In this document: positions 1 to 64,000 of the stretch, one piece after another
How positions within the stretch are numbered: the stretch's first letter is position 1
Layout: each line of letters opens with the position of its first letter
Assembly (NCBI GenBank): GCA_025499705.1
Contig: JAFMVE010000033.1
Coordinates: forward strand, 1-64,000
Direction of reading: 5' to 3'
Length of the DNA: 64,000 nucleotides
From: Carboxylicivirga caseinilyticus
GTDB lineage: Bacteria; Bacteroidota; Bacteroidia; Bacteroidales; Marinilabiliaceae
Notes under the pieces: generated by a model
The model's input: only the letters and a program-made list of their open reading frames with translations
Told to the model about the DNA's origin: nothing
Databases searched by the model: none
Made by a program: the position numbers and the translations under genes

Positions 1-82
1 AAAGTGCCTGTTTTCGGGGTTTTGTTACACTTTTAAGATAGTGATAATTACTTAATTATCAAAGAAATAAATCAACTTCTGA

Positions 83-1828
83 ATATCCCTAATTAATTCA
101 CAAGGAACTGGTTCTAACAGTATTCTTTACAAGAATTTTAAAGCACTTATTGAAGCGGTTCCTGAAATGAATATTGTTAATAATGATGATGAGCATGGTT
201 ATGATGTAACAACAGCATCTCAATTTACGATTATGCTTTATGATCTTGGCTTTACATCAACCATTGCTCCTTATACCTATAATAGTTTCTGGAATTCATT
301 GGTTTCCAGTGTTAATCAGGCCAGACCCGGTGCAATTGAACGAAATTACGTGCAATGTTATGATGGCGGCGCCTATAATAATCCTTGTGATTGGAAAATT
401 GGCGATGTCCCCGTATGGGCTGGCAAATTAAACTATGATGATAAAAATTCAGTTAACAGCATAATGACCGGCTGGAGGGATAATTGTGATGTGAAAGGTG
501 GATTTATCTGGGTATTTAATGATACCGGAATGAGTCCGTCATCATGGACTTCAGTAATCAATCCAATCTTTGAAGGTACAGGCATTAAATCTTATATAAG
601 TGTAAATAATGAAGAGTCTGTAAATACAACCTACATTAAAGTACTGGAAGGTGAATCTGTATCGTTAGAACCCGAATATAAGGAAGGAAACTGGAGTTGG
701 AAAGGTCCGGATGGATTTACTTCTAATTCCAATATGGTTACGCTATCTGATATTACAATTGAATCAGGAGGTAATTACATTGTAAAATACGTAGATCCTG
801 ACGGAGTTGATTACACAAAAAACATTTTAGTCCAGGTGGAGAAGAATACCGAAAACTCAGTTGCTTCCTTTTATGATAATTGGGATTATTATGGTAGCTA
901 TGAGATTTCGCTGGCATTGGGAGAGTATGATTCCGAAAGTCTGAATACACTGGGTATTGGTGCGAATAATATTACGTCTGTAAAAGTTGAGCCAGGTTAT
1001 GGTGTTGTTGTATATTCTGAAGATAATTTTTTGGGCGATTATACCTGTATCACAGGTGATATGAGTTATCTTGATAACTGGAACAAACGCATAAATTCAC
1101 TCAAGATTATTGAATTACCTTCTGGTACAGGAACGGGTTTAAAAGCCGATTACTATAGCGGTAACAATTTTAATGTGTTAAAAGGATCAAGAATTGATGA
1201 GTCCGTAAATTTTGATTGGGGAACCGGAGCTCCTTTAGCAGGAATGCCAGTTGACAACTTTTCAATCAGATGGTCGGGTAAAATTGAACCGCTCTTCACA
1301 GGCACCTATACTTTTTATATAACAAGTGATAATAGCCGTAGATTATGGATTAATAATCAATTAATTATCGATAAGTGGATCAATGATTGGGATATAGAAT
1401 ATAGTGGATCGATTGATCTTGAGGCCGGAAAAAAATATGATATAAAACTTGACTACTGTGAATACGAAGGTGGAGCGAACATTAAGTTTCATTGGTCGAG
1501 TGATATGCAAATGAAAGAAATAGTACCAACAAAACAGCTTTATCCTGAAGATCAGATTAATGGTTTGGGTGACATGATGCATACAAATAGTGATCTTAAG
1601 GTATGGCCAACAGTTGTTAATGATGGTATTTTAAATGTTCGATTTGAGAATGAAGCAAAGCTTTCCGGATGTAATTATTCTATAATCAACATAAATGGAA
1701 GCCTTGTAGATAGTGGTGAAATAACACAAAACAGACAAATAACTTTAAAAACATTGACTGCCGGAATGTATATCATACAAATTACCAATGCAGAAAAACG
1801 CTACATCCATAAAATAATCATAAAATAA
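83..1828 (+). pseudogene. 5'-truncated secreted glycosidase-like protein with PA14 domain and T9SS tail
   Basis: The first available ATG is at 167 (553 residues), but sense similar to the downstream domain continues in frame back to about 104, just after stops at 68 and 80. There is no signal peptide, so the 5' end is probably missing. Residues 1-115 resemble the end of a TIM-barrel glycosidase-like domain known from secreted bacterial proteins (motifs APYT, NYVQCYDGG, GGFIW). An Ig-like stretch follows (about 145-225), then a beta/gamma-crystallin-like stretch (230-315), a PA14 domain (about 320-460, GLKADYYSG start), and a type IX secretion tail (about 475-553). Without its signal peptide the protein could not reach the type IX machinery, so it is probably inactive. 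The family assignment of the first domain is tentative. Confidence 0.6.
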
Positions 1829-1835
1829 TACAATG

Positions 1836-1879
1836 AAGCCCGGTTAGAAATGTGTAATAATTCTAATCGGGCTTTTTTT
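1836..1879 (+). terminator. Rho-independent terminator after the truncated glycosidase gene
   Basis: The 14-base arm AAGCCCGGTTAGAA pairs with TTCTAATCGGGCTT across an 11-base loop, with one mismatch, and a run of T follows on the plus strand. Confidence 0.85.
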
Positions 1880-1975
1880 CTGATATATTTCAATTTTTGG
1901 CAATTAATACTGTAGCATGCGCATCAGTTAATCAATTCTCCAATTAAAAAAGAGATCATTTTTTTTTAAGGATGA

Positions 1976-2731
1976 TTAATTTATCTTCAATTCGAAATTG
2001 AGAAATTCTCGTTTTTTATTGTATTCCTTGATAAGTATTTGCTGTAATTGTTTGTTTTTTGAGGCTGCTTCGAAAACTTCTTTTTTTATTTCAACAAGGC
2101 GTTCATCACTGATGCCTTCAGAGTTATTCAATTCGCTGGAATAAGGAATTAACAAAGTAGAGGCTAAGTCAGAAGCCTCGTCGTTGTTACGAATTGTCAT
2201 AAAGCAAAAAGCGTTGAAGAAAGGCGAAAATTCGTTTTGCTCAAGACTTTGTACTTCATTAATATTTGCGCAAAGGTGAACGTAAACCTGGTTGCGAAAT
2301 TTATCAACCAAATAAAATCGCGAAGCAATAATACCTAAAGAATCAATGGAGATAGAAGGGATGGACTTTTTGTATAAACTATTTTTAAAAATGTCCTTAA
2401 ATTTATTGTCGTTGTTTAAGGCAGCATTGAATTCTTGCTTAATTAAGCTGGTGTCGGGCAATAAGGATTTAAAGTGAGAGTACAATTTTGTCGTTTCCGA
2501 GTAATTCCGAAACAGGTAATCGTTATATGCCCACATGGCATTGCCAAATTCCTTTAATTTGATTTTAGAATTTAAAGAATCTGCTTCAGAATACATGATT
2601 ATTTTATCTTGTCTTTTCTCGAAATAAACACGATAAAAATCAGATAAATTAATGTCTGCCGCTTGATGAGACCAATTGCAAGAGGTTAATAATGAAATAA
2701 CTATAAGAGTTATTGACAGTTTAAATGGCAT
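1976..2731 (-). CDS. Hypothetical lipoprotein
   Basis: 251 residues. A short hydrophobic N-terminus ends in a lipobox (LLTSC, Cys at about 18), so the mature protein should be lipid-anchored in the cell envelope. The rest is charged and predicted helical, with no motif I recognise. It begins 46 bases after larB on the same strand and may be co-transcribed with larE-larB, but nothing in the protein suggests a nickel or lactate role. The envelope location is an inference from the signal alone. Confidence 0.75.
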   Translation of the reverse strand: MPFKLSITLIVISLLTSCNWSHQAADINLSDFYRVYFEKRQDKIIMYSEADSLNSKIKLKEFGNAMWAYNDYLFRNYSETTKLYSHFKSLLPDTSLIKQEFNAALNNDNKFKDIFKNSLYKKSIPSISIDSLGIIASRFYLVDKFRNQVYVHLCANINEVQSLEQNEFSPFFNAFCFMTIRNNDEASDLASTLLIPYSSELNNSEGISDERLVEIKKEVFEAASKNKQLQQILIKEYNKKREFLNFELKIN

Positions 2732-2777
2732 AGTGTTAGATTAGGTATAGAATGTAATACAGAAAAAATTTAAGAAA

Positions 2778-3512
2778 TTAACGGTTCTTAGCTATCAGAG
2801 CTGCCACAACAGCAGCACGTAATCCACCATCAATATTAACAACGGTAAGGTTGGGAGCACAACTGGCCAGCATACTGGTTAATGCAGCTTCTTTGGCTCT
2901 GAAACCATATCCCACCGATGTAGGAACGCCAATTACAGGTAATGCAACCAATGACGATACAAATGGAGCCAGTGCTCCTTCCATTCCGGCAACCACAATC
3001 ACAGCTGCCACATCCTGCTCAACTCCTGATTTAATGGCTTCCAAAACACGGGTTGGATGAGCGATACCCCGATCTTCGAAAACGAGAGGTTCAACACCTA
3101 CCGCCTTTAAAATCACTTCGCACTCGTAGGTTACAGGATGATCTGCCGAACCGGCACTAATCACCAAAACTTTTCCTTTGGGCTTTGGCATTTCACCAAT
3201 AACAGTAGCATTTACCGACCATAAAACAGGATAATGATCTTTAAAATGATCATTCAACTCTTTATAAAAAGGACTTCGGGAAATGACAACACGAGGATGT
3301 TTTTCAAGAAGTTTAGTAGTTAGTTCAAGGGTTTGATCCAACGTTTTATATTCGCCATAAATAATCTCCGGAATATTGGTTCGCATACCTCGGTTTACAT
3401 CCAGAATATAACGACTGGCTGTTTCCATCCATTCCAGTGAAAAATGTTGATGGGCTTCCTCCTTTGAAATCTCCCCACTTTGTATCTTGTCAAATAACTC
3501 GTCGAATGTCAT
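2778..3512 (-). CDS. larB: LarB, pyridinium-3,5-biscarboxylic acid mononucleotide synthase
   Basis: 244 residues, the usual length. LarB carboxylates and hydrolyses nicotinic acid adenine dinucleotide in the first step of making the nickel-pincer nucleotide cofactor of lactate racemase and related enzymes. The C-terminal half carries the PurE-like fold (SAGSADHPV, GMEGALAPFV, GVPTSVGYG, NIDGG). The N-terminal half is the LarB-specific helical region (VNRGMRTNIPEIIYGE). It lies 30 bases downstream of larE, in the same operon. No larC (nickel insertion) or larA (racemase) is present in the window. Confidence 0.93.
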   Translation of the reverse strand: MTFDELFDKIQSGEISKEEAHQHFSLEWMETASRYILDVNRGMRTNIPEIIYGEYKTLDQTLELTTKLLEKHPRVVISRSPFYKELNDHFKDHYPVLWSVNATVIGEMPKPKGKVLVISAGSADHPVTYECEVILKAVGVEPLVFEDRGIAHPTRVLEAIKSGVEQDVAAVIVVAGMEGALAPFVSSLVALPVIGVPTSVGYGFRAKEAALTSMLASCAPNLTVVNIDGGLRAAVVAALIAKNR

Positions 3513-3542
3513 TTTTACTCTTTTCTGAAAATTTGCTTGCTG

Positions 3543-4343
3543 CTAAACGTATGCTTTTTTTACCTTGTTGATTCGCTTATCATACTCATTGGGTCTTGAA
3601 CGTTTGATATCAATGGTAATAAATAAAGCAGCTTCCTTTCCTAAATCAAATAAATGTTCTCTAAATTCTGTATCAGCTAAAGCTAAGTAACTTTCGGCTT
3701 TTGAAAATTCTATTCTTATGTGTTCATCATCATCAAAACGACAACGCACATCAAAATCGTTTGTTTTATCAATCACGAACTTTTCGATTTCTTTAATTAC
3801 AGAAATGCGTTCAGGGTATAAAAAGTGTTTATAATTGATACGTGTTGCAAGGCAACTTTCTAAATTAGCTAACAAAGGATCAGCTCCAAATTCGATGGCA
3901 ATGTCTTTTGTTTCGCTGGATGTAATATCCAATTCAGCTAATGGTGACCTCACTCCATACTCATCCAATGCTATTTTACCCGGTCTGAAATTTCCCAGAT
4001 CACTTGCTGTTGTACCATCGTAAATTGCTAAAGCATCTTTGGGTATTTGAGCCAAAATGCTGCTTTTACAGAAATAACACCTTTTAACCGGATTTTCTTT
4101 TACTGTTTCGCTTGGCTTAATTTTGTATATCTGAAGATTTGTTGAACCCAAATTTCTGGCTTGAACCTTTATAGAATCTACCGAAGCACGGTTAAAACCA
4201 TTATCAACCCATACAGGAATAATGTTGGAATTTGCTTTCATTGCAGCTCCAAGTACTGCACTGCTGTCAAAACCTCCTGAAAACAACAGGTAACCTTCGG
4301 TGTTTTGCTTAAACCATTGGATAAGCTGATCTGCTTTGGTCAT
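3543..4343 (-). CDS. larE: LarE, ATP-dependent sacrificial sulfur transferase
   Basis: 266 residues. LarE adenylates the carboxylates of the LarB product and transfers sulfur, giving the dithiocarboxylate ligand of the nickel-pincer cofactor. The PP-loop motif SGGFDSS is at residues 22-28, and a CYFC pair is at 89-92. The conserved ESCLATRI motif places Cys164 at the position of the sacrificial cysteine in the single-cysteine LarE type, in which the protein's own sulfur is consumed. It is the first gene of the operon, upstream of larB. The family is clear; that this host makes the cofactor is inferred from the larE-larB pairing. Confidence 0.93.
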   Translation of the reverse strand: MTKADQLIQWFKQNTEGYLLFSGGFDSSAVLGAAMKANSNIIPVWVDNGFNRASVDSIKVQARNLGSTNLQIYKIKPSETVKENPVKRCYFCKSSILAQIPKDALAIYDGTTASDLGNFRPGKIALDEYGVRSPLAELDITSSETKDIAIEFGADPLLANLESCLATRINYKHFLYPERISVIKEIEKFVIDKTNDFDVRCRFDDDEHIRIEFSKAESYLALADTEFREHLFDLGKEAALFITIDIKRSRPNEYDKRINKVKKAYV

Positions 4344-4552
4344 TTTGCAAGCTTTAAGTTAGATAATCAACGGGTACTAATGGGTTTAGCCTGTTGAAGA
4401 TAGGAAGATTTATTGAAAAACTAGCTAAACTTCATTTCGATAAGCTTGAGACGAATGATAATACTATTAAAGTCGGTCCTATAAAATTGTTTTTATGTAT
4501 CAGTAAATGAATACTATACGTTAAGTTGTGACGTAGGTGGAATTTGACATAA

Positions 4553-4586
4553 CAAAAATGACCCACATTTGTGAGTCATTTTTATG
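4553..4586 (-). terminator. Terminator of the RND efflux operon
   Basis: On the minus strand an AAAATGAC-type arm pairs with GTCATTTTT across a short loop, giving a hairpin followed by T residues, just after the RND transporter stop codon. It is nearly symmetric and could also act on plus-strand transcripts. Confidence 0.7.
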
Positions 4587-4593
4587 TTTTTGT

Positions 4594-7500
4594 TTACACA
4601 TCATTTCTAACCAAATCTTCGTCTTTCGGTTTGAATAATTTGTTGCGTGCTCTTACTGCCAGGTTATACATTACCGGAGCCATAATAAGGGTAAGAACTG
4701 TTGAGGTTGTTAATCCAAAAATAACAGTCCATGCCATTGGCGACCAGAAATCAGCATTATCACCTCCGAAATAAATGTTTGGATCGAGCTTTTCAAATAA
4801 ACTGAAGAAGTCGAAATTCAAACCAATAGCCATTGGTATTAGTCCTAATACGGTAGTAATGGCTGTTAGTAATACAGGTCGAAGACGTGTTTTACCAGCT
4901 CGAATGATACTGTCAATTTCTTCCTGACGTGATAATCGGCCATGTTCGCTCATTCCCAGTTCATCCTTCTTCTGTTTTCGTACCAGATCGATGTAGTCAA
5001 TTAATACAATACCGTTGTTAACCACAATACCGGCCAACGATACAATACCCAAACCTGTCATCAGGATAACGAAATCCATTTTGAAGGTTCCCAATCCCAT
5101 AAATACACCAATGGTACTTAGTCCAACAGTTCCAATGATGATTAATGGCTTGGCTCCCGAATTGAATTGGGTAATCAGAATCATTGCAATTAAGGCCAAA
5201 GCAAACAGTAGTGCTCCAACCAGGAAGTCTGCTGTTTCCTGTTGATTTTCCTGTTCACCGGTCATTTTCCAGGAGTAGTTGCCGGGCATTGTATATTCAT
5301 CAAGTAAAACACGAATTCTTGCATTTATCTCATTGGCATTGTAACCTTCAATTACGTTTGAACTTAATGTGATTACCCTTGTGTTGTCAACACGAATAAT
5401 CTTTTCGTAAGTCGATGCATATTCATATGTAGCTACAGCCGAAATAGGAATCAGATGATGAACACCATTTTTATCTACTTTTAGTTTTTGATTCATGAGA
5501 GTAGAAACATCATTGCGGTATTCGTCTTTTAAACGAAGCATGATATCAAATTCATCCTCACCATCTTTAAATTTGCCGATCTCTTTACCATAAAGAGAGG
5601 TTCGCAAAGCCATTGCTACAGCCTGTGTTGAAAGGCCCATTCGACGAACCTTATCACGATCGATAAACATTTGCATTTCTGGCTTATTGATGTTCAGATC
5701 CATTTCCAGGTTTTCGATTCCGGGAATATGGTCTTCATCGATAACACGTTTAATGTCAGCTGTTAAATCAATTAGCTTTTCATAATTGTCACCGCCAATT
5801 TCGATGTTGATAGGTTTACCAACAGGAGGTCCGTTATCTTCTTTTTCAATAAAGAATTTCGCACCCACAAAACCTTTAAATGCATCCGTTAATTTAGACA
5901 TTATTTCACGGGTGCTGTGTCCGTTTCGATACTGATAATCAACAAAGGTAATGGTGGTAAGTGATTTGTTGGGCGAACGACCTGAATCGAATAAACCACC
6001 TTTTCCGGTTCCAACACTAACTCCTACAGACTTAATAATATCCATGTAAGGATCCAGTGTTTCGTACAGAATGTTCTCGGCATCCACAGTTACCTGATCT
6101 GTTACTGATATGTCAGTACCCAAGGGTAGTTCCATGGTAACGTAGATAGTTTGAGGTTCATTCTGAGGGAAAAACAATACTTCTGTTTGTATCATTCCAT
6201 AAAAAACAATTGAAAACAGAAACAAGAATATAGATCCGCCAAACAACCATTTACTGGTTCTGCGACCTAAAGCTTTACGAAGTGTATTTTCGTACTGGTT
6301 TTCGAGAAATGGTAAAAATGTATGCTGAAACCAGATAGCAGAAGGTTTTAGCACATATTTATTAAGTGCTGTAATCAATAAAGGAAGAATGAGGATATTA
6401 CCCCATAAGATGCTTCCCGACAAATATGCAATAACACCTAAGAAAGCAATTGCGCCTGTTACATAAAAATATTTCCGAAAGCTTTTTTCTTCTTTAACAT
6501 CTTCCAGCTTCATAAAATTAGAGGCATAGGCAGGATTAAGTACCAAGGCCACAAAAAGTGAAGAGGAGAGTACTATGATTAATGTAACTGGTAAATAGCT
6601 CATGAACTTACCCACAATACCAGGCCAGAAAACCAATGGAATAAAAGCCGCCAGCGTAGTAGCAGTTGATGAAATAATTGGAATAGCAATTTCGCTGGTT
6701 CCGTTCTTCACTGCCTTGGACGGTTTGACCCCATGCTCCATCATCCGGTACACGTTTTCAATAACCACAATGGCGTTATCCACCAGCATACCCAAGGCCA
6801 GTACCAGCGAGAAAAGAACCATAGTATTGATAGTATAGCCTATCTGTTTCAGAATCATCATAGAGATGATCATAGACATTGGTATGGCCAGACCCGAGAA
6901 TATGGCATTACGTAAACCTAAGAACATGTATAAAACGATCATAACAAAGATCATCCCCAGAAAAATGCTGTTCTCAAGATTGGTAATCTGGTCGCGAACA
7001 AACACCGACTGATCATCTGTAACAGTGATGGTCAAATCTTTTGGTAACGTTTCACTCTCTTGTTTGTCTTTGATTATACCTAGAATCTTATCCGTTGCAT
7101 CCAATAGGTTTTCACCACTTTTTTTCACAATCGAGAGGGTTACAACCGATTTATGGTTTAACCTTGAGATCGAACTCTGTTCTTCAAAACCATCAATTAC
7201 ATCAGCCACATCTTTAATGTACACAGCACGGCCATCCACTTCCTTTACGATGGTATTGCGGATTTCTTCCATGTTGGTGTAATCAGCTTGTACACGAATG
7301 GATCGACGGGTACCATCTACCTTAACTTCGCCGGCACCAACTGTAAAATTCTCAGTCTGAACAGCCAGTTCAATATCCATGAAGCTAAGGTTGTATGCTT
7401 CCAATCGATAAGGATCCACATGGATTTTAATCTCACGCTCATCAACACCACGAATATCTGCTTCACGAACTTCGCGCAACGTTTCAAAATCGTCCTGTAG

Positions 7501-8022
7501 TTCTTCGGCAAATTTTTTCAGCTCATAAATAGAATAATCACCAGAAAGGTTGATGTTTAATACTGGGAACTCTGAGAAGTCAATGTCATCAACAATTGGT
7601 TCGTCCATTAAATCATCCGGAAGCTCACTTAAGGCTTTATCTACTTTGTCTTTAACGTCAAGTTTTGCCTGATCAACAGCTACATCAGTTTCGAATTCAA
7701 CAATTATCAAACTCATGTCCTGAAAAGAGTTGGATGACATACGTTTTACACCATTCAGATCTTTCAGTTCTTTTTCTATCGGTCGTGTAATCAGGTTTTC
7801 TATATCGAGCGGACTATTGCCGGGATGAGGTGTGCTAACCGAGATATATGGTATCACAATCTCCGGAAAAAGTTCGCGTTGCATCGACGTATACCCTAAC
7901 CATCCTGCAACTATTAGGAATAGAGTCAGGATGTAGATGGTATTTTTATTATCCAGGGCCCAAAATGTAGGTTTAAATTTCCGGGTCGAAACTTTTTCCT
8001 TGGGTCTATTATCTTCTGTCAT
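4594..8022 (-). CDS. RND-family efflux transporter, inner-membrane permease (HAE1-like)
   Basis: 1142 residues. This is the proton-driven pump of a tripartite exporter in the inner membrane, working with the adaptor and TolC-like genes upstream. RND features are clear: an N-terminal transmembrane helix then a large periplasmic loop (PGNSPLDIE, ITRPIEKELKDL), the TM4 proton-relay motif GMLVDNAIVV, and a second half with matching repeats (NNGIVLIDYI). It is about 100 residues longer than AcrB. Part of the excess is an additional hydrophobic stretch between the first helix bundle and the second half (roughly residues 510-560), which may be an extra membrane hairpin. Substrate cannot be predicted; hydrophobic drugs or membrane-active compounds fit best. 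Confidence 0.93.
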   Translation of the reverse strand: MTEDNRPKEKVSTRKFKPTFWALDNKNTIYILTLFLIVAGWLGYTSMQRELFPEIVIPYISVSTPHPGNSPLDIENLITRPIEKELKDLNGVKRMSSNSFQDMSLIIVEFETDVAVDQAKLDVKDKVDKALSELPDDLMDEPIVDDIDFSEFPVLNINLSGDYSIYELKKFAEELQDDFETLREVREADIRGVDEREIKIHVDPYRLEAYNLSFMDIELAVQTENFTVGAGEVKVDGTRRSIRVQADYTNMEEIRNTIVKEVDGRAVYIKDVADVIDGFEEQSSISRLNHKSVVTLSIVKKSGENLLDATDKILGIIKDKQESETLPKDLTITVTDDQSVFVRDQITNLENSIFLGMIFVMIVLYMFLGLRNAIFSGLAIPMSMIISMMILKQIGYTINTMVLFSLVLALGMLVDNAIVVIENVYRMMEHGVKPSKAVKNGTSEIAIPIISSTATTLAAFIPLVFWPGIVGKFMSYLPVTLIIVLSSSLFVALVLNPAYASNFMKLEDVKEEKSFRKYFYVTGAIAFLGVIAYLSGSILWGNILILPLLITALNKYVLKPSAIWFQHTFLPFLENQYENTLRKALGRRTSKWLFGGSIFLFLFSIVFYGMIQTEVLFFPQNEPQTIYVTMELPLGTDISVTDQVTVDAENILYETLDPYMDIIKSVGVSVGTGKGGLFDSGRSPNKSLTTITFVDYQYRNGHSTREIMSKLTDAFKGFVGAKFFIEKEDNGPPVGKPINIEIGGDNYEKLIDLTADIKRVIDEDHIPGIENLEMDLNINKPEMQMFIDRDKVRRMGLSTQAVAMALRTSLYGKEIGKFKDGEDEFDIMLRLKDEYRNDVSTLMNQKLKVDKNGVHHLIPISAVATYEYASTYEKIIRVDNTRVITLSSNVIEGYNANEINARIRVLLDEYTMPGNYSWKMTGEQENQQETADFLVGALLFALALIAMILITQFNSGAKPLIIIGTVGLSTIGVFMGLGTFKMDFVILMTGLGIVSLAGIVVNNGIVLIDYIDLVRKQKKDELGMSEHGRLSRQEEIDSIIRAGKTRLRPVLLTAITTVLGLIPMAIGLNFDFFSLFEKLDPNIYFGGDNADFWSPMAWTVIFGLTTSTVLTLIMAPVMYNLAVRARNKLFKPKDEDLVRNDV

Positions 8023-8045
8023 TGTTTCAATTTTCGGTTTAGGTA

Positions 8046-9161
8046 TTACAATGAAATTGCTGATCCGTCAACAACCTGAGCATAGCCTGTAGTAATTAGC
8101 TGGTCACCTTTGCTAAGACCTTCTGTTACCAGAGTATTATTGTTATCCTTGATTCCGGTTTTGATGTATTGTTTCTTGGCAATGGATTTACCTTCGTCTT
8201 GTGACGCGATAAAAACAAATTCGCCGCTAAAGTCTTTTTTCACTAAAATAGATGGAACAACAATAGAATTCTCGGCTGAATAGGTTTTCAACTTAAGAAC
8301 AGCCAGCATGTTTGGTTTGTAATCGTTCTCCGGGTTATTCAAATTAACGCGCAAACGAAAAGTACGTGAATCGCGATCAATAACTGATGAGGTACGATAA
8401 ATTTCTCCTTCAATGGTTTTATCCAATACAGGGAAGTTGACTTTTACCTTGTCACCTGCCTTTATTTTTTGCAAATAAATCTCTGAAACATCAGCATTGA
8501 TATATACCTGATCGATATTAACCAAACGTACAAACGGTGCTGCAGGACTTGCCATCTCACCCTGACGCTGAATGATTTCATCTACAATACCATTGATGGG
8601 AGCGCGAACCACTGCCATATCGACCTGAGCTTCTAGTGCTTCCTTTTTTTGTTTCAACGATTCCATCTGTGATTTGGCTTGTAAATATTCCATTTCAGAA
8701 CCAATGTTTTGTTCCCAAAGGTTTGACTGACGCTCAAAAGTAGTTTTTGCTAAATCAAGGTTGATATTTATCTCATCCAGACTACGTTGAATCATTTCGG
8801 TATTTAAACGAGCCAAAACCTGTCCTTTTTGAACACGCTGTCCTTCTTTTACATCGATGCTCACAATTTTACCGGATGACTCAGGGCTTACTACAATATT
8901 CTTATCGGCCTGTACCTGACCCGACACATCAACAAAGTGTTCGAAAAGAATGGGTTGTATTTCTGTTGTTACTACCGAAATAACACCTTCTCCTGTATCT
9001 TCGGCCAATTCCTTTTCTAATTTGGCGATCTTCTGTTTCAGTTCCGAGAACTCACTCTTATAGGTAGCAAGTGCCTCCTCCTTCTCTTTTCGGGCATCTT
9101 CTGTTGTGGCTGCGCATGAGGCTAAAAACAGCACAGACAGAATAAATACAAATTTCTTCAT
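8046..9161 (-). CDS. Efflux periplasmic adaptor (HlyD/AcrA family membrane fusion protein)
   Basis: 371 residues from the chosen ATG, which gives a clean lipoprotein signal (KKFVFILSVLFLASC). An in-frame ATG eight codons upstream (9185) would place a polar stretch before it. A coiled coil (about 25-50) is followed by the biotinyl-lipoyl-like halves (SSGKIVSIDVKEGQRVQKGQ and VRAPINGIVDEI) flanking the alpha-hairpin, then beta-barrel and membrane-proximal domains. It should bridge the permease and outer-membrane channel in the periplasm. It sits between the tolC-like gene (36 bases) and the permease gene (23 bases) in one operon. Confidence 0.92.
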   Translation of the reverse strand: MKKFVFILSVLFLASCAATTEDARKEKEEALATYKSEFSELKQKIAKLEKELAEDTGEGVISVVTTEIQPILFEHFVDVSGQVQADKNIVVSPESSGKIVSIDVKEGQRVQKGQVLARLNTEMIQRSLDEININLDLAKTTFERQSNLWEQNIGSEMEYLQAKSQMESLKQKKEALEAQVDMAVVRAPINGIVDEIIQRQGEMASPAAPFVRLVNIDQVYINADVSEIYLQKIKAGDKVKVNFPVLDKTIEGEIYRTSSVIDRDSRTFRLRVNLNNPENDYKPNMLAVLKLKTYSAENSIVVPSILVKKDFSGEFVFIASQDEGKSIAKKQYIKTGIKDNNNTLVTEGLSKGDQLITTGYAQVVDGSAISL

Positions 9162-9197
9162 TATTTGGTTTCTATTATTTTTCATGACAAGCTAGGG

Positions 9198-10526
9198 TTA
9201 TAATCGATTAACAGCTTTTAAGTATTTAATGTGGGTATCCAGCAGGTTGAGAGTCGACTGAATATAACTGATTTGTGATTGAATATACTGACCTTCGTTT
9301 TGCGAAAGCTCTGTGCTGGAACTCAATCCGTTTGCAAATTTGATACGTGTTCGGTCGTAAATACGAAAGGCAATCTCTTCACCTTCTTTATCATTCAGGT
9401 AAACAGCCTGTGCATTCTTAAAATTAGCTTCTGCAACCATTAATTGCTGCTTTAAGCCTTCTTCCATCTGACGCATTTGGTTTTGCAGCTTCTGGTAATT
9501 AATCTTTTCCTGCTGTACACGTGCGTTTTGCATTCCTGATTTAAAAATGGGCATGGTTAATGAGAGACCCACAATTTGTGAATTGGTATTATCCATCGCT
9601 TTAAATTCATCGCCAAACTCGATATAGCTTATATTGTAAAAGGCATTTATTTTTGGATAATATTGAGCCCGCTCATTTTTGATTAATGTTCGTTGCACTT
9701 CTTCCTGGGTTTCCAGAATGGAATAATCGATATGTGATTTTACATCAAACACGTTAGAAGCTGGTAAATATGTTTCAACGGGTGAAAGAATGTCTTGCAA
9801 ACTATTGGTCAATTTAATAGGTTGATCAATCGATAATCCCATAGAATACTTTAACACAGCTTCAGCAATCACAAGTTGACGTTCGGCATCGAGCAACAGG
9901 TTACGCGAATTATTAACCATCAGTCGTAATTGATCAACATCCGTTAGCTCACGAAACCCGTTTTCGAAATAGGCATTGGTTTCTTTCAGTGTTTGCTCGT
10001 TAACTTCCAGATTCTTTTTAAAGGTTTCCAGATTTTTTTTAGCGATCAGAGCAATATAATATGCCTCTGCCACAGCCTCGCGCACATTTATTTGCGTTTT
10101 TTCCTTATTTCTTTCACTGATTTGTACGTAGATTCGACTTGCTTTAACACCCAACAAATAGGAACCATCAAAAAGTAGTTGATTTACGGTTCCTGTTGCG
10201 TTCCAGTTGTACTTCTGTCCAAATTTTGTTTTAAGACGAATTGGATCAGATTCTCCTTCAGGTGTCATGGTTATTACATTTTCCTGAATAGCTAAATTAT
10301 CAGTTAGCTGTCCTTCTGCACTGACTTGTGGTAAACCAATGGCAATATACTCCATAACCTTTTTTTCCGCAGCCTCAATATCATAGGTGGCACTTTTACT
10401 ATCAAAAGCATTTTCTGTTGCATAATCCAAAGCTTCCTGCAGTGAAAATGCTAAAGAATCATTTTGGGCAAAGGTGTGTGTTAAGGACGCCATTAACATT
10501 GCTATCGCAATAAGCGCATTCTTCAT
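9198..10526 (-). CDS. TolC-family outer-membrane efflux channel
   Basis: 442 residues with a Sec signal peptide (cleavage near TFAQ). It has the two-fold repeat of long helices typical of outer-membrane efflux proteins (for example ALDYATENAFDSKSA near the start and the AEANFKNAQAVY region in the second half). It should form the trimeric exit duct for the RND pump encoded downstream. It follows the TetR gene by 14 bases, so regulator and pump form one transcription unit. Confidence 0.92.
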   Translation of the reverse strand: MKNALIAIAMLMASLTHTFAQNDSLAFSLQEALDYATENAFDSKSATYDIEAAEKKVMEYIAIGLPQVSAEGQLTDNLAIQENVITMTPEGESDPIRLKTKFGQKYNWNATGTVNQLLFDGSYLLGVKASRIYVQISERNKEKTQINVREAVAEAYYIALIAKKNLETFKKNLEVNEQTLKETNAYFENGFRELTDVDQLRLMVNNSRNLLLDAERQLVIAEAVLKYSMGLSIDQPIKLTNSLQDILSPVETYLPASNVFDVKSHIDYSILETQEEVQRTLIKNERAQYYPKINAFYNISYIEFGDEFKAMDNTNSQIVGLSLTMPIFKSGMQNARVQQEKINYQKLQNQMRQMEEGLKQQLMVAEANFKNAQAVYLNDKEGEEIAFRIYDRTRIKFANGLSSSTELSQNEGQYIQSQISYIQSTLNLLDTHIKYLKAVNRL

Positions 10527-10540
10527 AATTGTGTGATTTA

Positions 10541-11164
10541 TTATTGATTATTATTTTTACAAAACAAGCGGTTCAGTTCTTCAATACCTTTGGGTGTGCA
10601 AATTCCTCTGAAATGATATTTGTATACTTCTTCAAAGATGCCCATATCCATTACCTCAGTATCAGTAAACAAACCATTACCCGGATCAAATGTGAAAAGG
10701 TGGTAGGATACCATAATGCGGGCTATGATATGTTCATTTATATCTTCCATATAAAAGCCTTCTTCCTTCCCTTTTTTTAGATTAGCTAAATTTGACTCAT
10801 ATATTATCTTAAACTTTATATCCTTTAACTCTCTCAAAAGAGCCGGATAGTATTTTTTCATATCATACAAGAAGGTAGGTTTGAATCGCTGATTCTTCTT
10901 CCTGATATTATCGCTAAGTTCAAAATTCTGTTCAATGGCATTTAAATCATCCCTTTTGAAGGCAGAGAATACATCTTCGATGTATGCTTTGGAATACTGA
11001 AATACGCATTCAACCAATTCATTTTTATCAGAAATATATTGATAAAGTGTTTTTTTTGATATGCCCATATTACGGGCAATATCATCCATACTTACACTTT
11101 TAATTCCGTATTGATGGTAAAGCTCAAAAGCTTTCTCAATTATATTTTGACGCTTATCTTCCAT
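10541..11164 (-). CDS. TetR/AcrR-family repressor of the efflux operon
   Basis: 207 residues. The N-terminal helix-turn-helix is typical (SMDDIARNMGISKKTLYQY, about residues 25-43). The C-terminal ligand-binding part is unlike any regulator I can name. It is the first gene of the tetR-tolC-adaptor-pump unit, so it should control its own transcription and that of the pump, released when a pump substrate binds. A promoter and a matching inverted repeat lie directly upstream (separate entries). Confidence 0.92.
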   Translation of the reverse strand: MEDKRQNIIEKAFELYHQYGIKSVSMDDIARNMGISKKTLYQYISDKNELVECVFQYSKAYIEDVFSAFKRDDLNAIEQNFELSDNIRKKNQRFKPTFLYDMKKYYPALLRELKDIKFKIIYESNLANLKKGKEEGFYMEDINEHIIARIMVSYHLFTFDPGNGLFTDTEVMDMGIFEEVYKYHFRGICTPKGIEELNRLFCKNNNQ

Positions 11165-11194
11165 TCCGCGAATGTAGGGAACTTAATTCGATTA

Positions 11195-11222
11195 GGAAAC
11201 TAAAAAAGTGTTAAAAGTTTCC
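11195..11222 (-). promoter_or_regulatory. Candidate TetR operator
   Basis: Perfect inverted repeat GGAAACT (11195-11201) and AGTTTCC (11216-11222). The half-sites are 21 bases apart, two helical turns. It lies 31-58 bases upstream of the repressor start and directly downstream of the -7 box, so binding there should block initiation. Confidence 0.6.
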
Positions 11223-11253
11223 CAAGTTTACATTAAGCTAGATAAAATGTCAA
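11223..11253 (-). promoter_or_regulatory. Promoter of the efflux operon
   Basis: Read on the minus strand: TTG (11253-11251), 20 bases, then TAAACTTG (11230-11223). This matches the Bacteroidota TTG/TAnnTTTG pattern with one mismatch. Transcription would start at about 11217, inside the candidate operator. Confidence 0.5.
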
Positions 11254-11356
11254 TAGAAAAGATGAATTCATCAATAAAAAAGGGTCAATTGGAAATTTAT
11301 TTGTCATTGTAAAGACTAAAAGCTATTAATTAGACGTTTAGCTATTATTTAATGGG

Positions 11357-12337
11357 ATGAAATTAATCTTAAACATAGCCGTTCTTTTTTGCATACTTTC
11401 GTTTGCACAGGGTATAAATGCTCAAAACAAAAAGCGTAAGTTGAATAAAGGAACTTCTAAAAGAGAAATAAGAAAACGGCAAGAGAAAGCATTTGAACAG
11501 GATAAGGATATGAATGCCTTTAATCCAATGCAACCCATGGGAGCCAGGCAAAATGATGCTCGCGATGATATTCTCTGGCATAGCGAGAGTGCCAATACTG
11601 TATATCCAAAAGCAGGAAACATTAGCTTAATCTCTCCGTCAAGATATGGTATTAAACCCGGTTTGGAAGTTTCATCCAATGTATTTATGAATTACTGGGT
11701 ACCCAATCTTACTCTTAAAAAGAGATGGGCAAATAATAATTGGTATGTAGCCACTAAACATGGGGTATATTCTTCTACACCCGGAATAAATTTTGCACAG
11801 AAAAATAACCTTACGTCAATTGTTGACAGTGCTGTGCAAATTCCATTTATTTTATCTATTAAAAATGAATTAATAGTTAGTAAGTACATTTCCAGTGATA
11901 ATCGTTGCAGCAACGATCAACCATTTGTTATTCTTTCAGCAGGTATTGGTGTTGATGTTGGAATCTCTTTTGGCGAATCAGGATTAACTGAAATGAGAGA
12001 ACACTTCTTAACCAACAGAAGTCCTTCATTAACCGGTAAAGGAGCAATTGGATACGCAAAGGTGAGAGCTGACTGGGAAATTAATAACATGTTGATGCTT
12101 GGAGGGCAGTTAAAGTATTTCAGGGGAAATTTTACAGGTAATCAGGCATTCGAACAATCTACCGAATTGCAAACGTTTATAACACCTACTCTATCGTTTA
12201 ATATTGGATATATATTATCTATAGCTAATTACAATACCCCAAATAAGTTAAGTGTTCTTCCGCTTATAGATATCAATTGGTATTTTGGAAAGAAACAAAG
12301 CAGACAAAAAGGTTTGTGGGGTACCAAGATGTTTTAA
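11357..12337 (+). CDS. Hypothetical outer-membrane beta-barrel protein
   Basis: 326 residues with a signal peptide (cleavage near GINAQ). A short, highly basic linker (KKRKLNKGTSKREIRKRQEK) is followed by about 250 residues of alternating hydrophobic beta-strands ending in an aromatic strand (DINWYFGKK), consistent with an outer-membrane barrel. I do not recognise a named family. It is a single gene, divergent from the efflux operon. Confidence 0.75.
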   Translation: MKLILNIAVLFCILSFAQGINAQNKKRKLNKGTSKREIRKRQEKAFEQDKDMNAFNPMQPMGARQNDARDDILWHSESANTVYPKAGNISLISPSRYGIKPGLEVSSNVFMNYWVPNLTLKKRWANNNWYVATKHGVYSSTPGINFAQKNNLTSIVDSAVQIPFILSIKNELIVSKYISSDNRCSNDQPFVILSAGIGVDVGISFGESGLTEMREHFLTNRSPSLTGKGAIGYAKVRADWEINNMLMLGGQLKYFRGNFTGNQAFEQSTELQTFITPTLSFNIGYILSIANYNTPNKLSVLPLIDINWYFGKKQSRQKGLWGTKMF

Positions 12338-12437
12338 TAATAACCCGATAGTACAATTTATTTATACATTATTACAATTCCTAAACATTTAAATTCCCCA
12401 ATTTTGCTGCGGATAAATCATAAATGTAATATTACTC

Positions 12438-13403
12438 ATGAAAATTGAAGTTGCGATAGGGATTGATATTGGAGGAACAAATACTGTTATTGGGGTGGTT
12501 GACCGGGAAGGTAATATACTTGCTGAGACATCAACACCAACTCTTACAAATACCGACATCAATAACTATTTAAATACACTTACCTCAAAAATCAATGAAA
12601 CAGTTTTTCATCTGAATGGTACTATTGAAGTAAAAGGGATTGGAATCGGTGCTCCCAGTAGCAATTATTATACCGGTGAAATAGTTGGAGCAAGTAATCT
12701 GGGTTGGGGTGATCGGGTACCTTTTGTGAAGCTGATGAAAGAATTCTATGATTATCCTGTTATTGTTTTAACCAATGATGCCAATTCGGCAGCTGTTGGA
12801 GAAATGATGTACGGAGCAGCAAAGGGAATGAATGATTTTATTATGTTGACTCTGGGTACAGGAGTAGGAAGTGGTATTGTGGCAAATGGTAAACTAATTT
12901 TGGGTCATGATGGTTTTGCCGGTGAATTAGGACATGTGATTATTGATCCAAATGGACGGGAATGTGGTTGCGGTAGAAAAGGTTGTCTTGAAACATATGC
13001 ATCAGCAACAGGTATCTGCAGAACAGCATCAGAACTGATTGCTACTACTAAAACAGAGAGTAAGCTTAGAAATGTTCCTGCACTTAACTTTACATCAAAA
13101 ATGATTTATGATGCTGCTGTGAAGGGAGATGAACTAGCTCTGAAAGCCTTTGAAATTACTGGAAAGATGCTGGGAAAAGCCATTGCTGATTTTGTAACCT
13201 TTTCAAGTCCTGAAGCTGTATTCTTATTTGGTGGATTAGCCATGGCAGGTGATTATATTTTTACTCCAACCAGAGAAGCAATGGAGGAAAATATGTGTTT
13301 CTTATATAGTAATAAGGTAAAACTACTTCCATCGAAGCTTGATGGTGCTAAAATTGCAATATTGGGTGCCAGTGCTGTAGTATGGCAGGAAATGAAAAAT
13401 TAA
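12438..13403 (+). CDS. ROK-family sugar kinase (probable glucokinase)
   Basis: 321 residues, full length. It should phosphorylate glucose or a related hexose in the cytoplasm. Visible motifs are the N-terminal phosphate loop (GIDIGGTNTVIGVVD), the catalytic region (LTNDANSAAVGE), GTGVGSGIV, and the ROK zinc site (CGCGRKGCLE) after GELGH. A promoter-like CAATTTTG (12399-12406, one mismatch to TAnnTTTG) fits a start about 25 bases before the ATG. It stands alone and ends in its own terminator. Glucokinase is the most likely activity; N-acetylhexosamine or fructose kinases share the motifs. Confidence 0.88.
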   Translation: MKIEVAIGIDIGGTNTVIGVVDREGNILAETSTPTLTNTDINNYLNTLTSKINETVFHLNGTIEVKGIGIGAPSSNYYTGEIVGASNLGWGDRVPFVKLMKEFYDYPVIVLTNDANSAAVGEMMYGAAKGMNDFIMLTLGTGVGSGIVANGKLILGHDGFAGELGHVIIDPNGRECGCGRKGCLETYASATGICRTASELIATTKTESKLRNVPALNFTSKMIYDAAVKGDELALKAFEITGKMLGKAIADFVTFSSPEAVFLFGGLAMAGDYIFTPTREAMEENMCFLYSNKVKLLPSKLDGAKIAILGASAVVWQEMKN

Positions 13404-13423
13404 AAAATAAACTTCAAATATTC

Positions 13424-13457
13424 AAACGGGCAATCAATTACGATTGACCCGTTTTTC
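13424..13457 (+). terminator. Terminator after the ROK kinase gene
   Basis: AAACGGGCAATC pairs with GATTGACCCGTTT (one bulge) and runs into TTTTT. Confidence 0.8.
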
Positions 13458-13510
13458 GTTTTAAGCGTATTGTCATCCATAATAATATGGCATCTCTCTG
13501 GCATTTACCT

Positions 13511-13518
13511 TAACTTTG
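13511..13518 (+). promoter_or_regulatory. -7 promoter box of the small DMT-type gene
   Basis: TAACTTTG is an exact TAnnTTTG match 25 bases before the ATG at 13543. It overlaps a possible TTG start at 13516 and argues against that start. Confidence 0.5.
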
Positions 13519-13542
13519 CAACGCAAACACTCAATAGTATTT

Positions 13543-13992
13543 ATGTATATAAAATACGTATTAACAACAATTGCCATTTTAATTGGTGGACTTTTAGCTG
13601 TTCAGGGAAGTATTAACTCTCAATTGGGAGGATTTCTTAAGCATCCTATTCAGGCATCGTTTACCAATTTTCTGGTTGGAACCATTTGTCTGTTCATCTT
13701 AAACCTCATACTCAGAACCGAAATCCCGAAGGCTGAAGTGTTATCGCAAATTCCTGTATACCTGTTTTTTGGAGGTGTGCTTGGGGCGATATTTGTATCT
13801 TCAGTTGTTATTTTAATACCCAAAATTGGTGTTGCAACCATGCTGGGAGCTACCATAGGCGGTCAAATGATTGTAGCAACTGTTATTGACCACTTTGGGT
13901 GGTTTAGTGTTAATCCTCAGCCTGTTTCAATTGGAAAAATTGCGGGTATTCTTTTTATTATCGTTGGAGTATTTTTTATTCAGCGTTTTTAA
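13543..13992 (+). CDS. YdcZ-like (DUF606) small membrane transporter
   Basis: 149 residues with about five transmembrane helices and almost no soluble part. Features of the DMT-related YdcZ/DUF606 family are visible: the first helix ending GGLLAVQGSINSQLG, a middle GGVLGAIFVSSVV, and a C-terminal GKIAGILFIIVGVFFI. It is half the length of EamA-type exporters, so it probably works as a dimer. The substrate is unknown. The promoter box just upstream fixes the start at this ATG. Confidence 0.8.
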   Translation: MYIKYVLTTIAILIGGLLAVQGSINSQLGGFLKHPIQASFTNFLVGTICLFILNLILRTEIPKAEVLSQIPVYLFFGGVLGAIFVSSVVILIPKIGVATMLGATIGGQMIVATVIDHFGWFSVNPQPVSIGKIAGILFIIVGVFFIQRF

Positions 13993-14153
13993 TGATTAAA
14001 GAAAAAAAACTTTAATAACCTGTTGATTTGTTAACACTTGGAGAGAAATTGATGCCATCAACATATGCCAATTACTGCATATGATATTGATAATCATGCT
14101 TAAGAACAGTTTTAAAAAGCGTTAAATATTCGTTTTAGTCTCATGAAAAGGTG

Positions 14154-14161
14154 TATTTTTG
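14154..14161 (+). promoter_or_regulatory. -7 promoter box of mutA
   Basis: TATTTTTG is an exact TAnnTTTG match. Initiation would be near 14168, about 26 bases before the mutA ATG at 14194. The upstream in-frame ATG at 14143 would not be transcribed, so the later start is preferred. Confidence 0.55.
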
Positions 14162-14193
14162 CGCCTTCGGAAAAAAACAAACAGTTATATATT

Positions 14194-16056
14194 ATGGCAG
14201 ATAAAACAAAACAACTGTTATTTAGTGATTTTCCACCCGTATCTACTCAAGAGTGGATGGATAAAATCACAGCAGACCTGAAAGGAGCAGACTTTGAAAA
14301 GAAGCTCGTTTGGAGAACCAATGAAGGGTTCAACGTTCGACCTTTTTACCGCTCTGAAGACCTTGATTCGTTAAATTACTTAGAGAGCCAGCCTGGCGAG
14401 TTTCCTTATGTTAGAGGTAATAACGCTAAAAGCAATAAATGGTTCGTACGTCAGGACATTAAAGTGACTGATGTAAAAGCAGCAAACGAAAAAGCAGTAA
14501 ATCTTCTTACTAAAGGAGTAGACAGTATTGGTTTTATTATCGAAGATAAAGAAATCATTACAGAAGCTAACATCGAGGCTTTACTAGCTGGTGTTCTTTC
14601 AGAAGATGTAGAAATTAACTTCTCAGCTTGTTGTGGAAACAGCTTGTTGACGCAAGCGGTTGTTGCAGTAATTGAAAAAAGCAATGTAGCTGAAGTAAAA
14701 GGTTCAATCAACTTCGATCCAATTGGTGACTTAACCATTAAGGGTAAAGCTTGTTGCGAAATGGACAAAGCTATTAACAGTGTTAAAGAATTGGTTGAAG
14801 CAACTTCAGGCTTATCTCAATTCAAAACATTTGCTGTTAACGCTAAGCACTACAACAATGCCGGAGCATCTATCGTTCAGGAATTGGCATTTGGATTAGC
14901 AATGGGTAACGAGTATCTGGCTCAGTTAACTGAAAAAGGTCTTTCTATTGATGCAGCTGCTGCAAACATCAAATTCAACTTTGGTGTAAGTGGTAACTAC
15001 TTCATGGAAATTGCCAAGTTGAGAGCTGGACGTATGCTATGGGCTAAAATTGTAGAGGCATACCAACCATCAAGCGTTGAGGCATGTAAATTGCATGTTC
15101 ACAGTGAAACATCAGAATGGAATAAAACCATTTTCGATCCAAACGTAAACATGTTACGTACTCAAACAGAAGCTATGTCGGCAACATTAGGTGGAACTCA
15201 ATCACTAACAGTTCAGCCTTACGATGCTTTATATAAAGAAACTGATGTATTCTCTGAGCGTATTGCACGTAACCAACAATTATTATTAAAAGAAGAATCT
15301 CACTTCGACAAGATTGTTGACCCTTCAGCAGGGTCATATTATATCGAAAACTTAACAGATAACATTGCTGAGCAGGCATGGGCTTTATTTGTTGAGGTTG
15401 AAGAAAAAGGCGGTTACTTGGCTGCTTTAAAAGAAGGATTTATTCAGGCAATGGTTAAAGAAACTGCTGACAAACGTCGTATAGCAGTAGCAACTCGTCG
15501 CGAAAACTTGTTAGGTACTAACCAGTATCCTAATACAGGTGAAGTAATTTCTTCAAAAATCGACTTCTCTAAATTAGAGAAAGTTTGTACTTCATGTCAG
15601 GGCGAAACAGAAATTGAGCCAATCGTTACTTTCCGTGCAGCTGATGAGTTTGAAGCATTGCGTTTAGCTACTGAAAAAGCAGCAAAACGTCCTAAGGTAT
15701 TTATGTTAACATACGGAAATCTTGCAATGCGTTTAGCTCGTGCTCAGTTCTCAGGTAACTTCTTTGGATGTGCAGGATACGAAATCGCTGATAACTTAGG
15801 ATTCAAAACAATTGAAGAAGGTGTGGAAGCTGCTAAAGCTGCCGGTGCTGACATTGTTGTTTTATGTAGCTCTGATGACGAATATGCAGAAGCTGCTCCT
15901 AAAGCGTTCGAATTATTAGGCGATACTCCTTTAGTTGTAGCCGGAGCTCCTGCTTGTGCTGAAGAATTGAAAGCGAAAGGTATTACCAACTTCGTTAATG
16001 TTCGTTCAAACGTGTTGGAGACTCTTCAAGGGTTCAACAAAATGATATTAGAATAG
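14194..16056 (+). CDS. mutA: Methylmalonyl-CoA mutase small (beta) subunit
   Basis: 620 residues. It is the non-catalytic subunit of the heterodimeric adenosylcobalamin enzyme that interconverts succinyl-CoA and (R)-methylmalonyl-CoA in the propionate pathway. The mutase barrel is followed by a B12-binding-like domain (from about residue 510) that lacks the cobalamin-ligating DxHxxG motif, as expected for this subunit. Codon use leans towards the preferred codons of highly expressed genes, in contrast to the AT-rich gene that follows. The start (MADKTKQ) is supported by the promoter at 14154. Its partner mutB begins 459 bases downstream, with a foreign-looking small gene in between. Confidence 0.95.
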   Translation: MADKTKQLLFSDFPPVSTQEWMDKITADLKGADFEKKLVWRTNEGFNVRPFYRSEDLDSLNYLESQPGEFPYVRGNNAKSNKWFVRQDIKVTDVKAANEKAVNLLTKGVDSIGFIIEDKEIITEANIEALLAGVLSEDVEINFSACCGNSLLTQAVVAVIEKSNVAEVKGSINFDPIGDLTIKGKACCEMDKAINSVKELVEATSGLSQFKTFAVNAKHYNNAGASIVQELAFGLAMGNEYLAQLTEKGLSIDAAAANIKFNFGVSGNYFMEIAKLRAGRMLWAKIVEAYQPSSVEACKLHVHSETSEWNKTIFDPNVNMLRTQTEAMSATLGGTQSLTVQPYDALYKETDVFSERIARNQQLLLKEESHFDKIVDPSAGSYYIENLTDNIAEQAWALFVEVEEKGGYLAALKEGFIQAMVKETADKRRIAVATRRENLLGTNQYPNTGEVISSKIDFSKLEKVCTSCQGETEIEPIVTFRAADEFEALRLATEKAAKRPKVFMLTYGNLAMRLARAQFSGNFFGCAGYEIADNLGFKTIEEGVEAAKAAGADIVVLCSSDDEYAEAAPKAFELLGDTPLVVAGAPACAEELKAKGITNFVNVRSNVLETLQGFNKMILE

Positions 16057-16088
16057 TAGACTTTGAGACTATAGACTTATAGATAATC
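16057..16088 (+). repeat. Left imperfect inverted repeat flanking the S23-type gene
   Basis: Starts directly after the mutA stop codon and is rich in TAGAC/TAGA units. Its sequence matches the reverse complement of 16477-16511 at TAGA, TTT, AGA, TAGAC, ATAGA and AAT blocks in the same order. Confidence 0.55.
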
Positions 16089-16109
16089 TGATTGATATTA
16101 TCTGTTGCA

Positions 16110-16481
16110 ATGAAAAGGAAGCATAATTTTAAGGAACTACAAATTTGGCAGAAAAGCAGATCTCTTGTTAAAGATATTTACAAGCTTACATCTGATTTTC
16201 CTCAATCTGAAATTTATGGATTGGTTAGCCAAATGAGACGAGCTTCTGTTTCTATCCCTTCAAATATTGCAGAAGGAACCGGTAGAAAAACGAATAAGGA
16301 ATTTAGTCGCTTTCTGGAAATTGCTTATAGTTCAGCATTGGAGCTGGAAACTCAATTGTATCTATCATTTGATCTTGAGTTTATAATAGAATCTATTCTG
16401 GAGGAGTTTTTAGTAAAATTAGATGAACTTCAAAAAATGATTTCATCGTTTGACACTAAAGTCCTTTCAGAGAATTTCTAA
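16110..16481 (+). CDS. Four-helix-bundle protein of the S23/IVP family
   Basis: 123 residues from the ATG; an upstream TTG at 16092 is less likely. Characteristic motifs are FKELQIWQKSRSLV at the N-terminus, the central MRRASVSIPSNIAEG and the FLEIAYSSALELETQL helix. The family was first seen inside intervening sequences of 23S rRNA genes and is also scattered between ordinary genes. It resembles the accessory protein of diversity-generating retroelements, but no reverse transcriptase is here. It separates mutA from mutB, is flanked by inverted repeats, and has ordinary AT-rich codon use unlike its neighbours, which together suggest insertion into an existing operon. Confidence 0.85.
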   Translation: MKRKHNFKELQIWQKSRSLVKDIYKLTSDFPQSEIYGLVSQMRRASVSIPSNIAEGTGRKTNKEFSRFLEIAYSSALELETQLYLSFDLEFIIESILEEFLVKLDELQKMISSFDTKVLSENF

Positions 16482-16511
16482 TTGTCTATTGTCTAATCAT
16501 CTAAAAATCTA
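16477..16511 (+). repeat. Right imperfect inverted repeat flanking the S23-type gene
   Basis: Overlaps the S23-type stop codon and ends 4 bases before the mutB ATG. It is rich in TCTA/GTCTA units, complementary to the left copy at 16057-16088. Confidence 0.55.
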
Positions 16512-16515
16512 AAAA

Positions 16516-18672
16516 ATGAGACCAAATTTTAAAAACATAAATATTAAAACCAAGGCTGACGGGTCAAAAGACACCAAAGCCTGGGAAAAAGAACACGGGA
16601 TTGAAAAAGACTGGATGACAGCCGAACAGATCCCTGTTAAACCAGTTTACAGCAAAGATGACCTGGAAGGAATGGAGCACTTGAACTATGCTTCGGGTTT
16701 ACCACCATACCTTCGCGGACCATACTCAGGTATGTACGCAATGCGTCCCTGGACTATTCGTCAGTATGCAGGTTTCTCAACTGCTGAAGAGTCAAACGCA
16801 TTCTACCGTCGTAACCTGGCTGCTGGTCAGAAAGGTCTTTCTGTAGCATTCGACCTGGCTACACACCGCGGATACGATTCAGACCACGAGCGTGTGGTTG
16901 GTGACGTAGGTAAAGCTGGTGTGGCTATCGACTCTATCCTTGATATGAACGTATTATTCGATGGTATTCCATTGGATAAAATGTCAGTATCAATGACAAT
17001 GAACGGTGCTGTATTGCCGGTAATGGCTTTCTACATCGTTGCAGGTTTAGAGCAAGGTGCTACATTAGAGCAACTTTCAGGTACTATCCAAAACGATATC
17101 CTGAAAGAATTCATGGTGCGTAACACATATATTTACCCACCTGAGTTCTCAATGAAAGTTATTGCTGACATCTTTGAATATACTTCTCAAAAGATGCCAA
17201 AGTTCAACTCTATTTCTATCTCGGGTTACCACATGCAGGAAGCAGGTGCAACCGCTGATATTGAGTTGGCATATACTTTAGCTGATGGTTTAGAATACCT
17301 TCGTGCAGGTACGCAAGCCGGATTGGACATCGATGCATTTGCTCCTCGTTTGTCATTCTTCTGGGCTATTGGTATGAACCACTTTATGGAGATTGCCAAA
17401 ATGCGTGCAGGACGTATGTTATGGGCTAAAATTGTTAAGCAATTCAACCCTAAGAATCCTAAGTCGTTAGCATTGCGTACTCACTCGCAAACTTCAGGAT
17501 GGTCATTGACTGAGCAAGATCCTTTCAACAACGTTGGACGTACTTGTATCGAGGCAATGGGTGCTGCTTTAGGTCACACTCAGTCGCTACACACCAACGC
17601 ATTGGATGAGGCGATTGCCTTACCTACTGATTTCTCAGCTCGTATTGCTCGTAACACTCAGATCTTCATCCAGGATGAAACTCAAATCTGTAAGGCTGTT
17701 GACCCATGGGCCGGTTCTTACTATGTTGAGTCATTAACTCAGGAGTTGGTTGACAAAGCCTGGGCTCACATCCAGGAGATTGAGTCGTTAGGTGGTATGG
17801 CTAAAGCGATCGAATCAGGTATTCCTAAGATGCGTATCGAAGAAGCTGCTGCCCGTACACAGGCTAAAATCGACAGTAAGACGCAAACTATCGTGGGTAC
17901 TAACAAGTACCGCTTAGAGAAAGAAGATCCTATCGACATTTTGGATGTTGATAACGTAGAAGTTCGTCGTTCGCAAATTGAGCGTTTGGAAAAACTTCGC
18001 GCTAACCGTAACGAGGCAGAGGTACAAGCTGCATTGGCTGCAATTACCAAAGCAGTTGAAACCGGTGAAGGTAACTTACTTGAGTTAGCAGTTGACGCTG
18101 CTCAAAAACGTGCTTCATTAGGTGAGATCTCTGATGCTTGTGAAAAGATTGTTGGTAGATATAACGCAGTAATCAGATCAATTTCAGGAGTGTACAGTGC
18201 AGAAGCAGCAGACGATAAAGAGTTTGCAAAAGCCCAGCAGTTGGCTAAGGATTTCGCCGAAAAAGAAGGTCGTCAACCACGTATCATGATCGCTAAAATG
18301 GGTCAGGATGGACACGACCGCGGTGCTAAAGTAGTTGCAACAGGTTATGCCGATATAGGTTTCGACGTTGATATGGGACCATTGTTCCAGACGCCTGCCG
18401 AAGCTGCTAAGCAAGCTGTTGAAAACGACGTTCACGTTGTGGGAGTTTCTTCATTGGCTGCCGGTCACAAAACATTGGTTCCTCAAATTATTGAGGAATT
18501 GAAGAATTTGGGTCGTGAGGATATCATGGTAATTTGTGGTGGTGTAATTCCAGCTCAGGATTATCAATTCCTTTACGATGCAGGTGCTGTGGCTATCTTT
18601 GGTCCTGGTACTTCTGTTGCCAAGGCAGGTTGTGATATTCTTAACCTGTTAATTGAACAACACGCTGAATAA
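16516..18672 (+). CDS. mutB: Methylmalonyl-CoA mutase large (alpha, catalytic) subunit
   Basis: 718 residues, full length. The N-terminal barrel carries the substrate-binding core ([25 protein letters not shown] at about 63-87 and [18 protein letters not shown]). The C-terminal domain has the base-off cobalamin motif [12 protein letters not shown], whose His ligates cobalt. With MutA it makes propionate-pathway intermediates from succinyl-CoA, a standard route in fermentative Bacteroidota. Codon use is strongly biased, suggesting high expression. It was probably joined directly to mutA before the S23-type insertion. No epimerase, MeaB or decarboxylase gene is in the window. Confidence 0.96.
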
Positions 18673-18700
18673 AAAATAGAATTATAGCTAATTCAATATT

Positions 18701-18727
18701 AAAGCCACCCTATAAAGGTGGCTTTAT
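18701..18727 (+). terminator. Terminator of the mutAB operon
   Basis: AAAGCCACC pairs with GGTGGCTTT across a short loop, 28 bases after the mutB stop. The T-run is weak on the plus strand, so it may also serve the convergent chemoreceptor gene. Confidence 0.7.
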
Positions 18728-18746
18728 ATTTTCTAGGTTATCTCGT

Positions 18747-20195
18747 TTATAACTTGAAGAATGATACTATTTCCTTGAATTGTTGTGCCTGTGAGTTTAG
18801 TTCTCTGGCACTGGAAGCCATTTCTTCTGCTGTTGAAGCATTTAATTGAGTTGATCGGTTTAATTCGATTATACTTGAATTAATCTGCTCGCTACTAATA
18901 TTTTGCTCATTACTGGCTGCATTTACTTCCTGACTCAATTCTGCTGTCTTTTCAATTTCTGGTAAAGTCCTTGATACTAATTCAACAGCCTCAGCTGTTA
19001 CTTTAACTGAGGAGCCTGATAATCTGATAATTTCATCGGCAGCTTTGGTGCTTAAATCTGCCAGTTTTTTCACTTCACCAGCTACAACAGCAAATCCTTT
19101 CCCCTCATTACCAGCCCGGGCTGCCTCAACAGCTGCATTAAGAGCTAAAATGTTAGTTTGACTGGCAATGTCATTAATAATAATGATCTTATCTGAAATA
19201 CTTTGTATCGACTCCATACTTTTGTCAGCCGAGTTTCCCACGTCCTGCATGGACTTATAAGCAAGTTGTGCCTTATCACGTGTTTGACCACTCACCATCG
19301 TATTTTGCTGGATCGAAGCTAACATTTCCTCCATCGCGGCTGATACTTCTTCAATAGAGCTGGCTTGTTCGGTTGCAGCTTGTGAAACAATTAAAGAATT
19401 TTCACTAATCTTTTCTCCTGTTTTGGCTAATTGATCGGCACCAGAAATAATGGTTTGAAGTATCCTTCGCATACTTTCAATCATTTTCTGTATGCTAAAT
19501 GCAATCTCCCCAAGTTCATCATTATTATTTATCTCAATGTCTGTACTTAAATCTCCTTCAGTAATTTTTTTACTTGCTATCAAAATGTTATTAATAGACT
19601 TACTGATTTTCCGGATTACTATTATACCTAATACTATCGCTATTATGGCTATGATAATACTAAATCCGGAAATCTGAAATATTGATTTTTTGACATTGGA
19701 GTATACTGGTGTTAAACTTGATGAAACAATAAAAAGACCACGGATATGATCTCCGGATGATACACTTAGACTCTGGTTCTGATTATGACAGAAGGCACAG
19801 TTTTGTTCTTCAGAGTAGTATACCGGTCTGATAATCTTCATCTCACTTGAATTTTCATCAATGATTTTCAGATTATTCAGATCACCTTCAGAAAGTGTTT
19901 TTTCATATTCAACTTCTTCTGGTGTGGAGTTGTGAGCTTCATTTAGAGCGTTCTGAGATACAATGCGAAAATTGTAGGAACTGTTCAAAGATTCATTATT
20001 ATCTTCTGACATACTACCATCTGTATGATATCTTAAGAAATGAACGGTGTATAAATCTAAGATGTCATTACTTTTGGTTTCAAGATCTTCGAGTCCCTGA
20101 TCATAAATTCTGAATGAAGATACAATAAGTGCAATTACTCCACTGGCTACAACAGGAAGAATCACAAGGAATATTAGTTTTCTTTTCAATGACAT
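18747..20195 (-). CDS. Methyl-accepting chemotaxis protein with periplasmic CxxCH (c-type haem) sensor domain
   Basis: 482 residues. One transmembrane helix (about 8-28), a periplasmic domain of about 140 residues, a second helix (about 172-195), a HAMP domain, and a cytoplasmic signalling domain with the conserved hairpin tip ([26 protein letters not shown]). The periplasmic domain contains CAFCH at about residues 132-136 with PVYYSEEQN before it, like haem-binding DUF3365/Tll0287-type sensors that detect redox state or diatomic gases. It would signal to CheA/CheW elsewhere in the genome. It lies 148 bases downstream of a cytochrome c gene on the same strand. The haem attachment is inferred from the motif. 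Confidence 0.9.
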
Positions 20196-20343
20196 AGCAG
20201 GTTATTATAAGTTGTAGTTTGGTTAATTTAACTGATTCTAAGCATTGAAGACTTCCAAAAAATATGGGGGAATATTTTCTAAGCTATCTCAACAATCGAA
20301 TGGTTTACGTTTCTATCATGGCGATTTCAACTTTCAGAACCAA

Positions 20344-20757
20344 TTAATCGTTCAGTGTACGCACGAAGTTCACAACTGCCCACTTATCTTCTTCGCTTGG
20401 AATTAGTTTTAAAAAATCAGGTCTGTTTTCTATACCAATAAATGATAAGTAATAAATCTCACCATCTGTATATTGATCCATTTCTGGTAAGGTTAAATCG
20501 CCTGGTGAAACTTTCATATTCTTAGCCATCACTCCATCTCCTTTACCTTTTTTTCCATGGCATGATACACAATGTCGGTTGAAGTTTCGAAGTCCTATCA
20601 TTTTAAGAGATTCATCTCCCTTATAAGGATTTTCTTTCTCTACAAACTCTTTTGGAACCTCCTTTTTCTTGTAATCTTGATTATCTCCTGGGATAAACGA
20701 CATGGATACTGTGAGAATAACACTGAATCCCAGGATAAGAATGAAATTTTTTTTCAT
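20344..20757 (-). CDS. Small periplasmic cytochrome c
   Basis: 137 residues. The signal peptide or anchor (about 4-22) is followed by a class I cytochrome c domain: haem site CVSCH at residues 63-67 and GKKGKGDGVMA after it. Methionines at MAKNMK and PEMDQ are candidate sixth ligands. It should carry one haem and move electrons in the periplasm. It is the last gene of a three-gene set (lipoprotein cytochrome, DUF5777 barrel, cytochrome c) with gaps of 15 and 24 bases, and precedes the haem-motif chemoreceptor. Confidence 0.88.
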   Translation of the reverse strand: MKKNFILILGFSVILTVSMSFIPGDNQDYKKKEVPKEFVEKENPYKGDESLKMIGLRNFNRHCVSCHGKKGKGDGVMAKNMKVSPGDLTLPEMDQYTDGEIYYLSFIGIENRPDFLKLIPSEEDKWAVVNFVRTLND

Positions 20758-20781
20758 ATTATGTAATTTTAAATTTTGGTA

Positions 20782-21660
20782 CTAAAAATTATATAAGCGT
20801 GTAATTGTAAAACCAAATTTAAGCTGACCATCTAACCAATCATTCTGATTAAACATGGTGTTATGTTGTGAAACAAAATTGTCGGAAGAAGAGGCAAACA
20901 ACTGAAATACATGTGCACTAGTTCTAATTTCCCATCCAATTCCAACATTTGGCTTAGGATGGTCCACAAATTCACGATGCTCTGTAATAGAGTTTAATTT
21001 TAAAGGGTGATCGTATTGAAATATAATGGAGTATTTGTAATTAATGGCAATTCGACCGTTAACTCCAATTGAAATTTTATCATGGTCAATTTCAAGGTCA
21101 GTTTTATTATAATGTGTAAAACTACCGTTGGCTTGGATTGTCATGAGTTCCCCGAACTTTCTGCTAAGAATAATTTGAGAGAAATAAGCAAGACGATTCT
21201 TAAATGTGTAATTTTTTCCAAATACATCTTTGTCACGAGCATCAATTGCACAATTTGCATATAAGGTAATGGCAACAGGCATAGAATTTTGTCGGGTTTG
21301 TTCGGCAATAGTGTATTTAACTGAAAAATCACTATACATCCTATGTTTACTTAATCCATATCCAATTTGCATATTTTTAATTGGAACATAGTTTATCCCC
21401 ATTCTTATTGATGCTAAAGGTGCATAGATGCCAAATACATCTTTAAAACCATTATCCATTGTCCCAAACTTATGCTGTATCACATATTCAAATGTGTTCT
21501 TAACGGGGACAAAAGTAGTTTGGTTATCTAATAAAACTCCACTAAGAAAAGGTTCCCTGACTGGAAGATCTTTGGGTTTATCATTATTCGGGGTTTCTTG
21601 CTGTCCCCATAGCGAAATGAATGTGAATGATAATAATATTATAGGAAGGATTCTTTTCAT
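20782..21660 (-). CDS. DUF5777-type outer-membrane beta-barrel protein
   Basis: 292 residues with a signal peptide (cleavage near LWGQQ). The mature part is almost entirely beta-strands, with family-like stretches NTFEYVIQHKFGTMDNGFKDVFGIYAPLASIR split between about residues 55 and 90, and GWEIRTSAHVFQLF near the end. In Bacteroidota this family often sits beside cytochrome c and haem proteins, as here between two cytochrome genes. Its role is not known. A barrel that docks or shelters the cytochromes is only a guess. Confidence 0.75.
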   Translation of the reverse strand: MKRILPIILLSFTFISLWGQQETPNNDKPKDLPVREPFLSGVLLDNQTTFVPVKNTFEYVIQHKFGTMDNGFKDVFGIYAPLASIRMGINYVPIKNMQIGYGLSKHRMYSDFSVKYTIAEQTRQNSMPVAITLYANCAIDARDKDVFGKNYTFKNRLAYFSQIILSRKFGELMTIQANGSFTHYNKTDLEIDHDKISIGVNGRIAINYKYSIIFQYDHPLKLNSITEHREFVDHPKPNVGIGWEIRTSAHVFQLFASSSDNFVSQHNTMFNQNDWLDGQLKFGFTITRLYNF

Positions 21661-21675
21661 AGTTTTAAAGGACGT

Positions 21676-22056
21676 TTAATTATTCATGGCACCTTGTTTA
21701 ATCCAATTAAATACTAACGCAGCCTGGTATGGAGTATATTTCTTATATTGGTGACCATTATAGGTTGGATTAGGATATTGGTAAATAAGACTTAGAGATG
21801 GATCTTCTTTATTGATGAGATCTGGAACAATTGAACTATAGGCATTATCCCGTCGTAAATCAATTATTGATCCATTTGAATGACAGGCTGTACAAGAATT
21901 GTTGTCAAAGATTGGTAGTATCTCATCCGAAAAGCTAACCAGAACAGTTTCATTTGGCAGATCAATTTCAACATACTCGTATTGGCAATTACTGAGAAAG
22001 CATACTGAAAGAAGGAAGATAAATAAAAATGCTGGTTTGGTTACAAATCTATACAT
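21676..22056 (-). CDS. Lipoprotein with a single cytochrome c-type haem motif
   Basis: 126 residues. The lipobox is FLSNC with Cys at about 24, and one CTACH haem site is at residues 55-59. The C-terminal motif FNWIKQGAMNN is typical of short cytochrome-like lipoproteins in Bacteroidota. It should be membrane-anchored and carry one haem. It is the first gene of the cytochrome/DUF5777 set. Confidence 0.8.
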   Translation of the reverse strand: MYRFVTKPAFLFIFLLSVCFLSNCQYEYVEIDLPNETVLVSFSDEILPIFDNNSCTACHSNGSIIDLRRDNAYSSIVPDLINKEDPSLSLIYQYPNPTYNGHQYKKYTPYQAALVFNWIKQGAMNN

Positions 22057-22296
22057 AAGATGCTTATCTATAGTTAAGTTATTATTATAAAAATAGATTA
22101 AATATACTTAAGAACTAATCTAAATAGCTGTAATATTATAAGTTCAGAATTTATTTAATTTAATATAGTTTTTTAATAGGATTATTCCTCTATCATGCAT
22201 GCATAAACAAACATAAATTATGTATAGTACAATTTAACGTTTATGTAGTTTTTAGGATTGCAGAATTTACTCTAAAATAGAGTAGATCATATTCAA

Positions 22297-22328
22297 AAAA
22301 AGGTCATCTTGTTTTGGATGACCTTTAT
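22297..22328 (-). terminator. Terminator of the SnoaL-like gene
   Basis: On the minus strand AAAGGTCATCC pairs with GATGACCTTT and is followed by TTTT, 17 bases after the stop codon. Confidence 0.8.
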
Positions 22329-22344
22329 TCGCTTATCGTTTTTA

Positions 22345-22788
22345 TTAATAATGGGTGGTATGGCCATGTATGATGACCCAACCCCCTTTTTTATTTTCCA
22401 TAATCAGTGTCGATATCCAATTGGCTTCAACTGTTTCTGAGTCTTTCATTTTAATAGATTCTGTACCTTTCCAGATACAAAGAGCAATATACTTGCCAAG
22501 AGGAGTGACCTCAACAGAATTTTTAAGTACCTCTTGTTTCTCCATATTGCCTAGGAAGTTTTCATACATTTCTCTTAATTGAGTAATGTTATATTCATGT
22601 CCATCCACAATAAGTAGAAAGTCGTCACTGTTATTCCAGAACGACATCGACTTATCAATGTCTTTATCCATTGAACTCTGCATGATAGATTCAATGGTAC
22701 TTTCAATTTCTTTCTGCATATTCTGAGAGAGAACGATTTGACTGGATAAAAGTAAGCTAACGAAAAAGTAAATGACTGGTTTTTTCAT
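22345..22788 (-). CDS. Exported SnoaL/NTF2-like protein
   Basis: 147 residues from the second ATG, which begins a clean signal peptide (KKPVIYFFVSLLLSSQIVLSQ); an ATG three codons earlier (22797) is equally possible. The mature part follows the cone-shaped SnoaL/DUF4440 pattern: a helix (IMQSSMDKDIDKSMSFW), a DDFLLIVDG strand, and a last strand ending GWVIIHGHTTH. Such proteins are binding or enzymatic folds of many kinds. No function can be assigned. It stands alone with its own terminator. Confidence 0.75.
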   Translation of the reverse strand: MKKPVIYFFVSLLLSSQIVLSQNMQKEIESTIESIMQSSMDKDIDKSMSFWNNSDDFLLIVDGHEYNITQLREMYENFLGNMEKQEVLKNSVEVTPLGKYIALCIWKGTESIKMKDSETVEANWISTLIMENKKGGWVIIHGHTTHY

Positions 22789-22864
22789 GATGTCCATTTT
22801 AATCTGAAAAGCATAAAGTTATGGCGCCTTATTGCCATTTGTCAACATCATTTTTTGCGATTAA

Positions 22865-22893
22865 AAAAGCCACCTCAAAATAGAAGTGGCTTT
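22865..22893 (-). terminator. Terminator of the sugar-oxidation operon
   Basis: AAAGCCACCTC pairs with GAAGTGGCTTT (one mismatch) and T residues follow on the minus strand. It lies about 50 bases after the last gene of the operon. Confidence 0.7.
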
Positions 22894-22944
22894 AGAAAAA
22901 TATGTTAATCCAATAATTATCCTGATGTTGTTATAGCATGCATT

Positions 22945-23181
22945 TTAACTTCGACGTACTATTTTGAGTATTACCCAATAAAACAATCGGATTATTGCGA
23001 TTGCAATATATAGAGTACAACTTATTGCTATTACAAAACCCAATGAACTATACAATTCGCTCCATTGAGATTGATATTTAATGATGGAATATATATTAAG
23101 GCCAAATGATATGCCAAGGAGAAGTAGCCAGATAATCATTTCTCTGCGGATATTTTTGCTTTTTATTGTGATGTCTTTCAT
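22945..23181 (-). CDS. Small two-helix membrane protein of a Gfo/Idh-linked family
   Basis: 78 residues from the ATG that begins MKDITIKSKNIRRE, a start familiar from small Bacteroidota membrane proteins; alternative starts at 23214 and 23220 would abut the previous gene. Two hydrophobic helices (about 17-35 and 48-70) end in a basic tail (KIVRRS). It follows the Gfo/Idh gene closely and is probably translated with it. The function is unknown. Confidence 0.7.
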   Translation of the reverse strand: MKDITIKSKNIRREMIIWLLLLGISFGLNIYSIIKYQSQWSELYSSLGFVIAISCTLYIAIAIIRLFYWVILKIVRRS

Positions 23182-23222
23182 AATTCTTCTGATTTGAGTT
23201 ATACCAAATTCCATGAACAATT

Positions 23223-24497
23223 TTATCCGATCAGATATTTATCAGGACATGTGATTCGCTCACCTGATTCTATGGATTTCTCAGTTAATAGTGACCAGAT
23301 ACTTGTATAATAACCTTCTTTTGTCATCCATTCAGGGGATGATTTTTGCTGGATATAGTCTATAAAATGAACGATTTCCTCCCGGGTTCCATCTCCATCC
23401 TGACCTTTGTAAATCTCTTCACCATTGTAGCTTACGGCTGTTTCTGCGGCCCAACTTGAACCTCCGATGGGAGCACTTTTAAAGAGACCATTCTGAATGT
23501 CATTAATCAATTGAGCAATACCTGGTGCAGGTTCGGGTTTAATTGGGTCTTCCCGTAAAATATTATTTGACTCTAATTTCATAGTCGCATAATCACCAAT
23601 TATATGTTCTTCACATCCTTCGGCTTTGTTAATAGTCATTGAGTCATAGATAAATTGGGTACCATCATCATATGAAAAAATGGCTGCCATATTATCGGGT
23701 ACTTCCCTTCCATCTTTATAATATTGAATACTACCTGTAGCCATAACAGAAACAGGGTATTTCTTCATTGCCCAATTCGCAACCTGTAACTGATGAGACA
23801 TTAATTCGGTTAAAAGGCCGGCTGAATATTCTTTATAAAGTCTCCAATTAATTTTGCGCTCCAGATCAGGTTGATTATCCGGTACATCCCGTCTCCAATT
23901 ATGATTTCTGTGCCAATAGGCTTTCATCTGACCAATGACTCCAATTTCTCCATTGTGAATTCGCTCCAAAGCATTTATATACTGATTACTATGAAGCCGT
24001 TGATGCCCGATCAATAGGATTGATCCGGAATTTATATGAGCATCATACATAGCCTTCGTATCATCCAGAGTACGAGCCATAGCTTTCTCACACAATACAT
24101 GAATACCTTTGTTCAGGCAATCGATAGTAATATGAGCATGTTGGTGCAAAGGAGTGGCAATAATAACACCGTCAACCGGGCTTTGGTTGATTAATTGGCT
24201 ATAGTCAGTATAGGTTTTGGGATTAATTTTATATCGTTTCGCTAAAGCAACTGCTTCATTTAAGCTTGGTCCGTAATTATCACATACTGCAACAAGTTCA
24301 TAATTAGGATTCACTTTTTGAGCCAGGAGAAGTTCCATAAGATATCTTCCTCGACTACCGGTTCCGATAACAGCCAGACGCACTTTCTTATCGCTGGCTA
24401 AGGCCGCAAATGTTCTGCCAAATGGAGAAGCAGCTAAAGCCAAACCGGCACCTGCTATGGCAGTTTTTTTTATAAAATCTCTTCTGTTTCCCTTCAT
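23223..24497 (-). CDS. Tat-exported Gfo/Idh/MocA-family oxidoreductase
   Basis: 424 residues from the ATG beginning MKGNRRDFIKK; the alternative TTG four codons earlier is unlikely. The twin-arginine signal (RRDFIKKTA) implies export of the folded, cofactor-loaded protein. The Rossmann motif is VRLAVIGTGSRGRYL. The usual EKP of the substrate site is CEKAMA here, with the lysine kept and proline lost. Family members oxidise or reduce sugar hydroxyls with tightly bound or free NAD(P). In this operon (DUF1080, a second Gfo/Idh, ApbE) it probably oxidises the C3 hydroxyl of a glycoside or reduces the released keto-sugar. Confidence 0.88.
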   Translation of the reverse strand: MKGNRRDFIKKTAIAGAGLALAASPFGRTFAALASDKKVRLAVIGTGSRGRYLMELLLAQKVNPNYELVAVCDNYGPSLNEAVALAKRYKINPKTYTDYSQLINQSPVDGVIIATPLHQHAHITIDCLNKGIHVLCEKAMARTLDDTKAMYDAHINSGSILLIGHQRLHSNQYINALERIHNGEIGVIGQMKAYWHRNHNWRRDVPDNQPDLERKINWRLYKEYSAGLLTELMSHQLQVANWAMKKYPVSVMATGSIQYYKDGREVPDNMAAIFSYDDGTQFIYDSMTINKAEGCEEHIIGDYATMKLESNNILREDPIKPEPAPGIAQLINDIQNGLFKSAPIGGSSWAAETAVSYNGEEIYKGQDGDGTREEIVHFIDYIQQKSSPEWMTKEGYYTSIWSLLTEKSIESGERITCPDKYLIG

Positions 24498-24526
24498 GGA
24501 TATTTTCAATGATTAGGTTGTGTTAA

Positions 24527-25330
24527 TTAGGCTGAAAATGAGTTGTACAATACTTTCCTGACCTTGAAATTTTCTAGTATTTGAGAATGCTTTTCAATGG
24601 GTGCTGCAATTAGAGCTGTTGATAACACTTCGGCACTTATAGGGTCATCAGTTACAACACAAACAGTCCTTTTTGATTGGCATAATTGACCTGTTTTAGG
24701 ATTCTTGATATGAGCCATTCCATTATGTAATCCACTAATGGAAATACAATCGTTTGTGAGTTGCAGTTCTTCATTAATTCCGTTCTGAGATTGAAATGAA
24801 AAAGGCCAATATTCTCCAAATGGATGCCTTCCAACTGTTAGTACTGAACTTTCGCCAAAACTAACCAATGCATTTTCGATCCCATATAATTTTAAGATGT
24901 TACGAACATGAGCTAAGGCAATTCCCTTGCCAATTGCACCAAAATCCAGTTTGATGTTGTCATTCAAAAACCTGATCCCGGATGTATTATTATTTAGTTG
25001 TAAATCATTCCTCTCTGTAAGGTCTTCATTCATTCTACCTTGATAGCAAACATCGAAGTAACCTTCTGTAAGATTTTTAAATTCAATACAACTTTCGATT
25101 ACTTTAAATAATACGGAACTAACTTTTAGTTCTTTTTTAAATGCATTTTGGTTTACGTAAAAGGTCTCTGCCTGAGAATCAAAACGACTAAAAATTCTTT
25201 CCAGATCAATAGTTTTTTTCTTGATTTCCTCAAAAACCTCACAATGCAACGAATAGTCATTTCCCCATAATACAACATCCATACGGGTATTCATCGACAA
25301 AAAGGTTTTATGAAAAAGATTGATATTCAT
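24527..25330 (-). CDS. ApbE-like FAD:protein FMN transferase, divergent
   Basis: 267 residues. ApbE enzymes attach FMN from FAD to a Thr/Ser of target flavoproteins. Recognisable motifs are LDFGAIGKGIALA (residues about 127-139), NALVSFGESS, SGLHNGMAHIKNPKTG and SAEVLSTAL. In the last, the usual metal-binding Asp is replaced by Glu. There is no signal peptide or lipobox, unlike most ApbE, so it should act in the cytoplasm unless exported with a partner. It lies between the two Gfo/Idh genes, 29 bases before the second. No target with an FMN-binding domain is visible nearby. Confidence 0.82.
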   Translation of the reverse strand: MNINLFHKTFLSMNTRMDVVLWGNDYSLHCEVFEEIKKKTIDLERIFSRFDSQAETFYVNQNAFKKELKVSSVLFKVIESCIEFKNLTEGYFDVCYQGRMNEDLTERNDLQLNNNTSGIRFLNDNIKLDFGAIGKGIALAHVRNILKLYGIENALVSFGESSVLTVGRHPFGEYWPFSFQSQNGINEELQLTNDCISISGLHNGMAHIKNPKTGQLCQSKRTVCVVTDDPISAEVLSTALIAAPIEKHSQILENFKVRKVLYNSFSA

Positions 25331-25352
25331 TTTGATACAATAAAAAGTTAAA

Positions 25353-25387
25353 AGCCTATCTCACTGAAGTGTAAGATAGGTTTTTGT
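25353..25387 (-). terminator. Intra-operon hairpin between the first Gfo/Idh gene and apbE
   Basis: CCTATCT pairs with AGATAGG, with T-rich stretches on both sides, in the 68-base gap. It could be a partial terminator that lowers expression of the downstream genes. Confidence 0.5.
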
Positions 25388-25398
25388 GTTTTTTAAGA

Positions 25399-26727
25399 TT
25401 ATATTTTGGGTTCCCAGCCCTTTTCGTATTCACGTTTCCAGAGTTTAGCTGCTGCTTTGTTGCCAACTACCTTTCCTGTAGCAGGATCAATCTTAAGACT
25501 CTCTCCAACCTCTTGAGCTATATTACCCAAATGGCATAACTGAGTTGAAATTCCTGCAGAAGCGATAGGCGATTTTAGTTGCTCATTGGTACGTATAGCA
25601 TTGGCGAAATTCTGAATATGTTTGACTGTCAATCCATCAAATCCGGATAAATCAGCCGTGTTATTTGAAGTACCTTTATGTTGTTCGTTTACAGTTTTAA
25701 TTTCTCTTCCTCCAAGATCATATAAAGTATATTTCTCTCTATTCAAATGCATTGAACCTTTGGTCCCGTATATATAAACTCCACGGCCGCCTCCTTTGTT
25801 AAACCCATTACAGCTGTTGCCTTCCCATGAAAGCATTTTACCACCCTCAAACTCATAACTTGCCAATTGTGTATCAAACCATTCCCAGTCATCACCTTTG
25901 TAATGAAGTCTTCCTCCGGTTGAAACAACACGAATAGGATAGTCAACACCTAAAGCCCATCGGCAAATATCAATTTCATGGGTTCCGTTATTATGTATTT
26001 CTCCCGTGCCCCAGGTCTTAAACCAATGCCAGTTATACGGATGCACATTATCTCTGTAGTTTTCACGTGGAGCGGGCCCTTGCCATAAATCCCAATCAAG
26101 ATGGTTGGGAACAGATACTACTTTTCCTGTACCAATAGGACCTCTGGTATTGGAATAAAATGCTTTTGCATTATAAACGTCCCCAATTAGGCCGTCACGA
26201 ATATCTTTAATAGCAATGGATGAACTCTCAGATGATCGTTGTTGATTGCCCATTTGAACCACTTTTTGATATTTTGCCTGGGCAGCAATAAGCAATTCTG
26301 TTTCATATGGATTGTGACTACAGGGTTTTTCGACATACACATGTTTACCAGCCTGTAATGCCATTATCGCCATCGGGGCATGCCAATGTTCAGGTGTTGC
26401 AATTAATATTGCATCTACATCCTTCTTCTCAAGAACTTTTCTAAAGTCTTTTTCCAATGATGGTTCATAGCCCAATGTTTTATTGCAATAGTTCTTAAAA
26501 TCATTTAACCTGTTAGAGTCAACATCGCATGCGTAAACTAATTTGATGTTACTGGCAAGACCAATCGATTGAGCTAAAGCATAAGAGCGTCCGCCTGTTC
26601 CCAGGATGGCTGCATTAACAGTTTCATTGGAGCCAATGATGTTGGCATACGCCTTTGTTGAACTCAGTAAACTGATACCTGCCATGCCAAGGGCTGTATT
26701 TTTTATAAAGTTTCTTCGTGTTGTCAT
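25399..26727 (-). CDS. Tat-exported Gfo/Idh/MocA-family oxidoreductase
   Basis: 442 residues. Twin-arginine signal (RRNFIKNTA), Rossmann motif (AAILGTGGRSYALAQ), and the catalytic-site lysine in VEKPCSHNP. Further family features are ATPEHWHAPMAIMAL and the C-terminal GWEPKI ending shared with many Bacteroidota glycoside-linked oxidoreductases. It is probably periplasmic. It follows the DUF1080 gene by 82 bases and most likely makes or consumes a 3-keto-glycoside. It keeps EKP, whereas its partner at 23223 has EKA, so the two are probably not redundant. Confidence 0.9.
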   Translation of the reverse strand: MTTRRNFIKNTALGMAGISLLSSTKAYANIIGSNETVNAAILGTGGRSYALAQSIGLASNIKLVYACDVDSNRLNDFKNYCNKTLGYEPSLEKDFRKVLEKKDVDAILIATPEHWHAPMAIMALQAGKHVYVEKPCSHNPYETELLIAAQAKYQKVVQMGNQQRSSESSSIAIKDIRDGLIGDVYNAKAFYSNTRGPIGTGKVVSVPNHLDWDLWQGPAPRENYRDNVHPYNWHWFKTWGTGEIHNNGTHEIDICRWALGVDYPIRVVSTGGRLHYKGDDWEWFDTQLASYEFEGGKMLSWEGNSCNGFNKGGGRGVYIYGTKGSMHLNREKYTLYDLGGREIKTVNEQHKGTSNNTADLSGFDGLTVKHIQNFANAIRTNEQLKSPIASAGISTQLCHLGNIAQEVGESLKIDPATGKVVGNKAAAKLWKREYEKGWEPKI

Positions 26728-26809
26728 TTTAAATAGAAAATTGGATTTAATATGTGAAATGCATTCATGACTTTGTTATGTAAGTTATACAGTATATTCT
26801 CAGGGTTTT

Positions 26810-28174
26810 TTATAGTTCCTTTATTTTAATATTCTTAAAGTGAACTTCATCACCATGGTCCTGAAGTAATATCAGGCCTTCCTCGGCTTCTCCAAAGCCC
26901 GGCCATATACTATATTTGCTGTAAGCAACCAAAGCTCTCCATTGTTGTGTGTTTCGTACATACTCAACCACCTTGCAGCCGTTTAAGTAATGTTCCACTT
27001 TTTTGCCATTAACAACAATACGGGCTCTGTTCCAATTATATTGGTTTACATATTTCAATGGGCCAAGCGATGGAATATATTCTCTGCCACTTGCTTTTAT
27101 CAGGTCGTAGAGTGATCCTAAAGTGCGGTTACCATTAACTCCTTTTTTAGCATCAGGGTGAATATCATCATCTAAAATCTGGAACTCACATCCGATGGCA
27201 GAACCTTTATCTTTATTTAATTCGGTATTTACAAAATATTTAATTCCACTGTTGGCTCCTTTGGTAAATTTAAAATCGACTTCCAGAATAAAGTTTTTAT
27301 ATGCCTGAGTGGTTACAATATCGCCCCCATTTTCAGATTCAGCTCCTCCTGATGATTGTACGGATAAAATTCCATCCTGAATGGTCCAGCCATTAGTTGG
27401 AAAATCGTCAAGTTTGGCTCCGCGCCAACCTTGTGTTGTTTTTCCATCCCAAAGTAGGTTCCAACCGTCAGCGGTCTCATTTTTTGTCAGAGTATTCTTT
27501 AAGTAGCTAATTTCAGGAGCTGTTGTTTCAAATTCATAATCAGCTGGAATCTCTTTAATGGTAATATTTCTCCAGCGTGTTTTTTTACCGATTGATTCGC
27601 CCCCGGCAGAGTGAACCTGTAAAGCCACAAATCCAGTCTCAATTTCTTCTTCAATCAGATTAGCAATGTTTACCCCATTCAACCAGGTTGCGATTCTGTT
27701 ACCTGCAGCAATCACTTTTACCTTATTCCATTCCTGGTTTTTATACGCCGTTTTAACTTCTGGATTATACTCAACAGGATACCGCCAGTTATTTCGGCTT
27801 TGATCATAAATACCTCCAGACCATCCGCGGGGTGAATCATCGGCTTCAACCTGTGGCCCATAAACACTATGAACTCCCCTGGTCTTGTCATATTGACTTC
27901 GAATCTGCACGCCACCGTTGAGACCGCCATCCATTTTTATTTCATATTCAAGAATGAAGTTGGTAAATTGTTTTTTGGTAGCAAGGTAGGTACTTGGAGA
28001 TCCTTCGGTTGTTATTCCAACAATAGCGCCATCTTCAACTATATAAGTGGCATGTCCGTTAAGTGGTTGCCAACCTTTAAGATTTTTTCCATTAAATAAT
28101 TCTTTTGAACTTTTTTGCGCTTGTATCGAAAGAGCAAAAATGAAAAGGATAGAGACAATACTTCTTATTTTCAT
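26810..28174 (-). CDS. Two-domain DUF1080 protein (putative 3-keto-glycoside hydrolase/lyase)
   Basis: 454 residues with a signal peptide (cleavage near SIQAQ). Two DUF1080 lectin-like domains are in tandem: about 24-200 ([12 protein letters not shown] start, [15 protein letters not shown]) and about 237-453 ([14 protein letters not shown] start, GANSGIKYF). DUF1080 proteins are known to cleave sugars that carry a keto group at C3. This should therefore be the bond-breaking enzyme that follows oxidation by the Gfo/Idh partners. It is the first gene of the operon, divergent from the membrane-bound regulator. Substrate specificity cannot be read from the sequence. Confidence 0.88.
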
Positions 28175-28242
28175 ATCATACTTGAGTTAACTGTTAAAAA
28201 ACGAATGTTTTTAAATTTAACTCAACTAACTTATTAAAAGCG

Positions 28243-28282
28243 GTTTTTACGTTGTTTTTACCCTTGTTTTAACGGTTAAAAC
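28243..28282. promoter_or_regulatory. Repeat-rich operator region between the sugar operon and its regulator
   Basis: GTTTTTAC occurs at 28243-28250 and 28254-28261 (11-base period), followed by GTTTTAAC at 28266-28273. The last forms a perfect palindrome with GTTAAAAC at 28275-28282. Spacing of 11-12 bases suits winged-helix dimers. Confidence 0.55.
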
Positions 28283-28298
28283 ACAAGACTTAAGGTCT

Positions 28299-28306
28299 TA
28301 GTTTTG
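28299..28306 (+). promoter_or_regulatory. -7 promoter box of the membrane-bound regulator gene
   Basis: TAGTTTTG is an exact TAnnTTTG match 45 bases before the ATG at 28351. It lies 17 bases after the palindrome, so a bound regulator would affect its own transcription. It rules out the GTG at 28306 as a start. Confidence 0.5.
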
Positions 28307-28350
28307 TGAGGATTGTATTTTTTGTTTTCTTTACATTTAAGAAGATCCTA

Positions 28351-29511
28351 ATGATTACAGAACAAGACAAAAAAGAAACGTTAAAACGCATACTTGGTAG
28401 TAAAACATTCTCAAAATCGACTACCACTAATGTTTTATTAAAGTTTCTTGTTGAGAAGTCGATCCAGGATGCAGAAATTACAGCAGCCGATATCGGTCAT
28501 GAGATTTTTGGTGCGCGATATGAACAGGAAAAAAGTGAAGCTACTGTCAGGGTTAATATTTACCATTTACGAAAAAAACTAAAGAGATACTTCGAGGAAG
28601 AAGGACAGAATGATCCTATCGCTATTTTTATTGAAACAGGGCAATATAAAGTAAGTTTTAAAGAGGTAACAAATGGCAAATCTGGCAGAAAGAAGCCTGT
28701 TTTTTCCATTATACTGGCATTCTTCTTTATCCTTTTATTGGCCGTATTATTTTTAATTAGCAGTAAGCCAAAAGATAGAATATGGTCGTCTATTTTTAAG
28801 AACAATTATCAAAATACATTATACTTAAGCCCCATTTATGGCTATTCAGGTCCCGGACCAGGCGGCAGTTTTATCTTTCACAGAGATACACGTATTAATT
28901 CTGACCTCCAACTACAAAAGATGTTGGATTCCCTTAATCTTCCTGAAGATAGTTATGAACCAGCCTGGAATAATTATGTCACATTTGAAGATGCTGCAAC
29001 ACTAAGACATTTCTCTCGATTATTCACATCTCACAGAAAAGATTTTGCAGTTAGAAGAGCTACGGATTTTTTAATAAGTGATATAAAAGACCAAAATATT
29101 ATTTATTTGAGTCCAATGCGTTACCATACGCAGTTCAGAGATGTGTTTAATGAATTCTCAACTAATATAAAGTTGTCGGGTAATATTGCAGACAATGTCT
29201 ATATTAGTTATACTGGTGATGAATCAAAAACTGACTCAACATGGAAGTTGAAATCAGACTCTAGAACCTTTGAACATGCTATTGCGGCTAAATTTAAAGG
29301 TTCTAATAATACCAATCATATTATGTTTTTTGCCGATCATGGATTGGGACTAACTGCCATGGCAGAATTCTTTACCAATGAAGATTCCATTCGATCATTC
29401 TCCGATAAACATCTCAAAGAAACAGAGGAGTTTATTGCCTTATTCTATGTGAGTGGTAAGAATCGAACAAATCTGGATCTTAAGCTTATACTATTGGATG
29501 ACAATAAGTAA
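28351..29511 (+). CDS. ToxR-like membrane-bound winged-helix regulator
   Basis: 386 residues from the ATG supported by the promoter. The N-terminal DNA-binding domain (about 1-100) has the OmpR/ToxR-like end VRVNIYHLRKKLKRYFEEEG and IETGQYKVSF. One transmembrane helix follows (about 116-137, FSIILAFFFILLLAVLFLIS), then about 240 residues outside the membrane of unknown fold (YGYSGPGPGGSF near its start). This layout lets a periplasmic signal act directly on transcription. Being divergent from the DUF1080 operon, it most likely senses a sugar or keto-sugar product and controls that operon. Confidence 0.85.
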   Translation: MITEQDKKETLKRILGSKTFSKSTTTNVLLKFLVEKSIQDAEITAADIGHEIFGARYEQEKSEATVRVNIYHLRKKLKRYFEEEGQNDPIAIFIETGQYKVSFKEVTNGKSGRKKPVFSIILAFFFILLLAVLFLISSKPKDRIWSSIFKNNYQNTLYLSPIYGYSGPGPGGSFIFHRDTRINSDLQLQKMLDSLNLPEDSYEPAWNNYVTFEDAATLRHFSRLFTSHRKDFAVRRATDFLISDIKDQNIIYLSPMRYHTQFRDVFNEFSTNIKLSGNIADNVYISYTGDESKTDSTWKLKSDSRTFEHAIAAKFKGSNNTNHIMFFADHGLGLTAMAEFFTNEDSIRSFSDKHLKETEEFIALFYVSGKNRTNLDLKLILLDDNK

Positions 29512-29607
29512 TCTTTCCTAACTTTTTTAAACTAGCGATAGAAATCTTATTCAATAAACTTTAGATTTATTAACTCATGTAATACCATTAAAACAATTCA
29601 TTTGTTT

Positions 29608-29615
29608 TAATTTTG
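29608..29615 (+). promoter_or_regulatory. -7 promoter box of the MFS exporter gene
   Basis: TAATTTTG is an exact TAnnTTTG match. Initiation near 29622 would give a leader of about 80 bases. No clear -33 box is visible. Confidence 0.35.
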
Positions 29616-29704
29616 TCTTGATTTTATAATCTGTCAGAGTTTTTCTAATTCCAACATTTATTTTAAAATTTAATTAAGCCATTGAAGAAACGGTTGTTTT
29701 TTTA

Positions 29705-30928
29705 ATGATAAACAATTTTTATATGCCTATAAACCGACATTCGAAATACTTTTTGCCATCCATCACTTTATTATTGGCCATGCTTACAGCAATGTCGCCT
29801 CTGGCAATTGACACTTATCTATCATCGATGCCCATTATGGCTGATTACTTTGGTGTTAATATAAGTAAGGTAGAAATTTCATTGACCGTTTATTTTTTAG
29901 GATTCGCCTTGGGTAATTTCTTTGGAGGACCATTATCTGATGCCTTTGGAAGGAAGACTCTTGCTATGACAGGTATTTCGTTATATGGTATAGCTGCTAT
30001 TATTATTCCCTTTTGTTCGTCTATTGAACAGGTTTGGATTTTAAGAGCGATTCAGGCCTTTGGTGGAGGTTTTGCATCGGTAACAGCTATGGTTTTTGTT
30101 CGAGACTGGTTTGAGGGGAAGCAGGTTGCGCGTCTTGCTACAGTAATTGGTATGATAATGATGTTTGCGCCACTTGTTGCTCCAATTATTGGAACAGCTC
30201 TAGGTCAATTAATTGGATGGCATGCTATTTTTTATTTCCTGGCTGTTTTTGCTTTAGTCTTATGGATTCTGTTTGTCATTTTTATGTCTGAATCAAGGGA
30301 GAAGCATTTGATTGAGCGTAGAATAACATGGAAACAGTTTATTGGGAAATATCTGATTTTCTTTCGCTCAAAAAAGGCCGTTCTGTTATTGATTGCCACT
30401 GCTTTTTCAATGTCTGGTATGTTCGTGTTTATTACGAGCTCTTCATTTATGTATCTCGAATATTTTGGTCTCGAACCCAGAGTATTCCCTTTGTTGTTTG
30501 CGGCCAATGTAGCCTTAAATGTTGTTTTGTCGTTTGTAAACAATAGGTTGCTTAAGAAATTTGAACCTCAGAGTATGCTTAAGTTTGGTTTGGTACTTCA
30601 ACTGCTTGCCGGACTAATTATTTTTATTGCAACATTAAATAAAGATGCGAATTTTTCACTTGTATTTGGTGGAGTAGTTTTATATATAGGTAGTTTAGGA
30701 ATGGTTTTTGGGAATGCTACTGCCACGATTTTAAATCTCCTACCAGAAATTAGTGGGTCGGCCAATGCAATGATTGGTGTTACCCGTTTTATTATGAGTT
30801 TTGTTGTTGGATCTATGCCAGCATTGTTTTATAATGGAACACTTCTTCCAATTGGCTCGACCATGCTGGTCTGCAGTATTATTGCTGTGATCTTTTTTTG
30901 GTCTTTCAACAAACAAGTGATAAAATAA
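29705..30928 (+). CDS. MFS multidrug exporter of the Bcr/CflA family
   Basis: 407 residues, 12 predicted transmembrane helices. Family motifs are clear: SPLAIDTYLSSMP in helix 1, the loop motif GPLSDAFGRKT, and RAIQAFGGGFASVTAM in helix 4. It should export drugs or small metabolites by proton antiport at the inner membrane. An ATG six codons in (29723) is an alternative start. It is a single gene. Confidence 0.9.
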   Translation: MINNFYMPINRHSKYFLPSITLLLAMLTAMSPLAIDTYLSSMPIMADYFGVNISKVEISLTVYFLGFALGNFFGGPLSDAFGRKTLAMTGISLYGIAAIIIPFCSSIEQVWILRAIQAFGGGFASVTAMVFVRDWFEGKQVARLATVIGMIMMFAPLVAPIIGTALGQLIGWHAIFYFLAVFALVLWILFVIFMSESREKHLIERRITWKQFIGKYLIFFRSKKAVLLLIATAFSMSGMFVFITSSSFMYLEYFGLEPRVFPLLFAANVALNVVLSFVNNRLLKKFEPQSMLKFGLVLQLLAGLIIFIATLNKDANFSLVFGGVVLYIGSLGMVFGNATATILNLLPEISGSANAMIGVTRFIMSFVVGSMPALFYNGTLLPIGSTMLVCSIIAVIFFWSFNKQVIK

Positions 30929-31151
30929 TGCAATTAGGATTAGAATTTAAAGGTTGGTTTTTTTAAGAAATTATTTAATAGTGAAATGGAAAATGTTCTA
31001 TACCAATCATTGATAATTGGTATAGAATACAAATTACCAGAATTATCTATTTCTTAGTTTTTTTCAATATATCTTCTACTGCTCATTATCAAATCTGGAA
31101 GTCTTTTTATACCTCTTTTATTGGGTCTAAATGTTTTTTGATAGATATTTT

Positions 31152-31802
31152 CTAAAAGTATTTACCAAACACTTCCAAAAAAGGATCCCGGCCTACTACA
31201 GTATAATAGAACAATGCACCTAACCATCCGTGAAAAATGCCCAACACATAAATATTTCGTTGCTTAAGATAAATGTAGCCGTAAAATAATGCGAGAAAAA
31301 ATGTGCCGGTCACTAACCACCAAAATGGATAATGGAATAATCCGAATAATATTGCTGTAAGAATAATATTTATAAATGCAGGAATTTTATATGTCTTCAT
31401 TGATTGTAGATTGCCTGCAATAATTCCAATGACTAAAAACTGCTGAACAATACCCCACATGGGATATAAAATCAGGATGGGCAGCAGGTGCCATGTAAAA
31501 TTAAGTGTGTTTTGGTACCAACCTATTAATGTAAATAGTATAATGGCTATAACTCCAAATGGTGTCACCATGCCTGTTACTTTCCAAAAATTATCAGTCC
31601 GAAAGCCCCACATGTGTAAAGCTTCTTTATCTTTTTTTTGAATAAATACTACATATAATACCCAAAAAGTAATTGCACAAACAATAAAAAGTAAGCGCCA
31701 ATTAAGATAATCCATAAACAAAAATTTTCCTGCTCCGGTCAAAAGAACTAACCCTATTTCAATAAGTAGTTTTTTATTCGTTTGTTCTTTAGGGTTTTTC
31801 AT
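31152..31802 (-). CDS. CPBP-family membrane protein lacking the protease glutamates
   Basis: 216 residues with about seven transmembrane helices. The last third follows the CPBP (Abi/Rce1-like) pattern: FGLFHYPFWWL in place of motif 2 and FHGWLGALF in place of motif 3. The EExxxR motif expected in GIVQQFLVIG is absent, with QQ replacing the two metal-linked glutamates, so proteolysis is doubtful. It could be a non-catalytic relative with a binding role. It is a single gene. Confidence 0.7.
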   Translation of the reverse strand: MKNPKEQTNKKLLIEIGLVLLTGAGKFLFMDYLNWRLLFIVCAITFWVLYVVFIQKKDKEALHMWGFRTDNFWKVTGMVTPFGVIAIILFTLIGWYQNTLNFTWHLLPILILYPMWGIVQQFLVIGIIAGNLQSMKTYKIPAFINIILTAILFGLFHYPFWWLVTGTFFLALFYGYIYLKQRNIYVLGIFHGWLGALFYYTVVGRDPFLEVFGKYF

Positions 31803-32006
31803 ATCTAATTAATAGTAACTATTTACAAAGTTGAAATATAATAATAAACAAAAAGATAAGTCATTTATATTAATCAACTCATATTATTGGAACTTTTGAG
31901 TTGATTTCTTTGATATTTCTTTGCTTCAATTGAAATAAATGTATAGCAAAATAATAATATTTTGTTTATCTTGATGGTGTATTTTTAATTCCAAACCTAA
32001 TAAACT

Positions 32007-32648
32007 ATGAATAAGTTAATTTTACTTTTAGCACTTTTCTTTAGTGTTATTACTATAAATTTACAAGCCCAACAAAGGTGGGCGATAAGAGGAAGTTTTT
32101 GAACCGCCAGTGGAATTAATGCGGTTGACGGATATTTCTATTCTTTTGATATTGGTATCCCACTTTTTAAATCATTGGAGATTGCACCTACTTTTAGCTT
32201 TGTTTCAACTATTCCTTCGAATAATATTGAGAATAGTTGGAATGCAAGAAATAATAGTACCCTAAGTTCTTTTGATGGTAGTATAGATCAAACAAATTAT
32301 GGAGGTGATTTAATGGGCTCTGCAAGTTTGTTGTTATTGTTTAAACCCTTTGAATTATTTAATAATCCAAATCTTGCAAAGCATGAATTAGCTATTGGTA
32401 CAGGTATTGGATTTAAAAGTTATTCTACAACACGTTCAGTTTATAGTCTTAATGGTGAAGTTGAACTTATAGAATTTGGAAATCAAACAAATCAATCAAT
32501 TGAACCCTATTACGGGAAGATCTTTTATAATTACCATTTCTCCGATCAATTCTTTGCCGGACTCGTTGCTGGTTTGGATGGTTATGATGCAGAAGCAACA
32601 GCACTATTTGGTTTTCAAATAGGGTTTAATTTTTCGGCCCATAAATAG
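32007..32648 (+). pseudogene. Outer-membrane barrel protein gene broken by an in-frame TGA
   Basis: Reading from the ATG at 32007 gives a good signal peptide (NKLILLLALFFSVITINLQAQ) followed by RWAIRGSF. Then a TGA stop (32100-32102) falls at codon 32, after which the same frame continues for 181 codons of barrel-like beta-strands (GIGFKSYSTTRSVYS, FQIGFNFSAHK). A glycine codon GGA changed to TGA would explain it, since RGSFGTASG reads naturally. The product would be a 213-residue porin-like barrel. The stop could be a real mutation, a strain polymorphism or a base error. No other frame carries the sense. Confidence 0.75.
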
Positions 32649-32828
32649 CTTTGGAATAGGAGATTATGTTATTTTTGTTCTGAATTACGTCAACGTACTA
32701 AAACACATATGCGTTAAAAAATAATTATTCTTTTACACTTGACGATTATTCATTAATTTATAAAATCGATTTCAGGAATGAATACCTGTTCTTATTGAGC
32801 CGTAATAAATCTATTTTTATTTTTTTAG

Positions 32829-33179
32829 ATGCCACAAAGAATATTTAAGCACCCTTTAATAGATAATGGTGGCGAAGACAAGAAAGAAGAAAAGTTTAAC
32901 GAAAAAAAATATTCAATTTCAGAGATAATAGTAGGACTGGTTTCTGTTATTTTATCAGTTAACTCAATCTTTTGTTTTTGGTTTTTCTATCGTTTAGATG
33001 ATGATTTTAATCCGTTAGGAATTTTTGCCTTCCTTCTTATTGTTATACTTTATGTTATAGGATTTTTTGTCAGTGGATTGTTATTATGGTATAGTTATGC
33101 TGAAAAACTTAAGACTAAATTATTCACTTTGACAAATCTTTTAGTTTATTTTGGGACTTTCATTTTTAGCTTGCTCTAG
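32829..33179 (+). CDS. Small hypothetical membrane protein
   Basis: 116 residues with an acidic and basic N-terminal segment (DNGGEDKKEEKFNEKKY) and three hydrophobic helices (about 32-52, 60-85, 97-115). No family is recognised. It lies alone between the broken barrel gene and the CocE-type hydrolase, and its AT-rich codon use matches the local background. Confidence 0.6.
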   Translation: MPQRIFKHPLIDNGGEDKKEEKFNEKKYSISEIIVGLVSVILSVNSIFCFWFFYRLDDDFNPLGIFAFLLIVILYVIGFFVSGLLLWYSYAEKLKTKLFTLTNLLVYFGTFIFSLL

Positions 33180-33261
33180 AAAAAATATACTAATTACTAT
33201 ATCTTACGTATATCTTATTTGAAATAAGTTCGTAGAGCATCTTGTAGATTAAATAAATGAT

Positions 33262-35211
33262 ATGAATCAAATACCGAAACTAATAGTTAAGTACATTATT
33301 ATAAGTCATAATACCCGTTCTGTGGATGCAGTTAAAAATAGTATACTGAGGATAATATTGCTGTTTGGTATTTTTATAGGACATGTAAATATAACTGAGG
33401 GTAGCAATCACGATACAGATTATTTGCTTGAAAATTATACCAAATTAGAAGTAGAAATTCCCATGCGCGATGGGGTTAAATTGTTTACAGTCATTTATAC
33501 CCCTAAGGATAACTCGGAGAGCTATCCTATATTATACAACCGTACTCCATATAATGTAGCACCCTATGGTGAGGATTATGGATTTAATTTCAGAAGGGGT
33601 TTGTTTCCTGAGTTTCTTCGTGAGAAATTCATTTTTGTATTTCAAGACGTTAGAGGTCGATTTATGTCGGAAGGTACTTACCAACATATGGCTCCTTTTA
33701 TTGCGAATAAAAACTCAAATAGTGATGTGGATGAGAGTTCAGATGCTTATGATACTATCGACTGGTTGATTAAAAACTTGGAAAACAATAATGGTCGAGC
33801 CGGAATGTGGGGGATTTCATATCCGGGTTATTATACTTCATGTGCAGCTATTGATGCTCATCCTGCTTTAAAATGTGTATCACCCCAGGCACCTATTTCA
33901 GATTGGTTCTACGATGATCCACATCATCATGGTGCTTTCTTTTTATTAAACATGGGATTTTTTGCTGCAATGGATATTCCCCGGCAAAGTCCATATCAAG
34001 ACTGGCTTGAACCCTATGACTGGAAGAATCCTGATGGATATGACTTTTTCATGAAGCTTGGACCATTGTCAAATGTAAAAAAATACTTTTTTGGCGATAG
34101 CATTGCCTTCTGGAATGAATTGGCTAAGCATCCAAATTACGATCAATTCTGGCAAGACAGAAATATTCTTCCTCATCTGAAAGATATTAAACCTGCTGTT
34201 TTGGTTGTTGGTGGATGGTATGATGCAGAAGACCTTTATGGTACTTTTAAAACTTACAGATCCATTGAGAAAAATTCACCAAATGGAAACAACCGTTTGG
34301 TAATCGGTCCATGGATTCATGGTGGATGGGCTCGCACAGATGGCGATTATTTGGGAAATGTTTCTTTCGAGGAAAAAACATCGTTGTATTATCGTCACCA
34401 GATTGAACTACCGTTTTTTAAGTATTATCTCAAGGATGAAGGTAGTTTGGATGTGGCTGAAGGGACACTGTTTATGACTGGTAAAAACGAATGGAGAGAG
34501 TTCGATCAATGGCCGCCAAAAGATGTGGAGTCAAAAAAACTCTTTTTTCATGAGGAGGGCAAACTGTCGTTTTCAGCTGTTAAATCAACAGAACAACCTT
34601 TTGATGAATTCGTTAGCGACCCTTCAAAGCCTGTTCCATATACCGAAGAGACTGCATTTGGTATGACCAAAGAATACATGACTGATGATCAGCGTTTTGC
34701 TGCCCGTCGACCTGATGTACTGGTTTTTGAAACGGATGTACTGGATGAGGAGGTGATTTTAGCGGGACCATTAATGGCTCGTTTAAAAGTATCTACAACC
34801 GGAACCGATGCCGATTGGGTAGTGAAATTAATTGATGTTTATCCATCCGATGCGGAGGATAATGCACACACCAGACCAGGATTAAAAATGGCCGGATATC
34901 AACAAATGGTTCGCAGCGAAGTAATCCGTGGTCGTTTCCGTAATAGTTATGAACACCCTGAGCCTTTTAAGCCGGGTAAAGTAGAAGATATTAATCTGGA
35001 GTTGCAGGATGTATTACATTGCTTTAAAAAAGGGCATAAGATAATGATTCAGGTTCAAAGTACCTGGTTTCCTTTAGTTGACCGAAATCCGCAGAAATAT
35101 GTGGATAATATATTTGAGGCCTTGCCTGACGATTTTATAAAAGCGACGCATAAGGTCTATCACTCAACAAAAAACCAATCTTTTATTGAAGTTAACCTGC
35201 TGAAGGAATAG
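33262..35211 (+). CDS. CocE/NonD-family alpha/beta hydrolase (X-Pro dipeptidyl-peptidase-like)
   Basis: 649 residues. After an N-terminal hydrophobic segment (about 28-42), probably a signal or anchor, comes the hydrolase domain: VEIPMRDGVKL and FQDVRGRFMSEGTY, nucleophile Ser186 in GISYPG, acid Asp321 in GWYDAEDLYG, and His353 in WIHGGW. The C-terminal X-Pro jelly-roll domain begins near residue 430. Family members cleave acyl esters or N-terminal Xaa-Pro dipeptides, or act on beta-lactams or cocaine-like esters. The substrate here is unknown, with a secreted peptidase or acylase most likely. Confidence 0.88.
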   Translation: MNQIPKLIVKYIIISHNTRSVDAVKNSILRIILLFGIFIGHVNITEGSNHDTDYLLENYTKLEVEIPMRDGVKLFTVIYTPKDNSESYPILYNRTPYNVAPYGEDYGFNFRRGLFPEFLREKFIFVFQDVRGRFMSEGTYQHMAPFIANKNSNSDVDESSDAYDTIDWLIKNLENNNGRAGMWGISYPGYYTSCAAIDAHPALKCVSPQAPISDWFYDDPHHHGAFFLLNMGFFAAMDIPRQSPYQDWLEPYDWKNPDGYDFFMKLGPLSNVKKYFFGDSIAFWNELAKHPNYDQFWQDRNILPHLKDIKPAVLVVGGWYDAEDLYGTFKTYRSIEKNSPNGNNRLVIGPWIHGGWARTDGDYLGNVSFEEKTSLYYRHQIELPFFKYYLKDEGSLDVAEGTLFMTGKNEWREFDQWPPKDVESKKLFFHEEGKLSFSAVKSTEQPFDEFVSDPSKPVPYTEETAFGMTKEYMTDDQRFAARRPDVLVFETDVLDEEVILAGPLMARLKVSTTGTDADWVVKLIDVYPSDAEDNAHTRPGLKMAGYQQMVRSEVIRGRFRNSYEHPEPFKPGKVEDINLELQDVLHCFKKGHKIMIQVQSTWFPLVDRNPQKYVDNIFEALPDDFIKATHKVYHSTKNQSFIEVNLLKE

Positions 35212-35258
35212 TGCTTAACTTCTTATTAATTAAATTGTGGTGAATTAGTAAACCAATA

Positions 35259-35281
35259 AAAAATCCCGACTAAGTCGGGAT
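35259..35281 (-). terminator. Terminator overlapping the gpsA stop codon
   Basis: AATCCCGACT pairs with AGTCGGGATT, and a run of T follows on the minus strand. The upstream CocE gene on the plus strand may also use it. Confidence 0.8.
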
Positions 35282-36291
35282 TATCTTAAATGTTCTGTCA
35301 GCAACCTAACTTCAATGGCTGGTGATATTTTCTCGTAGATAATATTGTAAACTGCTTCACAAATTGGCATGTTTACTTTGTATTTATCATTGATCTCCTT
35401 AATACTTTTAACTGCATAATATCCCTCGGCTATCATCAGCATCTCCATTTGTGCATATTTCACCGAGTATCCTTTACCTACCATGGTACCAAACATCCGG
35501 TTTCGACTGAATTGCGAATAGGCTGTTACCAGCAGGTCACCAAGATAAGCCGAGCTCTTGATATCACGTGTTATCGGATGTACTGTATCTACAAATCTTT
35601 TTATTTCCTGTATTCCATTGGATATTAAAACTGCCTGGAAGTTATCACCATATCCTAATCCGTGACAAATACCGGAAGCAACAGCCATTATGTTTTTCAG
35701 AACAGCTGAATACTCAGTCCCATAAATATCATCCGTTACAGATGTCATGATATAGGAACAATCGAGGAATGAGGCAAATTTTCGCCCAAGTTTAATATCC
35801 TGACAAGCAATCGTAAGATAAGACAAACGTTCCAGTGCAACCTCTTCAGCATGACAAGGTCCGCTGATAACTCCAATAGAGTCGGTTGGTACGTTGTAAA
35901 ATTTATGCAGGTACTGTCCGATAATCAAGTTTACCTGGGGAACCAAACCCTTAATAGCCGATACAATGAATTTATCATTCAATGGCTCAGTAAGATCGGA
36001 AAGTGCTGATTTTATAAACGCTGAAGGAACAGCTAGTATGATTATATCTGATCTTTTTACAATTTCATTGATGTCGTCAGAGAAGAAAATATTCTCTGTT
36101 TCAAACATCACACTTGAAAGGTAATTAGGGTTGTGTTTTTTCTTTTTGAATTCGGTAATGTGTATTGGGTTACGGAAGTACCAGTTGATAGAAGGAACAT
36201 TGTTCAACAACATCTTTGCTATGGCTGTAGCCCAGCTGCCGCTACCAATTATTCCTACCGTTGATGTTTCATCCATATGCATTTGGTTCAT
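35281..36291 (-). CDS. gpsA: NAD(P)-dependent glycerol-3-phosphate dehydrogenase
   Basis: 336 residues. It makes sn-glycerol 3-phosphate from dihydroxyacetone phosphate for phospholipid synthesis, in the cytoplasm. Motifs are the Rossmann GIIGSGSWATAIAKML at the N-terminus, VSAIKGL with the catalytic lysine, SGPCHAEEVA, and the NAD-domain end SSAYLGDLLVTAYS with the RNRMFG sequence. It follows lysS on the same strand with a terminator in between. Internal ATGs at codons 4 and 6 are possible alternative starts. Confidence 0.94.
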   Translation of the reverse strand: MNQMHMDETSTVGIIGSGSWATAIAKMLLNNVPSINWYFRNPIHITEFKKKKHNPNYLSSVMFETENIFFSDDINEIVKRSDIIILAVPSAFIKSALSDLTEPLNDKFIVSAIKGLVPQVNLIIGQYLHKFYNVPTDSIGVISGPCHAEEVALERLSYLTIACQDIKLGRKFASFLDCSYIMTSVTDDIYGTEYSAVLKNIMAVASGICHGLGYGDNFQAVLISNGIQEIKRFVDTVHPITRDIKSSAYLGDLLVTAYSQFSRNRMFGTMVGKGYSVKYAQMEMLMIAEGYYAVKSIKEINDKYKVNMPICEAVYNIIYEKISPAIEVRLLTEHLR

Positions 36292-36306
36292 TTTAAACCA
36301 TTAAAA

Positions 36307-36342
36307 TAAAACAAAAAAGGCAAGAATGCCTCTTTTGTTTTA
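36307..36342 (-). terminator. Terminator after lysS
   Basis: AAAACAAAA-AGGCA pairs with TGCCT-TTTTGTTTT across AGAA, and a T-rich stretch follows on the minus strand. Confidence 0.75.
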
Positions 36343-36360
36343 TTAAATATCTCTTAAAGT

Positions 36361-38082
36361 TTAAGCTAACCAGTTTATAACGTCGTCCTGTGAAGGATTG
36401 GTTAAGCCTAATTTATGCTTTTTGTTCAGTCCGCAGATGTCCTGAAATAGTTTTCCAGGCTTTACTTCTTTCAACGCACTAACTTTGTTGAATCCTGCTT
36501 TTCTGATAACAGATACCCATTCTTCAGGAATACCCAAAGCAGTAAATTTGTCATCAGTATCTATTTGAGGTTTTTTCTCAGGACGCATTTGTGGGAAGAA
36601 TAATACATCCTGAATTGATTCTTCGCCTGTCATAAACATGGTTAAACGGTCGATACCGATACCCATACCCGAAGTAGGAGGCATACCATATTCCAAAGCA
36701 CGTACAAAATCGTGATCGATAAACATGGCTTCATCATCACCTTTTTCCGACAGTCGTAATTGTTCCTGGAAGCGTCCCAACTGGTCGATTGGATCATTTA
36801 ACTCGGTGTAAGCATTACAAAGCTCTTTACCATTAACCATCAATTCAAAACGCTCTGTTAATTCTGGATTATCACGGTGTTTCTTACACAAGGGTGACAT
36901 CTCAACCGGATAATCAGTAATAAATGTAGGCTGGATCATATGACCTTCACATTTCTCACCAAAAATCTCATCAATCAACTTACCTTTCCCAAAGGTATCG
37001 TCAATTTCGATTTCCAAATCGGAACAAACAGCACGAAGCTGTTCTTCATTCATGCCCGTGATATCGATGCCTGTATATTCTTTAATGGCGTCAATCATAC
37101 TCAAACGACGATAAGGAGCTTTGAAATCAATCTCTTTATCACCGATCTTAACTTTCGTGGTACCGTGTAAAGCCATGGCTACTTTTTCCAACATGGTTTC
37201 GGTAAATTCCATCATCCAGTTGTAATCCTTGTAAGCCACGTAAATTTCCATTACAGTAAACTCAGGGTTGTGTGTACGGTCCATTCCTTCGTTACGGAAA
37301 TCCTTGGCAAACTCGTAAACACCTTCAAATCCACCAACGATTAATCGCTTAAGATAAAGCTCATTGGCAATACGCAAATACAATGGAATATCCAATGCAT
37401 TGTGATGCGTGATAAACGGACGTGCAGAAGCACCACCCGGAATGGATTGCAGGATTGGTGTCTCAACTTCAAGATAACCCATCTCGTCGAACATCTGACG
37501 CATGGTTTTGATAATGGTTGCACGCTTTTTAAAGACGTCTTTTACCGCCGGATTCACAATTAAATCAACGTAACGCTGACGATAACGCTGTTCAGGATCG
37601 GTGAAAGAATCATAGGATTTACCATCTTTTTCTTTAACAATCGGAAGAGGTTTTAACGATTTGCTTAAGATGGTCATTTCTTTGACATGAACGGTGGTTT
37701 CACCCATTTGAGTGTTAAACACAAAACCTTTCACACCAATGATATCGCCGATATCTAAATATTTTTTGAATACTATATTGTAAAGTTCTTTGTCTTCACC
37801 CGGACATAAATCGTCGCGATTAAGGTAGATCTGAATACGTCCTTCTGAATCCTGCAACTCAACAAACGAGGCTTTACCCATAATACGACGACTCATGATT
37901 CGACCTGCAATACAAACCTCCTTAAGGTTTTCTTTTTCAGGATCGAATTCCTGTTTTATTTCACTTGAAAAGTGAGTGGTTTTATATTGTTCGGCGGGAT
38001 ATGCGTTAATACCCAACTTGTTCAGTTCTTGCAAGCTATTGCGTCTGATAATTTCCTGTTCGCTCAGTTCCAACGTACTCAT
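36361..38082 (-). CDS. lysS: Lysyl-tRNA synthetase, class II
   Basis: 573 residues from the ATG beginning [15 protein letters not shown]; a longer reading from a TTG at 38211 lies upstream of the promoter and is rejected. It charges tRNA-Lys. The N-terminal OB-fold anticodon domain (about 55-165, [23 protein letters not shown]) is followed by the class II core: motif 1 near [18 protein letters not shown], motif 2 [14 protein letters not shown], motif 3 GMGIGIDRL. The C-terminus continues about 75 residues beyond motif 3 ([29 protein letters not shown]), an extension often seen in Bacteroidota LysS. The leader has two strong hairpins. Confidence 0.96.
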
Positions 38083-38113
38083 TCTGCTTATGAATTTTTC
38101 TGAATTACATAAA

Positions 38114-38133
38114 AGCAACTTTAAAAAGTTGCT
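38114..38133 (-). other. Second leader hairpin of lysS
   Basis: Perfect inverted repeat AGCAACTTT and AAAGTTGCT with two bases between, effectively an 8-bp stem with a 4-base loop. It lies 32-51 bases before the lysS ATG within the predicted leader. Confidence 0.55.
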
Positions 38134-38142
38134 ATCATTTTC

Positions 38143-38163
38143 GGCTTCAGTTAACATGAAGCC
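38143..38163 (-). other. First leader hairpin of lysS
   Basis: Perfect 7-bp stem GGCTTCA/TGAAGCC with a 7-base loop, about 6 bases after the predicted transcription start and 10 bases before the second hairpin. Confidence 0.55.
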
Positions 38164-38175
38164 AAAAAATCCTTG

Positions 38176-38183
38176 CAAAGATA
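38176..38183 (-). promoter_or_regulatory. -7 promoter box of lysS
   Basis: TATCTTTG on the minus strand is an exact TAnnTTTG match, giving a leader of about 87 bases. It excludes the upstream TTG as the start of lysS. Confidence 0.55.
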
Positions 38184-38276
38184 ATGTATTTAGTTGAATT
38201 TGGCAGTTCAAAGTTGCAGACTCTGATAAGTCTTACAATTTTTAATGTATTCTTGTATTAAAATATTTTCGATAAA

Positions 38277-38897
38277 ATGGATTTACAGCGATTCAAAGGG
38301 ATTGAAGCTTTTTTGTTTGATCTGGGAGGAGTCATAATTGATATTGATGTACAAAAAGCTATTGATGGGTTTAAAAAAATTGGCTTAAAAGGTATTGAGA
38401 GTCAGATAACCAAAAGTCATCACATTGGTTTGTTTAAAGCTTTTGAACGGGGTGATATTGATGAAAGAGAATTTCTTTCCAACATTAAAAAGGAAACGGG
38501 CATTCATATTTCTGATGAACAGATTATTGACGCCTGGCAATCCATATTGGTTGACTTTCCTATCGAAAGAGTACAGATACTGGAAAAGCTGCATCAAGAT
38601 TATCCAACCTACATTTTAAGTAATACCAATGGTATTCATCTACAAAAGTTTAGTAAGATGGCGGAAGGCTATGAACATATCGAAGAATTGTTTACAGCGG
38701 CCTATTATTCATATCAATTGGGATGCAGCAAACCTGAAAAATGCGCTTTTGAAAAGGTAATTGAGCTATCAGGATTAAAGCCTGAAACAACATTGTTTCT
38801 TGATGATTCTGAAATCAATCTGCAGGTAGCTGAAGAATTGGGCTTTAAAACTCAGTTGGTGACAAAATCTAATTCGATGGTTGAGATATTTAAATAA
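38277..38897 (+). CDS. HAD-superfamily (subfamily IA) phosphatase
   Basis: 206 residues. HAD motif I is FLFDLGGVIID (nucleophile Asp15), motif II is the Ser/Thr in YILSNTN, motif III is the Lys in GCSKPEKCAFEKV, and motif IV is FLDDSEINLQVAEELG. It is similar in length and motifs to YihX-like sugar-phosphate phosphatases and other small HAD-IA enzymes. The substrate is unknown. It is divergent from lysS. Confidence 0.88.
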   Translation: MDLQRFKGIEAFLFDLGGVIIDIDVQKAIDGFKKIGLKGIESQITKSHHIGLFKAFERGDIDEREFLSNIKKETGIHISDEQIIDAWQSILVDFPIERVQILEKLHQDYPTYILSNTNGIHLQKFSKMAEGYEHIEELFTAAYYSYQLGCSKPEKCAFEKVIELSGLKPETTLFLDDSEINLQVAEELGFKTQLVTKSNSMVEIFK

Positions 38898-38898
38898 A

Positions 38899-38923
38899 AA
38901 AGGAGGCGTTAAGCCTCCTTTGA
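38899..38923 (+). terminator. Terminator after the HAD phosphatase gene
   Basis: AAAGGAGGC pairs perfectly with GCCTCCTTT across GTTAA. It lies between convergent genes and may serve both. Confidence 0.8.
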
Positions 38924-38941
38924 TATATGTAATTGATTTGG

Positions 38942-39379
38942 TTATTTTTTTACCAAAAGCCACACATTATCTTTCCCTTCTGTATTTCGGGCTCTTCGTA
39001 GTTCGGCAAAAGCTTCATTTTTATCGTAAAACGATTTGTACGATACTTTATAAAACTCTGTATTAGGTCCGTGTCTTCTTTCGATTATGTTGGATGAATA
39101 ACCTTGCTCTTCCAGACGTAGTTTAAAAATTTCTGCATTCTCTCTGCTTTGGAAACTTCCGGCTATTAAGAAGTACTTGTCATCGGGTTTAGGGGGCTCT
39201 GGTTTTTTAACCTCAACCTCTGCTACTTTTTTTAACGTATCTACGGCAAGAGTATCTTTTACAGGTTTTTCAACCACTTTAGTCTGTGGTTTCTGAGCTT
39301 GTTTCTCCGGAGTGTTTTTACATGAGCTAACCAAGGTAATCAAACCTATAACAAGCATCATGCTAATAATATTTTTCAT
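38942..39379 (-). CDS. SPOR-domain lipoprotein
   Basis: 145 residues from the ATG; a GTG seven codons earlier is less likely. The lipobox LVSSC (Cys at about 20) is followed by a Lys/Pro/Val-rich linker (VEKPVKDTLAVDTLKK) and a C-terminal SPOR domain (about 72-143, YFLIAGSFQSRENAEIFKLRL). SPOR domains bind peptidoglycan strands stripped of stem peptides at division sites. It is probably a periplasm-facing lipoprotein acting in cell division or wall remodelling. Confidence 0.88.
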   Translation of the reverse strand: MKNIISMMLVIGLITLVSSCKNTPEKQAQKPQTKVVEKPVKDTLAVDTLKKVAEVEVKKPEPPKPDDKYFLIAGSFQSRENAEIFKLRLEEQGYSSNIIERRHGPNTEFYKVSYKSFYDKNEAFAELRRARNTEGKDNVWLLVKK

Positions 39380-39509
39380 AAACGACAGTTTGTATTCCAC
39401 TTTATCTGCTGATTACCTTTCATAATAATCTTTGCTAAAAGTAATAATTATGATGAGTTTGAGCAATAATTAACTGTGAAATTGATTTATGTCGTTAATA
39501 ATTATACGA

Positions 39510-40211
39510 TTAGTCTACGAATTTATATCCAACTCCCTTAATAGTGCGAATGTGGTCCTGACCAATTTTTTCTCGTAACTTTCTGATATGCACATCAATG
39601 GTTCTGTCACCAACGATAATGTTATCTCCCCATACTGAGTTGTAAATCTCGTCGCGTGTAAATACTTTTTCAGGCTTTGAAACCAAAAGAAGTAACAACT
39701 CAAATTCTTTTTTTGGCAAAACCATCTCTTCTCCTGAACTGATTACAATGTAACGTTCGCGATCGATGGTAAGATCACCAATGTTAATGGTTTCAGACGA
39801 TGATTCGGTTTTTTTGGAATCGTCGTTTGGATGATATCTTTTTAAAAGCGCCTTAACTCTTGAAATAAGCACTTTTGGTTTTATGGGTTTGGTTATATAG
39901 TCGTCGGCACCGGCATCAAATCCGGCAATCTGAGAATAATCTTCACCACGGGCAGTTAAAAACGCAACAATAGAATTTTTAAGCGCCGGAATTCGTTTAA
40001 TTTCTTCACATGTTTCAATACCATCCATCTCAGGCATCATCACATCAAGGATAATCAATTCGGGAATTTCGGCCTGAGCAACTTTTAACCCTTGTTCACC
40101 ATTGTTGGCAGTAAATACAGTAAAACCTTCTTTTCGTAGGTTGTAACCCAAAAACTCAATAATGTCGGGTTCGTCATCAACCAAAAGTATTTTGTAATTC
40201 GATGTATCCAT
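39510..40211 (-). CDS. OmpR/PhoB-family response regulator
   Basis: 233 residues. The receiver domain (about 6-120) has the acidic pair DDE at 12-14, phosphoacceptor Asp56 in ILDVMMP, and Lys in ITKPIKPKV. The winged-helix effector (about 140-232) ends RTIDVHIRKLREKIGQDHIRTIKGVGYKF. It is partner to the histidine kinase encoded 81 bases upstream. With a PiT-type phosphate transporter divergent from the pair, the likeliest role is phosphate-starvation control (PhoB-like), but that is inferred from context. Confidence 0.92.
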   Translation of the reverse strand: MDTSNYKILLVDDEPDIIEFLGYNLRKEGFTVFTANNGEQGLKVAQAEIPELIILDVMMPEMDGIETCEEIKRIPALKNSIVAFLTARGEDYSQIAGFDAGADDYITKPIKPKVLISRVKALLKRYHPNDDSKKTESSSETINIGDLTIDRERYIVISSGEEMVLPKKEFELLLLLVSKPEKVFTRDEIYNSVWGDNIIVGDRTIDVHIRKLREKIGQDHIRTIKGVGYKFVD

Positions 40212-40292
40212 GTTTATTTATAATTTACTGCGAAAGTAACTGTAAGTATTAAAAAAATATTTTTTAAATATTATCAATATGTAAAGATAACA

Positions 40293-41327
40293 TTAAGGAG
40301 CTTTTTCCAAAGTAAAAGTAAAGGAAGTTCCCTGGCCAACTTTACTACTTACATTAATTCTTTGTTTATGAGCCTCAATGATATGCTTAACAATAGCAAG
40401 TCCAAGGCCCGTACCTCCCTGCTCACGGCTTCGGCTCTTATCAGCACGGTAAAAACGTTCGAAGATACGTGGAAGATGTTCCTCGGCGATTCCGATACCG
40501 TTATCCTTTATTTCTACCAGTACACGATTATCCATATCATAGAAACTGACTGTTGTCTGTCCTCCTTTTTTACCGTAATTAATAGAGTTAACAATCAGGT
40601 TTATGACTACCTGAAACATTCTTTCTTTATCTGCATTCACCATGATAGGACGTTCTGATCCTTTACCAAATTTCAGTTTTATGTGTTTTTCATTGGCACG
40701 AATCTCCTGCATTTCAATAACTTCATCAAACATTTGAATAATGTTGTACGAAGTAATATTCAATTCTAACTCACCGGCTTCCAGTTTTGAAATAGCTTCA
40801 AGGTCATCCACAATACTAATCATGCGGTTAATACTTTTCTCGGTTCGGTTAAGGTAAAGCATGTTGATGTTAGGATCGTCTAATCCGCCATCGAGTAAGG
40901 TTAATATATATCCCTGAATATTAAAGATGGGTGTTTTCAGCTCATGAGATACATTACCCAAAAATTCTTTCCTGTATTTTTCCATTTGCTTCAGCTCCAG
41001 AATTTCCTGGTTTCGGTTATTCATCCAGTCGGCAACTTCTTTATTGATCGATGAAAGAATATCATTCTTACTTGGATCTTCAGTCTGATTATCATTCTGC
41101 TTAAATCCGTGAATTGATTTATAAATTGGCTTAATTCGCGAATAGATAAAGTTGTTGATGAAATAACTTACCAAAGCAAATGATAACGCAAAGAAAAGAG
41201 GTATAGAAATGGCTAAAGAATAATATAAGTTTGGGCTATAGAAATTTGCTAAAAAGAAGATGGCGGCCAATAAAAGAAAACCTAAAGATATAAATCCTGT
41301 AATTTTCTGAGGTTCCAACGATTTCAT
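40293..41327 (-). CDS. PhoR-like sensor histidine kinase
   Basis: 344 residues. Two adjacent transmembrane helices (about 11-29 and 36-57) leave almost no periplasmic domain, as in PhoR-type kinases that sense through a transporter complex. HisKA has phosphoacceptor His128 in FLGNVSHELKTP. The ATPase domain has NLIVNSINYGKKGG, DNGIGI and GGTGLGLAI. A PAS-like segment is absent between the membrane and HisKA. It is first in the operon with its response regulator. Confidence 0.9.
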   Translation of the reverse strand: MKSLEPQKITGFISLGFLLLAAIFFLANFYSPNLYYSLAISIPLFFALSFALVSYFINNFIYSRIKPIYKSIHGFKQNDNQTEDPSKNDILSSINKEVADWMNNRNQEILELKQMEKYRKEFLGNVSHELKTPIFNIQGYILTLLDGGLDDPNINMLYLNRTEKSINRMISIVDDLEAISKLEAGELELNITSYNIIQMFDEVIEMQEIRANEKHIKLKFGKGSERPIMVNADKERMFQVVINLIVNSINYGKKGGQTTVSFYDMDNRVLVEIKDNGIGIAEEHLPRIFERFYRADKSRSREQGGTGLGLAIVKHIIEAHKQRINVSSKVGQGTSFTFTLEKAP

Positions 41328-41345
41328 GTGTCTTTAATTTTGAAA

Positions 41346-41374
41346 CAAAGGTAAAGTAAAAATGTCAAGTTCAA
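41346..41374 (-). promoter_or_regulatory. Promoter of the PhoR/PhoB-like operon
   Basis: On the minus strand TTG (41374-41372), 18 bases, then TACCTTTG (41353-41346), a full Bacteroidota-type promoter. Initiation is near 41339, 12 bases before the ATG. Confidence 0.6.
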
Positions 41375-41398
41375 TTATTAATAAAACCTAAGGTTTAG

Positions 41399-41416
41399 GT
41401 TAATGGAATGTTATCT
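41399..41416. promoter_or_regulatory. Candidate Pho-box-like motif, copy 1
   Basis: GTTAATGGAATGTTATCT, with TTA units 11 bases apart. It lies 25 bases upstream of the kinase operon promoter and matches 15 of 18 bases of the motif at 43949-43966 upstream of the TonB-dependent receptor. Confidence 0.4.
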
Positions 41417-41543
41417 AAAGGATTAAAGCCCAAATTATTGGTTATGACGGCTTAATTAATTGAATTTGGTAACAAAATCTTAACAATTGGTTTTATCTTA
41501 GCTGTAAATATTGAGTCTATCTTTACGGCGAAAAATTAGTAAA

Positions 41544-43817
41544 ATGACGTTTATCTGGATTGCAGTAATTCTTCTTGGTTTAATGGCCGTGGCCGATTTG
41601 ATTGTTGGAGTATCCAACGATGCGGTGAATTTTCTGAATGCTGCTATCGGATCCAAAGTAGCCAATCGACGAGTAGTTTACTGGATTGCTGCAACAGGTA
41701 TTATTATTGGTGTTTTTCTATCGGTTGGAATGATGGAAGTGGCCCGTAAGGGTGTGATTTACCCTTCGAGTTTTGGTTTTACTGACTTGATGGTGGTATT
41801 TATTGCCGTTATGCTAACAGATATTCTGTTAATTGACGGCTTCAATACACTTGGATTCCCCACTTCAACAACTGTGGCAGTTGTTTTTGAGTTGCTGGGT
41901 GGAGCATTGGCATTAAGTTTTATCAAAAAAGGACAGGCTAGAATCGATGGAGTTGAAGTACAAAACCTGATAAACACAGATAAAGCATTTGTAATTCTGG
42001 CAGGGATTGTTCTGTCTATATTTCTGGCATTTATTGTAGGTATGATTGTTCAGTTTGTCTCCCGAATGATTTTTACCTTTAACTATAAAAACCGATTTAA
42101 AGTTCTTTTTGCCATAGTTGGTGGAATCTCCATCACCGCAATCGTATTTATGGTAGCCAAAAAAGCACTTGGTGGAAGTTTATTTGGAGATGCTCAGTGG
42201 TTCATTATGGCTCAGCAGTATTTACCTGAATTACTTTTTGGCGTTTTTGCCTTAAGTACCTTTGTGTTTCTTTTTCTGGGTTTATCATTTAATACTGATA
42301 TACCGCGCATTGTGGTTTTGTTCGGAACATTTGCCCTTGCCATGTCATTTGCTGCAAATGATCTGGTAAATTTTATTGGTTTACCACTTGCAGCTCTCGA
42401 AAGTTTGAAAGTTTTTCTGGCATCGGGTAGTATTGATCCCGATTCGTTCTCAATGGATTTTTTGAGTTCCAATTTTCTGGAAAAGGATATACTGAAGGAT
42501 TTTACTTATCAAAGTATTCTGGCTTTTGCCGGTGTTGTAATGATCATTACCATGTTTTATTCGCGTAAAGCGAAAGGTGTAACCGAAACAGAGGTTTATC
42601 TTGGAAGACAATCGGTGGGTTATGAGCGATTCGAACCCTCCTATCTTTCAAAAGTTATAGTCAGAAACTTTCTGCAGGTACACCATGCAATTATTTCTCT
42701 TCTTCCATCTAAACTGGTAAATGTTTTAGACTCAAGATATAAAAGAGTTGAAAGTTATGATGCTTCCGGGGGTAATGATCGAACTTTGTATTTCGATACT
42801 TTAAGAGCTTCAGTAAATCTTGTGGTTGCAAGTATTTTAATATCCATTGGTACGTATATGCGTGTTCCATTATCAACAACATTTGTTGTGTTTATGGTGG
42901 CCATGGGTTCATCACTGGCTGATCAGGCCTGGGGACGAGAGAGTGCCGTTTATCGTGTATCCGGAGTATTAACGATTATCGGAGGTTGGTTTTTTACCGC
43001 TTGTCTTGCTTTTATAGGAGCCTTTATTTTTGCTTATATTATATGGTACGGAAGTTGGCCGGCAACTATTATTGCAACCGCTTTGGTATTATATATTCTT
43101 TTCAGAACGAAACGATATTATAATAGTCGTTTGGAAGAGAAGAAAGCCTTGAAAGAGGAATTCAATGAAGAAACTGAAACCAACATGGACTTTCTTGTTG
43201 AATCAGGTGGAGAACAGATTCGTCGTAATTTATTAGAGGCTTCAAAAATATATACACTGGCTATTCAGGGATTTATAGATGAGGATCTTCGTCAGCTTGG
43301 AGAAGCAAACAGTAAGGCGGATAAGCTTAGAAAGTATGCCAGAAATGGTAAATCCCAAATGTTTTACGCCTATTCAAAGATGAATGAAGACGGTATTGAT
43401 TCAGGTCAGTATTTCATTCAGGCCTTTGATTACCTTACAGAGTTGGTGAATTGTCTGACTGGTATTACCAAACCTCTTTATATCCATTTCGAAAATCATC
43501 ATAAAGGATTAAACGCCGAACAGCAAAGTGATATAAGGGAATTACTCGATCAGGTATCAGCTTTTTTCAATCATTTGGTCCATATCGAGAAAGAACACAA
43601 ATATGCGTTGATAGGAGATATGGTGATAAAACAAAATTTCCTGTTAGGATTTCTGGAAGAACTTCGTAAAAATCAGATTAAACGAATTCAATCAGGTCAT
43701 GGTCGAACTCGCATGAGCATTTTATATCTCGACTTACTTGCCGAAACAAAAAACATTCTTCTTTATTCAATCAACCTTCTGAAATCGCACCGTGATTTTA
43801 TTGGTGCTGCTAAGTAG
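41544..43817 (+). CDS. PiT-family phosphate transporter fused to a PhoU-like domain
   Basis: 757 residues from the ATG; a TTG at 41511 is the alternative. The N-terminal PiT domain has about 12 transmembrane helices with the duplicated signatures GVSNDAVNFLNAAIG and FAANDLVNFIGLPLAA, and GFPTSTTVAV. It should import inorganic phosphate by proton or sodium symport. From about residue 540 the C-terminus is soluble and helical, resembling PhoU (two three-helix bundles with repeated acidic helices). It is divergent from the PhoR/PhoB-like genes. The fused PhoU-like part may gate transport or signal to the kinase. Confidence 0.9.
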   Translation: MTFIWIAVILLGLMAVADLIVGVSNDAVNFLNAAIGSKVANRRVVYWIAATGIIIGVFLSVGMMEVARKGVIYPSSFGFTDLMVVFIAVMLTDILLIDGFNTLGFPTSTTVAVVFELLGGALALSFIKKGQARIDGVEVQNLINTDKAFVILAGIVLSIFLAFIVGMIVQFVSRMIFTFNYKNRFKVLFAIVGGISITAIVFMVAKKALGGSLFGDAQWFIMAQQYLPELLFGVFALSTFVFLFLGLSFNTDIPRIVVLFGTFALAMSFAANDLVNFIGLPLAALESLKVFLASGSIDPDSFSMDFLSSNFLEKDILKDFTYQSILAFAGVVMIITMFYSRKAKGVTETEVYLGRQSVGYERFEPSYLSKVIVRNFLQVHHAIISLLPSKLVNVLDSRYKRVESYDASGGNDRTLYFDTLRASVNLVVASILISIGTYMRVPLSTTFVVFMVAMGSSLADQAWGRESAVYRVSGVLTIIGGWFFTACLAFIGAFIFAYIIWYGSWPATIIATALVLYILFRTKRYYNSRLEEKKALKEEFNEETETNMDFLVESGGEQIRRNLLEASKIYTLAIQGFIDEDLRQLGEANSKADKLRKYARNGKSQMFYAYSKMNEDGIDSGQYFIQAFDYLTELVNCLTGITKPLYIHFENHHKGLNAEQQSDIRELLDQVSAFFNHLVHIEKEHKYALIGDMVIKQNFLLGFLEELRKNQIKRIQSGHGRTRMSILYLDLLAETKNILLYSINLLKSHRDFIGAAK

Positions 43818-43948
43818 ATTTTTTATATACCGGGCAGTTATCACTTCAGAATTCTATTAATTATATGTCTTTTTAGTCTGTGATAACAGGAAATTAAGAC
43901 AAAGTCAAGTTACTTTCTTTAACTTAATATCAAATCATCAGACCAATT

Positions 43949-43966
43949 GTTAATTGAATGTTAGAT
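43949..43966. promoter_or_regulatory. Candidate Pho-box-like motif, copy 2
   Basis: GTTAATTGAATGTTAGAT, 15 of 18 bases identical to 41399-41416. It lies about 150 bases before the receptor's -7 box, in a 339-base gap that otherwise shows no gene. Confidence 0.35.
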
Positions 43967-44054
43967 GAACTTTAAGTGCGAATTTACAGCCTCTGTATGA
44001 TTCTCAGGTAAATTAACTTAACGTGCAGTAATGTAATTGATTAGATCAAAAAGC

Positions 44055-44072
44055 TACTTAACGAATACTTAA
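44055..44072 (+). promoter_or_regulatory. 11-base-spaced direct repeat upstream of the receptor promoter
   Basis: TACTTAA occurs at 44055-44061 and 44066-44072, an exact 11-base period typical of OmpR/PhoB-family sites, 45 bases upstream of the -7 box. Confidence 0.35.
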
Positions 44073-44116
44073 AATTGAATTAATTATCTCTTATCGCCTC
44101 TCATGATTGGGTGCCA

Positions 44117-44124
44117 TACTTTTG
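44117..44124 (+). promoter_or_regulatory. -7 promoter box of the TonB-dependent receptor gene
   Basis: TACTTTTG is an exact TAnnTTTG match 33 bases before the ATG at 44157. A GAGAGGA ribosome site, good for this genome, follows. Confidence 0.55.
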
Positions 44125-44156
44125 CTCCTGTAATTTTTTAAGAATTGAGAGGAAAA

Positions 44157-46907
44157 ATGAAAAAGCAAATCGTTGCAACCATTGTAATCTTAGTGGCCGT
44201 TTTTTCACAGGGGATGGCCCAAACAGGAATTTTAAGAGGAAAAATCACAGACAAAGCTACCGGAGAAGAGTTGGTAGGAGCTGCCATTGTTGTTGATGGT
44301 ACAACCACCGGAACCATTACTAACTTTATGGGTGAGTATCAAATGCCTCCTTTGGAAGCGGGTACTTATAACATCCGTGTTCAGTATATCTCTTACGAAC
44401 CACAAGTAAAACAAGGTGTGGTTATTACAGCTGATGGAGAGACTGTTTTAGATTTTCAACTAGGTACTGCCGAAATGGATTTAGAAGAAGTTCAGGTTGT
44501 TGCCAAAGCCAATCGTGAATCGGAGAACTTTTTGATGCTGGAGCAAAAGAAGGCTGAAGTGATTAAAGAAAGTATTGGAGCCAGTCGTATGTCAGCTCTG
44601 GGAGTATCAGATGCTGAAGATGCGACTTCAAAAATTTCGGGTGTTGCTCAAAGTGAAGGATCAGGTGATGTTTATATTAGAGGATTAGGCGATCGATACT
44701 TGTCAACCACAATGAATGGTTTACCTATACCGTCTGATGATGTTGAACGAAAGAACATTGATCTGGATTTGTTTTCAACCAATGTTATCAAGAATATTGG
44801 AGTTAGTAAAACATACAGTGTTGAAAACTATGCTGATCTTACTTCAGGAGCAGTTGATATTAGTTCCAAAACTTTTACAGATAAAGTAAATATTGGGATT
44901 TCAGGTGGAGCGAATACTAATGTATTAACGAATGGAGTATTTGGTAATTTTTATGGTACTCAAAACCTGAATGATCAAACTCTGGGTTATTATTCATCTC
45001 CATACAACACATTAGATGCTGTTCAATATCAAAGTTGGAGTACTGTTAAAAAGAGCATGCCACTCAACTATGGTATTTCTGCAATGGGTGGTAAAAAGGT
45101 TAAGTTGTCTGATAAAGATCTTAGCATTTTTGCTACTGTATCTCAATCAGGATCTTCAAGTTATCAGACAGGGTTATTTCAAAGCTATCGTATGAATAAC
45201 CTTAATAACAGTTATAATGATGTTGAGCAATTTCAAACCGAATACAATACAACCGGTTTATTGAATCTTGGTTACGATTTTAATATCAATCATAGTATCA
45301 ACTTTAATAGCTTATTGGTTCATAAAACCACTGATCAGTTGTATGAAAGTGGTAGAAATGGTGAAGGCTATGTAAGAGACCAGGATCCGCAGGAAGATGG
45401 TGCTTTTGTTCGCGACCAAAACCTTAAACAAACTACATTATTGATTAATCAGTTATTAGGAACTCATAAGTTCGGTGAAAAGGATGAGTTGAAGTGGGCA
45501 TTTGGTTACAATAGGGTTGATGCTGAAGAACCTAATCGTATTCGTAACCAGGGAAATATTTTATCTGATGGAACTTTTGCCTTTGCTTACGTTGGCGATT
45601 ATCAACAGAAAAAATCAATGCAAAATATCGAGGATGGTGAATTGAACGGATTTATCAATAATGAATACTTCTTCGTAAATGAAGAAGGTAAGAAGATGAA
45701 AATCGATTTTGGAGGAAACTTCAGACAGAAGAAAAGAGATTTTAATTCTCAGGCAATTGGAGTTTATGCAAGAGGAAGATCTGTTTCATCATTGGATAAT
45801 GTTGATGAGGTTTTATTGGATGGAGATTTGTATGACGATGGCACTATAAGAATCAGAGAAGGCAAGCCAGACTTATATAACGGAAAACTATCTGTTTATG
45901 CTGGTTTTGCAAGTTTTGGTTTGGATGTGAATAAGTTTAGTGCCAATGTGGGGGTAAGATTCGAAGTTGATCAGCTGGACGTAAATTGGGATGTGGCAAA
46001 TTACGTTGGGCGTATCGGAAGTTCTTCTAATTCATACAACAATATACTTCCAGCTCTTAATATGAAATATCAATTGTCAGATAAAAGTGCAATCCGTTTT
46101 GCTGCCAGTAAAACGTTAACCTTACCAGAGTTTAAAGAGATTGCTCCTTTCGAGTATGTATCACCTACAGGTCGTGTAACAAAAGGTAATCCTGATTTAA
46201 AAATTTCGGAAAACTACAATGCAGATCTTAAATGGGAACTGTTTCCAACACCTGGGCAGTTAATTTCTGTTGCCGGTTTCTATAAGATTATTAATGATCC
46301 TATTAACCGTGCACAAACCAGAGGATCATCAGGCTATTTCTACTTTGCTAATACCGGTGATAAGGCAAATGTTTATGGTTTTGAGTTGGAATCAAGAATT
46401 GACCTTATTAAACCTGTAACATCTGACATGCCTAAGTTAGACTTAACAGTGAATGTAACTAAAATGTGGTTTAAGCAGGATTTATTGGATGAATTCCAGT
46501 ATTTCAATAAAACAGAATCTGATCTGGAAGGAGCATCTGAATTAATTTTAAATGGTGCATTAAGCTTTACCAATAATAAACCTAAGGCATTTATGGCAAC
46601 TATATCCGGCAACTATTCTTCTGATAAGGTATTTGCTTTAGGTGCACCTGAAAGTTATTCTGGAAGAGAGACTTTGTTTAACAGTGAGATTGTTGAAAAA
46701 GGTTTTGTTACACTGGATTTGATCTTAAGTAAAAAGTTATCGGAAAAAATATCATTGAAATTTACAAGTAAAAACCTGTTGAACCCTAAGGTTGAACAAA
46801 CCCAATTGATTGTACCAACAAGCGATGAGCCTGCAAGGACTGAAGTTGTGAGTTCTTACAAAAAAGGAGTTTCGTTGAGCCTTGGATTAAGTATTGATCT
46901 AAACTAA
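44157..46907 (+). CDS. TonB-dependent outer-membrane receptor with carboxypeptidase-like N-terminal domain
   Basis: 916 residues from the ATG after GAGAGGA; a TTG four codons earlier is rejected. A signal peptide (about 1-20) is followed by a CarboxypepD_reg-like domain (about 24-110, LRGKITDKATGEELVGAAIVVDG), a plug domain (about 120-260, VYIRGLGDRYLSTTMNGLPIP), and a 22-strand barrel ending in SLGLSIDLN. It imports a ligand across the outer membrane using TonB energy. No SusD partner follows; instead a beta-helix lipoprotein gene lies 28 bases downstream. The phosphate-gene context suggests a phosphate-related ligand, which is inference. Confidence 0.92.
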   Translation: MKKQIVATIVILVAVFSQGMAQTGILRGKITDKATGEELVGAAIVVDGTTTGTITNFMGEYQMPPLEAGTYNIRVQYISYEPQVKQGVVITADGETVLDFQLGTAEMDLEEVQVVAKANRESENFLMLEQKKAEVIKESIGASRMSALGVSDAEDATSKISGVAQSEGSGDVYIRGLGDRYLSTTMNGLPIPSDDVERKNIDLDLFSTNVIKNIGVSKTYSVENYADLTSGAVDISSKTFTDKVNIGISGGANTNVLTNGVFGNFYGTQNLNDQTLGYYSSPYNTLDAVQYQSWSTVKKSMPLNYGISAMGGKKVKLSDKDLSIFATVSQSGSSSYQTGLFQSYRMNNLNNSYNDVEQFQTEYNTTGLLNLGYDFNINHSINFNSLLVHKTTDQLYESGRNGEGYVRDQDPQEDGAFVRDQNLKQTTLLINQLLGTHKFGEKDELKWAFGYNRVDAEEPNRIRNQGNILSDGTFAFAYVGDYQQKKSMQNIEDGELNGFINNEYFFVNEEGKKMKIDFGGNFRQKKRDFNSQAIGVYARGRSVSSLDNVDEVLLDGDLYDDGTIRIREGKPDLYNGKLSVYAGFASFGLDVNKFSANVGVRFEVDQLDVNWDVANYVGRIGSSSNSYNNILPALNMKYQLSDKSAIRFAASKTLTLPEFKEIAPFEYVSPTGRVTKGNPDLKISENYNADLKWELFPTPGQLISVAGFYKIINDPINRAQTRGSSGYFYFANTGDKANVYGFELESRIDLIKPVTSDMPKLDLTVNVTKMWFKQDLLDEFQYFNKTESDLEGASELILNGALSFTNNKPKAFMATISGNYSSDKVFALGAPESYSGRETLFNSEIVEKGFVTLDLILSKKLSEKISLKFTSKNLLNPKVEQTQLIVPTSDEPARTEVVSSYKKGVSLSLGLSIDLN

Positions 46908-46935
46908 TTGTTAAAAATAATTTAACGTCCTAAAA

Positions 46936-48954
46936 ATGGAAAAAATGAAAAAATTTGCTTTTAAAGTATTGGCATTGGCTGCAATAGCTGCGCCTTTGTT
47001 TTCAAGTTGTGACGATAACAATAACCCTGTTCCGTCAAAAGATGAAGTAATCGAAAATTTAGAAAGTGGAGTGATGGAAGGTACTCTTAATGAAGATTAC
47101 ACACTTTCAATGTCTCAGTATCAGTTGACTGGTGCTTTCATCATCTCAGAAGGAGTTACCTTAACCATTCCTGAAGGAACTCAGATTGTAGCTGAAGCAG
47201 GTGGTACAGAAGTATATGTTGCTGTTTTGATGGGTGGTAAAATAAAAATTAATGGTACTGCATCAAACCCTGTTGTTATGTCTTCTCCTAACGCTGTTCC
47301 AGGTGACTGGGGAGGTTTAACTTTATGTGGTAAAGGAGTTTCTACCTCAGGAGCTAATTCAACAGCAGAAGTAGGTGGTTTTATCTATGGCGGTGATGAT
47401 AATACAGATAGCTCAGGTAGTATCGAATATTTGGTAATTAAAGGTACCGGTGCTCAAATCAACGAAGAGTCACAATATAACGGGGTATCATTTTACACAG
47501 TTGGTTCTGGTACCACTGTAAATAACATTGCTGTTATTAATGGTTCAGATGATGGAGTAGAGTTTTTTGGTGGAGCTGTTGAGGTAACCAATATTTTCCT
47601 TCAAAATAATGAAGATGATGCTATCGACTGGACTGAAGGTTGGAGTGGATCTGTAACCAATGCTTATATTGAGCATACAATTGAAGGTTTCTCTACCGCA
47701 TTCGAAGGAGATAAAGAGAACAATAATCCAACTTTTACAAATATTACAGCTATTTCTACTACTGGAGGAACAGCTTTACAATTCAAGTCTGTTTCTGGTG
47801 GTACCATTACAGGTTTATACTTAAGTGGATATGCAGTTGATTTGGATATGAAAGATGATGGTGAATTGTCAGCTGTTCAAATTGAGGGAGCAGATGCAGA
47901 TGCTACATTAATCGTTGATGAAACACATAAATATCTTCTTAATTCAGGTAAAGATGCTCAGCCATTGGATATCTCAGGATGGACATGGATTGATGCTGAA
48001 GTTGCTGAAGTTGTTGAATTAAATGGTGACGTAACCGGAGATGTAACTCTAGATGCTTCAAAATACTATCGTTTATCAGGTGCATACATTGTACAGGATG
48101 GTGCTAAATTAACAATTCCTGAAGGAACTAAAATTCATGCTGATGCAGGAGGAACAGAAGTTTATATCGCTGTATTAATGGGTGGTGAAATAGACATTCA
48201 AGGTACAAATACGAACCCGGTTATTTTGTCATCTGCAGATGCTAATCCTGGAGACTGGGGTGGATTAACCATTTGTGGTAAAGGTGTTACTACTTCAGGT
48301 GCTAACTCAGTAGCTGAGGTTGGAGGATTTGTATATGGTGGAAATGACAATGCTGATAACTCAGGTTCAATAACATATTTGGTTATCAAAGGTACAGGTG
48401 CTCAAATTAACGAAGAGTCTCAGTATAACGGAGTTTCATTGTATGCTGTTGGATCAGGTACAACATTGGAAAACATTGCTGTTATCAACGGTGCTGATGA
48501 TGGTGTTGAGTTCTTTGGTGGTGCAGCTATGGTTACTAATATTTACCTTGAAAACAATGAAGATGATGCTGTAGACTGGACTGAAGGCTGGAGTGGAGGT
48601 ATTGTGAATACCTATATTTCACATACTATTGAAGGTTTTTCAACTGCTTTTGAAGGAGATAAAGAGAATAACAACCCTACATTTGAGAATGTAACAGCTA
48701 TTTGTACAACTTCTGGTACAGGACTTCAATTTAAATCTGTTTCAGGAGGTACCATTACAGGTTTACATATGGAAGGATACACTGTTGATTTAGATATGAA
48801 AGACAGTGGTGATTTGGCAAATGTTCAGATTAATGGAGCTGCAGCTGATGCAACACTTATTACTGGTGAAACACACAAGTATACATTAAATTCAGGTAAA
48901 GACTCTAATGCCATAGATATCTCTGGTTGGACATGGATTAGTGCTTCATTCTAA
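46936..48954 (+). CDS. Lipoprotein with two tandem beta-helix units
   Basis: 672 residues. Lipobox LFSSC (Cys at about 25), then two homologous units, about residues 48-355 and 356-672, that are about three-quarters identical. Each contains LTIPEGT, GGTEVY(V/I)AVLMGG, PGDWGGLT(L/I)CGKGV, YLVIKGTGAQINEESQYNGVS split across strands, DDGVEFFGGA, EDDA(I/V)DWTEGWSG and DISGWTWI. The pattern fits a right-handed parallel beta-helix family that is often misnamed a multidrug transporter and usually sits beside TonB-dependent receptors. It is probably a surface lipoprotein that captures ligand for the receptor upstream. Family known; the binding role is inferred. Confidence 0.85.
   Translation: MEKMKKFAFKVLALAAIAAPLFSSCDDNNNPVPSKDEVIENLESGVMEGTLNEDYTLSMSQYQLTGAFIISEGVTLTIPEGTQIVAEAGGTEVYVAVLMGGKIKINGTASNPVVMSSPNAVPGDWGGLTLCGKGVSTSGANSTAEVGGFIYGGDDNTDSSGSIEYLVIKGTGAQINEESQYNGVSFYTVGSGTTVNNIAVINGSDDGVEFFGGAVEVTNIFLQNNEDDAIDWTEGWSGSVTNAYIEHTIEGFSTAFEGDKENNNPTFTNITAISTTGGTALQFKSVSGGTITGLYLSGYAVDLDMKDDGELSAVQIEGADADATLIVDETHKYLLNSGKDAQPLDISGWTWIDAEVAEVVELNGDVTGDVTLDASKYYRLSGAYIVQDGAKLTIPEGTKIHADAGGTEVYIAVLMGGEIDIQGTNTNPVILSSADANPGDWGGLTICGKGVTTSGANSVAEVGGFVYGGNDNADNSGSITYLVIKGTGAQINEESQYNGVSLYAVGSGTTLENIAVINGADDGVEFFGGAAMVTNIYLENNEDDAVDWTEGWSGGIVNTYISHTIEGFSTAFEGDKENNNPTFENVTAICTTSGTGLQFKSVSGGTITGLHMEGYTVDLDMKDSGDLANVQINGAAADATLITGETHKYTLNSGKDSNAIDISGWTWISASF
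47077..48951 (+). repeat. Internal tandem duplication within the beta-helix lipoprotein gene
   Basis: Copy 1 spans about 47077-48000 and copy 2 about 48001-48951. Both encode the same strand order with clear base identity, for example the stretch encoding FSTAFEGDKENNNPTF. The N-terminal strand of each copy has diverged most. Confidence 0.75.
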
Positions 48955-48973
48955 GAGATATTTTTTAAAATAC

Positions 48974-49010
48974 AAAAGAGCGGCAGGATTTTATTCTGTC
49001 GCTTTTTTTC
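48974..49010 (+). terminator. Terminator of the receptor/beta-helix operon
   Basis: AAAAGAGCGGCAG pairs with CTGTCGCTTTTTTT (one mismatch) about 20 bases after the stop. Confidence 0.8.
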
Positions 49011-49115
49011 GCTTAAAAAGCAGGCTATAAAAATTTTAACAACTATTTAAGACAAGAAGGTTTGATTTAAGAAGGTATTCTTTTACTTTAGCAAATTCAC
49101 TTAATCATTAACTTT

Positions 49116-49769
49116 ATGAGTCAGTTTGGACAAAATGTAGAAGGTTATACAATACCTGTTTTAAACGAACGAGAGATCAGAGCATCAGCGGGCTTGCTGT
49201 TTTTATTTGCTTTTATATCAATAATGACAGCCATTTTTAAAGGAGAAATGTTTCTGCTTAAATATTTCATTATTGGTTTTCTTCTTGATTTCGGTATCCG
49301 TTTGTTTATTAATCCACGATATGCACCCATGCTTATTATCGGAAGATTGATTGTTAGTAATCAGGTACCCGAGTATGTAGGAGCAAAGCAAAAAAAGTTT
49401 GCCTGGAATATTGGATTTGCTTTGGCAGTTATAATGCTGGGTTTAATTGTTATTTTAAATTCATACAGCATTATTACCGGACTCATTTGCCTGATCTGTT
49501 TAATCTTTTTATTCTTTGAGTCAGCTTTTGGAATATGTTTGGGATGCCTTTTTTATAAGTGGGTTTATAAAGAAAAGGCCCAGTATTGTCCGGGCGAAGT
49601 ATGTGAAGTGAAAGATCGTCAGCCAATACAGAAAACTCCTTTTACACATTTTATAATACTTATAGGATTTATTGGTTTTATTACTGCTTCAGCCTATTTG
49701 TTTAACGACACGTTTAAAGAACAACCGCGTGACTTGTGGGAAATTGTTGACGAAAAGCTAGCTGATTAA
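49116..49769 (+). CDS. DUF4395 membrane protein
   Basis: 217 residues with about five transmembrane helices. The DUF4395 pattern is clear: FGIRLFINPRYAPM near residue 65, KFAWNIGFALAV, and FFESAFGICLGCLFYKW. A cytoplasmic CPGEVC pair follows, a possible metal or thiol-redox site. A promoter-like TACTTTAG (49084-49091, one mismatch) precedes the ATG. Family members often neighbour thioredoxin-like or sulfur genes, but none is here. The function is unknown. Confidence 0.82.
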   Translation: MSQFGQNVEGYTIPVLNEREIRASAGLLFLFAFISIMTAIFKGEMFLLKYFIIGFLLDFGIRLFINPRYAPMLIIGRLIVSNQVPEYVGAKQKKFAWNIGFALAVIMLGLIVILNSYSIITGLICLICLIFLFFESAFGICLGCLFYKWVYKEKAQYCPGEVCEVKDRQPIQKTPFTHFIILIGFIGFITASAYLFNDTFKEQPRDLWEIVDEKLAD

Positions 49770-49790
49770 AAGTAAGCTTCAGAAAAATTT

Positions 49791-49883
49791 ACCGCAAATG
49801 ATTGCTTCAGAAATTCCCCCTCCCCTGGGTCAGCCCCGAAGAATTGACCTTTTTTCTGTAAGCAGTTATTTGCGGTTTTTTTG
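49791..49883 (+). repeat. Long nested hairpin after the DUF4395 gene
   Basis: The outer arm 49791-49813 pairs imperfectly with 49853-49876 (about 23 bases, starting ACCGCAAAT / ATTTGCGGT). An inner GGTCA/TGACC stem spans 49828-49849, and seven T follow. It can act as a terminator, but the nested GC-rich core is unusual. The rest of the 405-base gap to 50174 shows nothing I can name. Confidence 0.6.
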
Positions 49884-50174
49884 GTTATAAGCGGAGTAAT
49901 AAATATTTTTTGGGCGTTAGTTATTTACTATTCTCAATAGTCTATTTTTTATTTGATATTTTTACAATAAACACATTGATTACTAGTATGTAATGTAGGG
50001 TGTTAGTGCAGTTGGCAATTGAATAATAAAACTTTAAGTTAGATGCGACCCTTTGAATCTATCTTGTCTTTCTTTAGTTGTAGTATTGTTTACAATTGAT
50101 ATTTAATTGATAAATTTTTCTCAATCTTTTTGTCTGCTAACTGTTTTTCCAAATTACCAACCTTTCTTCCAGCA

Positions 50175-51392
50175 CTATTTCGTATTTTTTAATGCTTCTA
50201 TTTCTTTAAGGTAGTTTATTCGATCAAATTCCGTGATGGATGTGTCCTTTTTTATTAGTTCAATTGCCTTGTTGAGATAATTTTCCCCTTTCTCAAAATC
50301 GTTGATTGTAATATAGATTTCTCCCATCCAACCATAGTAGTCATAATCTTCAGGGTACTTTTCTATTGCTCTAAAAAGAATTTCCAGCGTAAAATGCAGG
50401 TGTTTGTTTCCATAAATGCCATCATAATCATTGTAATACTCTGAAGCAATACTATTGAAGAACAGTTCGGATGGTTGGACTGTAAAACCTAATTCAGATG
50501 AAATAGATGAATATAATTCCAAAAAATCATTCCATGGTACTTTATCTTTAGATGCCTTTGCAATATCAAAGCATACTTCTATTCTTCTGCCGTAATTTCT
50601 GAAGATATCACTTAAAGCATTACTTACTGTAACTCCTGGTGTGAGCTTGTGGGATATCTGATGCTTGTAGTATTTCCATTCCAGATTCTCAGGCAATTTC
50701 TTGTTATTCAAATAAGCGTTTAAGGTGTCTACTGCTGATTCATGTAAATCTCCATATGACTTTTCTCCAACTGAAAAATAGTAATAGTATTTATGGGAAT
50801 TAGAAGTAATCTTATTGAGGAAAATCTCAAATTGTTTTTGTTGCCAATTATCCCCAAAATCAAAATTAGAAACACTATTGGCTATAATGCCATTGAAAAA
50901 ATCCGGACTCTTTGATAAGGCATAAGATGAAAAAATGGCAGTGCGAGAATGACCTATCAACAAATTAAAATCTGAGATAGGGTATTTCTTCTTCAACTCA
51001 TTATTCAACTCGTCCTCAATAAAAAGTATCAAATCATCCGCTTTTCCACCAGACTCATTAGGAGTTGTCCAGGAACCTCTGTTTTTTGGAGAAAAATTGA
51101 TTCCTACAACTATTGCAGCCGGCATCCATTGTAATGTGCTTAAATAGTCAATAGTGTGTAGATTGTAATTATAGTTGTAGAATAACTGTTTGTCCAGTAG
51201 ATATATAATGGGATACTCTTTATTTGTTTGATTCCTGAGTTCTTTTGGCAAGGTAATTTCTAACCCTACTGAGTCATTCAAAGCCTGAGAATAAAAGCTT
51301 GTTTCAATCGGTTTTTCGTACGAGGAGAATTCTTGAGCCTTGACAGAACAGGTAATAATCAGCAGTAATAAAAATAGGCAATAGGTTCTCAT
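50175..51392 (-). CDS. Exported esterase-like alpha/beta hydrolase with C-terminal TPR-like helices
   Basis: 405 residues with a signal peptide (cleavage near SVKAQ). The hydrolase domain resembles the esterase D/enterochelin esterase group: YPIIYLLDKQLFY, then GHSRTAIFSSYAL with the nucleophile Ser, and a late HKLTPGVTV region supplying a possible catalytic His. From about 330 the chain is helical (YPEDYDYYGWMGEIYITINDFEKGENYLNKA), a TPR-like pair. Enzymes of this type hydrolyse siderophore, acyl or sugar esters. The target is unknown. Confidence 0.82.
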   Translation of the reverse strand: MRTYCLFLLLLIITCSVKAQEFSSYEKPIETSFYSQALNDSVGLEITLPKELRNQTNKEYPIIYLLDKQLFYNYNYNLHTIDYLSTLQWMPAAIVVGINFSPKNRGSWTTPNESGGKADDLILFIEDELNNELKKKYPISDFNLLIGHSRTAIFSSYALSKSPDFFNGIIANSVSNFDFGDNWQQKQFEIFLNKITSNSHKYYYYFSVGEKSYGDLHESAVDTLNAYLNNKKLPENLEWKYYKHQISHKLTPGVTVSNALSDIFRNYGRRIEVCFDIAKASKDKVPWNDFLELYSSISSELGFTVQPSELFFNSIASEYYNDYDGIYGNKHLHFTLEILFRAIEKYPEDYDYYGWMGEIYITINDFEKGENYLNKAIELIKKDTSITEFDRINYLKEIEALKNTK

Positions 51393-51521
51393 ATATTTAT
51401 TTTGAAGTGTGAGGATCTATTAAATTAACCAAAAGGTTTCAAGGTGGTTCAACTACTTCAAAATTAAGGACGAAGTACAACCAAAACACAACTGAGGTTT
51501 GTAAAGTACATTGGTAATTTT

Positions 51522-52058
51522 TTATTTAATTGTCATCCATCTGTTATCATCTAATTGATAGGCTGTCATACCTTCTAAGTCTGTCCAGATAATGCTCTTT
51601 ATGGAATGTTCTTTTGATTCATTTTCTATCCTGTAGTAGTTTGATATTTGCTTGCCATTCAGTAATATGGTGTCACGATAAACTTTTTCAAAATTTTTAT
51701 TAGCAGTGTTATTAACAAAACCTTTGAAACTGATAGCAATGTTGGATTTTAATGAATAAGAACTTTTTGAAATAGTAAATAGGTCCTGGACCGAATCATT
51801 GTTTACAATCACAACTCTCAAATCCGTATACTTATCTAATAACCCAGTTTGAGAATAGCTGCCTGTAATAGATTGAATTACAATTTTTTCAACATTGCCT
51901 ATTGAATCACAAAAACAAATAGTGTCATTTTGGGAATAGTTTCTAAAGTGTGCTGTTTCACTATCAGAAAACATGGAGTCAGGTTTTGGTACACAACTTC
52001 CTGCAATTATTAATAAAATTAATGTAATGAGTTGAATGCTAATTTTAATATGAAACAT
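51522..52058 (-). CDS. Hypothetical lipoprotein
   Basis: 178 residues. Lipobox IIAGSC (Cys at about 22), then a beta-rich domain with no recognisable motif. It is flanked by gaps of more than 100 bases on both sides and is probably transcribed alone. AT-rich codon use fits the accessory stretch from 50 to 56 kb. Confidence 0.65.
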   Translation of the reverse strand: MFHIKISIQLITLILLIIAGSCVPKPDSMFSDSETAHFRNYSQNDTICFCDSIGNVEKIVIQSITGSYSQTGLLDKYTDLRVVIVNNDSVQDLFTISKSSYSLKSNIAISFKGFVNNTANKNFEKVYRDTILLNGKQISNYYRIENESKEHSIKSIIWTDLEGMTAYQLDDNRWMTIK

Positions 52059-52240
52059 TATTATTGGGTATTGGGATTTGATTCTTAAGGTAAGGGACTA
52101 AAAGCAAGCAATATTTTGCAACAATCAATTATTCAATAGGTTAATGGCTTCGTTTTATTTCCTGATATATTAATCAAGTACTATTTTAGGGTAATACATA
52201 TTTGCTTTATTTCGGATATTGTACTAGTTATCTTATGGAA

Positions 52241-52723
52241 TTATGGGTTTGTAAAGTCTGTAGTCCACATCATAATCATTGCAAATATTCCGGATAGTAT
52301 TATTAAAGGTAAATACAATTTTACCTGTTTTGCTGTTATGTTAGTTTTTCCACTTAAACTTGATTTTTGAAATAGTCCGGGGTGTGTTTCGAAAAATTCA
52401 GCACCTCCTTTAAAATACACCCACCTGACACATAATATCCAAAGAAAAGCGATGGCTCCATGAAAAACCAGTACTATCGGATTCATTGTTTTTGGGTTGA
52501 CATAGTCAAAAATGGAATGTGTTAATCCACTTAGATTGCCAATGGCTATTATTATCCAAGGTATATTTCCATAGAAAATCAAACCCTTAAAATACTTATC
52601 ATATCCAAATTGTAAACCTGGGTTCTCAGAAATATACCTTTTGGAACGATGCTTCATTATCAGTCCATTCAGAATTGTAACAACAATAAAGAAAATCCAG
52701 GCATTATTAAATAGTAGATCCAT
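52241..52723 (-). CDS. Hypothetical four-helix membrane protein
   Basis: 160 residues with four predicted transmembrane helices (about 6-24, 47-67, 83-103 and 136-156) and a basic loop after the first (MKHRSKRY). I do not recognise the family. It appears to be a single gene. Confidence 0.65.
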   Translation of the reverse strand: MDLLFNNAWIFFIVVTILNGLIMKHRSKRYISENPGLQFGYDKYFKGLIFYGNIPWIIIAIGNLSGLTHSIFDYVNPKTMNPIVLVFHGAIAFLWILCVRWVYFKGGAEFFETHPGLFQKSSLSGKTNITAKQVKLYLPLIILSGIFAMIMMWTTDFTNP

Positions 52724-52789
52724 ATTTGATTTTAAGAACTAATTGTTAGGTTTAGTTTTTTCAATGTAAAGGTTTTATGAAATAAAATC

Positions 52790-52827
52790 TTATTGTCGTG
52801 TCACAATATCTCGCGACACGACAATAA
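52790..52827 (-). terminator. Perfect 13-bp hairpin between two accessory genes
   Basis: TTATTGTCGTGTC and GACACGACAATAA pair perfectly around a 12-base loop, about 100 bases after the lipoprotein gene at 52925. Only a weak T-rich stretch follows on the minus strand, so an operator role is an alternative. Confidence 0.5.
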
Positions 52828-52924
52828 CTTAAGAAGTTTAACCCGGTTATGCTTTCATTCAGTATACAGGGCTTTATTAAATTCATTTTACAATAGCCAT
52901 GGTCTCTGATTAGATTGAAAATTC

Positions 52925-53488
52925 TTAATTTACTGTCAGCTCTATCTCAGAATTAGATTGAACATCTTTATTTTCCTGGATATCTGCAGCTTTATCACAT
53001 TCAGTATATTTAATATTGTAATTGTAATTTTTATAATCCGTTTTTGAGATACCATTTTCATTTACATCAGGTTTCCACCAGGCACCAGTTGGGCCGTCAA
53101 CCATGACACCAAAAGGAATTGGTAACCAAGGACCACCATTAACAGTTAAACCTGTCCAGGTAACCAAAGTTCCAACAAATGACCAACCACGGAATGTTCT
53201 TTGAGTATAACTTCTTTGTATAGTTGGACAACCATCATCACTAATAGTGAGAAGTATTTTGTCTGCATCCCTTCGGGGCAATTTAATTGTTGTATTACCA
53301 TATCCTTTTGTTAAGCCATCATACTTGATTTCAGCACTAGGATGCCCATCAACAACAACATGTGCATAATACTTACTGCCACCTGCAATAACTGCACAAC
53401 TTTGATTTACTAATAGGATGAGTAATAAAAACAGAGTTCCATATACATATGGAGTTACTACTCTCAGTGAATTTTTAATTCTTTTCAT
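52925..53488 (-). CDS. Hypothetical lipoprotein with PEGA-like segment
   Basis: 187 residues from the ATG beginning MKRIKNSLRVV; a TTG 18 codons earlier is less likely. A hydrophobic N-terminus ends in the lipobox VNQSC (Cys at about 31). The mature part starts with a beta-sandwich-like stretch (AHVVVDGHPSAEIKYDGLTKG) reminiscent of PEGA domains, followed by Trp-rich loops (WSFVGTLVTWTG, GAWWKPD). The family assignment is tentative; a surface or periplasmic structural lipoprotein is likely. Confidence 0.65.
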   Translation of the reverse strand: MKRIKNSLRVVTPYVYGTLFLLLILLVNQSCAVIAGGSKYYAHVVVDGHPSAEIKYDGLTKGYGNTTIKLPRRDADKILLTISDDGCPTIQRSYTQRTFRGWSFVGTLVTWTGLTVNGGPWLPIPFGVMVDGPTGAWWKPDVNENGISKTDYKNYNYNIKYTECDKAADIQENKDVQSNSEIELTVN

Positions 53489-53667
53489 GTGTAAATTATT
53501 TGTTTGGTTATTTGTGATTAACCTTGACAAGTTGTGATGCAACTAAATTCAAAGTTCAAATTTTATATTGATCACTAAACTAATTACTTGCGATATTGTA
53601 GAATAGTCTATTACTACCTTATATTCATTACTTAGAATAAACATTGTTTGCCAATAGCTTTGGATCG

Positions 53668-54285
53668 TTAAATGTTTATAAGGTTTTTAAATAAAGAAAA
53701 ATAAACATAAGGATAGCATAGTTGCCCGGTAGTGCTGGAACAATATAGCGGATAGATGTTCAGGTTCATAATGTCTGGTTTAGAGTAATCAATATCATTT
53801 GCTACTAATAAATCTTCATACTTATCTTGTATCTCTTTTTCTTTAGTTGGAATGTCCCTAATTATTTTACGTAGTTTGTTATTTCCGAGATTGATGATTT
53901 TGAATAACTCACTTGTTTCTTCCGGGGTATTGATTCCATCATAAACATCATCAATTTCAGAATTTGTTAAATGATCTATTGCAGCTAAAATTAATCCACT
54001 TGCTTGATTCATCTGTTCAATGTAAGCTTGTTGATGCTTATGATTAATAGCTACTTCGGGGTCCCAGCTTCGAATAATCATTTGTCCATTTTGTTGCCAT
54101 GAAAAATTTGATAATGTCATGTAATATCTTGAATTAGCTCCAAATATTTCTTCTAATAGTCTTAAAGTATTGGCAAGCCATCTCATATGTTGTTGAGAAC
54201 CTCTTCCTGCAGATTGAACATTTGGAATTTGATCAACAACTTCATGCAATGAATTTAACGCGTTATCTTTATTCCATTTTTTCAT
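53668..54285 (-). CDS. Orphan protein resembling the N-terminal domain of TIR-type defence proteins, probably truncated
   Basis: 205 residues, no signal peptide. The first 150 residues (HMRWLANTLRLLEEIFGANSRYY, then SWQQNG and INHKHQQAYIEQMNQASGLILAAIDHL) recall the helical region that precedes TIR-like or nucleotide-binding effector domains in some bacterial defence proteins. After about residue 165 the chain becomes unlike the rest (CSSTTGQLCYPYVYFSLF) and stops, as if the effector half were lost. Family likeness is from memory of sequence patterns, so confidence is moderate. It sits next to an attC-like repeat and a toxin-antitoxin pair. Confidence 0.5.
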   Translation of the reverse strand: MKKWNKDNALNSLHEVVDQIPNVQSAGRGSQQHMRWLANTLRLLEEIFGANSRYYMTLSNFSWQQNGQMIIRSWDPEVAINHKHQQAYIEQMNQASGLILAAIDHLTNSEIDDVYDGINTPEETSELFKIINLGNNKLRKIIRDIPTKEKEIQDKYEDLLVANDIDYSKPDIMNLNIYPLYCSSTTGQLCYPYVYFSLFKNLINI

Positions 54286-54306
54286 AATATCTTAGTTTCT
54301 TGTTTA

Positions 54307-54515
54307 GCCATTAGCCTTGCTGGTAACGGTGGTTGCATGGCGCCGTAAGGGATTTAACCTCACAGACTTTCATAATTGCGCTAAGCCAAAACGCATATTT
54401 GATTCACATTTTCATTTTAAAGCCAAATCTGCGATTTGGCGCTGGTAGCCTTTGCTGAGACCCTCCAAACAATCACGTAACCCTTATGCGCTATTGCAAC
54501 GTGTTAGGCTCTGGC
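54307..54515. repeat. attC-like imperfect inverted repeat element
   Basis: Two arms of about 47 bases (54307-54353 and 54469-54515) share, in inverted order, the blocks GCCA, AGCC, TAAC, GTTGCA, GCGC and TAAGGG. The right arm ends in GTTAGGC, which fits the GTTRRRY core of integron attC sites. A central hairpin GCCAAAT/ATTTGGC lies at 54422-54440. No integrase is in the window. Confidence 0.5.
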
Positions 54516-54517
54516 AT

Positions 54518-54856
54518 TTATTCACTGTCTAGTAAAGTTTCGACTTCTGTTTTTAGTTTTGGTAAGTGGTTTGTTATTATACCCCAAATAACAACATCAT
54601 CAACTTTGTCATAACCATGAATTACCCAATTTCGTGTATCTACAATTTGTCGAGCATTTTTTATTTCAATTGAAGAGTCCATTTTAAGAATCCTATTCAT
54701 AGCTTCTCCAATAATTTCAATCTCTCTTTCAATTCCTCGTCTGAGCAATTTGTTATTTTGATATTCAAAGAAATTTCTTTCGTTTCCTAAGTAGTCAAAA
54801 ATAGAGTTAATTGAAGTCTTTATGTCAAATAAGTATTTCTTAATTTCACGCTTCAT
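54518..54856 (-). CDS. hepT: HepT-like HEPN ribonuclease toxin
   Basis: 112 residues, a typical HEPN/DUF86 length. The RX4H active-site motif is RNWVIHGY (Arg75, His80), followed by the conserved aspartate region YDKVDD. Toxins of this type cut RNA and are silenced when the partner MntA adds AMP to a tyrosine near the active site; Tyr82 is the candidate here. Its start overlaps the mntA end by 11 bases, so the two are translated together. Confidence 0.88.
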   Translation of the reverse strand: MKREIKKYLFDIKTSINSIFDYLGNERNFFEYQNNKLLRRGIEREIEIIGEAMNRILKMDSSIEIKNARQIVDTRNWVIHGYDKVDDVVIWGIITNHLPKLKTEVETLLDSE

Positions 54857-55154
54857 AAATCAACTCTTTAGATTCATTTACACTCTCAATAAAATAAGGG
54901 TTTGATAAAGTTCTTTCAGTAACTAAATCTATTTCTCGTTTAAATAAATCTCGAAGTCTGTATTGAAGTTCAAAATAATTTTCCGTGTATTCTTCAATGG
55001 AAATATTGTCAGCAAAGGAAATTAAGAAGTCAATATCACTTTTGTCTGTAAAGTTTCCTGACACAACAGATCCAAAAGCATATAAACTTTTAATTTTTAA
55101 GGTCTGACAAAGAGACCTTAAGTTCTCAATATTATTTTCAAGAATCCTTTGCAT
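54846..55154 (-). CDS. mntA: MntA-like nucleotidyltransferase antitoxin
   Basis: 102 residues from the ATG at 55154; a TTG at 55169 falls in the promoter. The minimal nucleotidyltransferase motif GSX10DXD is at residues 28-42 (GSVVSGNFTDKSDID), and a third acidic residue lies in KREIDLVTE. It should transfer AMP from ATP to HepT and inactivate it. It is the first gene of the pair, in the usual order for this toxin-antitoxin type. Confidence 0.88.
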   Translation of the reverse strand: MQRILENNIENLRSLCQTLKIKSLYAFGSVVSGNFTDKSDIDFLISFADNISIEEYTENYFELQYRLRDLFKREIDLVTERTLSNPYFIESVNESKELIYEA

Positions 55155-55166
55155 ATTCTTTTTTTT

Positions 55167-55196
55167 CAAATTTAGTAAATTATTACGTAATGCAAA
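55167..55196 (-). promoter_or_regulatory. Promoter of the mntA-hepT operon with central palindrome
   Basis: On the minus strand TTTG (55196-55193), 18 bases, then TAAATTTG (55174-55167), a full match to the Bacteroidota consensus. The spacer holds the perfect palindrome ATTACGTAAT (55182-55191), a possible autoregulation site. Confidence 0.65.
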
Positions 55197-55555
55197 TCCA
55201 TGCTTGAGCCTAACTACCTTATATTCGCTATTGCTACTTTGTCTACACTAAATTTCTGTTTTATAAGTACAAAATCATTTTAAATACTTATAAATGTTTC
55301 AGAAAAACTAATCGTTTAGATACGGATAACAAGATTGCCGGATTTTGTTGTGGCTGCAAATTGTATAGAGGTAAGTGCAGGTTCATATGATTTGGTTAAG
55401 TATTGTCAATTACAAAAATAGCAGAAGTTGCTTATTATGCTAATAAAATATTTTTTAAGTTTAACAATCTTATTGTTTTTTACCAAAACTCCCTATGGGA
55501 ATAGGTCAATACGGATCGGTTTTTCAAAAGAATATAGCAAGTTGCAAAACCTGCT

Positions 55556-55687
55556 GTGGTTTTAGGTAAAACCTAACGTGCTTTTGGATAAAACCTAGTG
55601 TGGTTTTGGGTAAAACCTAGTGTGGTTTTGGGTGAAACGTAACGTGGTTTTCAGTAAAACCTAACGTGGTTTTGATGCAAGTCTTAA
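55556..55687. repeat. Tandem array of 22-bp units
   Basis: Five clear copies and a decayed sixth, at 55556, 55578, 55600, 55622, 55644 and 55666, all 22 bases long. The unit is GTGGTTTTGGGTAAAACCTA followed by two variable bases, with an internal GGTTTT-N4-AAAACC inverted repeat in most copies. It lies in the 809-base gap between mntA and the next gene, which shows no convincing gene. Confidence 0.85.
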
Positions 55688-55963
55688 GGCTTACTAAAGG
55701 TGGTAATTGTAATGGTGTTTATAATGCCTTGGTCAGAACGGTATTTAACCCTTACTTAGCCTGGTCTGAGACTTCAATTATCCCTGTTGTGAACATTTTC
55801 TCAACTTCAGAGAAGCAGAATATTTAAAGAAAATTATCTGGTTGCAATTTCATATTAAAAATCAGTAATTTAGTAAATAGCTGGTTAAGGTTATTACAAG
55901 GGTACATTACTTCAGCCTTCCACTAAATATCAACATAACTATTAACTAAAAAAAACTCAAACG

Positions 55964-56248
55964 ATGAAGAAACAATATTGGATAATTCTTACAGTTATTG
56001 GTATTACTTTGATTTTAACCTCCTGTTTACCCGGCGGAGGAAACTATTCCCCCGATAGTCCGGCAGGTTTTTTTACCGGCATATGGCATGGCTGGATTGC
56101 ACCCTTTTCATTGATCATGGGACTCTTTAATTCGTCCATCACCATTTACGAATCGTTTAACACGGGCTGGTGGTACGATTTTGGTTTTTACATGGCCATT
56201 ATTGCCGGGTTTGGAGGCTTACAACTGGTTCGTAAAAAGAGGAGTTAG
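55964..56248 (+). CDS. Small conserved membrane lipoprotein of unknown function
   Basis: 94 residues. Lipobox ILTSC (Cys at about 21), then a widespread motif SPAGFFTGIWHGWIAPFSLIMGLF, a short Asn/Tyr-rich link and a second helix (YDFGFYMAIIAGFGGLQL) ending in KKR. Similar small proteins occur singly in many bacteria, with no known function. An Arg/Lys-rich C-terminus suggests it stays in the inner membrane. Confidence 0.72.
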   Translation: MKKQYWIILTVIGITLILTSCLPGGGNYSPDSPAGFFTGIWHGWIAPFSLIMGLFNSSITIYESFNTGWWYDFGFYMAIIAGFGGLQLVRKKRS

Positions 56249-56254
56249 TAGTTA

Positions 56255-56293
56255 TCACCTAAAATCCACAAGGATTTCTTATTGGTGCTTTTT
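56255..56293 (+). terminator. Terminator after the small membrane lipoprotein gene
   Basis: CACC pairs with GGTG and AAATCC with GGATTT in a two-part stem, then CTTTTT. Confidence 0.6.
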
Positions 56294-56514
56294 GCGCAAA
56301 AGGATTAAGCTTTTTAAAATCTAGCATTTTAGAAAGTAATTCTGTCTTTGCGTTCTTAGCGAGATAAATAAAATTTATTGATGTTTCCTTGTTTTATTAA
56401 AGGGTTAAAATCAGAATCATCTGCAAGAAGACTCAGGAATACAATCTGAATATCGATCAATTACGTTCACTTTACTTCCAGGCTCTATATTTAATTTTTT
56501 AGATATAATTACTT

Positions 56515-56680
56515 TTTTTGCCTCAAGCCGGCGGGCTTTTACTTTTTTTCTTCAGTCAAAAAAAGTAAACAAAAAAAGACCGCGGCTGCATTAGCGATGA
56601 TAATTTACTATTGTAGCTCTTAAGTGCGGCCGGGTGATCTCCGAGGCAAGCTCGGAGCTTCCCGGTCTTACTAAAGACCT
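56515..56680. repeat. Palindromic GC-rich intergenic repeat
   Basis: A perfect 12-bp inverted repeat TTTACTTTTTTT/AAAAAAAGTAAA (56538-56569) is followed by a GC-rich stem CCGGG...CTCCGAG/CTCGGAG...CCCGG (56630-56665). GC content here is far above the surroundings. It looks like a genome-dispersed repeat. The rest of the 503-base gap between the small lipoprotein and the aldo/keto reductase shows no gene. Confidence 0.6.
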
Positions 56681-56751
56681 ATTACTATTAAAAAATCATC
56701 CCTACTGAGGCCGAAAAATCATAAGACAGGTAACATGTATTTATTGCATAT

Positions 56752-57705
56752 TTATTCATCCCAAAGATTTTGAACGGTATAAGGTCCACCCGGAACTTCC
56801 CAGAACGAACCGTCGATAAAACGGCGGTTCTTATTAATGCCTTTAATAAGGGCCATATCTTCATCGGATAGTTCAATGTTGACCGATTCCAGGTTTTGTT
56901 TCAACCGATCAGGGTTGACAGATTTTGGGATTACTGAAATGCCTCTTTGCCTGATCCATGCCAGAATAATCTGAGCAACTGATAACCCTTTTTTACCGGC
57001 CAGTTCATTTAGAATAGGATCTTCAAACAATACAGGTTCATCTTTCCCTTTCATGCCGGCAGGCCTGTCTGATGAACCTAACGGAGCATAAGCAGTTAGA
57101 TAAACGTTATTGGCATTACAGAACTCCAGCATGGCATCCTGTTGGAAATATGGATTGATCTCAACCTGGTTTACAGCGGGTTTAATGGTTGAATTTGATA
57201 TTAAATCTTCCAGCTTTTTGATGCTGAAATTACTAACCCCAATGTTTCGGGTTAATCCTTGCTCTACAGCAGACTCCATACCTTGCCAGGTTTCTGATAT
57301 TGGCATTTCTTCCAATGACAAATAATGTTCAGCCCGCATGGCTGAAAATACCTGTGGTTTAAAAGGAATGGGCCAGTGAATAAGATACAGGTCGAGGTAA
57401 TCGAGCTGAAGATCGCTTAAAGTCTTTTTTAAAGCCGGTATAACTGCATCTTTCGCATGACTGTTATTCCACAACTTAGAGGTTATCCAAAGGTCTTCGC
57501 GTTTTACAATGCCTTCTTCAATACACTCCTTAATGGCATTTCCAATCTCTTTTTCATTCATATAAATCGCAGCGCAATCGATATGACGATAACCTGTTTT
57601 GATGGCTTCTTTTACAGCGGTATAAACTTCGCCTTTTTTTGATTTCCAGGTTCCTAAACCCAGGATGGGCATCTGATCGTTATTGTGGAATGTTAGTTTT
57701 TGCAT
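56752..57705 (-). CDS. Aldo/keto reductase
   Basis: 317 residues. A TIM-barrel NAD(P)H oxidoreductase, similar to aldose reductase-type enzymes. The catalytic tetrad is visible: Asp in RHIDCAAIYMNE with Tyr in the same motif, Lys in WITSKLWN, and His in YLIHWPIP. NADP-binding residues lie in VIPKSVNPDRLKQN. It reduces aldehydes or ketones in the cytoplasm; the substrate is open. A stand-alone gene. Confidence 0.92.
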   Translation of the reverse strand: MQKLTFHNNDQMPILGLGTWKSKKGEVYTAVKEAIKTGYRHIDCAAIYMNEKEIGNAIKECIEEGIVKREDLWITSKLWNNSHAKDAVIPALKKTLSDLQLDYLDLYLIHWPIPFKPQVFSAMRAEHYLSLEEMPISETWQGMESAVEQGLTRNIGVSNFSIKKLEDLISNSTIKPAVNQVEINPYFQQDAMLEFCNANNVYLTAYAPLGSSDRPAGMKGKDEPVLFEDPILNELAGKKGLSVAQIILAWIRQRGISVIPKSVNPDRLKQNLESVNIELSDEDMALIKGINKNRRFIDGSFWEVPGGPYTVQNLWDE

Positions 57706-57747
57706 GATGTTCGAATGTAAAGTTTGATAAGTTATGCAATAATTGTA

Positions 57748-58362
57748 TTACAATTGATTGCCATCAAAGTTTAAATTAAGTCCCAATGAAAACAAAAACA
57801 TGGTTGTGCTATGACTTAATTCATGACTTACTCCAATTGAAAAGACAGGTGTTGCAATACTTTTGGAAAAAAATGCCTGGCTCACCGATGCACTAATGGC
57901 AGGTATTAACTCGTCTGGTGGGGTTATCAATAAATACTCCTGATCTTTAAATGAGAAATTTAAAATATTGACTCCTAAATCCAATGAAGTTGGAGTACCC
58001 GATTGGGCTCTTAAAAGTTTGGAAGCGGACATTCCAAAGCCCCAAATTGTTACCAGCCTTGAACTGGTATACGAAAGGGATGCACCTCCTCTGGTAAAGT
58101 TATTTTCTTCTTTGTGTGCGGATAAATATCCAAGGCTGAACATTGGTTTTGTTTCATCGTCGAGTTGTGCAGATGCCAGAGAAAGGGTGATGCCCGGTTG
58201 CAAAACCAACCCCATACCTACTGAATTTGCAGTGGTGCCATTAGACACAGATCCTCCGTAAAACATTGAAAATCCACCCTTATTTCTGAAGAATTGTTCC
58301 TGGGCTGTAAGGCCAAATAATGATAATGCAAGGAATAAAATGGTTAGGTTAACTTTTTTCAT
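57748..58362 (-). CDS. Hypothetical outer-membrane barrel protein
   Basis: 204 residues from the ATG. A signal peptide (cleavage near LTAQEQ) is followed by about 180 residues of alternating beta-strands with many Ser/Gly turns, ending FSLGLNLNFDG. It fits a small 8-10 stranded barrel. The family is not recognised. The promoter entry just upstream fixes the start, since the TTG at 58386 lies inside it. Confidence 0.7.
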   Translation of the reverse strand: MKKVNLTILFLALSLFGLTAQEQFFRNKGGFSMFYGGSVSNGTTANSVGMGLVLQPGITLSLASAQLDDETKPMFSLGYLSAHKEENNFTRGGASLSYTSSRLVTIWGFGMSASKLLRAQSGTPTSLDLGVNILNFSFKDQEYLLITPPDELIPAISASVSQAFFSKSIATPVFSIGVSHELSHSTTMFLFSLGLNLNFDGNQL

Positions 58363-58383
58363 AGCCTGTTTATTCAATTTTTT

Positions 58384-58391
58384 CAAAGATA
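58384..58391 (-). promoter_or_regulatory. -7 promoter box of the barrel protein gene
   Basis: TATCTTTG on the minus strand, an exact TAnnTTTG match 22 bases before the ATG at 58362. Confidence 0.5.
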
Positions 58392-58474
58392 TCCATTCCG
58401 ATTAGTAAAAGAAGGCTTATGATTACAAAAGCTGCATTTTTCTGTCTCTTTTTTCATATCAAATATTTATATTT

Positions 58475-58939
58475 ATGTCCATTAACACCACGACTATGAA
58501 AGAGAAACAGAAATACGCGATACAAGGATTCTATAGTGGAAAAAATTGTGCCCAATCGGTCATTGCAGCCTATGCCAACGAATTTGGAATGGAAACTGAT
58601 CAGGCACTTAAAATTGGAGGTACCTTTGGTGGTGGTATGGGGCGTTTGCAACAAACTTGTGGTGCTGTAACCGGTTCGTATATGTTAATTGCTTTATATA
58701 ATGCAGAAAAGCTGGAAGATGAAGCAGAGATTAAAAACAGTAATAACCGGATGGTGCAGGATTTTAATAAGCGATTTGTTCGGATCAATGGGTCGGATCA
58801 ATGTGCTGACCTGGTAAAAGTTGATTTGAAAACTGATGAAGGACAGGAGATTTTCAACAGAGATGAGTTAAAAGATAAGATCTGTTCGAAATGTATCAAC
58901 TCGGCCATTGAAATACTGGAAAGTATTTTAATCAATTAA
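58475..58939 (+). CDS. C_GCAxxG_C_C family putative redox protein
   Basis: 154 residues; an ATG at codon 8 (58496) is an alternative start. The family signature is spread along the chain: Cys in GKNCAQSV, the GGTFGGGMGRLQQTCGAVTG core (a Leu/Gln variant of the GCAxxG block), Cys in SDQCADL and the final pair ICSKCINSAI. Such proteins are thought to bind a metal or act in thiol redox chemistry. The exact reaction is not known. It lies just upstream of sbcDC with a 72-base gap beyond its own stop. Confidence 0.85.
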   Translation: MSINTTTMKEKQKYAIQGFYSGKNCAQSVIAAYANEFGMETDQALKIGGTFGGGMGRLQQTCGAVTGSYMLIALYNAEKLEDEAEIKNSNNRMVQDFNKRFVRINGSDQCADLVKVDLKTDEGQEIFNRDELKDKICSKCINSAIEILESILIN

Positions 58940-58988
58940 TAAACCTGTTGAAAACCATTCCTGACAGGGTTTAGTTTTATAAGTTAAT

Positions 58989-59021
58989 GTGCGTATTTTT
59001 ACTGATATAATTGATACGCAC
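58989..59021 (+). promoter_or_regulatory. Inverted repeat around the sbcDC promoter
   Basis: GTGCGTAT (58989-58996) and ATACGCAC (59014-59021) are perfect inverted repeats 17 bases apart. They surround a -7-like TATTTTTA (58994-59001) and end 7 bases before the sbcD ATG. The layout suits an operator or a leader hairpin. Confidence 0.5.
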
Positions 59022-59028
59022 ATACAGA

Positions 59029-60231
59029 ATGAAAATATTACATACTTCTGACTGGCATCTGGGTCATCGCCTTCACGAACAATCACAATCAGAAGAGCAG
59101 CAACGTTTTTTACAATGGCTGATTACCTTTATTACCCAACAAAGTATTGACGTACTGCTTGTGTCAGGTGATGTTTTTGATACCGGAACACCTTCTTCTC
59201 AAAGTTTAGCCGTTTATTATAATTTTCTGGTCGATCTTAAGTCAACGGGATGTAAACATGTGTTTATCACTGGTGGTAATCATGATGCACCGGGTACTCT
59301 TAATGCTCCAAAGGAAATACTGAAAGCTTTAGATATTCATGTCATTGGCAAAGCAACAGAAAATGCGGTTGATGAGGTTTTTTGTGTTCAGGTGAAAGGA
59401 GAGCAAATTATACTGGCAGCAGTTCCTTATCTCAGAGACCAGGATATTCGAAGGGCCATTGCAGGTGAAAGCTTCTCCGAAATTGGAGATCGTTATAAAA
59501 GTGCTCTCATCAAACATTACCAGGAGGTAGCTGAAGAATGCATTAAACTGAATGAAGGAAATCATCCGGTTATAGGTATGGGTCATTTGTTTGCCATTGG
59601 AGGAACCACCACCGATAGCGAACAAACCATTTATGTTGGAAATGCCGGAGATATTGGAGCCAGTGATTTTCCGGATATTTTCGATTACATCGCACTGGGG
59701 CATTTACATCGTCATCAGAACATCACCGAAAAGATTGTGTATTCGGGAACGCCATATATCCTTAGTTTTTCTGAAGTAAGTCATCAAAAGAAAGTAGTTA
59801 CGATAGAGGTTGATAAGAATAAGATTTCGGCCATTACAGCACACGATGTCCCTGCATTCAGACAAATAAAGAAGGTTAAAGGTGATTTGCAACAGTGTAT
59901 TTTTCAATTGAAACAATTGGCCGATCACAAAGATGAACTGGAGCCCTGGGTTGAAGTTGTTTTGGATGCTGATGAAAACAATTCAGTATCATTCACTGAC
60001 ATTTATACAGCCATAGAAGGGTTGAAGCTGAAAGTTCTGAAGGTATCATTAAATAAAGAGCAGGAACGATGGAGCCGATTACTGGAGAATTCTCATACCA
60101 AGGATATTAAGGATATTTCTCCCTTGGAGGTTTTTAAATTGAAGTGTGAGGAACAGAATTTTGATATTGAAGCCCATCCTGAAGTGCAGGACGCCTTTTT
60201 TGAAATACTACAGATAGCAAAAAAACAGTAA
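59029..60231 (+). CDS. sbcD: SbcD, nuclease subunit of the SbcCD complex
   Basis: 400 residues from the ATG; a TTG six codons earlier falls inside the upstream inverted repeat. It is the Mre11-like phosphoesterase, a metal-dependent nuclease that cuts DNA hairpins and ends with SbcC. Motifs in order: HTSDWHLG, VSGDVFDTG, TGGNHDAPG, IGMGHLFAI and ALGHLHRHQ, all with conserved metal ligands. The C-terminal capping domain is present (FRQIKKVKGDLQQC). Its last base overlaps the sbcC start. Confidence 0.95.
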   Translation: MKILHTSDWHLGHRLHEQSQSEEQQRFLQWLITFITQQSIDVLLVSGDVFDTGTPSSQSLAVYYNFLVDLKSTGCKHVFITGGNHDAPGTLNAPKEILKALDIHVIGKATENAVDEVFCVQVKGEQIILAAVPYLRDQDIRRAIAGESFSEIGDRYKSALIKHYQEVAEECIKLNEGNHPVIGMGHLFAIGGTTTDSEQTIYVGNAGDIGASDFPDIFDYIALGHLHRHQNITEKIVYSGTPYILSFSEVSHQKKVVTIEVDKNKISAITAHDVPAFRQIKKVKGDLQQCIFQLKQLADHKDELEPWVEVVLDADENNSVSFTDIYTAIEGLKLKVLKVSLNKEQERWSRLLENSHTKDIKDISPLEVFKLKCEEQNFDIEAHPEVQDAFFEILQIAKKQ

Positions 60232-63200
60232 TGCGAATACTTAAGATAGAACTCCAAAATATAAACTCGCTTCGAAGCGATTCACCCATCATCATCGATT
60301 TTGAAAGTCCGCAGTTTCGTGATGTGGGGCTTTTTGCTATTACAGGTCCAACCGGAGCCGGTAAAACCACCTTGCTCGATGCCATTACCATTGCCTTGTA
60401 TCACAGTGTGCCACGCTTTAATCAATCGCATAGTAAAGGCAGTTTGGTGGATGTGATAAGCTATGGTGCCGCTGAAGCAATGTGTCGTGTTACCTTATTG
60501 GCAAAGGAAACCCGTTACGAGAGCTTTTGGGGAATGCGGGTGAGACAAACGAATGGAAAAATACTGGCAACTCCCCAGGAAACCATTCGCTTAAAGAATC
60601 TGGATAATGGAGAGATTATTTATGATAAGAAACGGAACTTTGAGAAAGAAATAGAAAAGATTACCCAGTTAAATTATCAACAGTTTCTGCGTTCTGTGTT
60701 GCTGGCTCAGGGCGAGTTTGCAGCTTTTCTTTCGGCTCCGGCTAAAGATAAAGGAACCTTATTGGAGCAGATAACAGGCGAGGAGATCTATAAACGAATT
60801 GGGGAAGCTTTGATTGGTCGTATCAGTGAGGAAGACAAAAAATTGAAAGAGATTACTTCGCAGATCAATAATGATGATTTACTGACTGAAGAAAAGAGGG
60901 AGGAGCTGAAAGAAGAGCAGGCCTTTCTGCAAAAGCAGCAGACCGAATTAAATAAGGAGATCGAAGAGGTTAACAAGATTCTGGAATGGTATAAACGAAG
61001 CTCTGAACTAATTAAAAGTAAAGAGCAGATTGATCAGAAGCAAAATCAGCTGAAAATAAAAGAGGAAGAAAGTGTTGATGCATTAAGGCTTTTGGATAAG
61101 CATTTAAAAGCTGAGCCATTGAAAGAATATCTTCAGCATTTGGTCAGTCATGAAACATCTGCCGGCAGAATTGAAGAGGAAAAACAAAAGCTGAGTGCGT
61201 CAATTGAAACATTAAGTGAACAGTTAAAGATTTCAGAGAAAGAGAGCACACGATCATATGAGATTTTAAAGAAGCAGGAAGAAGAAAATGCTTTGTGGCA
61301 ACCAAAGCTGGAAGAGGTAGCTGCTTTGGATTCTGATTTAAAAAATCATCGTGAAAACCTAAAACAAAAACAAAAGGCAAAGGATGAGTTAACAAACACT
61401 TCAAAAAGTAACGAACAAAAGCTTCTGGTATCGAAACAACAGTTGAACCAAACAGAACATAAGCTTCAAAACCTTGGTACTTACCTGAAGGAAAATAGTC
61501 ATGTTCAGCTAATCGATCAGAATCTGTCAGAATGGTCTGGTGAGTTACAAAAGAGACGTTCGATACATGAGGGTATTCAAAAGTTAACTGTTGATTCACA
61601 GAGAATACAGAAAGAAAACGAGAACTTAAATCAACTTTCAATAAAGCTACAGCCTCAGATAGACAATATTCAGCAAAAAATTGAGTCGGCTGAAAAGGAG
61701 CTGGCAATTTTTCTAAATGAATTAAAGGGTAAATCGTTAGATGCCATTCTGGCAAAGCAAGAACAGCTGATCAAAGAAAGAGATCAGTTAAGAGATTTAC
61801 ATGAACAATCGTCCAATTATAAGAAAGAGAAAGCTAAAGAAAAGGAGACAATCGAAAAATTAGCAGAGGTTACTAAATTGATTGACCAGGTAAAGGAGAA
61901 GCTCAATATCAATAAAGAAGAACAAAACCGAATTCAACAGTTGCTTATAGATGCAGAACGAATTGTGGAGTTGGAACTGGCTGTTAAGAATTATGAAGAA
62001 GATAGGAAGAAATTAAAAGAAGGAGAACCTTGTCCTTTATGCGGATCTTTAGACCATCCGCTGGTAAATGAATATTCAGATGCAAGGTTAAGTGAATCGC
62101 AGAAGACTTTAGTGGAAAGGCGGAATCTGGAAAAGCAGTTGCTTGAACAGGAAAAAGAATTAAATAGCCGGATGGCAAAATATGTTGCACAAAAAGAGCA
62201 ATTGGATCATTTGCTGAAGGAATCATCGACTAACATTCAGACATCTATTGACAGGTTTAAGCAAATAGATCAGCCTTACGATATTAATAACCTGAATTCC
62301 ATTGTTGACCGTGGAAAAGCTATCAATGTTGAATTGGAAAAGCTGAACGAAGAAATGACCGTTTATCAGAAGGTACAGAAGGATAAGGATAAAAATGAAG
62401 AGCTGATTAAGAGTTTGACAAAGGACTTAAATAGCAGTAAAGAGCAGTTTATTAAATACCGGGAGCAGCAAAAATCGTTGGTCGGTCAGTTGGAACAAAA
62501 CAGAAATGATTCACAACGTTTGAAGGATGAATTAAGCATTGTTGAAAAGAGCTTATCTGAGGATTTATTGAAAGTTCACCTGAACCTGCCTCTGCCTCAG
62601 GATACAGAAGACTTTTTAATTCAGATGAAGAGTTCTGTCAAGCAATACAGAGAAAAAGACAATTTAAAGAAAGAGCTGCAGGTGAATTCTGAGAAGCTTG
62701 TGGTTGAAATGAATCATCTGCAAAAACAGAATTCTCAGCTGCATGAAGAGTTGAATATATTAGTTTCAGAATTGGAAGCGGTTAATAACTTAATTAAGAC
62801 AGTATCACAACGAAGGGAATCGATAATACCAGCAGAAATATCTACAGAGGTAAAGAGAAAGGAGCTTGCCAGTATTTTAGATCAAAAAAGAACGGTATTT
62901 GAAAGCCTAAAAGCTAAAGTTGATCAGTTGTCAAAGCAATTAAGCTCTGAAGAGAATTTACTGAAGAAAGCCATGCTGGATATAGAAAGGGAGGCAAAGC
63001 AAACGGGAGAATGGACAGCTAAACTAAACGAAGCCCTTAAGGAAACAGACTTTAGCAAGCGTGAAGATGTTGAAAAGGCATTATTATCATCAGATAAGAA
63101 GGCAGAGCTTCAGAATCTTCAAAAAGCAATTGAAAATGAGAAGATGCAACTGCAGGCTTTAAGTCAAAAAGTTGAAGAGGAAAGTAAGTTGCTTGAACAG

Positions 63201-63890
63201 GAAAAGACCTTTGAAGACTCTTTTGATGAAGTAACGAAAAGCAAGACCGACCTGGTTGAAGCAAAAGATAAAGGCATTGGACGTTTGGGCGAGATCAGGC
63301 AGCGCTTTGAAGTGGATCAACAGATTGTTGATCGAAATAAACAAGTGGTTGAAAAGATTAAGGAACAGGAGAAGGTAGTTAAAAAATATCGCGATCTTAA
63401 TCAGTTGCTGGGAGGATCAAAACACGCATTTAATACTTATGTGCAAAGACTTACCCTTCAGAATTTGATTCACCTGGCCAACCGTCATCTGTATGAGTTG
63501 AACCGACGATATTCATTAAAATTGCCTGAATCATACAAAAGCGGAGAGGAACTTAATTTTGTCTTGGTCGACCATTACCAAACCGAAGAAACCCGCCTGG
63601 TTGATACTTCGAGTGGAGGTGAGAAATTTATTATCAGTTTGTCGCTGGCCCTGGGATTGTCAGATCTGGCAAGCCGCAATGTAACAATCGGGTCATTATT
63701 TATCGATGAAGGCTTTGGTACCTTAGACAATACAACGCTGGAGACGGTGATTGCTACTCTGTCAACCTTACAATCCAAAGGAAAGATGATTGGTATCATC
63801 TCGCATGTTGAAAACCTTAAAGAGAGAATTTCAACACAAATACAGGTTCATAAAAAGCAAAATGGTATTAGCGAGGTTGTTATTGTTTAG
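60231..63890 (+). CDS. sbcC: SbcC, SMC-like ATPase subunit of the SbcCD nuclease
   Basis: 1219 residues, longer than E. coli SbcC (about 1050). The Rad50-type layout is complete: Walker A GPTGAGKTT at residues 39-47, long coiled coils, the zinc hook PCPLCGSLDHP at about 600, the returning coiled coil, the signature DTSSGGEKFIISLSLALGLSD, and Walker B SLFIDEGFGTLD. The start ATG overlaps the sbcD stop (TAATG), so the two are translationally coupled. The complex removes hairpins and protein-blocked ends during replication. Confidence 0.96.
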   Translation: MRILKIELQNINSLRSDSPIIIDFESPQFRDVGLFAITGPTGAGKTTLLDAITIALYHSVPRFNQSHSKGSLVDVISYGAAEAMCRVTLLAKETRYESFWGMRVRQTNGKILATPQETIRLKNLDNGEIIYDKKRNFEKEIEKITQLNYQQFLRSVLLAQGEFAAFLSAPAKDKGTLLEQITGEEIYKRIGEALIGRISEEDKKLKEITSQINNDDLLTEEKREELKEEQAFLQKQQTELNKEIEEVNKILEWYKRSSELIKSKEQIDQKQNQLKIKEEESVDALRLLDKHLKAEPLKEYLQHLVSHETSAGRIEEEKQKLSASIETLSEQLKISEKESTRSYEILKKQEEENALWQPKLEEVAALDSDLKNHRENLKQKQKAKDELTNTSKSNEQKLLVSKQQLNQTEHKLQNLGTYLKENSHVQLIDQNLSEWSGELQKRRSIHEGIQKLTVDSQRIQKENENLNQLSIKLQPQIDNIQQKIESAEKELAIFLNELKGKSLDAILAKQEQLIKERDQLRDLHEQSSNYKKEKAKEKETIEKLAEVTKLIDQVKEKLNINKEEQNRIQQLLIDAERIVELELAVKNYEEDRKKLKEGEPCPLCGSLDHPLVNEYSDARLSESQKTLVERRNLEKQLLEQEKELNSRMAKYVAQKEQLDHLLKESSTNIQTSIDRFKQIDQPYDINNLNSIVDRGKAINVELEKLNEEMTVYQKVQKDKDKNEELIKSLTKDLNSSKEQFIKYREQQKSLVGQLEQNRNDSQRLKDELSIVEKSLSEDLLKVHLNLPLPQDTEDFLIQMKSSVKQYREKDNLKKELQVNSEKLVVEMNHLQKQNSQLHEELNILVSELEAVNNLIKTVSQRRESIIPAEISTEVKRKELASILDQKRTVFESLKAKVDQLSKQLSSEENLLKKAMLDIEREAKQTGEWTAKLNEALKETDFSKREDVEKALLSSDKKAELQNLQKAIENEKMQLQALSQKVEEESKLLEQEKTFEDSFDEVTKSKTDLVEAKDKGIGRLGEIRQRFEVDQQIVDRNKQVVEKIKEQEKVVKKYRDLNQLLGGSKHAFNTYVQRLTLQNLIHLANRHLYELNRRYSLKLPESYKSGEELNFVLVDHYQTEETRLVDTSSGGEKFIISLSLALGLSDLASRNVTIGSLFIDEGFGTLDNTTLETVIATLSTLQSKGKMIGIISHVENLKERISTQIQVHKKQNGISEVVIV

Positions 63891-63960
63891 ATTGTCCTTC
63901 ATATCCGGGAACAGTCTCTTTATAACCGATTCTGACTTTTTAAAAGCATAGATAAAAAAG

Positions 63961-63977
63961 GAGGGTGTCCAAAAAGT
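63961..63977. mobile_element. Possible insertion-sequence end
   Basis: GAGGGTGTCCAAAAAGT resembles the terminal repeats of IS1182-like elements in Bacteroidota. Only 40 bases of the possible element are in the window, and no transposase can be read. This is a weak call based on remembered end sequences. Confidence 0.3.
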
Positions 63978-64000
63978 GATTCTGCAAATAAGGAATCTTT

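Follow-up and report, generated by a model that had tools for sequence, protein, structure and literature searches.

A putative operon for periplasmic glycoside oxidation in Carboxylicivirga caseinilyticus links an ApbE-like protein and a small membrane protein to a Tat-type Gfo/Idh oxidoreductase

To our knowledge, no free NAD pool is expected in the periplasm, and how NAD-dependent sugar dehydrogenases keep running there is an open point of the keto-glycoside pathway, itself a recent discovery. A locus in Carboxylicivirga caseinilyticus bears on this question. It resembles an operon that breaks glycosides down by oxidising them at C3, a pathway already known. The preferred reading, with a probability of about 0.4, is that it is an accessory operon for such breakdown in the periplasm, in which a dedicated trio (GfoB, an ApbE-like protein and a small membrane protein) would mature, and possibly electrically connect, GfoB. 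If one exported dehydrogenase has its own linked ApbE-like protein in the cytosol, this would be a concrete, testable answer to the NAD problem.

All six genes, a five-gene operon and a divergent regulator, are present in the window (the whole stretch of 64,000 nucleotides that was analysed). The sequence-only reading had described five same-strand genes with short gaps facing a regulator, and this arrangement is confirmed. Three start codons were originally placed too far upstream; those of the small protein, GfoB and the regulator were corrected via homologue alignments, giving gaps in the operon of 82, 68, 29 and 41 bp. The gene order is conserved in relatives; therefore, the arrangement is more than chance. 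An intrinsic-terminator-like hairpin followed by U residues (22866..22893, minus strand) lies directly 3' of the small-protein gene and is probably the end of the operon. Its stability is -16.9 kcal/mol (z -3.81), which none of 200 shuffles equalled. A separate terminator list for the window does not include the hairpin, probably owing to the short tail that is left when the stem is extended to its full length. A SusC/SusD pair was not found beside the operon, as there is no SusC-size ORF at 20-33 kb (ten ORFs domain-scanned). Single loci elsewhere do have sugar-related neighbours: an HTCS sensor; a SusC-type TonB receptor and GH2 next to the B. cellulosilyticus relative (L119); GH3 and PL8 (L134); GH88 (L139); and a sulfatase (L065).

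The first gene (26810..28174, minus strand) encodes a DUF1080 protein of 454 aa. It matches 3keto-disac_hyd (PF06439) in two stretches with 288.9 bits against a Pfam cut-off of 26.8, and its closest solved chain by sequence is 4jqt_A (E 4.9e-161). The hydrophobic N-terminal export signal was read by eye from the sequence. The protein is thus two-domain and signal-bearing, as first claimed, and is predicted to be of the 3-keto-glycoside hydrolase/lyase type. The chemistry of the pathway is taken from homologues. C3 oxidation and cleavage are known for DUF1080 and Gfo/Idh proteins from BT2157/BT2158 and have been proposed for CCNA_01705, according to PMC9007349 and PMC11300592.

Both Gfo/Idh proteins contain the GFO_IDH_MocA domain (72.3 and 63.2 bits, Pfam cut-off 24). 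GfoA (25399..26727, minus strand, 442 aa) scores 163.2 bits against BT_2158_fam (cut-off 750), which makes it a distant relative, and 22.5 bits against BT_2159_fam (cut-off 650). Residues E133, K134, N247 and H250 are kept in 23/23 aligned rows. The N-terminus is of twin-arginine type with a visible RR motif, but the TIGR01409 score of 13.8 is below the cut-off of 16.7. GfoB (23223..24497, minus strand, 424 aa with the corrected ATG start) passes the same cut-off with 22.6; both had first been described as twin-arginine proteins. Across relatives, the GfoB twin arginines are conserved (R6 in 78/78, R7 in 77/78).

GfoB carries the PF01408 domain, the E-K pair and the downstream His expected of a Gfo/Idh/MocA protein. 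It is also below the family cut-offs (77 bits against 750 for BT_2158_fam, 27.8 against 650 for BT_2159_fam). A sequence relative is 1h6a, the Zymomonas glucose-fructose oxidoreductase (67.2 bits). Residues E138, K139 and E232 are each kept in 80/80 and H236 in 79/80; we take these to have the catalytic roles of Gfo. The C-terminal segment has [S/T]-W in 80/80 loci, which in the window is Ser348-Trp349 (352-353 in the uncorrected numbering). A regular expression for this segment matches 46/80 GfoB proteins and 0/81 other Gfo-like frames.

The linkage of GfoB to the ApbE-like and small proteins is observed directly. Of 295 Bacteroidales genomes, 18 have GfoB (E<=1e-120) and 20 have a member of the ApbE subfamily (E<=1e-45); the 18 are all among the 20 (hypergeometric 7e-27, the 295 genomes being taken as independent). 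By genus, GfoB occurs in 15 and the ApbE subfamily in 16 of 184. The two genes share a contig in 16 of the 18 genomes and are on separate contigs in two (G521, G719). The small protein is clear (E<=2e-20) in 20 of the 295 genomes, plus one weak match, and is present in 17 of the 18 GfoB genomes. In the host's family (71 genomes), GfoB is found in 23, exactly the 23 with the ApbE subfamily; a 24th genome from the ApbE search (G025) carries a signal-bearing ApbE. At 80 GfoB loci (named records), ApbE is present at 75 (one an edge fragment), the small protein at 73 and both at 68. Co-divergence gives r = 0.73, 0.72 and 0.68. Exceptions are GfoB without ApbE within the flanks retrieved (L096, L127), ApbE and small protein with GfoB absent from a short contig (G739), two copies of the small-protein gene at the ends of contigs with ApbE elsewhere (G746), a lone small protein (G045) and a genome with no small protein (G727). 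GfoB loci with partners span the Bacteroidota and some neighbouring lineages, including gut Bacteroides. The set is found in many Bacteroidota genera, and conservation beyond close strains, which the sequence-only reading had proposed as a test, is therefore established.

That reading had also called the ApbE-like and small membrane proteins non-standard parts; instead, GfoB has no partners more constant than these two. The two-domain DUF1080 protein is present at 42/80 and GfoA at 40/80 of the loci (bit thresholds, with some loci clipped by contig ends). A rival view takes the locus for an ordinary form of the BT2156-BT2160 3-keto-glycoside pathway, in which the ApbE-like and small proteins have no mechanistic importance. 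The enzyme classes are the same, and the genome has a separate BT2158-type locus (894.1 bits, cut-off 750) on contig C145, whereas its two ApbE genes are on contigs C68 and C72; therefore, such pathways do without ApbE. However, both Gfo/Idh proteins of the operon fail the BT_2158 and BT_2159 cut-offs, and DUF1080 and GfoA are kept less often than the ApbE-like and small proteins; an ordinary variant is very unlikely. The occurrence of the latter two proteins nearly wherever GfoB is found hints that such enzymes are made or powered in a manner not yet described.

The regulator (28351..29511, plus strand, start corrected to the ATG at 28351) is less constant. Its N-terminal winged helix is a weak, sub-threshold match to Trans_reg_C (PF00486; 18.7 bits, Pfam cut-off 26.2). 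There is one strong transmembrane segment near residue 118, and the C-terminal domain of about 240 aa has no confident fold match. Homologues are divergent beside the operon in three loci (L064, L069, L095) and lie elsewhere in two (L065, L077). A hybrid two-component (HTCS) cluster is found at 26/80 GfoB loci, with one member domain-scanned and copies not always adjoining the operon, versus 5/80 for the regulator cluster. A ToxR-like one-component sensor, first put forward as the controller, is therefore not the commoner regulator. The 176-bp intergenic region (28175..28350) is expected to hold the putative promoters of both operon and regulator, and has one TAnnTTTG on the plus strand and none on the minus strand.

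The ApbE-like protein (24527..25330, minus strand, 267 aa) matches PF02424 with 104.9 bits against a Pfam cut-off of 25.6, in agreement with its first assignment. An AlphaFold2 model (pLDDT 92.0) has FmnB (7f2u) as its top Foldseek match with a TMq of 0.80, which indicates an ApbE fold. The window protein has no export signal when the sequence is read directly, and a hydrophobic N-terminus is missing in 83/85 subfamily members and present in 18/26 other ApbEs. A periplasmic route of C3 oxidation and cleavage, as claimed earlier, is backed by homology for the DUF1080 and Gfo/Idh proteins, but the ApbE-like protein is not itself part of it.

The active site is altered. Positions were matched by alignment to S241, H257 and D285 of V. 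cholerae ApbE. The window protein keeps S199 and H207 and has E234 for the catalytic Asp, so the full Ser-His-Asp of ApbE FMN transferases is not present, and it has the subfamily-typical H169. In the subfamily, S199, the new His169, E234 (Glu for Asp) and T238 are each found in 75/75 members and H207 in 64/75. An ordinary ApbE set has Ser in 21/21, His in 21/21 and Asp in 15/21 (Asn 5, Gly 1). The ApbE-like proteins form a clade that lacks an export signal and has a reshaped active site. In 11/75 members the general-base His has given way to another residue. This argues against simple FMN transfer in the lineages concerned, and the loss shows no correspondence with the GfoB motif. The flavinylation motif D-x-x-[ST]-G-A-[ST] was not found in any operon protein of the window, nor in 73 small, 80 GfoB, 40 GfoA and 42 DUF1080 proteins.

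An alternative is that the ApbE-like protein binds FAD or NAD but makes no covalent transfer. It would then act on GfoB before Tat export much as redox enzyme maturation proteins do, as a chaperone that loads the cofactor or proof-reads. The lack of an export signal beside a partner with conserved twin arginines fits this, as do the replaced His in members that all retain S199, E234 and T238 and the missing flavinylation motif. Cytosolic maturation chaperones for Tat enzymes also exist (PMC3316669). However, the His is kept in 64/75 and Ser199 in all, so catalysis may well be retained; a chaperone is the strongest alternative, although an unlikely one. An ordinary cytosolic FMN transferase with a target elsewhere in the genome, merely co-regulated with the operon, would agree with the PF02424 score, the fold and the Klebsiella precedent of a cytosolic ApbE that flavinylates soluble fumarate reductase (PMC12052999). 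The ApbE-like gene is linked to GfoB almost without exception and diverges with it across many genera, and Asp is changed to Glu in 75/75 members, so this explanation is very unlikely.

The small membrane protein (22945..23181, minus strand, 78 aa with the corrected ATG start) has two hydrophobic segments. No Pfam family matches it at E 0.1, and no relative is established in Pfam or the PDB. Conserved residues are E14, N29, I33, E42, Y58 and R65; no Ser/Thr, Cys or His is conserved at 90%. The protein is missing in 7/80 GfoB loci, four of them in Balneolaceae.

In the preferred reading of a dedicated trio, GfoB would be a Tat-exported NAD-type Gfo/Idh enzyme that is matured in the cytosol prior to export. 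The divergent ApbE-like protein would load or attach a flavin-type (or other dinucleotide-derived) cofactor on GfoB, and the two-TM protein would keep GfoB attached to the inner membrane, perhaps also connecting it to the membrane electron pool. We infer the NAD use, the ApbE action and the small-protein role. GfoA and GfoB would oxidise the sugar at C3 and reduce the 3-keto sugar again once it is released, and DUF1080 would cleave the keto-glycoside, a step that may in some relatives fall to a PF16490 Gfo and an isomerase-like TIM barrel. In a more specific and quite unlikely form, GfoB would be the first covalently nucleotide-modified (flavinylated) Gfo/Idh. A new cytosolic ApbE class would attach FMN, or part of another dinucleotide, to the conserved Ser/Thr of [S/T]-W before Tat export. 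Through this cofactor the two-TM protein would pass electrons from bound NADH to quinone, as a respiratory outlet for periplasmic 3-keto-glycoside breakdown. If true, the preferred reading would widen the range of ApbE past the acceptor motif known so far, provide a first assignment for a family of small membrane proteins that has no name, and apply to gut Bacteroides and marine relatives alike.

The Zymomonas glucose-fructose oxidoreductase is an exported Gfo/Idh protein with a tightly held cofactor; we know of no ApbE or 2-TM partner for it. The gene content of BT2156-BT2160 in Bacteroides thetaiotaomicron includes an isomerase-like AP_endonuc_2 TIM barrel (BT2156), which is absent from the window operon and present in one relative (L052). 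This system resembles the locus in its DUF1080 and Gfo/Idh proteins and in C3 oxidation followed by cleavage (PMC9007349, PMC11300592). The locus is not of this type, because the best scores of the Gfo/Idh proteins are 163 bits against a cut-off of 750 and 28 against 650; the DUF1080 protein here is also two-domain, and ApbE-like and 2-TM proteins are present. The ApbE FAD:protein FMN transferases (V. cholerae ApbE, Listeria FmnB, T. pallidum Ftp) share the fold (TMq about 0.8), PF02424, the Ser and mostly the His. They differ in the catalytic Asp, in the lack of His169 and in a lipoprotein or other export signal, which is usual and not universal for them and missing in 83/85 here, and the operon has no standard acceptor motif. 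The words 'Gfo' and 'DUF1080' are absent from the searched main texts of two ApbE gene-cluster surveys (PMC8238504, PMC11334425). Set side by side by description, the Klebsiella pneumoniae ApbE also has no signal peptide (PMC12052999), but the protein to which the ApbE-like one is linked in this locus is of the Tat-type Gfo/Idh kind and has no flavinylation motif. Lactose 3-oxidation by Caulobacter LacABC and DUF1080 is likewise a periplasmic C3 oxidation, with DUF1080 proposed for cleavage (PMC9007349); the dehydrogenase there is the membrane LacABC, whereas here it is the Gfo/Idh proteins.

The operon spans 22945-28174 on the reverse strand and consists of five co-directional genes, which encode in transcription order the two-domain DUF1080 protein, GfoA (the first of two Gfo/Idh proteins), the ApbE-like protein, GfoB (the second) and the small membrane protein; the divergent regulator lies at 28351-29511. 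Pfam identifies PF06439 in two stretches of the DUF1080 protein, GFO_IDH_MocA in two proteins and ApbE in one, and assigns no family to the small membrane protein. The sequence-only reading of five same-strand genes facing a divergent regulator holds, but its called starts were too far upstream for three genes; alignment with homologues shifts them downstream to 23181 (small protein), 24497 (GfoB) and 28351 (regulator). The gaps within the operon are 82, 68, 29 and 41 bp. The operon probably ends at 22866-22893, after the small protein gene, where a stable hairpin leads into U residues. A promoter scan found 13 sites, fewer than in shuffled sequence (mean 21.2). The gap between GfoA and ApbE contains a ten-pair hairpin (25355-25380, reverse strand) that might reduce how strongly the ApbE-GfoB-small half is expressed; hairpin sites of this type are near chance in the region (6 found vs 3.8 expected, sd 2.1). 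The genome is 5.65 Mb in 145 contigs. Since GfoB is present in only 3 of the 14 genomes of the genus, the operon is accessory.

Of the 71 genomes in the family sample, 24 give a match to the ApbE-like query. In G025 the sole match is weak and falls on an ApbE whose N-terminus is hydrophobic (L033); the other 23 are exactly the 23 of 71 that carry GfoB. GfoB adjoins ApbE in all 22 of the relatives' loci (L011-L032). As read from the locus listings, DUF1080 and GfoA are also upstream in 16 of the 22 and one locus is interrupted by a contig end. Five have no DUF1080 and carry another gene set between GfoA and ApbE, which in L052, the example that was domain-scanned, pairs a Gfo/Idh protein of the PF16490 family with a TIM barrel of the AP_endonuc_2 type.

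When named bacterial genome records were scanned with the GfoB alignment, 547 relatives emerged; the analysis covers the 80 best, with thresholds of 550 bits for GfoA, 450 for DUF1080, 40 for the small protein and 150 for ApbE. Among these best 80 loci, 75 contain the ApbE subfamily of the window's protein (74 at 150 bits or more, plus L101 with an edge fragment), 73 contain the small protein and 68 contain both. GfoA (at least 550 bits) is found in 40, DUF1080 of the two-domain class (at least 450 bits) in 42 and DUF1080 of any kind in 49. ApbE is absent from L096 and L127, and also from L099, L129 and L133, each of which has a contig end close by. The small protein is absent from L066, L112, L113, L116, L118 (contig end), L123 and L141; Balneolaceae account for four of the seven. 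According to the record titles, many of which are of MAGs, the hosts include Marinilabiliaceae, Prolixibacteraceae, gut Bacteroides, Dysgonomonas and Chitinophaga, as well as Balneolaceae, Ignavibacteria and one KSB1 MAG. Several Bacteroides loci have the same set in a different order (GfoB, small, Gfo, DUF1080, ApbE), and in B. cellulosilyticus (L119) the set has a GH2 gene and an HTCS-cluster gene before it and a SusC-type receptor after it. The gene set recurs across many Bacteroidota groups and some outside, so the neighbourhood is not confined to close strains, an outcome that would have counted against the sequence-only reading.

The same association is seen genome-wide. A set of 295 Bacteroidales genomes includes 20 with the ApbE subfamily, 18 with GfoB and 20 in which the small protein is clear (E 2e-20 or better), plus a weak small-protein match in G674. 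All 18 GfoB genomes, which span 15 of 184 genera, contain the ApbE subfamily (hypergeometric 7e-27, with genomes taken as independent), and 17 contain the small protein, the exception being G727. GfoB and ApbE are on one contig in 16 of the 18 and on separate contigs in G521 and G719 (GfoB at contig end). Adjacent genes could arise from a chance neighbourhood; the genome-wide co-occurrence of ApbE, GfoB and the small protein rules this out. Across loci, the distances between the proteins are also correlated (GfoB-ApbE r 0.73, n=74; GfoB-small 0.72, n=73; ApbE-small 0.68, n=67), values reached by none of 999 permutations, with whole-genome shared ancestry contributing to such correlations. ApbE adjoins the small protein without GfoB in G739, and G746 has ApbE alone and two copies of the small protein at contig ends. 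The ApbE-like and small protein genes are adjacent without GfoB at L144 5811-6913, on an 8.8 kb contig. G045, which has neither GfoB nor a subfamily ApbE, carries a lone small-protein gene (L175 7001-7237) flanked by unrelated genes, perhaps a relic.

The twin arginines of GfoB are conserved (R6 78/78, R7 77/78), as are E, K, Glu and His residues at the positions of Gfo/Idh catalysis. Two hydrophobic segments are present in the small protein, along with conserved residues E14, N29, I33, E42, Y58 and R65; no His or Cys is conserved at 90%. Neither Pfam nor PDB contains an established relative of it; its matches there are scattered and weak, the strongest being that of one member of 20 to UbiA (E 0.00026). 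Most simply, the small protein is a membrane partner of GfoB.

The AlphaFold2 model of the ApbE-like protein is confident, with a pLDDT of 92.0. Its top 39 Foldseek matches are all ApbE-type, the best being Listeria FmnB (TMq 0.80), and the next is a DUF375 protein (E 7.6e-4). A hydrophobic N-terminus is lacking in 83 of 85 subfamily members and present in 18 of 26 other ApbEs, the two groups being divided by score with four named exceptions and the L101 edge fragment counted among the 26. The Ser-His-Asp triad of ApbE is described in section 7 of a review (PMC12052999). The Asp position is Glu (E234 in the window's protein) in 75/75 subfamily members and 10/10 further ones, and in a hand-selected set of 21 ordinary ApbEs it is Asp in 15, Asn in 5 and Gly in 1. 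The general-base His (H207) is kept in 64 of the 75 (and 9/10 further members) and replaced by Asn, Ala or Ile in 11, vs His in 21/21 ordinary ApbEs. A His in a G-x-H-P-x-G stretch is found in 75/75 subfamily members, 9/10 further ones and 0/21 ordinary ApbEs. The ApbE of L144 has the Glu, with Ser in place of His169. In the tree, a single split (support 0.758) gathers the 86 subfamily tips. The subfamily has the look of an enzyme or binding protein that was re-tuned, and not of one in decay. The window's genome has one further ApbE gene. A phylum search with alignment A1 matched 252 of 395 genomes; since this alignment contained three ordinary ApbEs, the number counts ApbE of all kinds. Six loci (L162, L164, L166, L170, L171 and L174) hold ApbE homologues with a subfamily-like G-x-S-[ST] and a normal Asp, four of them with no hydrophobic N-terminus seen, and these are possible nearest relatives of the subfamily.

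The acceptor motif for flavinylation is given as D-x-x-[ST]-G-A-[ST] in PMC12052999. This motif is not found in the window's own operon proteins, nor in those of the 80 loci (73 small, 80 GfoB, 40 GfoA and 42 DUF1080), and standard flavinylation of an operon protein was therefore rejected. Flavinylation at a loop Thr of the small protein was also rejected because the position varies (T in 59 and S in 7 of 73); the L144 small protein has neither residue there. The C-terminal segment of GfoB contains [S/T]-W in 80/80 and G-A-[S/T]-W in 47/80, the window's version being G-G-S-S-W, with Ser348 just ahead of the Trp. A regular expression for this segment matches 46 of 80 GfoB proteins and 0 of the 81 other Gfo-like frames in those loci; both Gfo/Idh proteins at L061 also go unmatched. 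With 34 of the 80 GfoB proteins themselves missed, the expression is a weak control. The [S/T]-W segment is a candidate acceptor site and no more. Loss of the His in ApbE shows no coupling to changes in the GfoB motif.

Tat is described as transporting folded, cofactor-containing proteins. Together with the strict linkage of a signal-less ApbE to a Tat dehydrogenase and the altered active site, this favours a dedicated maturation role for the ApbE-like protein before export. The step could be covalent attachment of a flavin, transfer of some other nucleotide or loading of a cofactor. Among the papers listed by literature searches, whose scope leaves out many subscription papers, none links ApbE with Gfo/Idh or DUF1080, and word searches of the main texts of two ApbE gene-cluster surveys (PMC8238504, PMC11334425) did not find the association.

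A hybrid two-component cluster (c0), its domain content read from one family-locus protein, is present in 26 of 80 loci. Proteins related to the window's regulator (c7) occur in 5 and are encoded next to the operon, in divergent orientation, in L064, L069 and L095. The sensor domain of the window's regulator has no confident fold match; its model (pLDDT 70.2, best Foldseek match E 5.4e-3) was not used. Downstream of the operon, 20344-22056 (reverse strand) holds small cytochrome c-type genes around a DUF5777 beta-barrel gene, with the motifs CVSCH, in a gene that has a Pfam cytochrome c match, and CTACH, seen from sequence only. A methyl-accepting chemotaxis protein (MCPsignal, HAMP) at 18747-20195 (reverse strand) is possibly a c-type heme sensor, given its CAFCH motif and a sub-threshold Tll0287-like match.

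Enzymes near single relatives include GH2 (L119), GH3 and PL8 (L134), GH88 (L139), a sulfatase (L065) and GH106 (L096, a locus without ApbE), which suggests that the operon family serves several glycan substrates. A 2024 Nature paper reportedly deals with the BT2156-BT2160 pathway of Bacteroides thetaiotaomicron. BT2157 is described as a DUF1080-domain hydrolase of 3-ketotrehalose, BT2158 as a periplasmic glycoside 3-dehydrogenase (PMC9007349, PMC11300592). Membership of these families was rejected for GfoA and GfoB, which both miss the NCBIfam cut-offs for BT_2158 and BT_2159. The window's genome also has a separate BT2158-type locus (L061 7138-12591), made up of an isomerase-like TIM barrel, DUF1080, two Gfo/Idh proteins and a DoxX-like protein. 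One of its two Gfo/Idh proteins passes BT_2158_fam (894.1 bits vs cut-off 750), and the contig bearing this locus (C145) has no ApbE gene. The window operon is thus a second, distinct system, whose chemistry is probably of the same kind.
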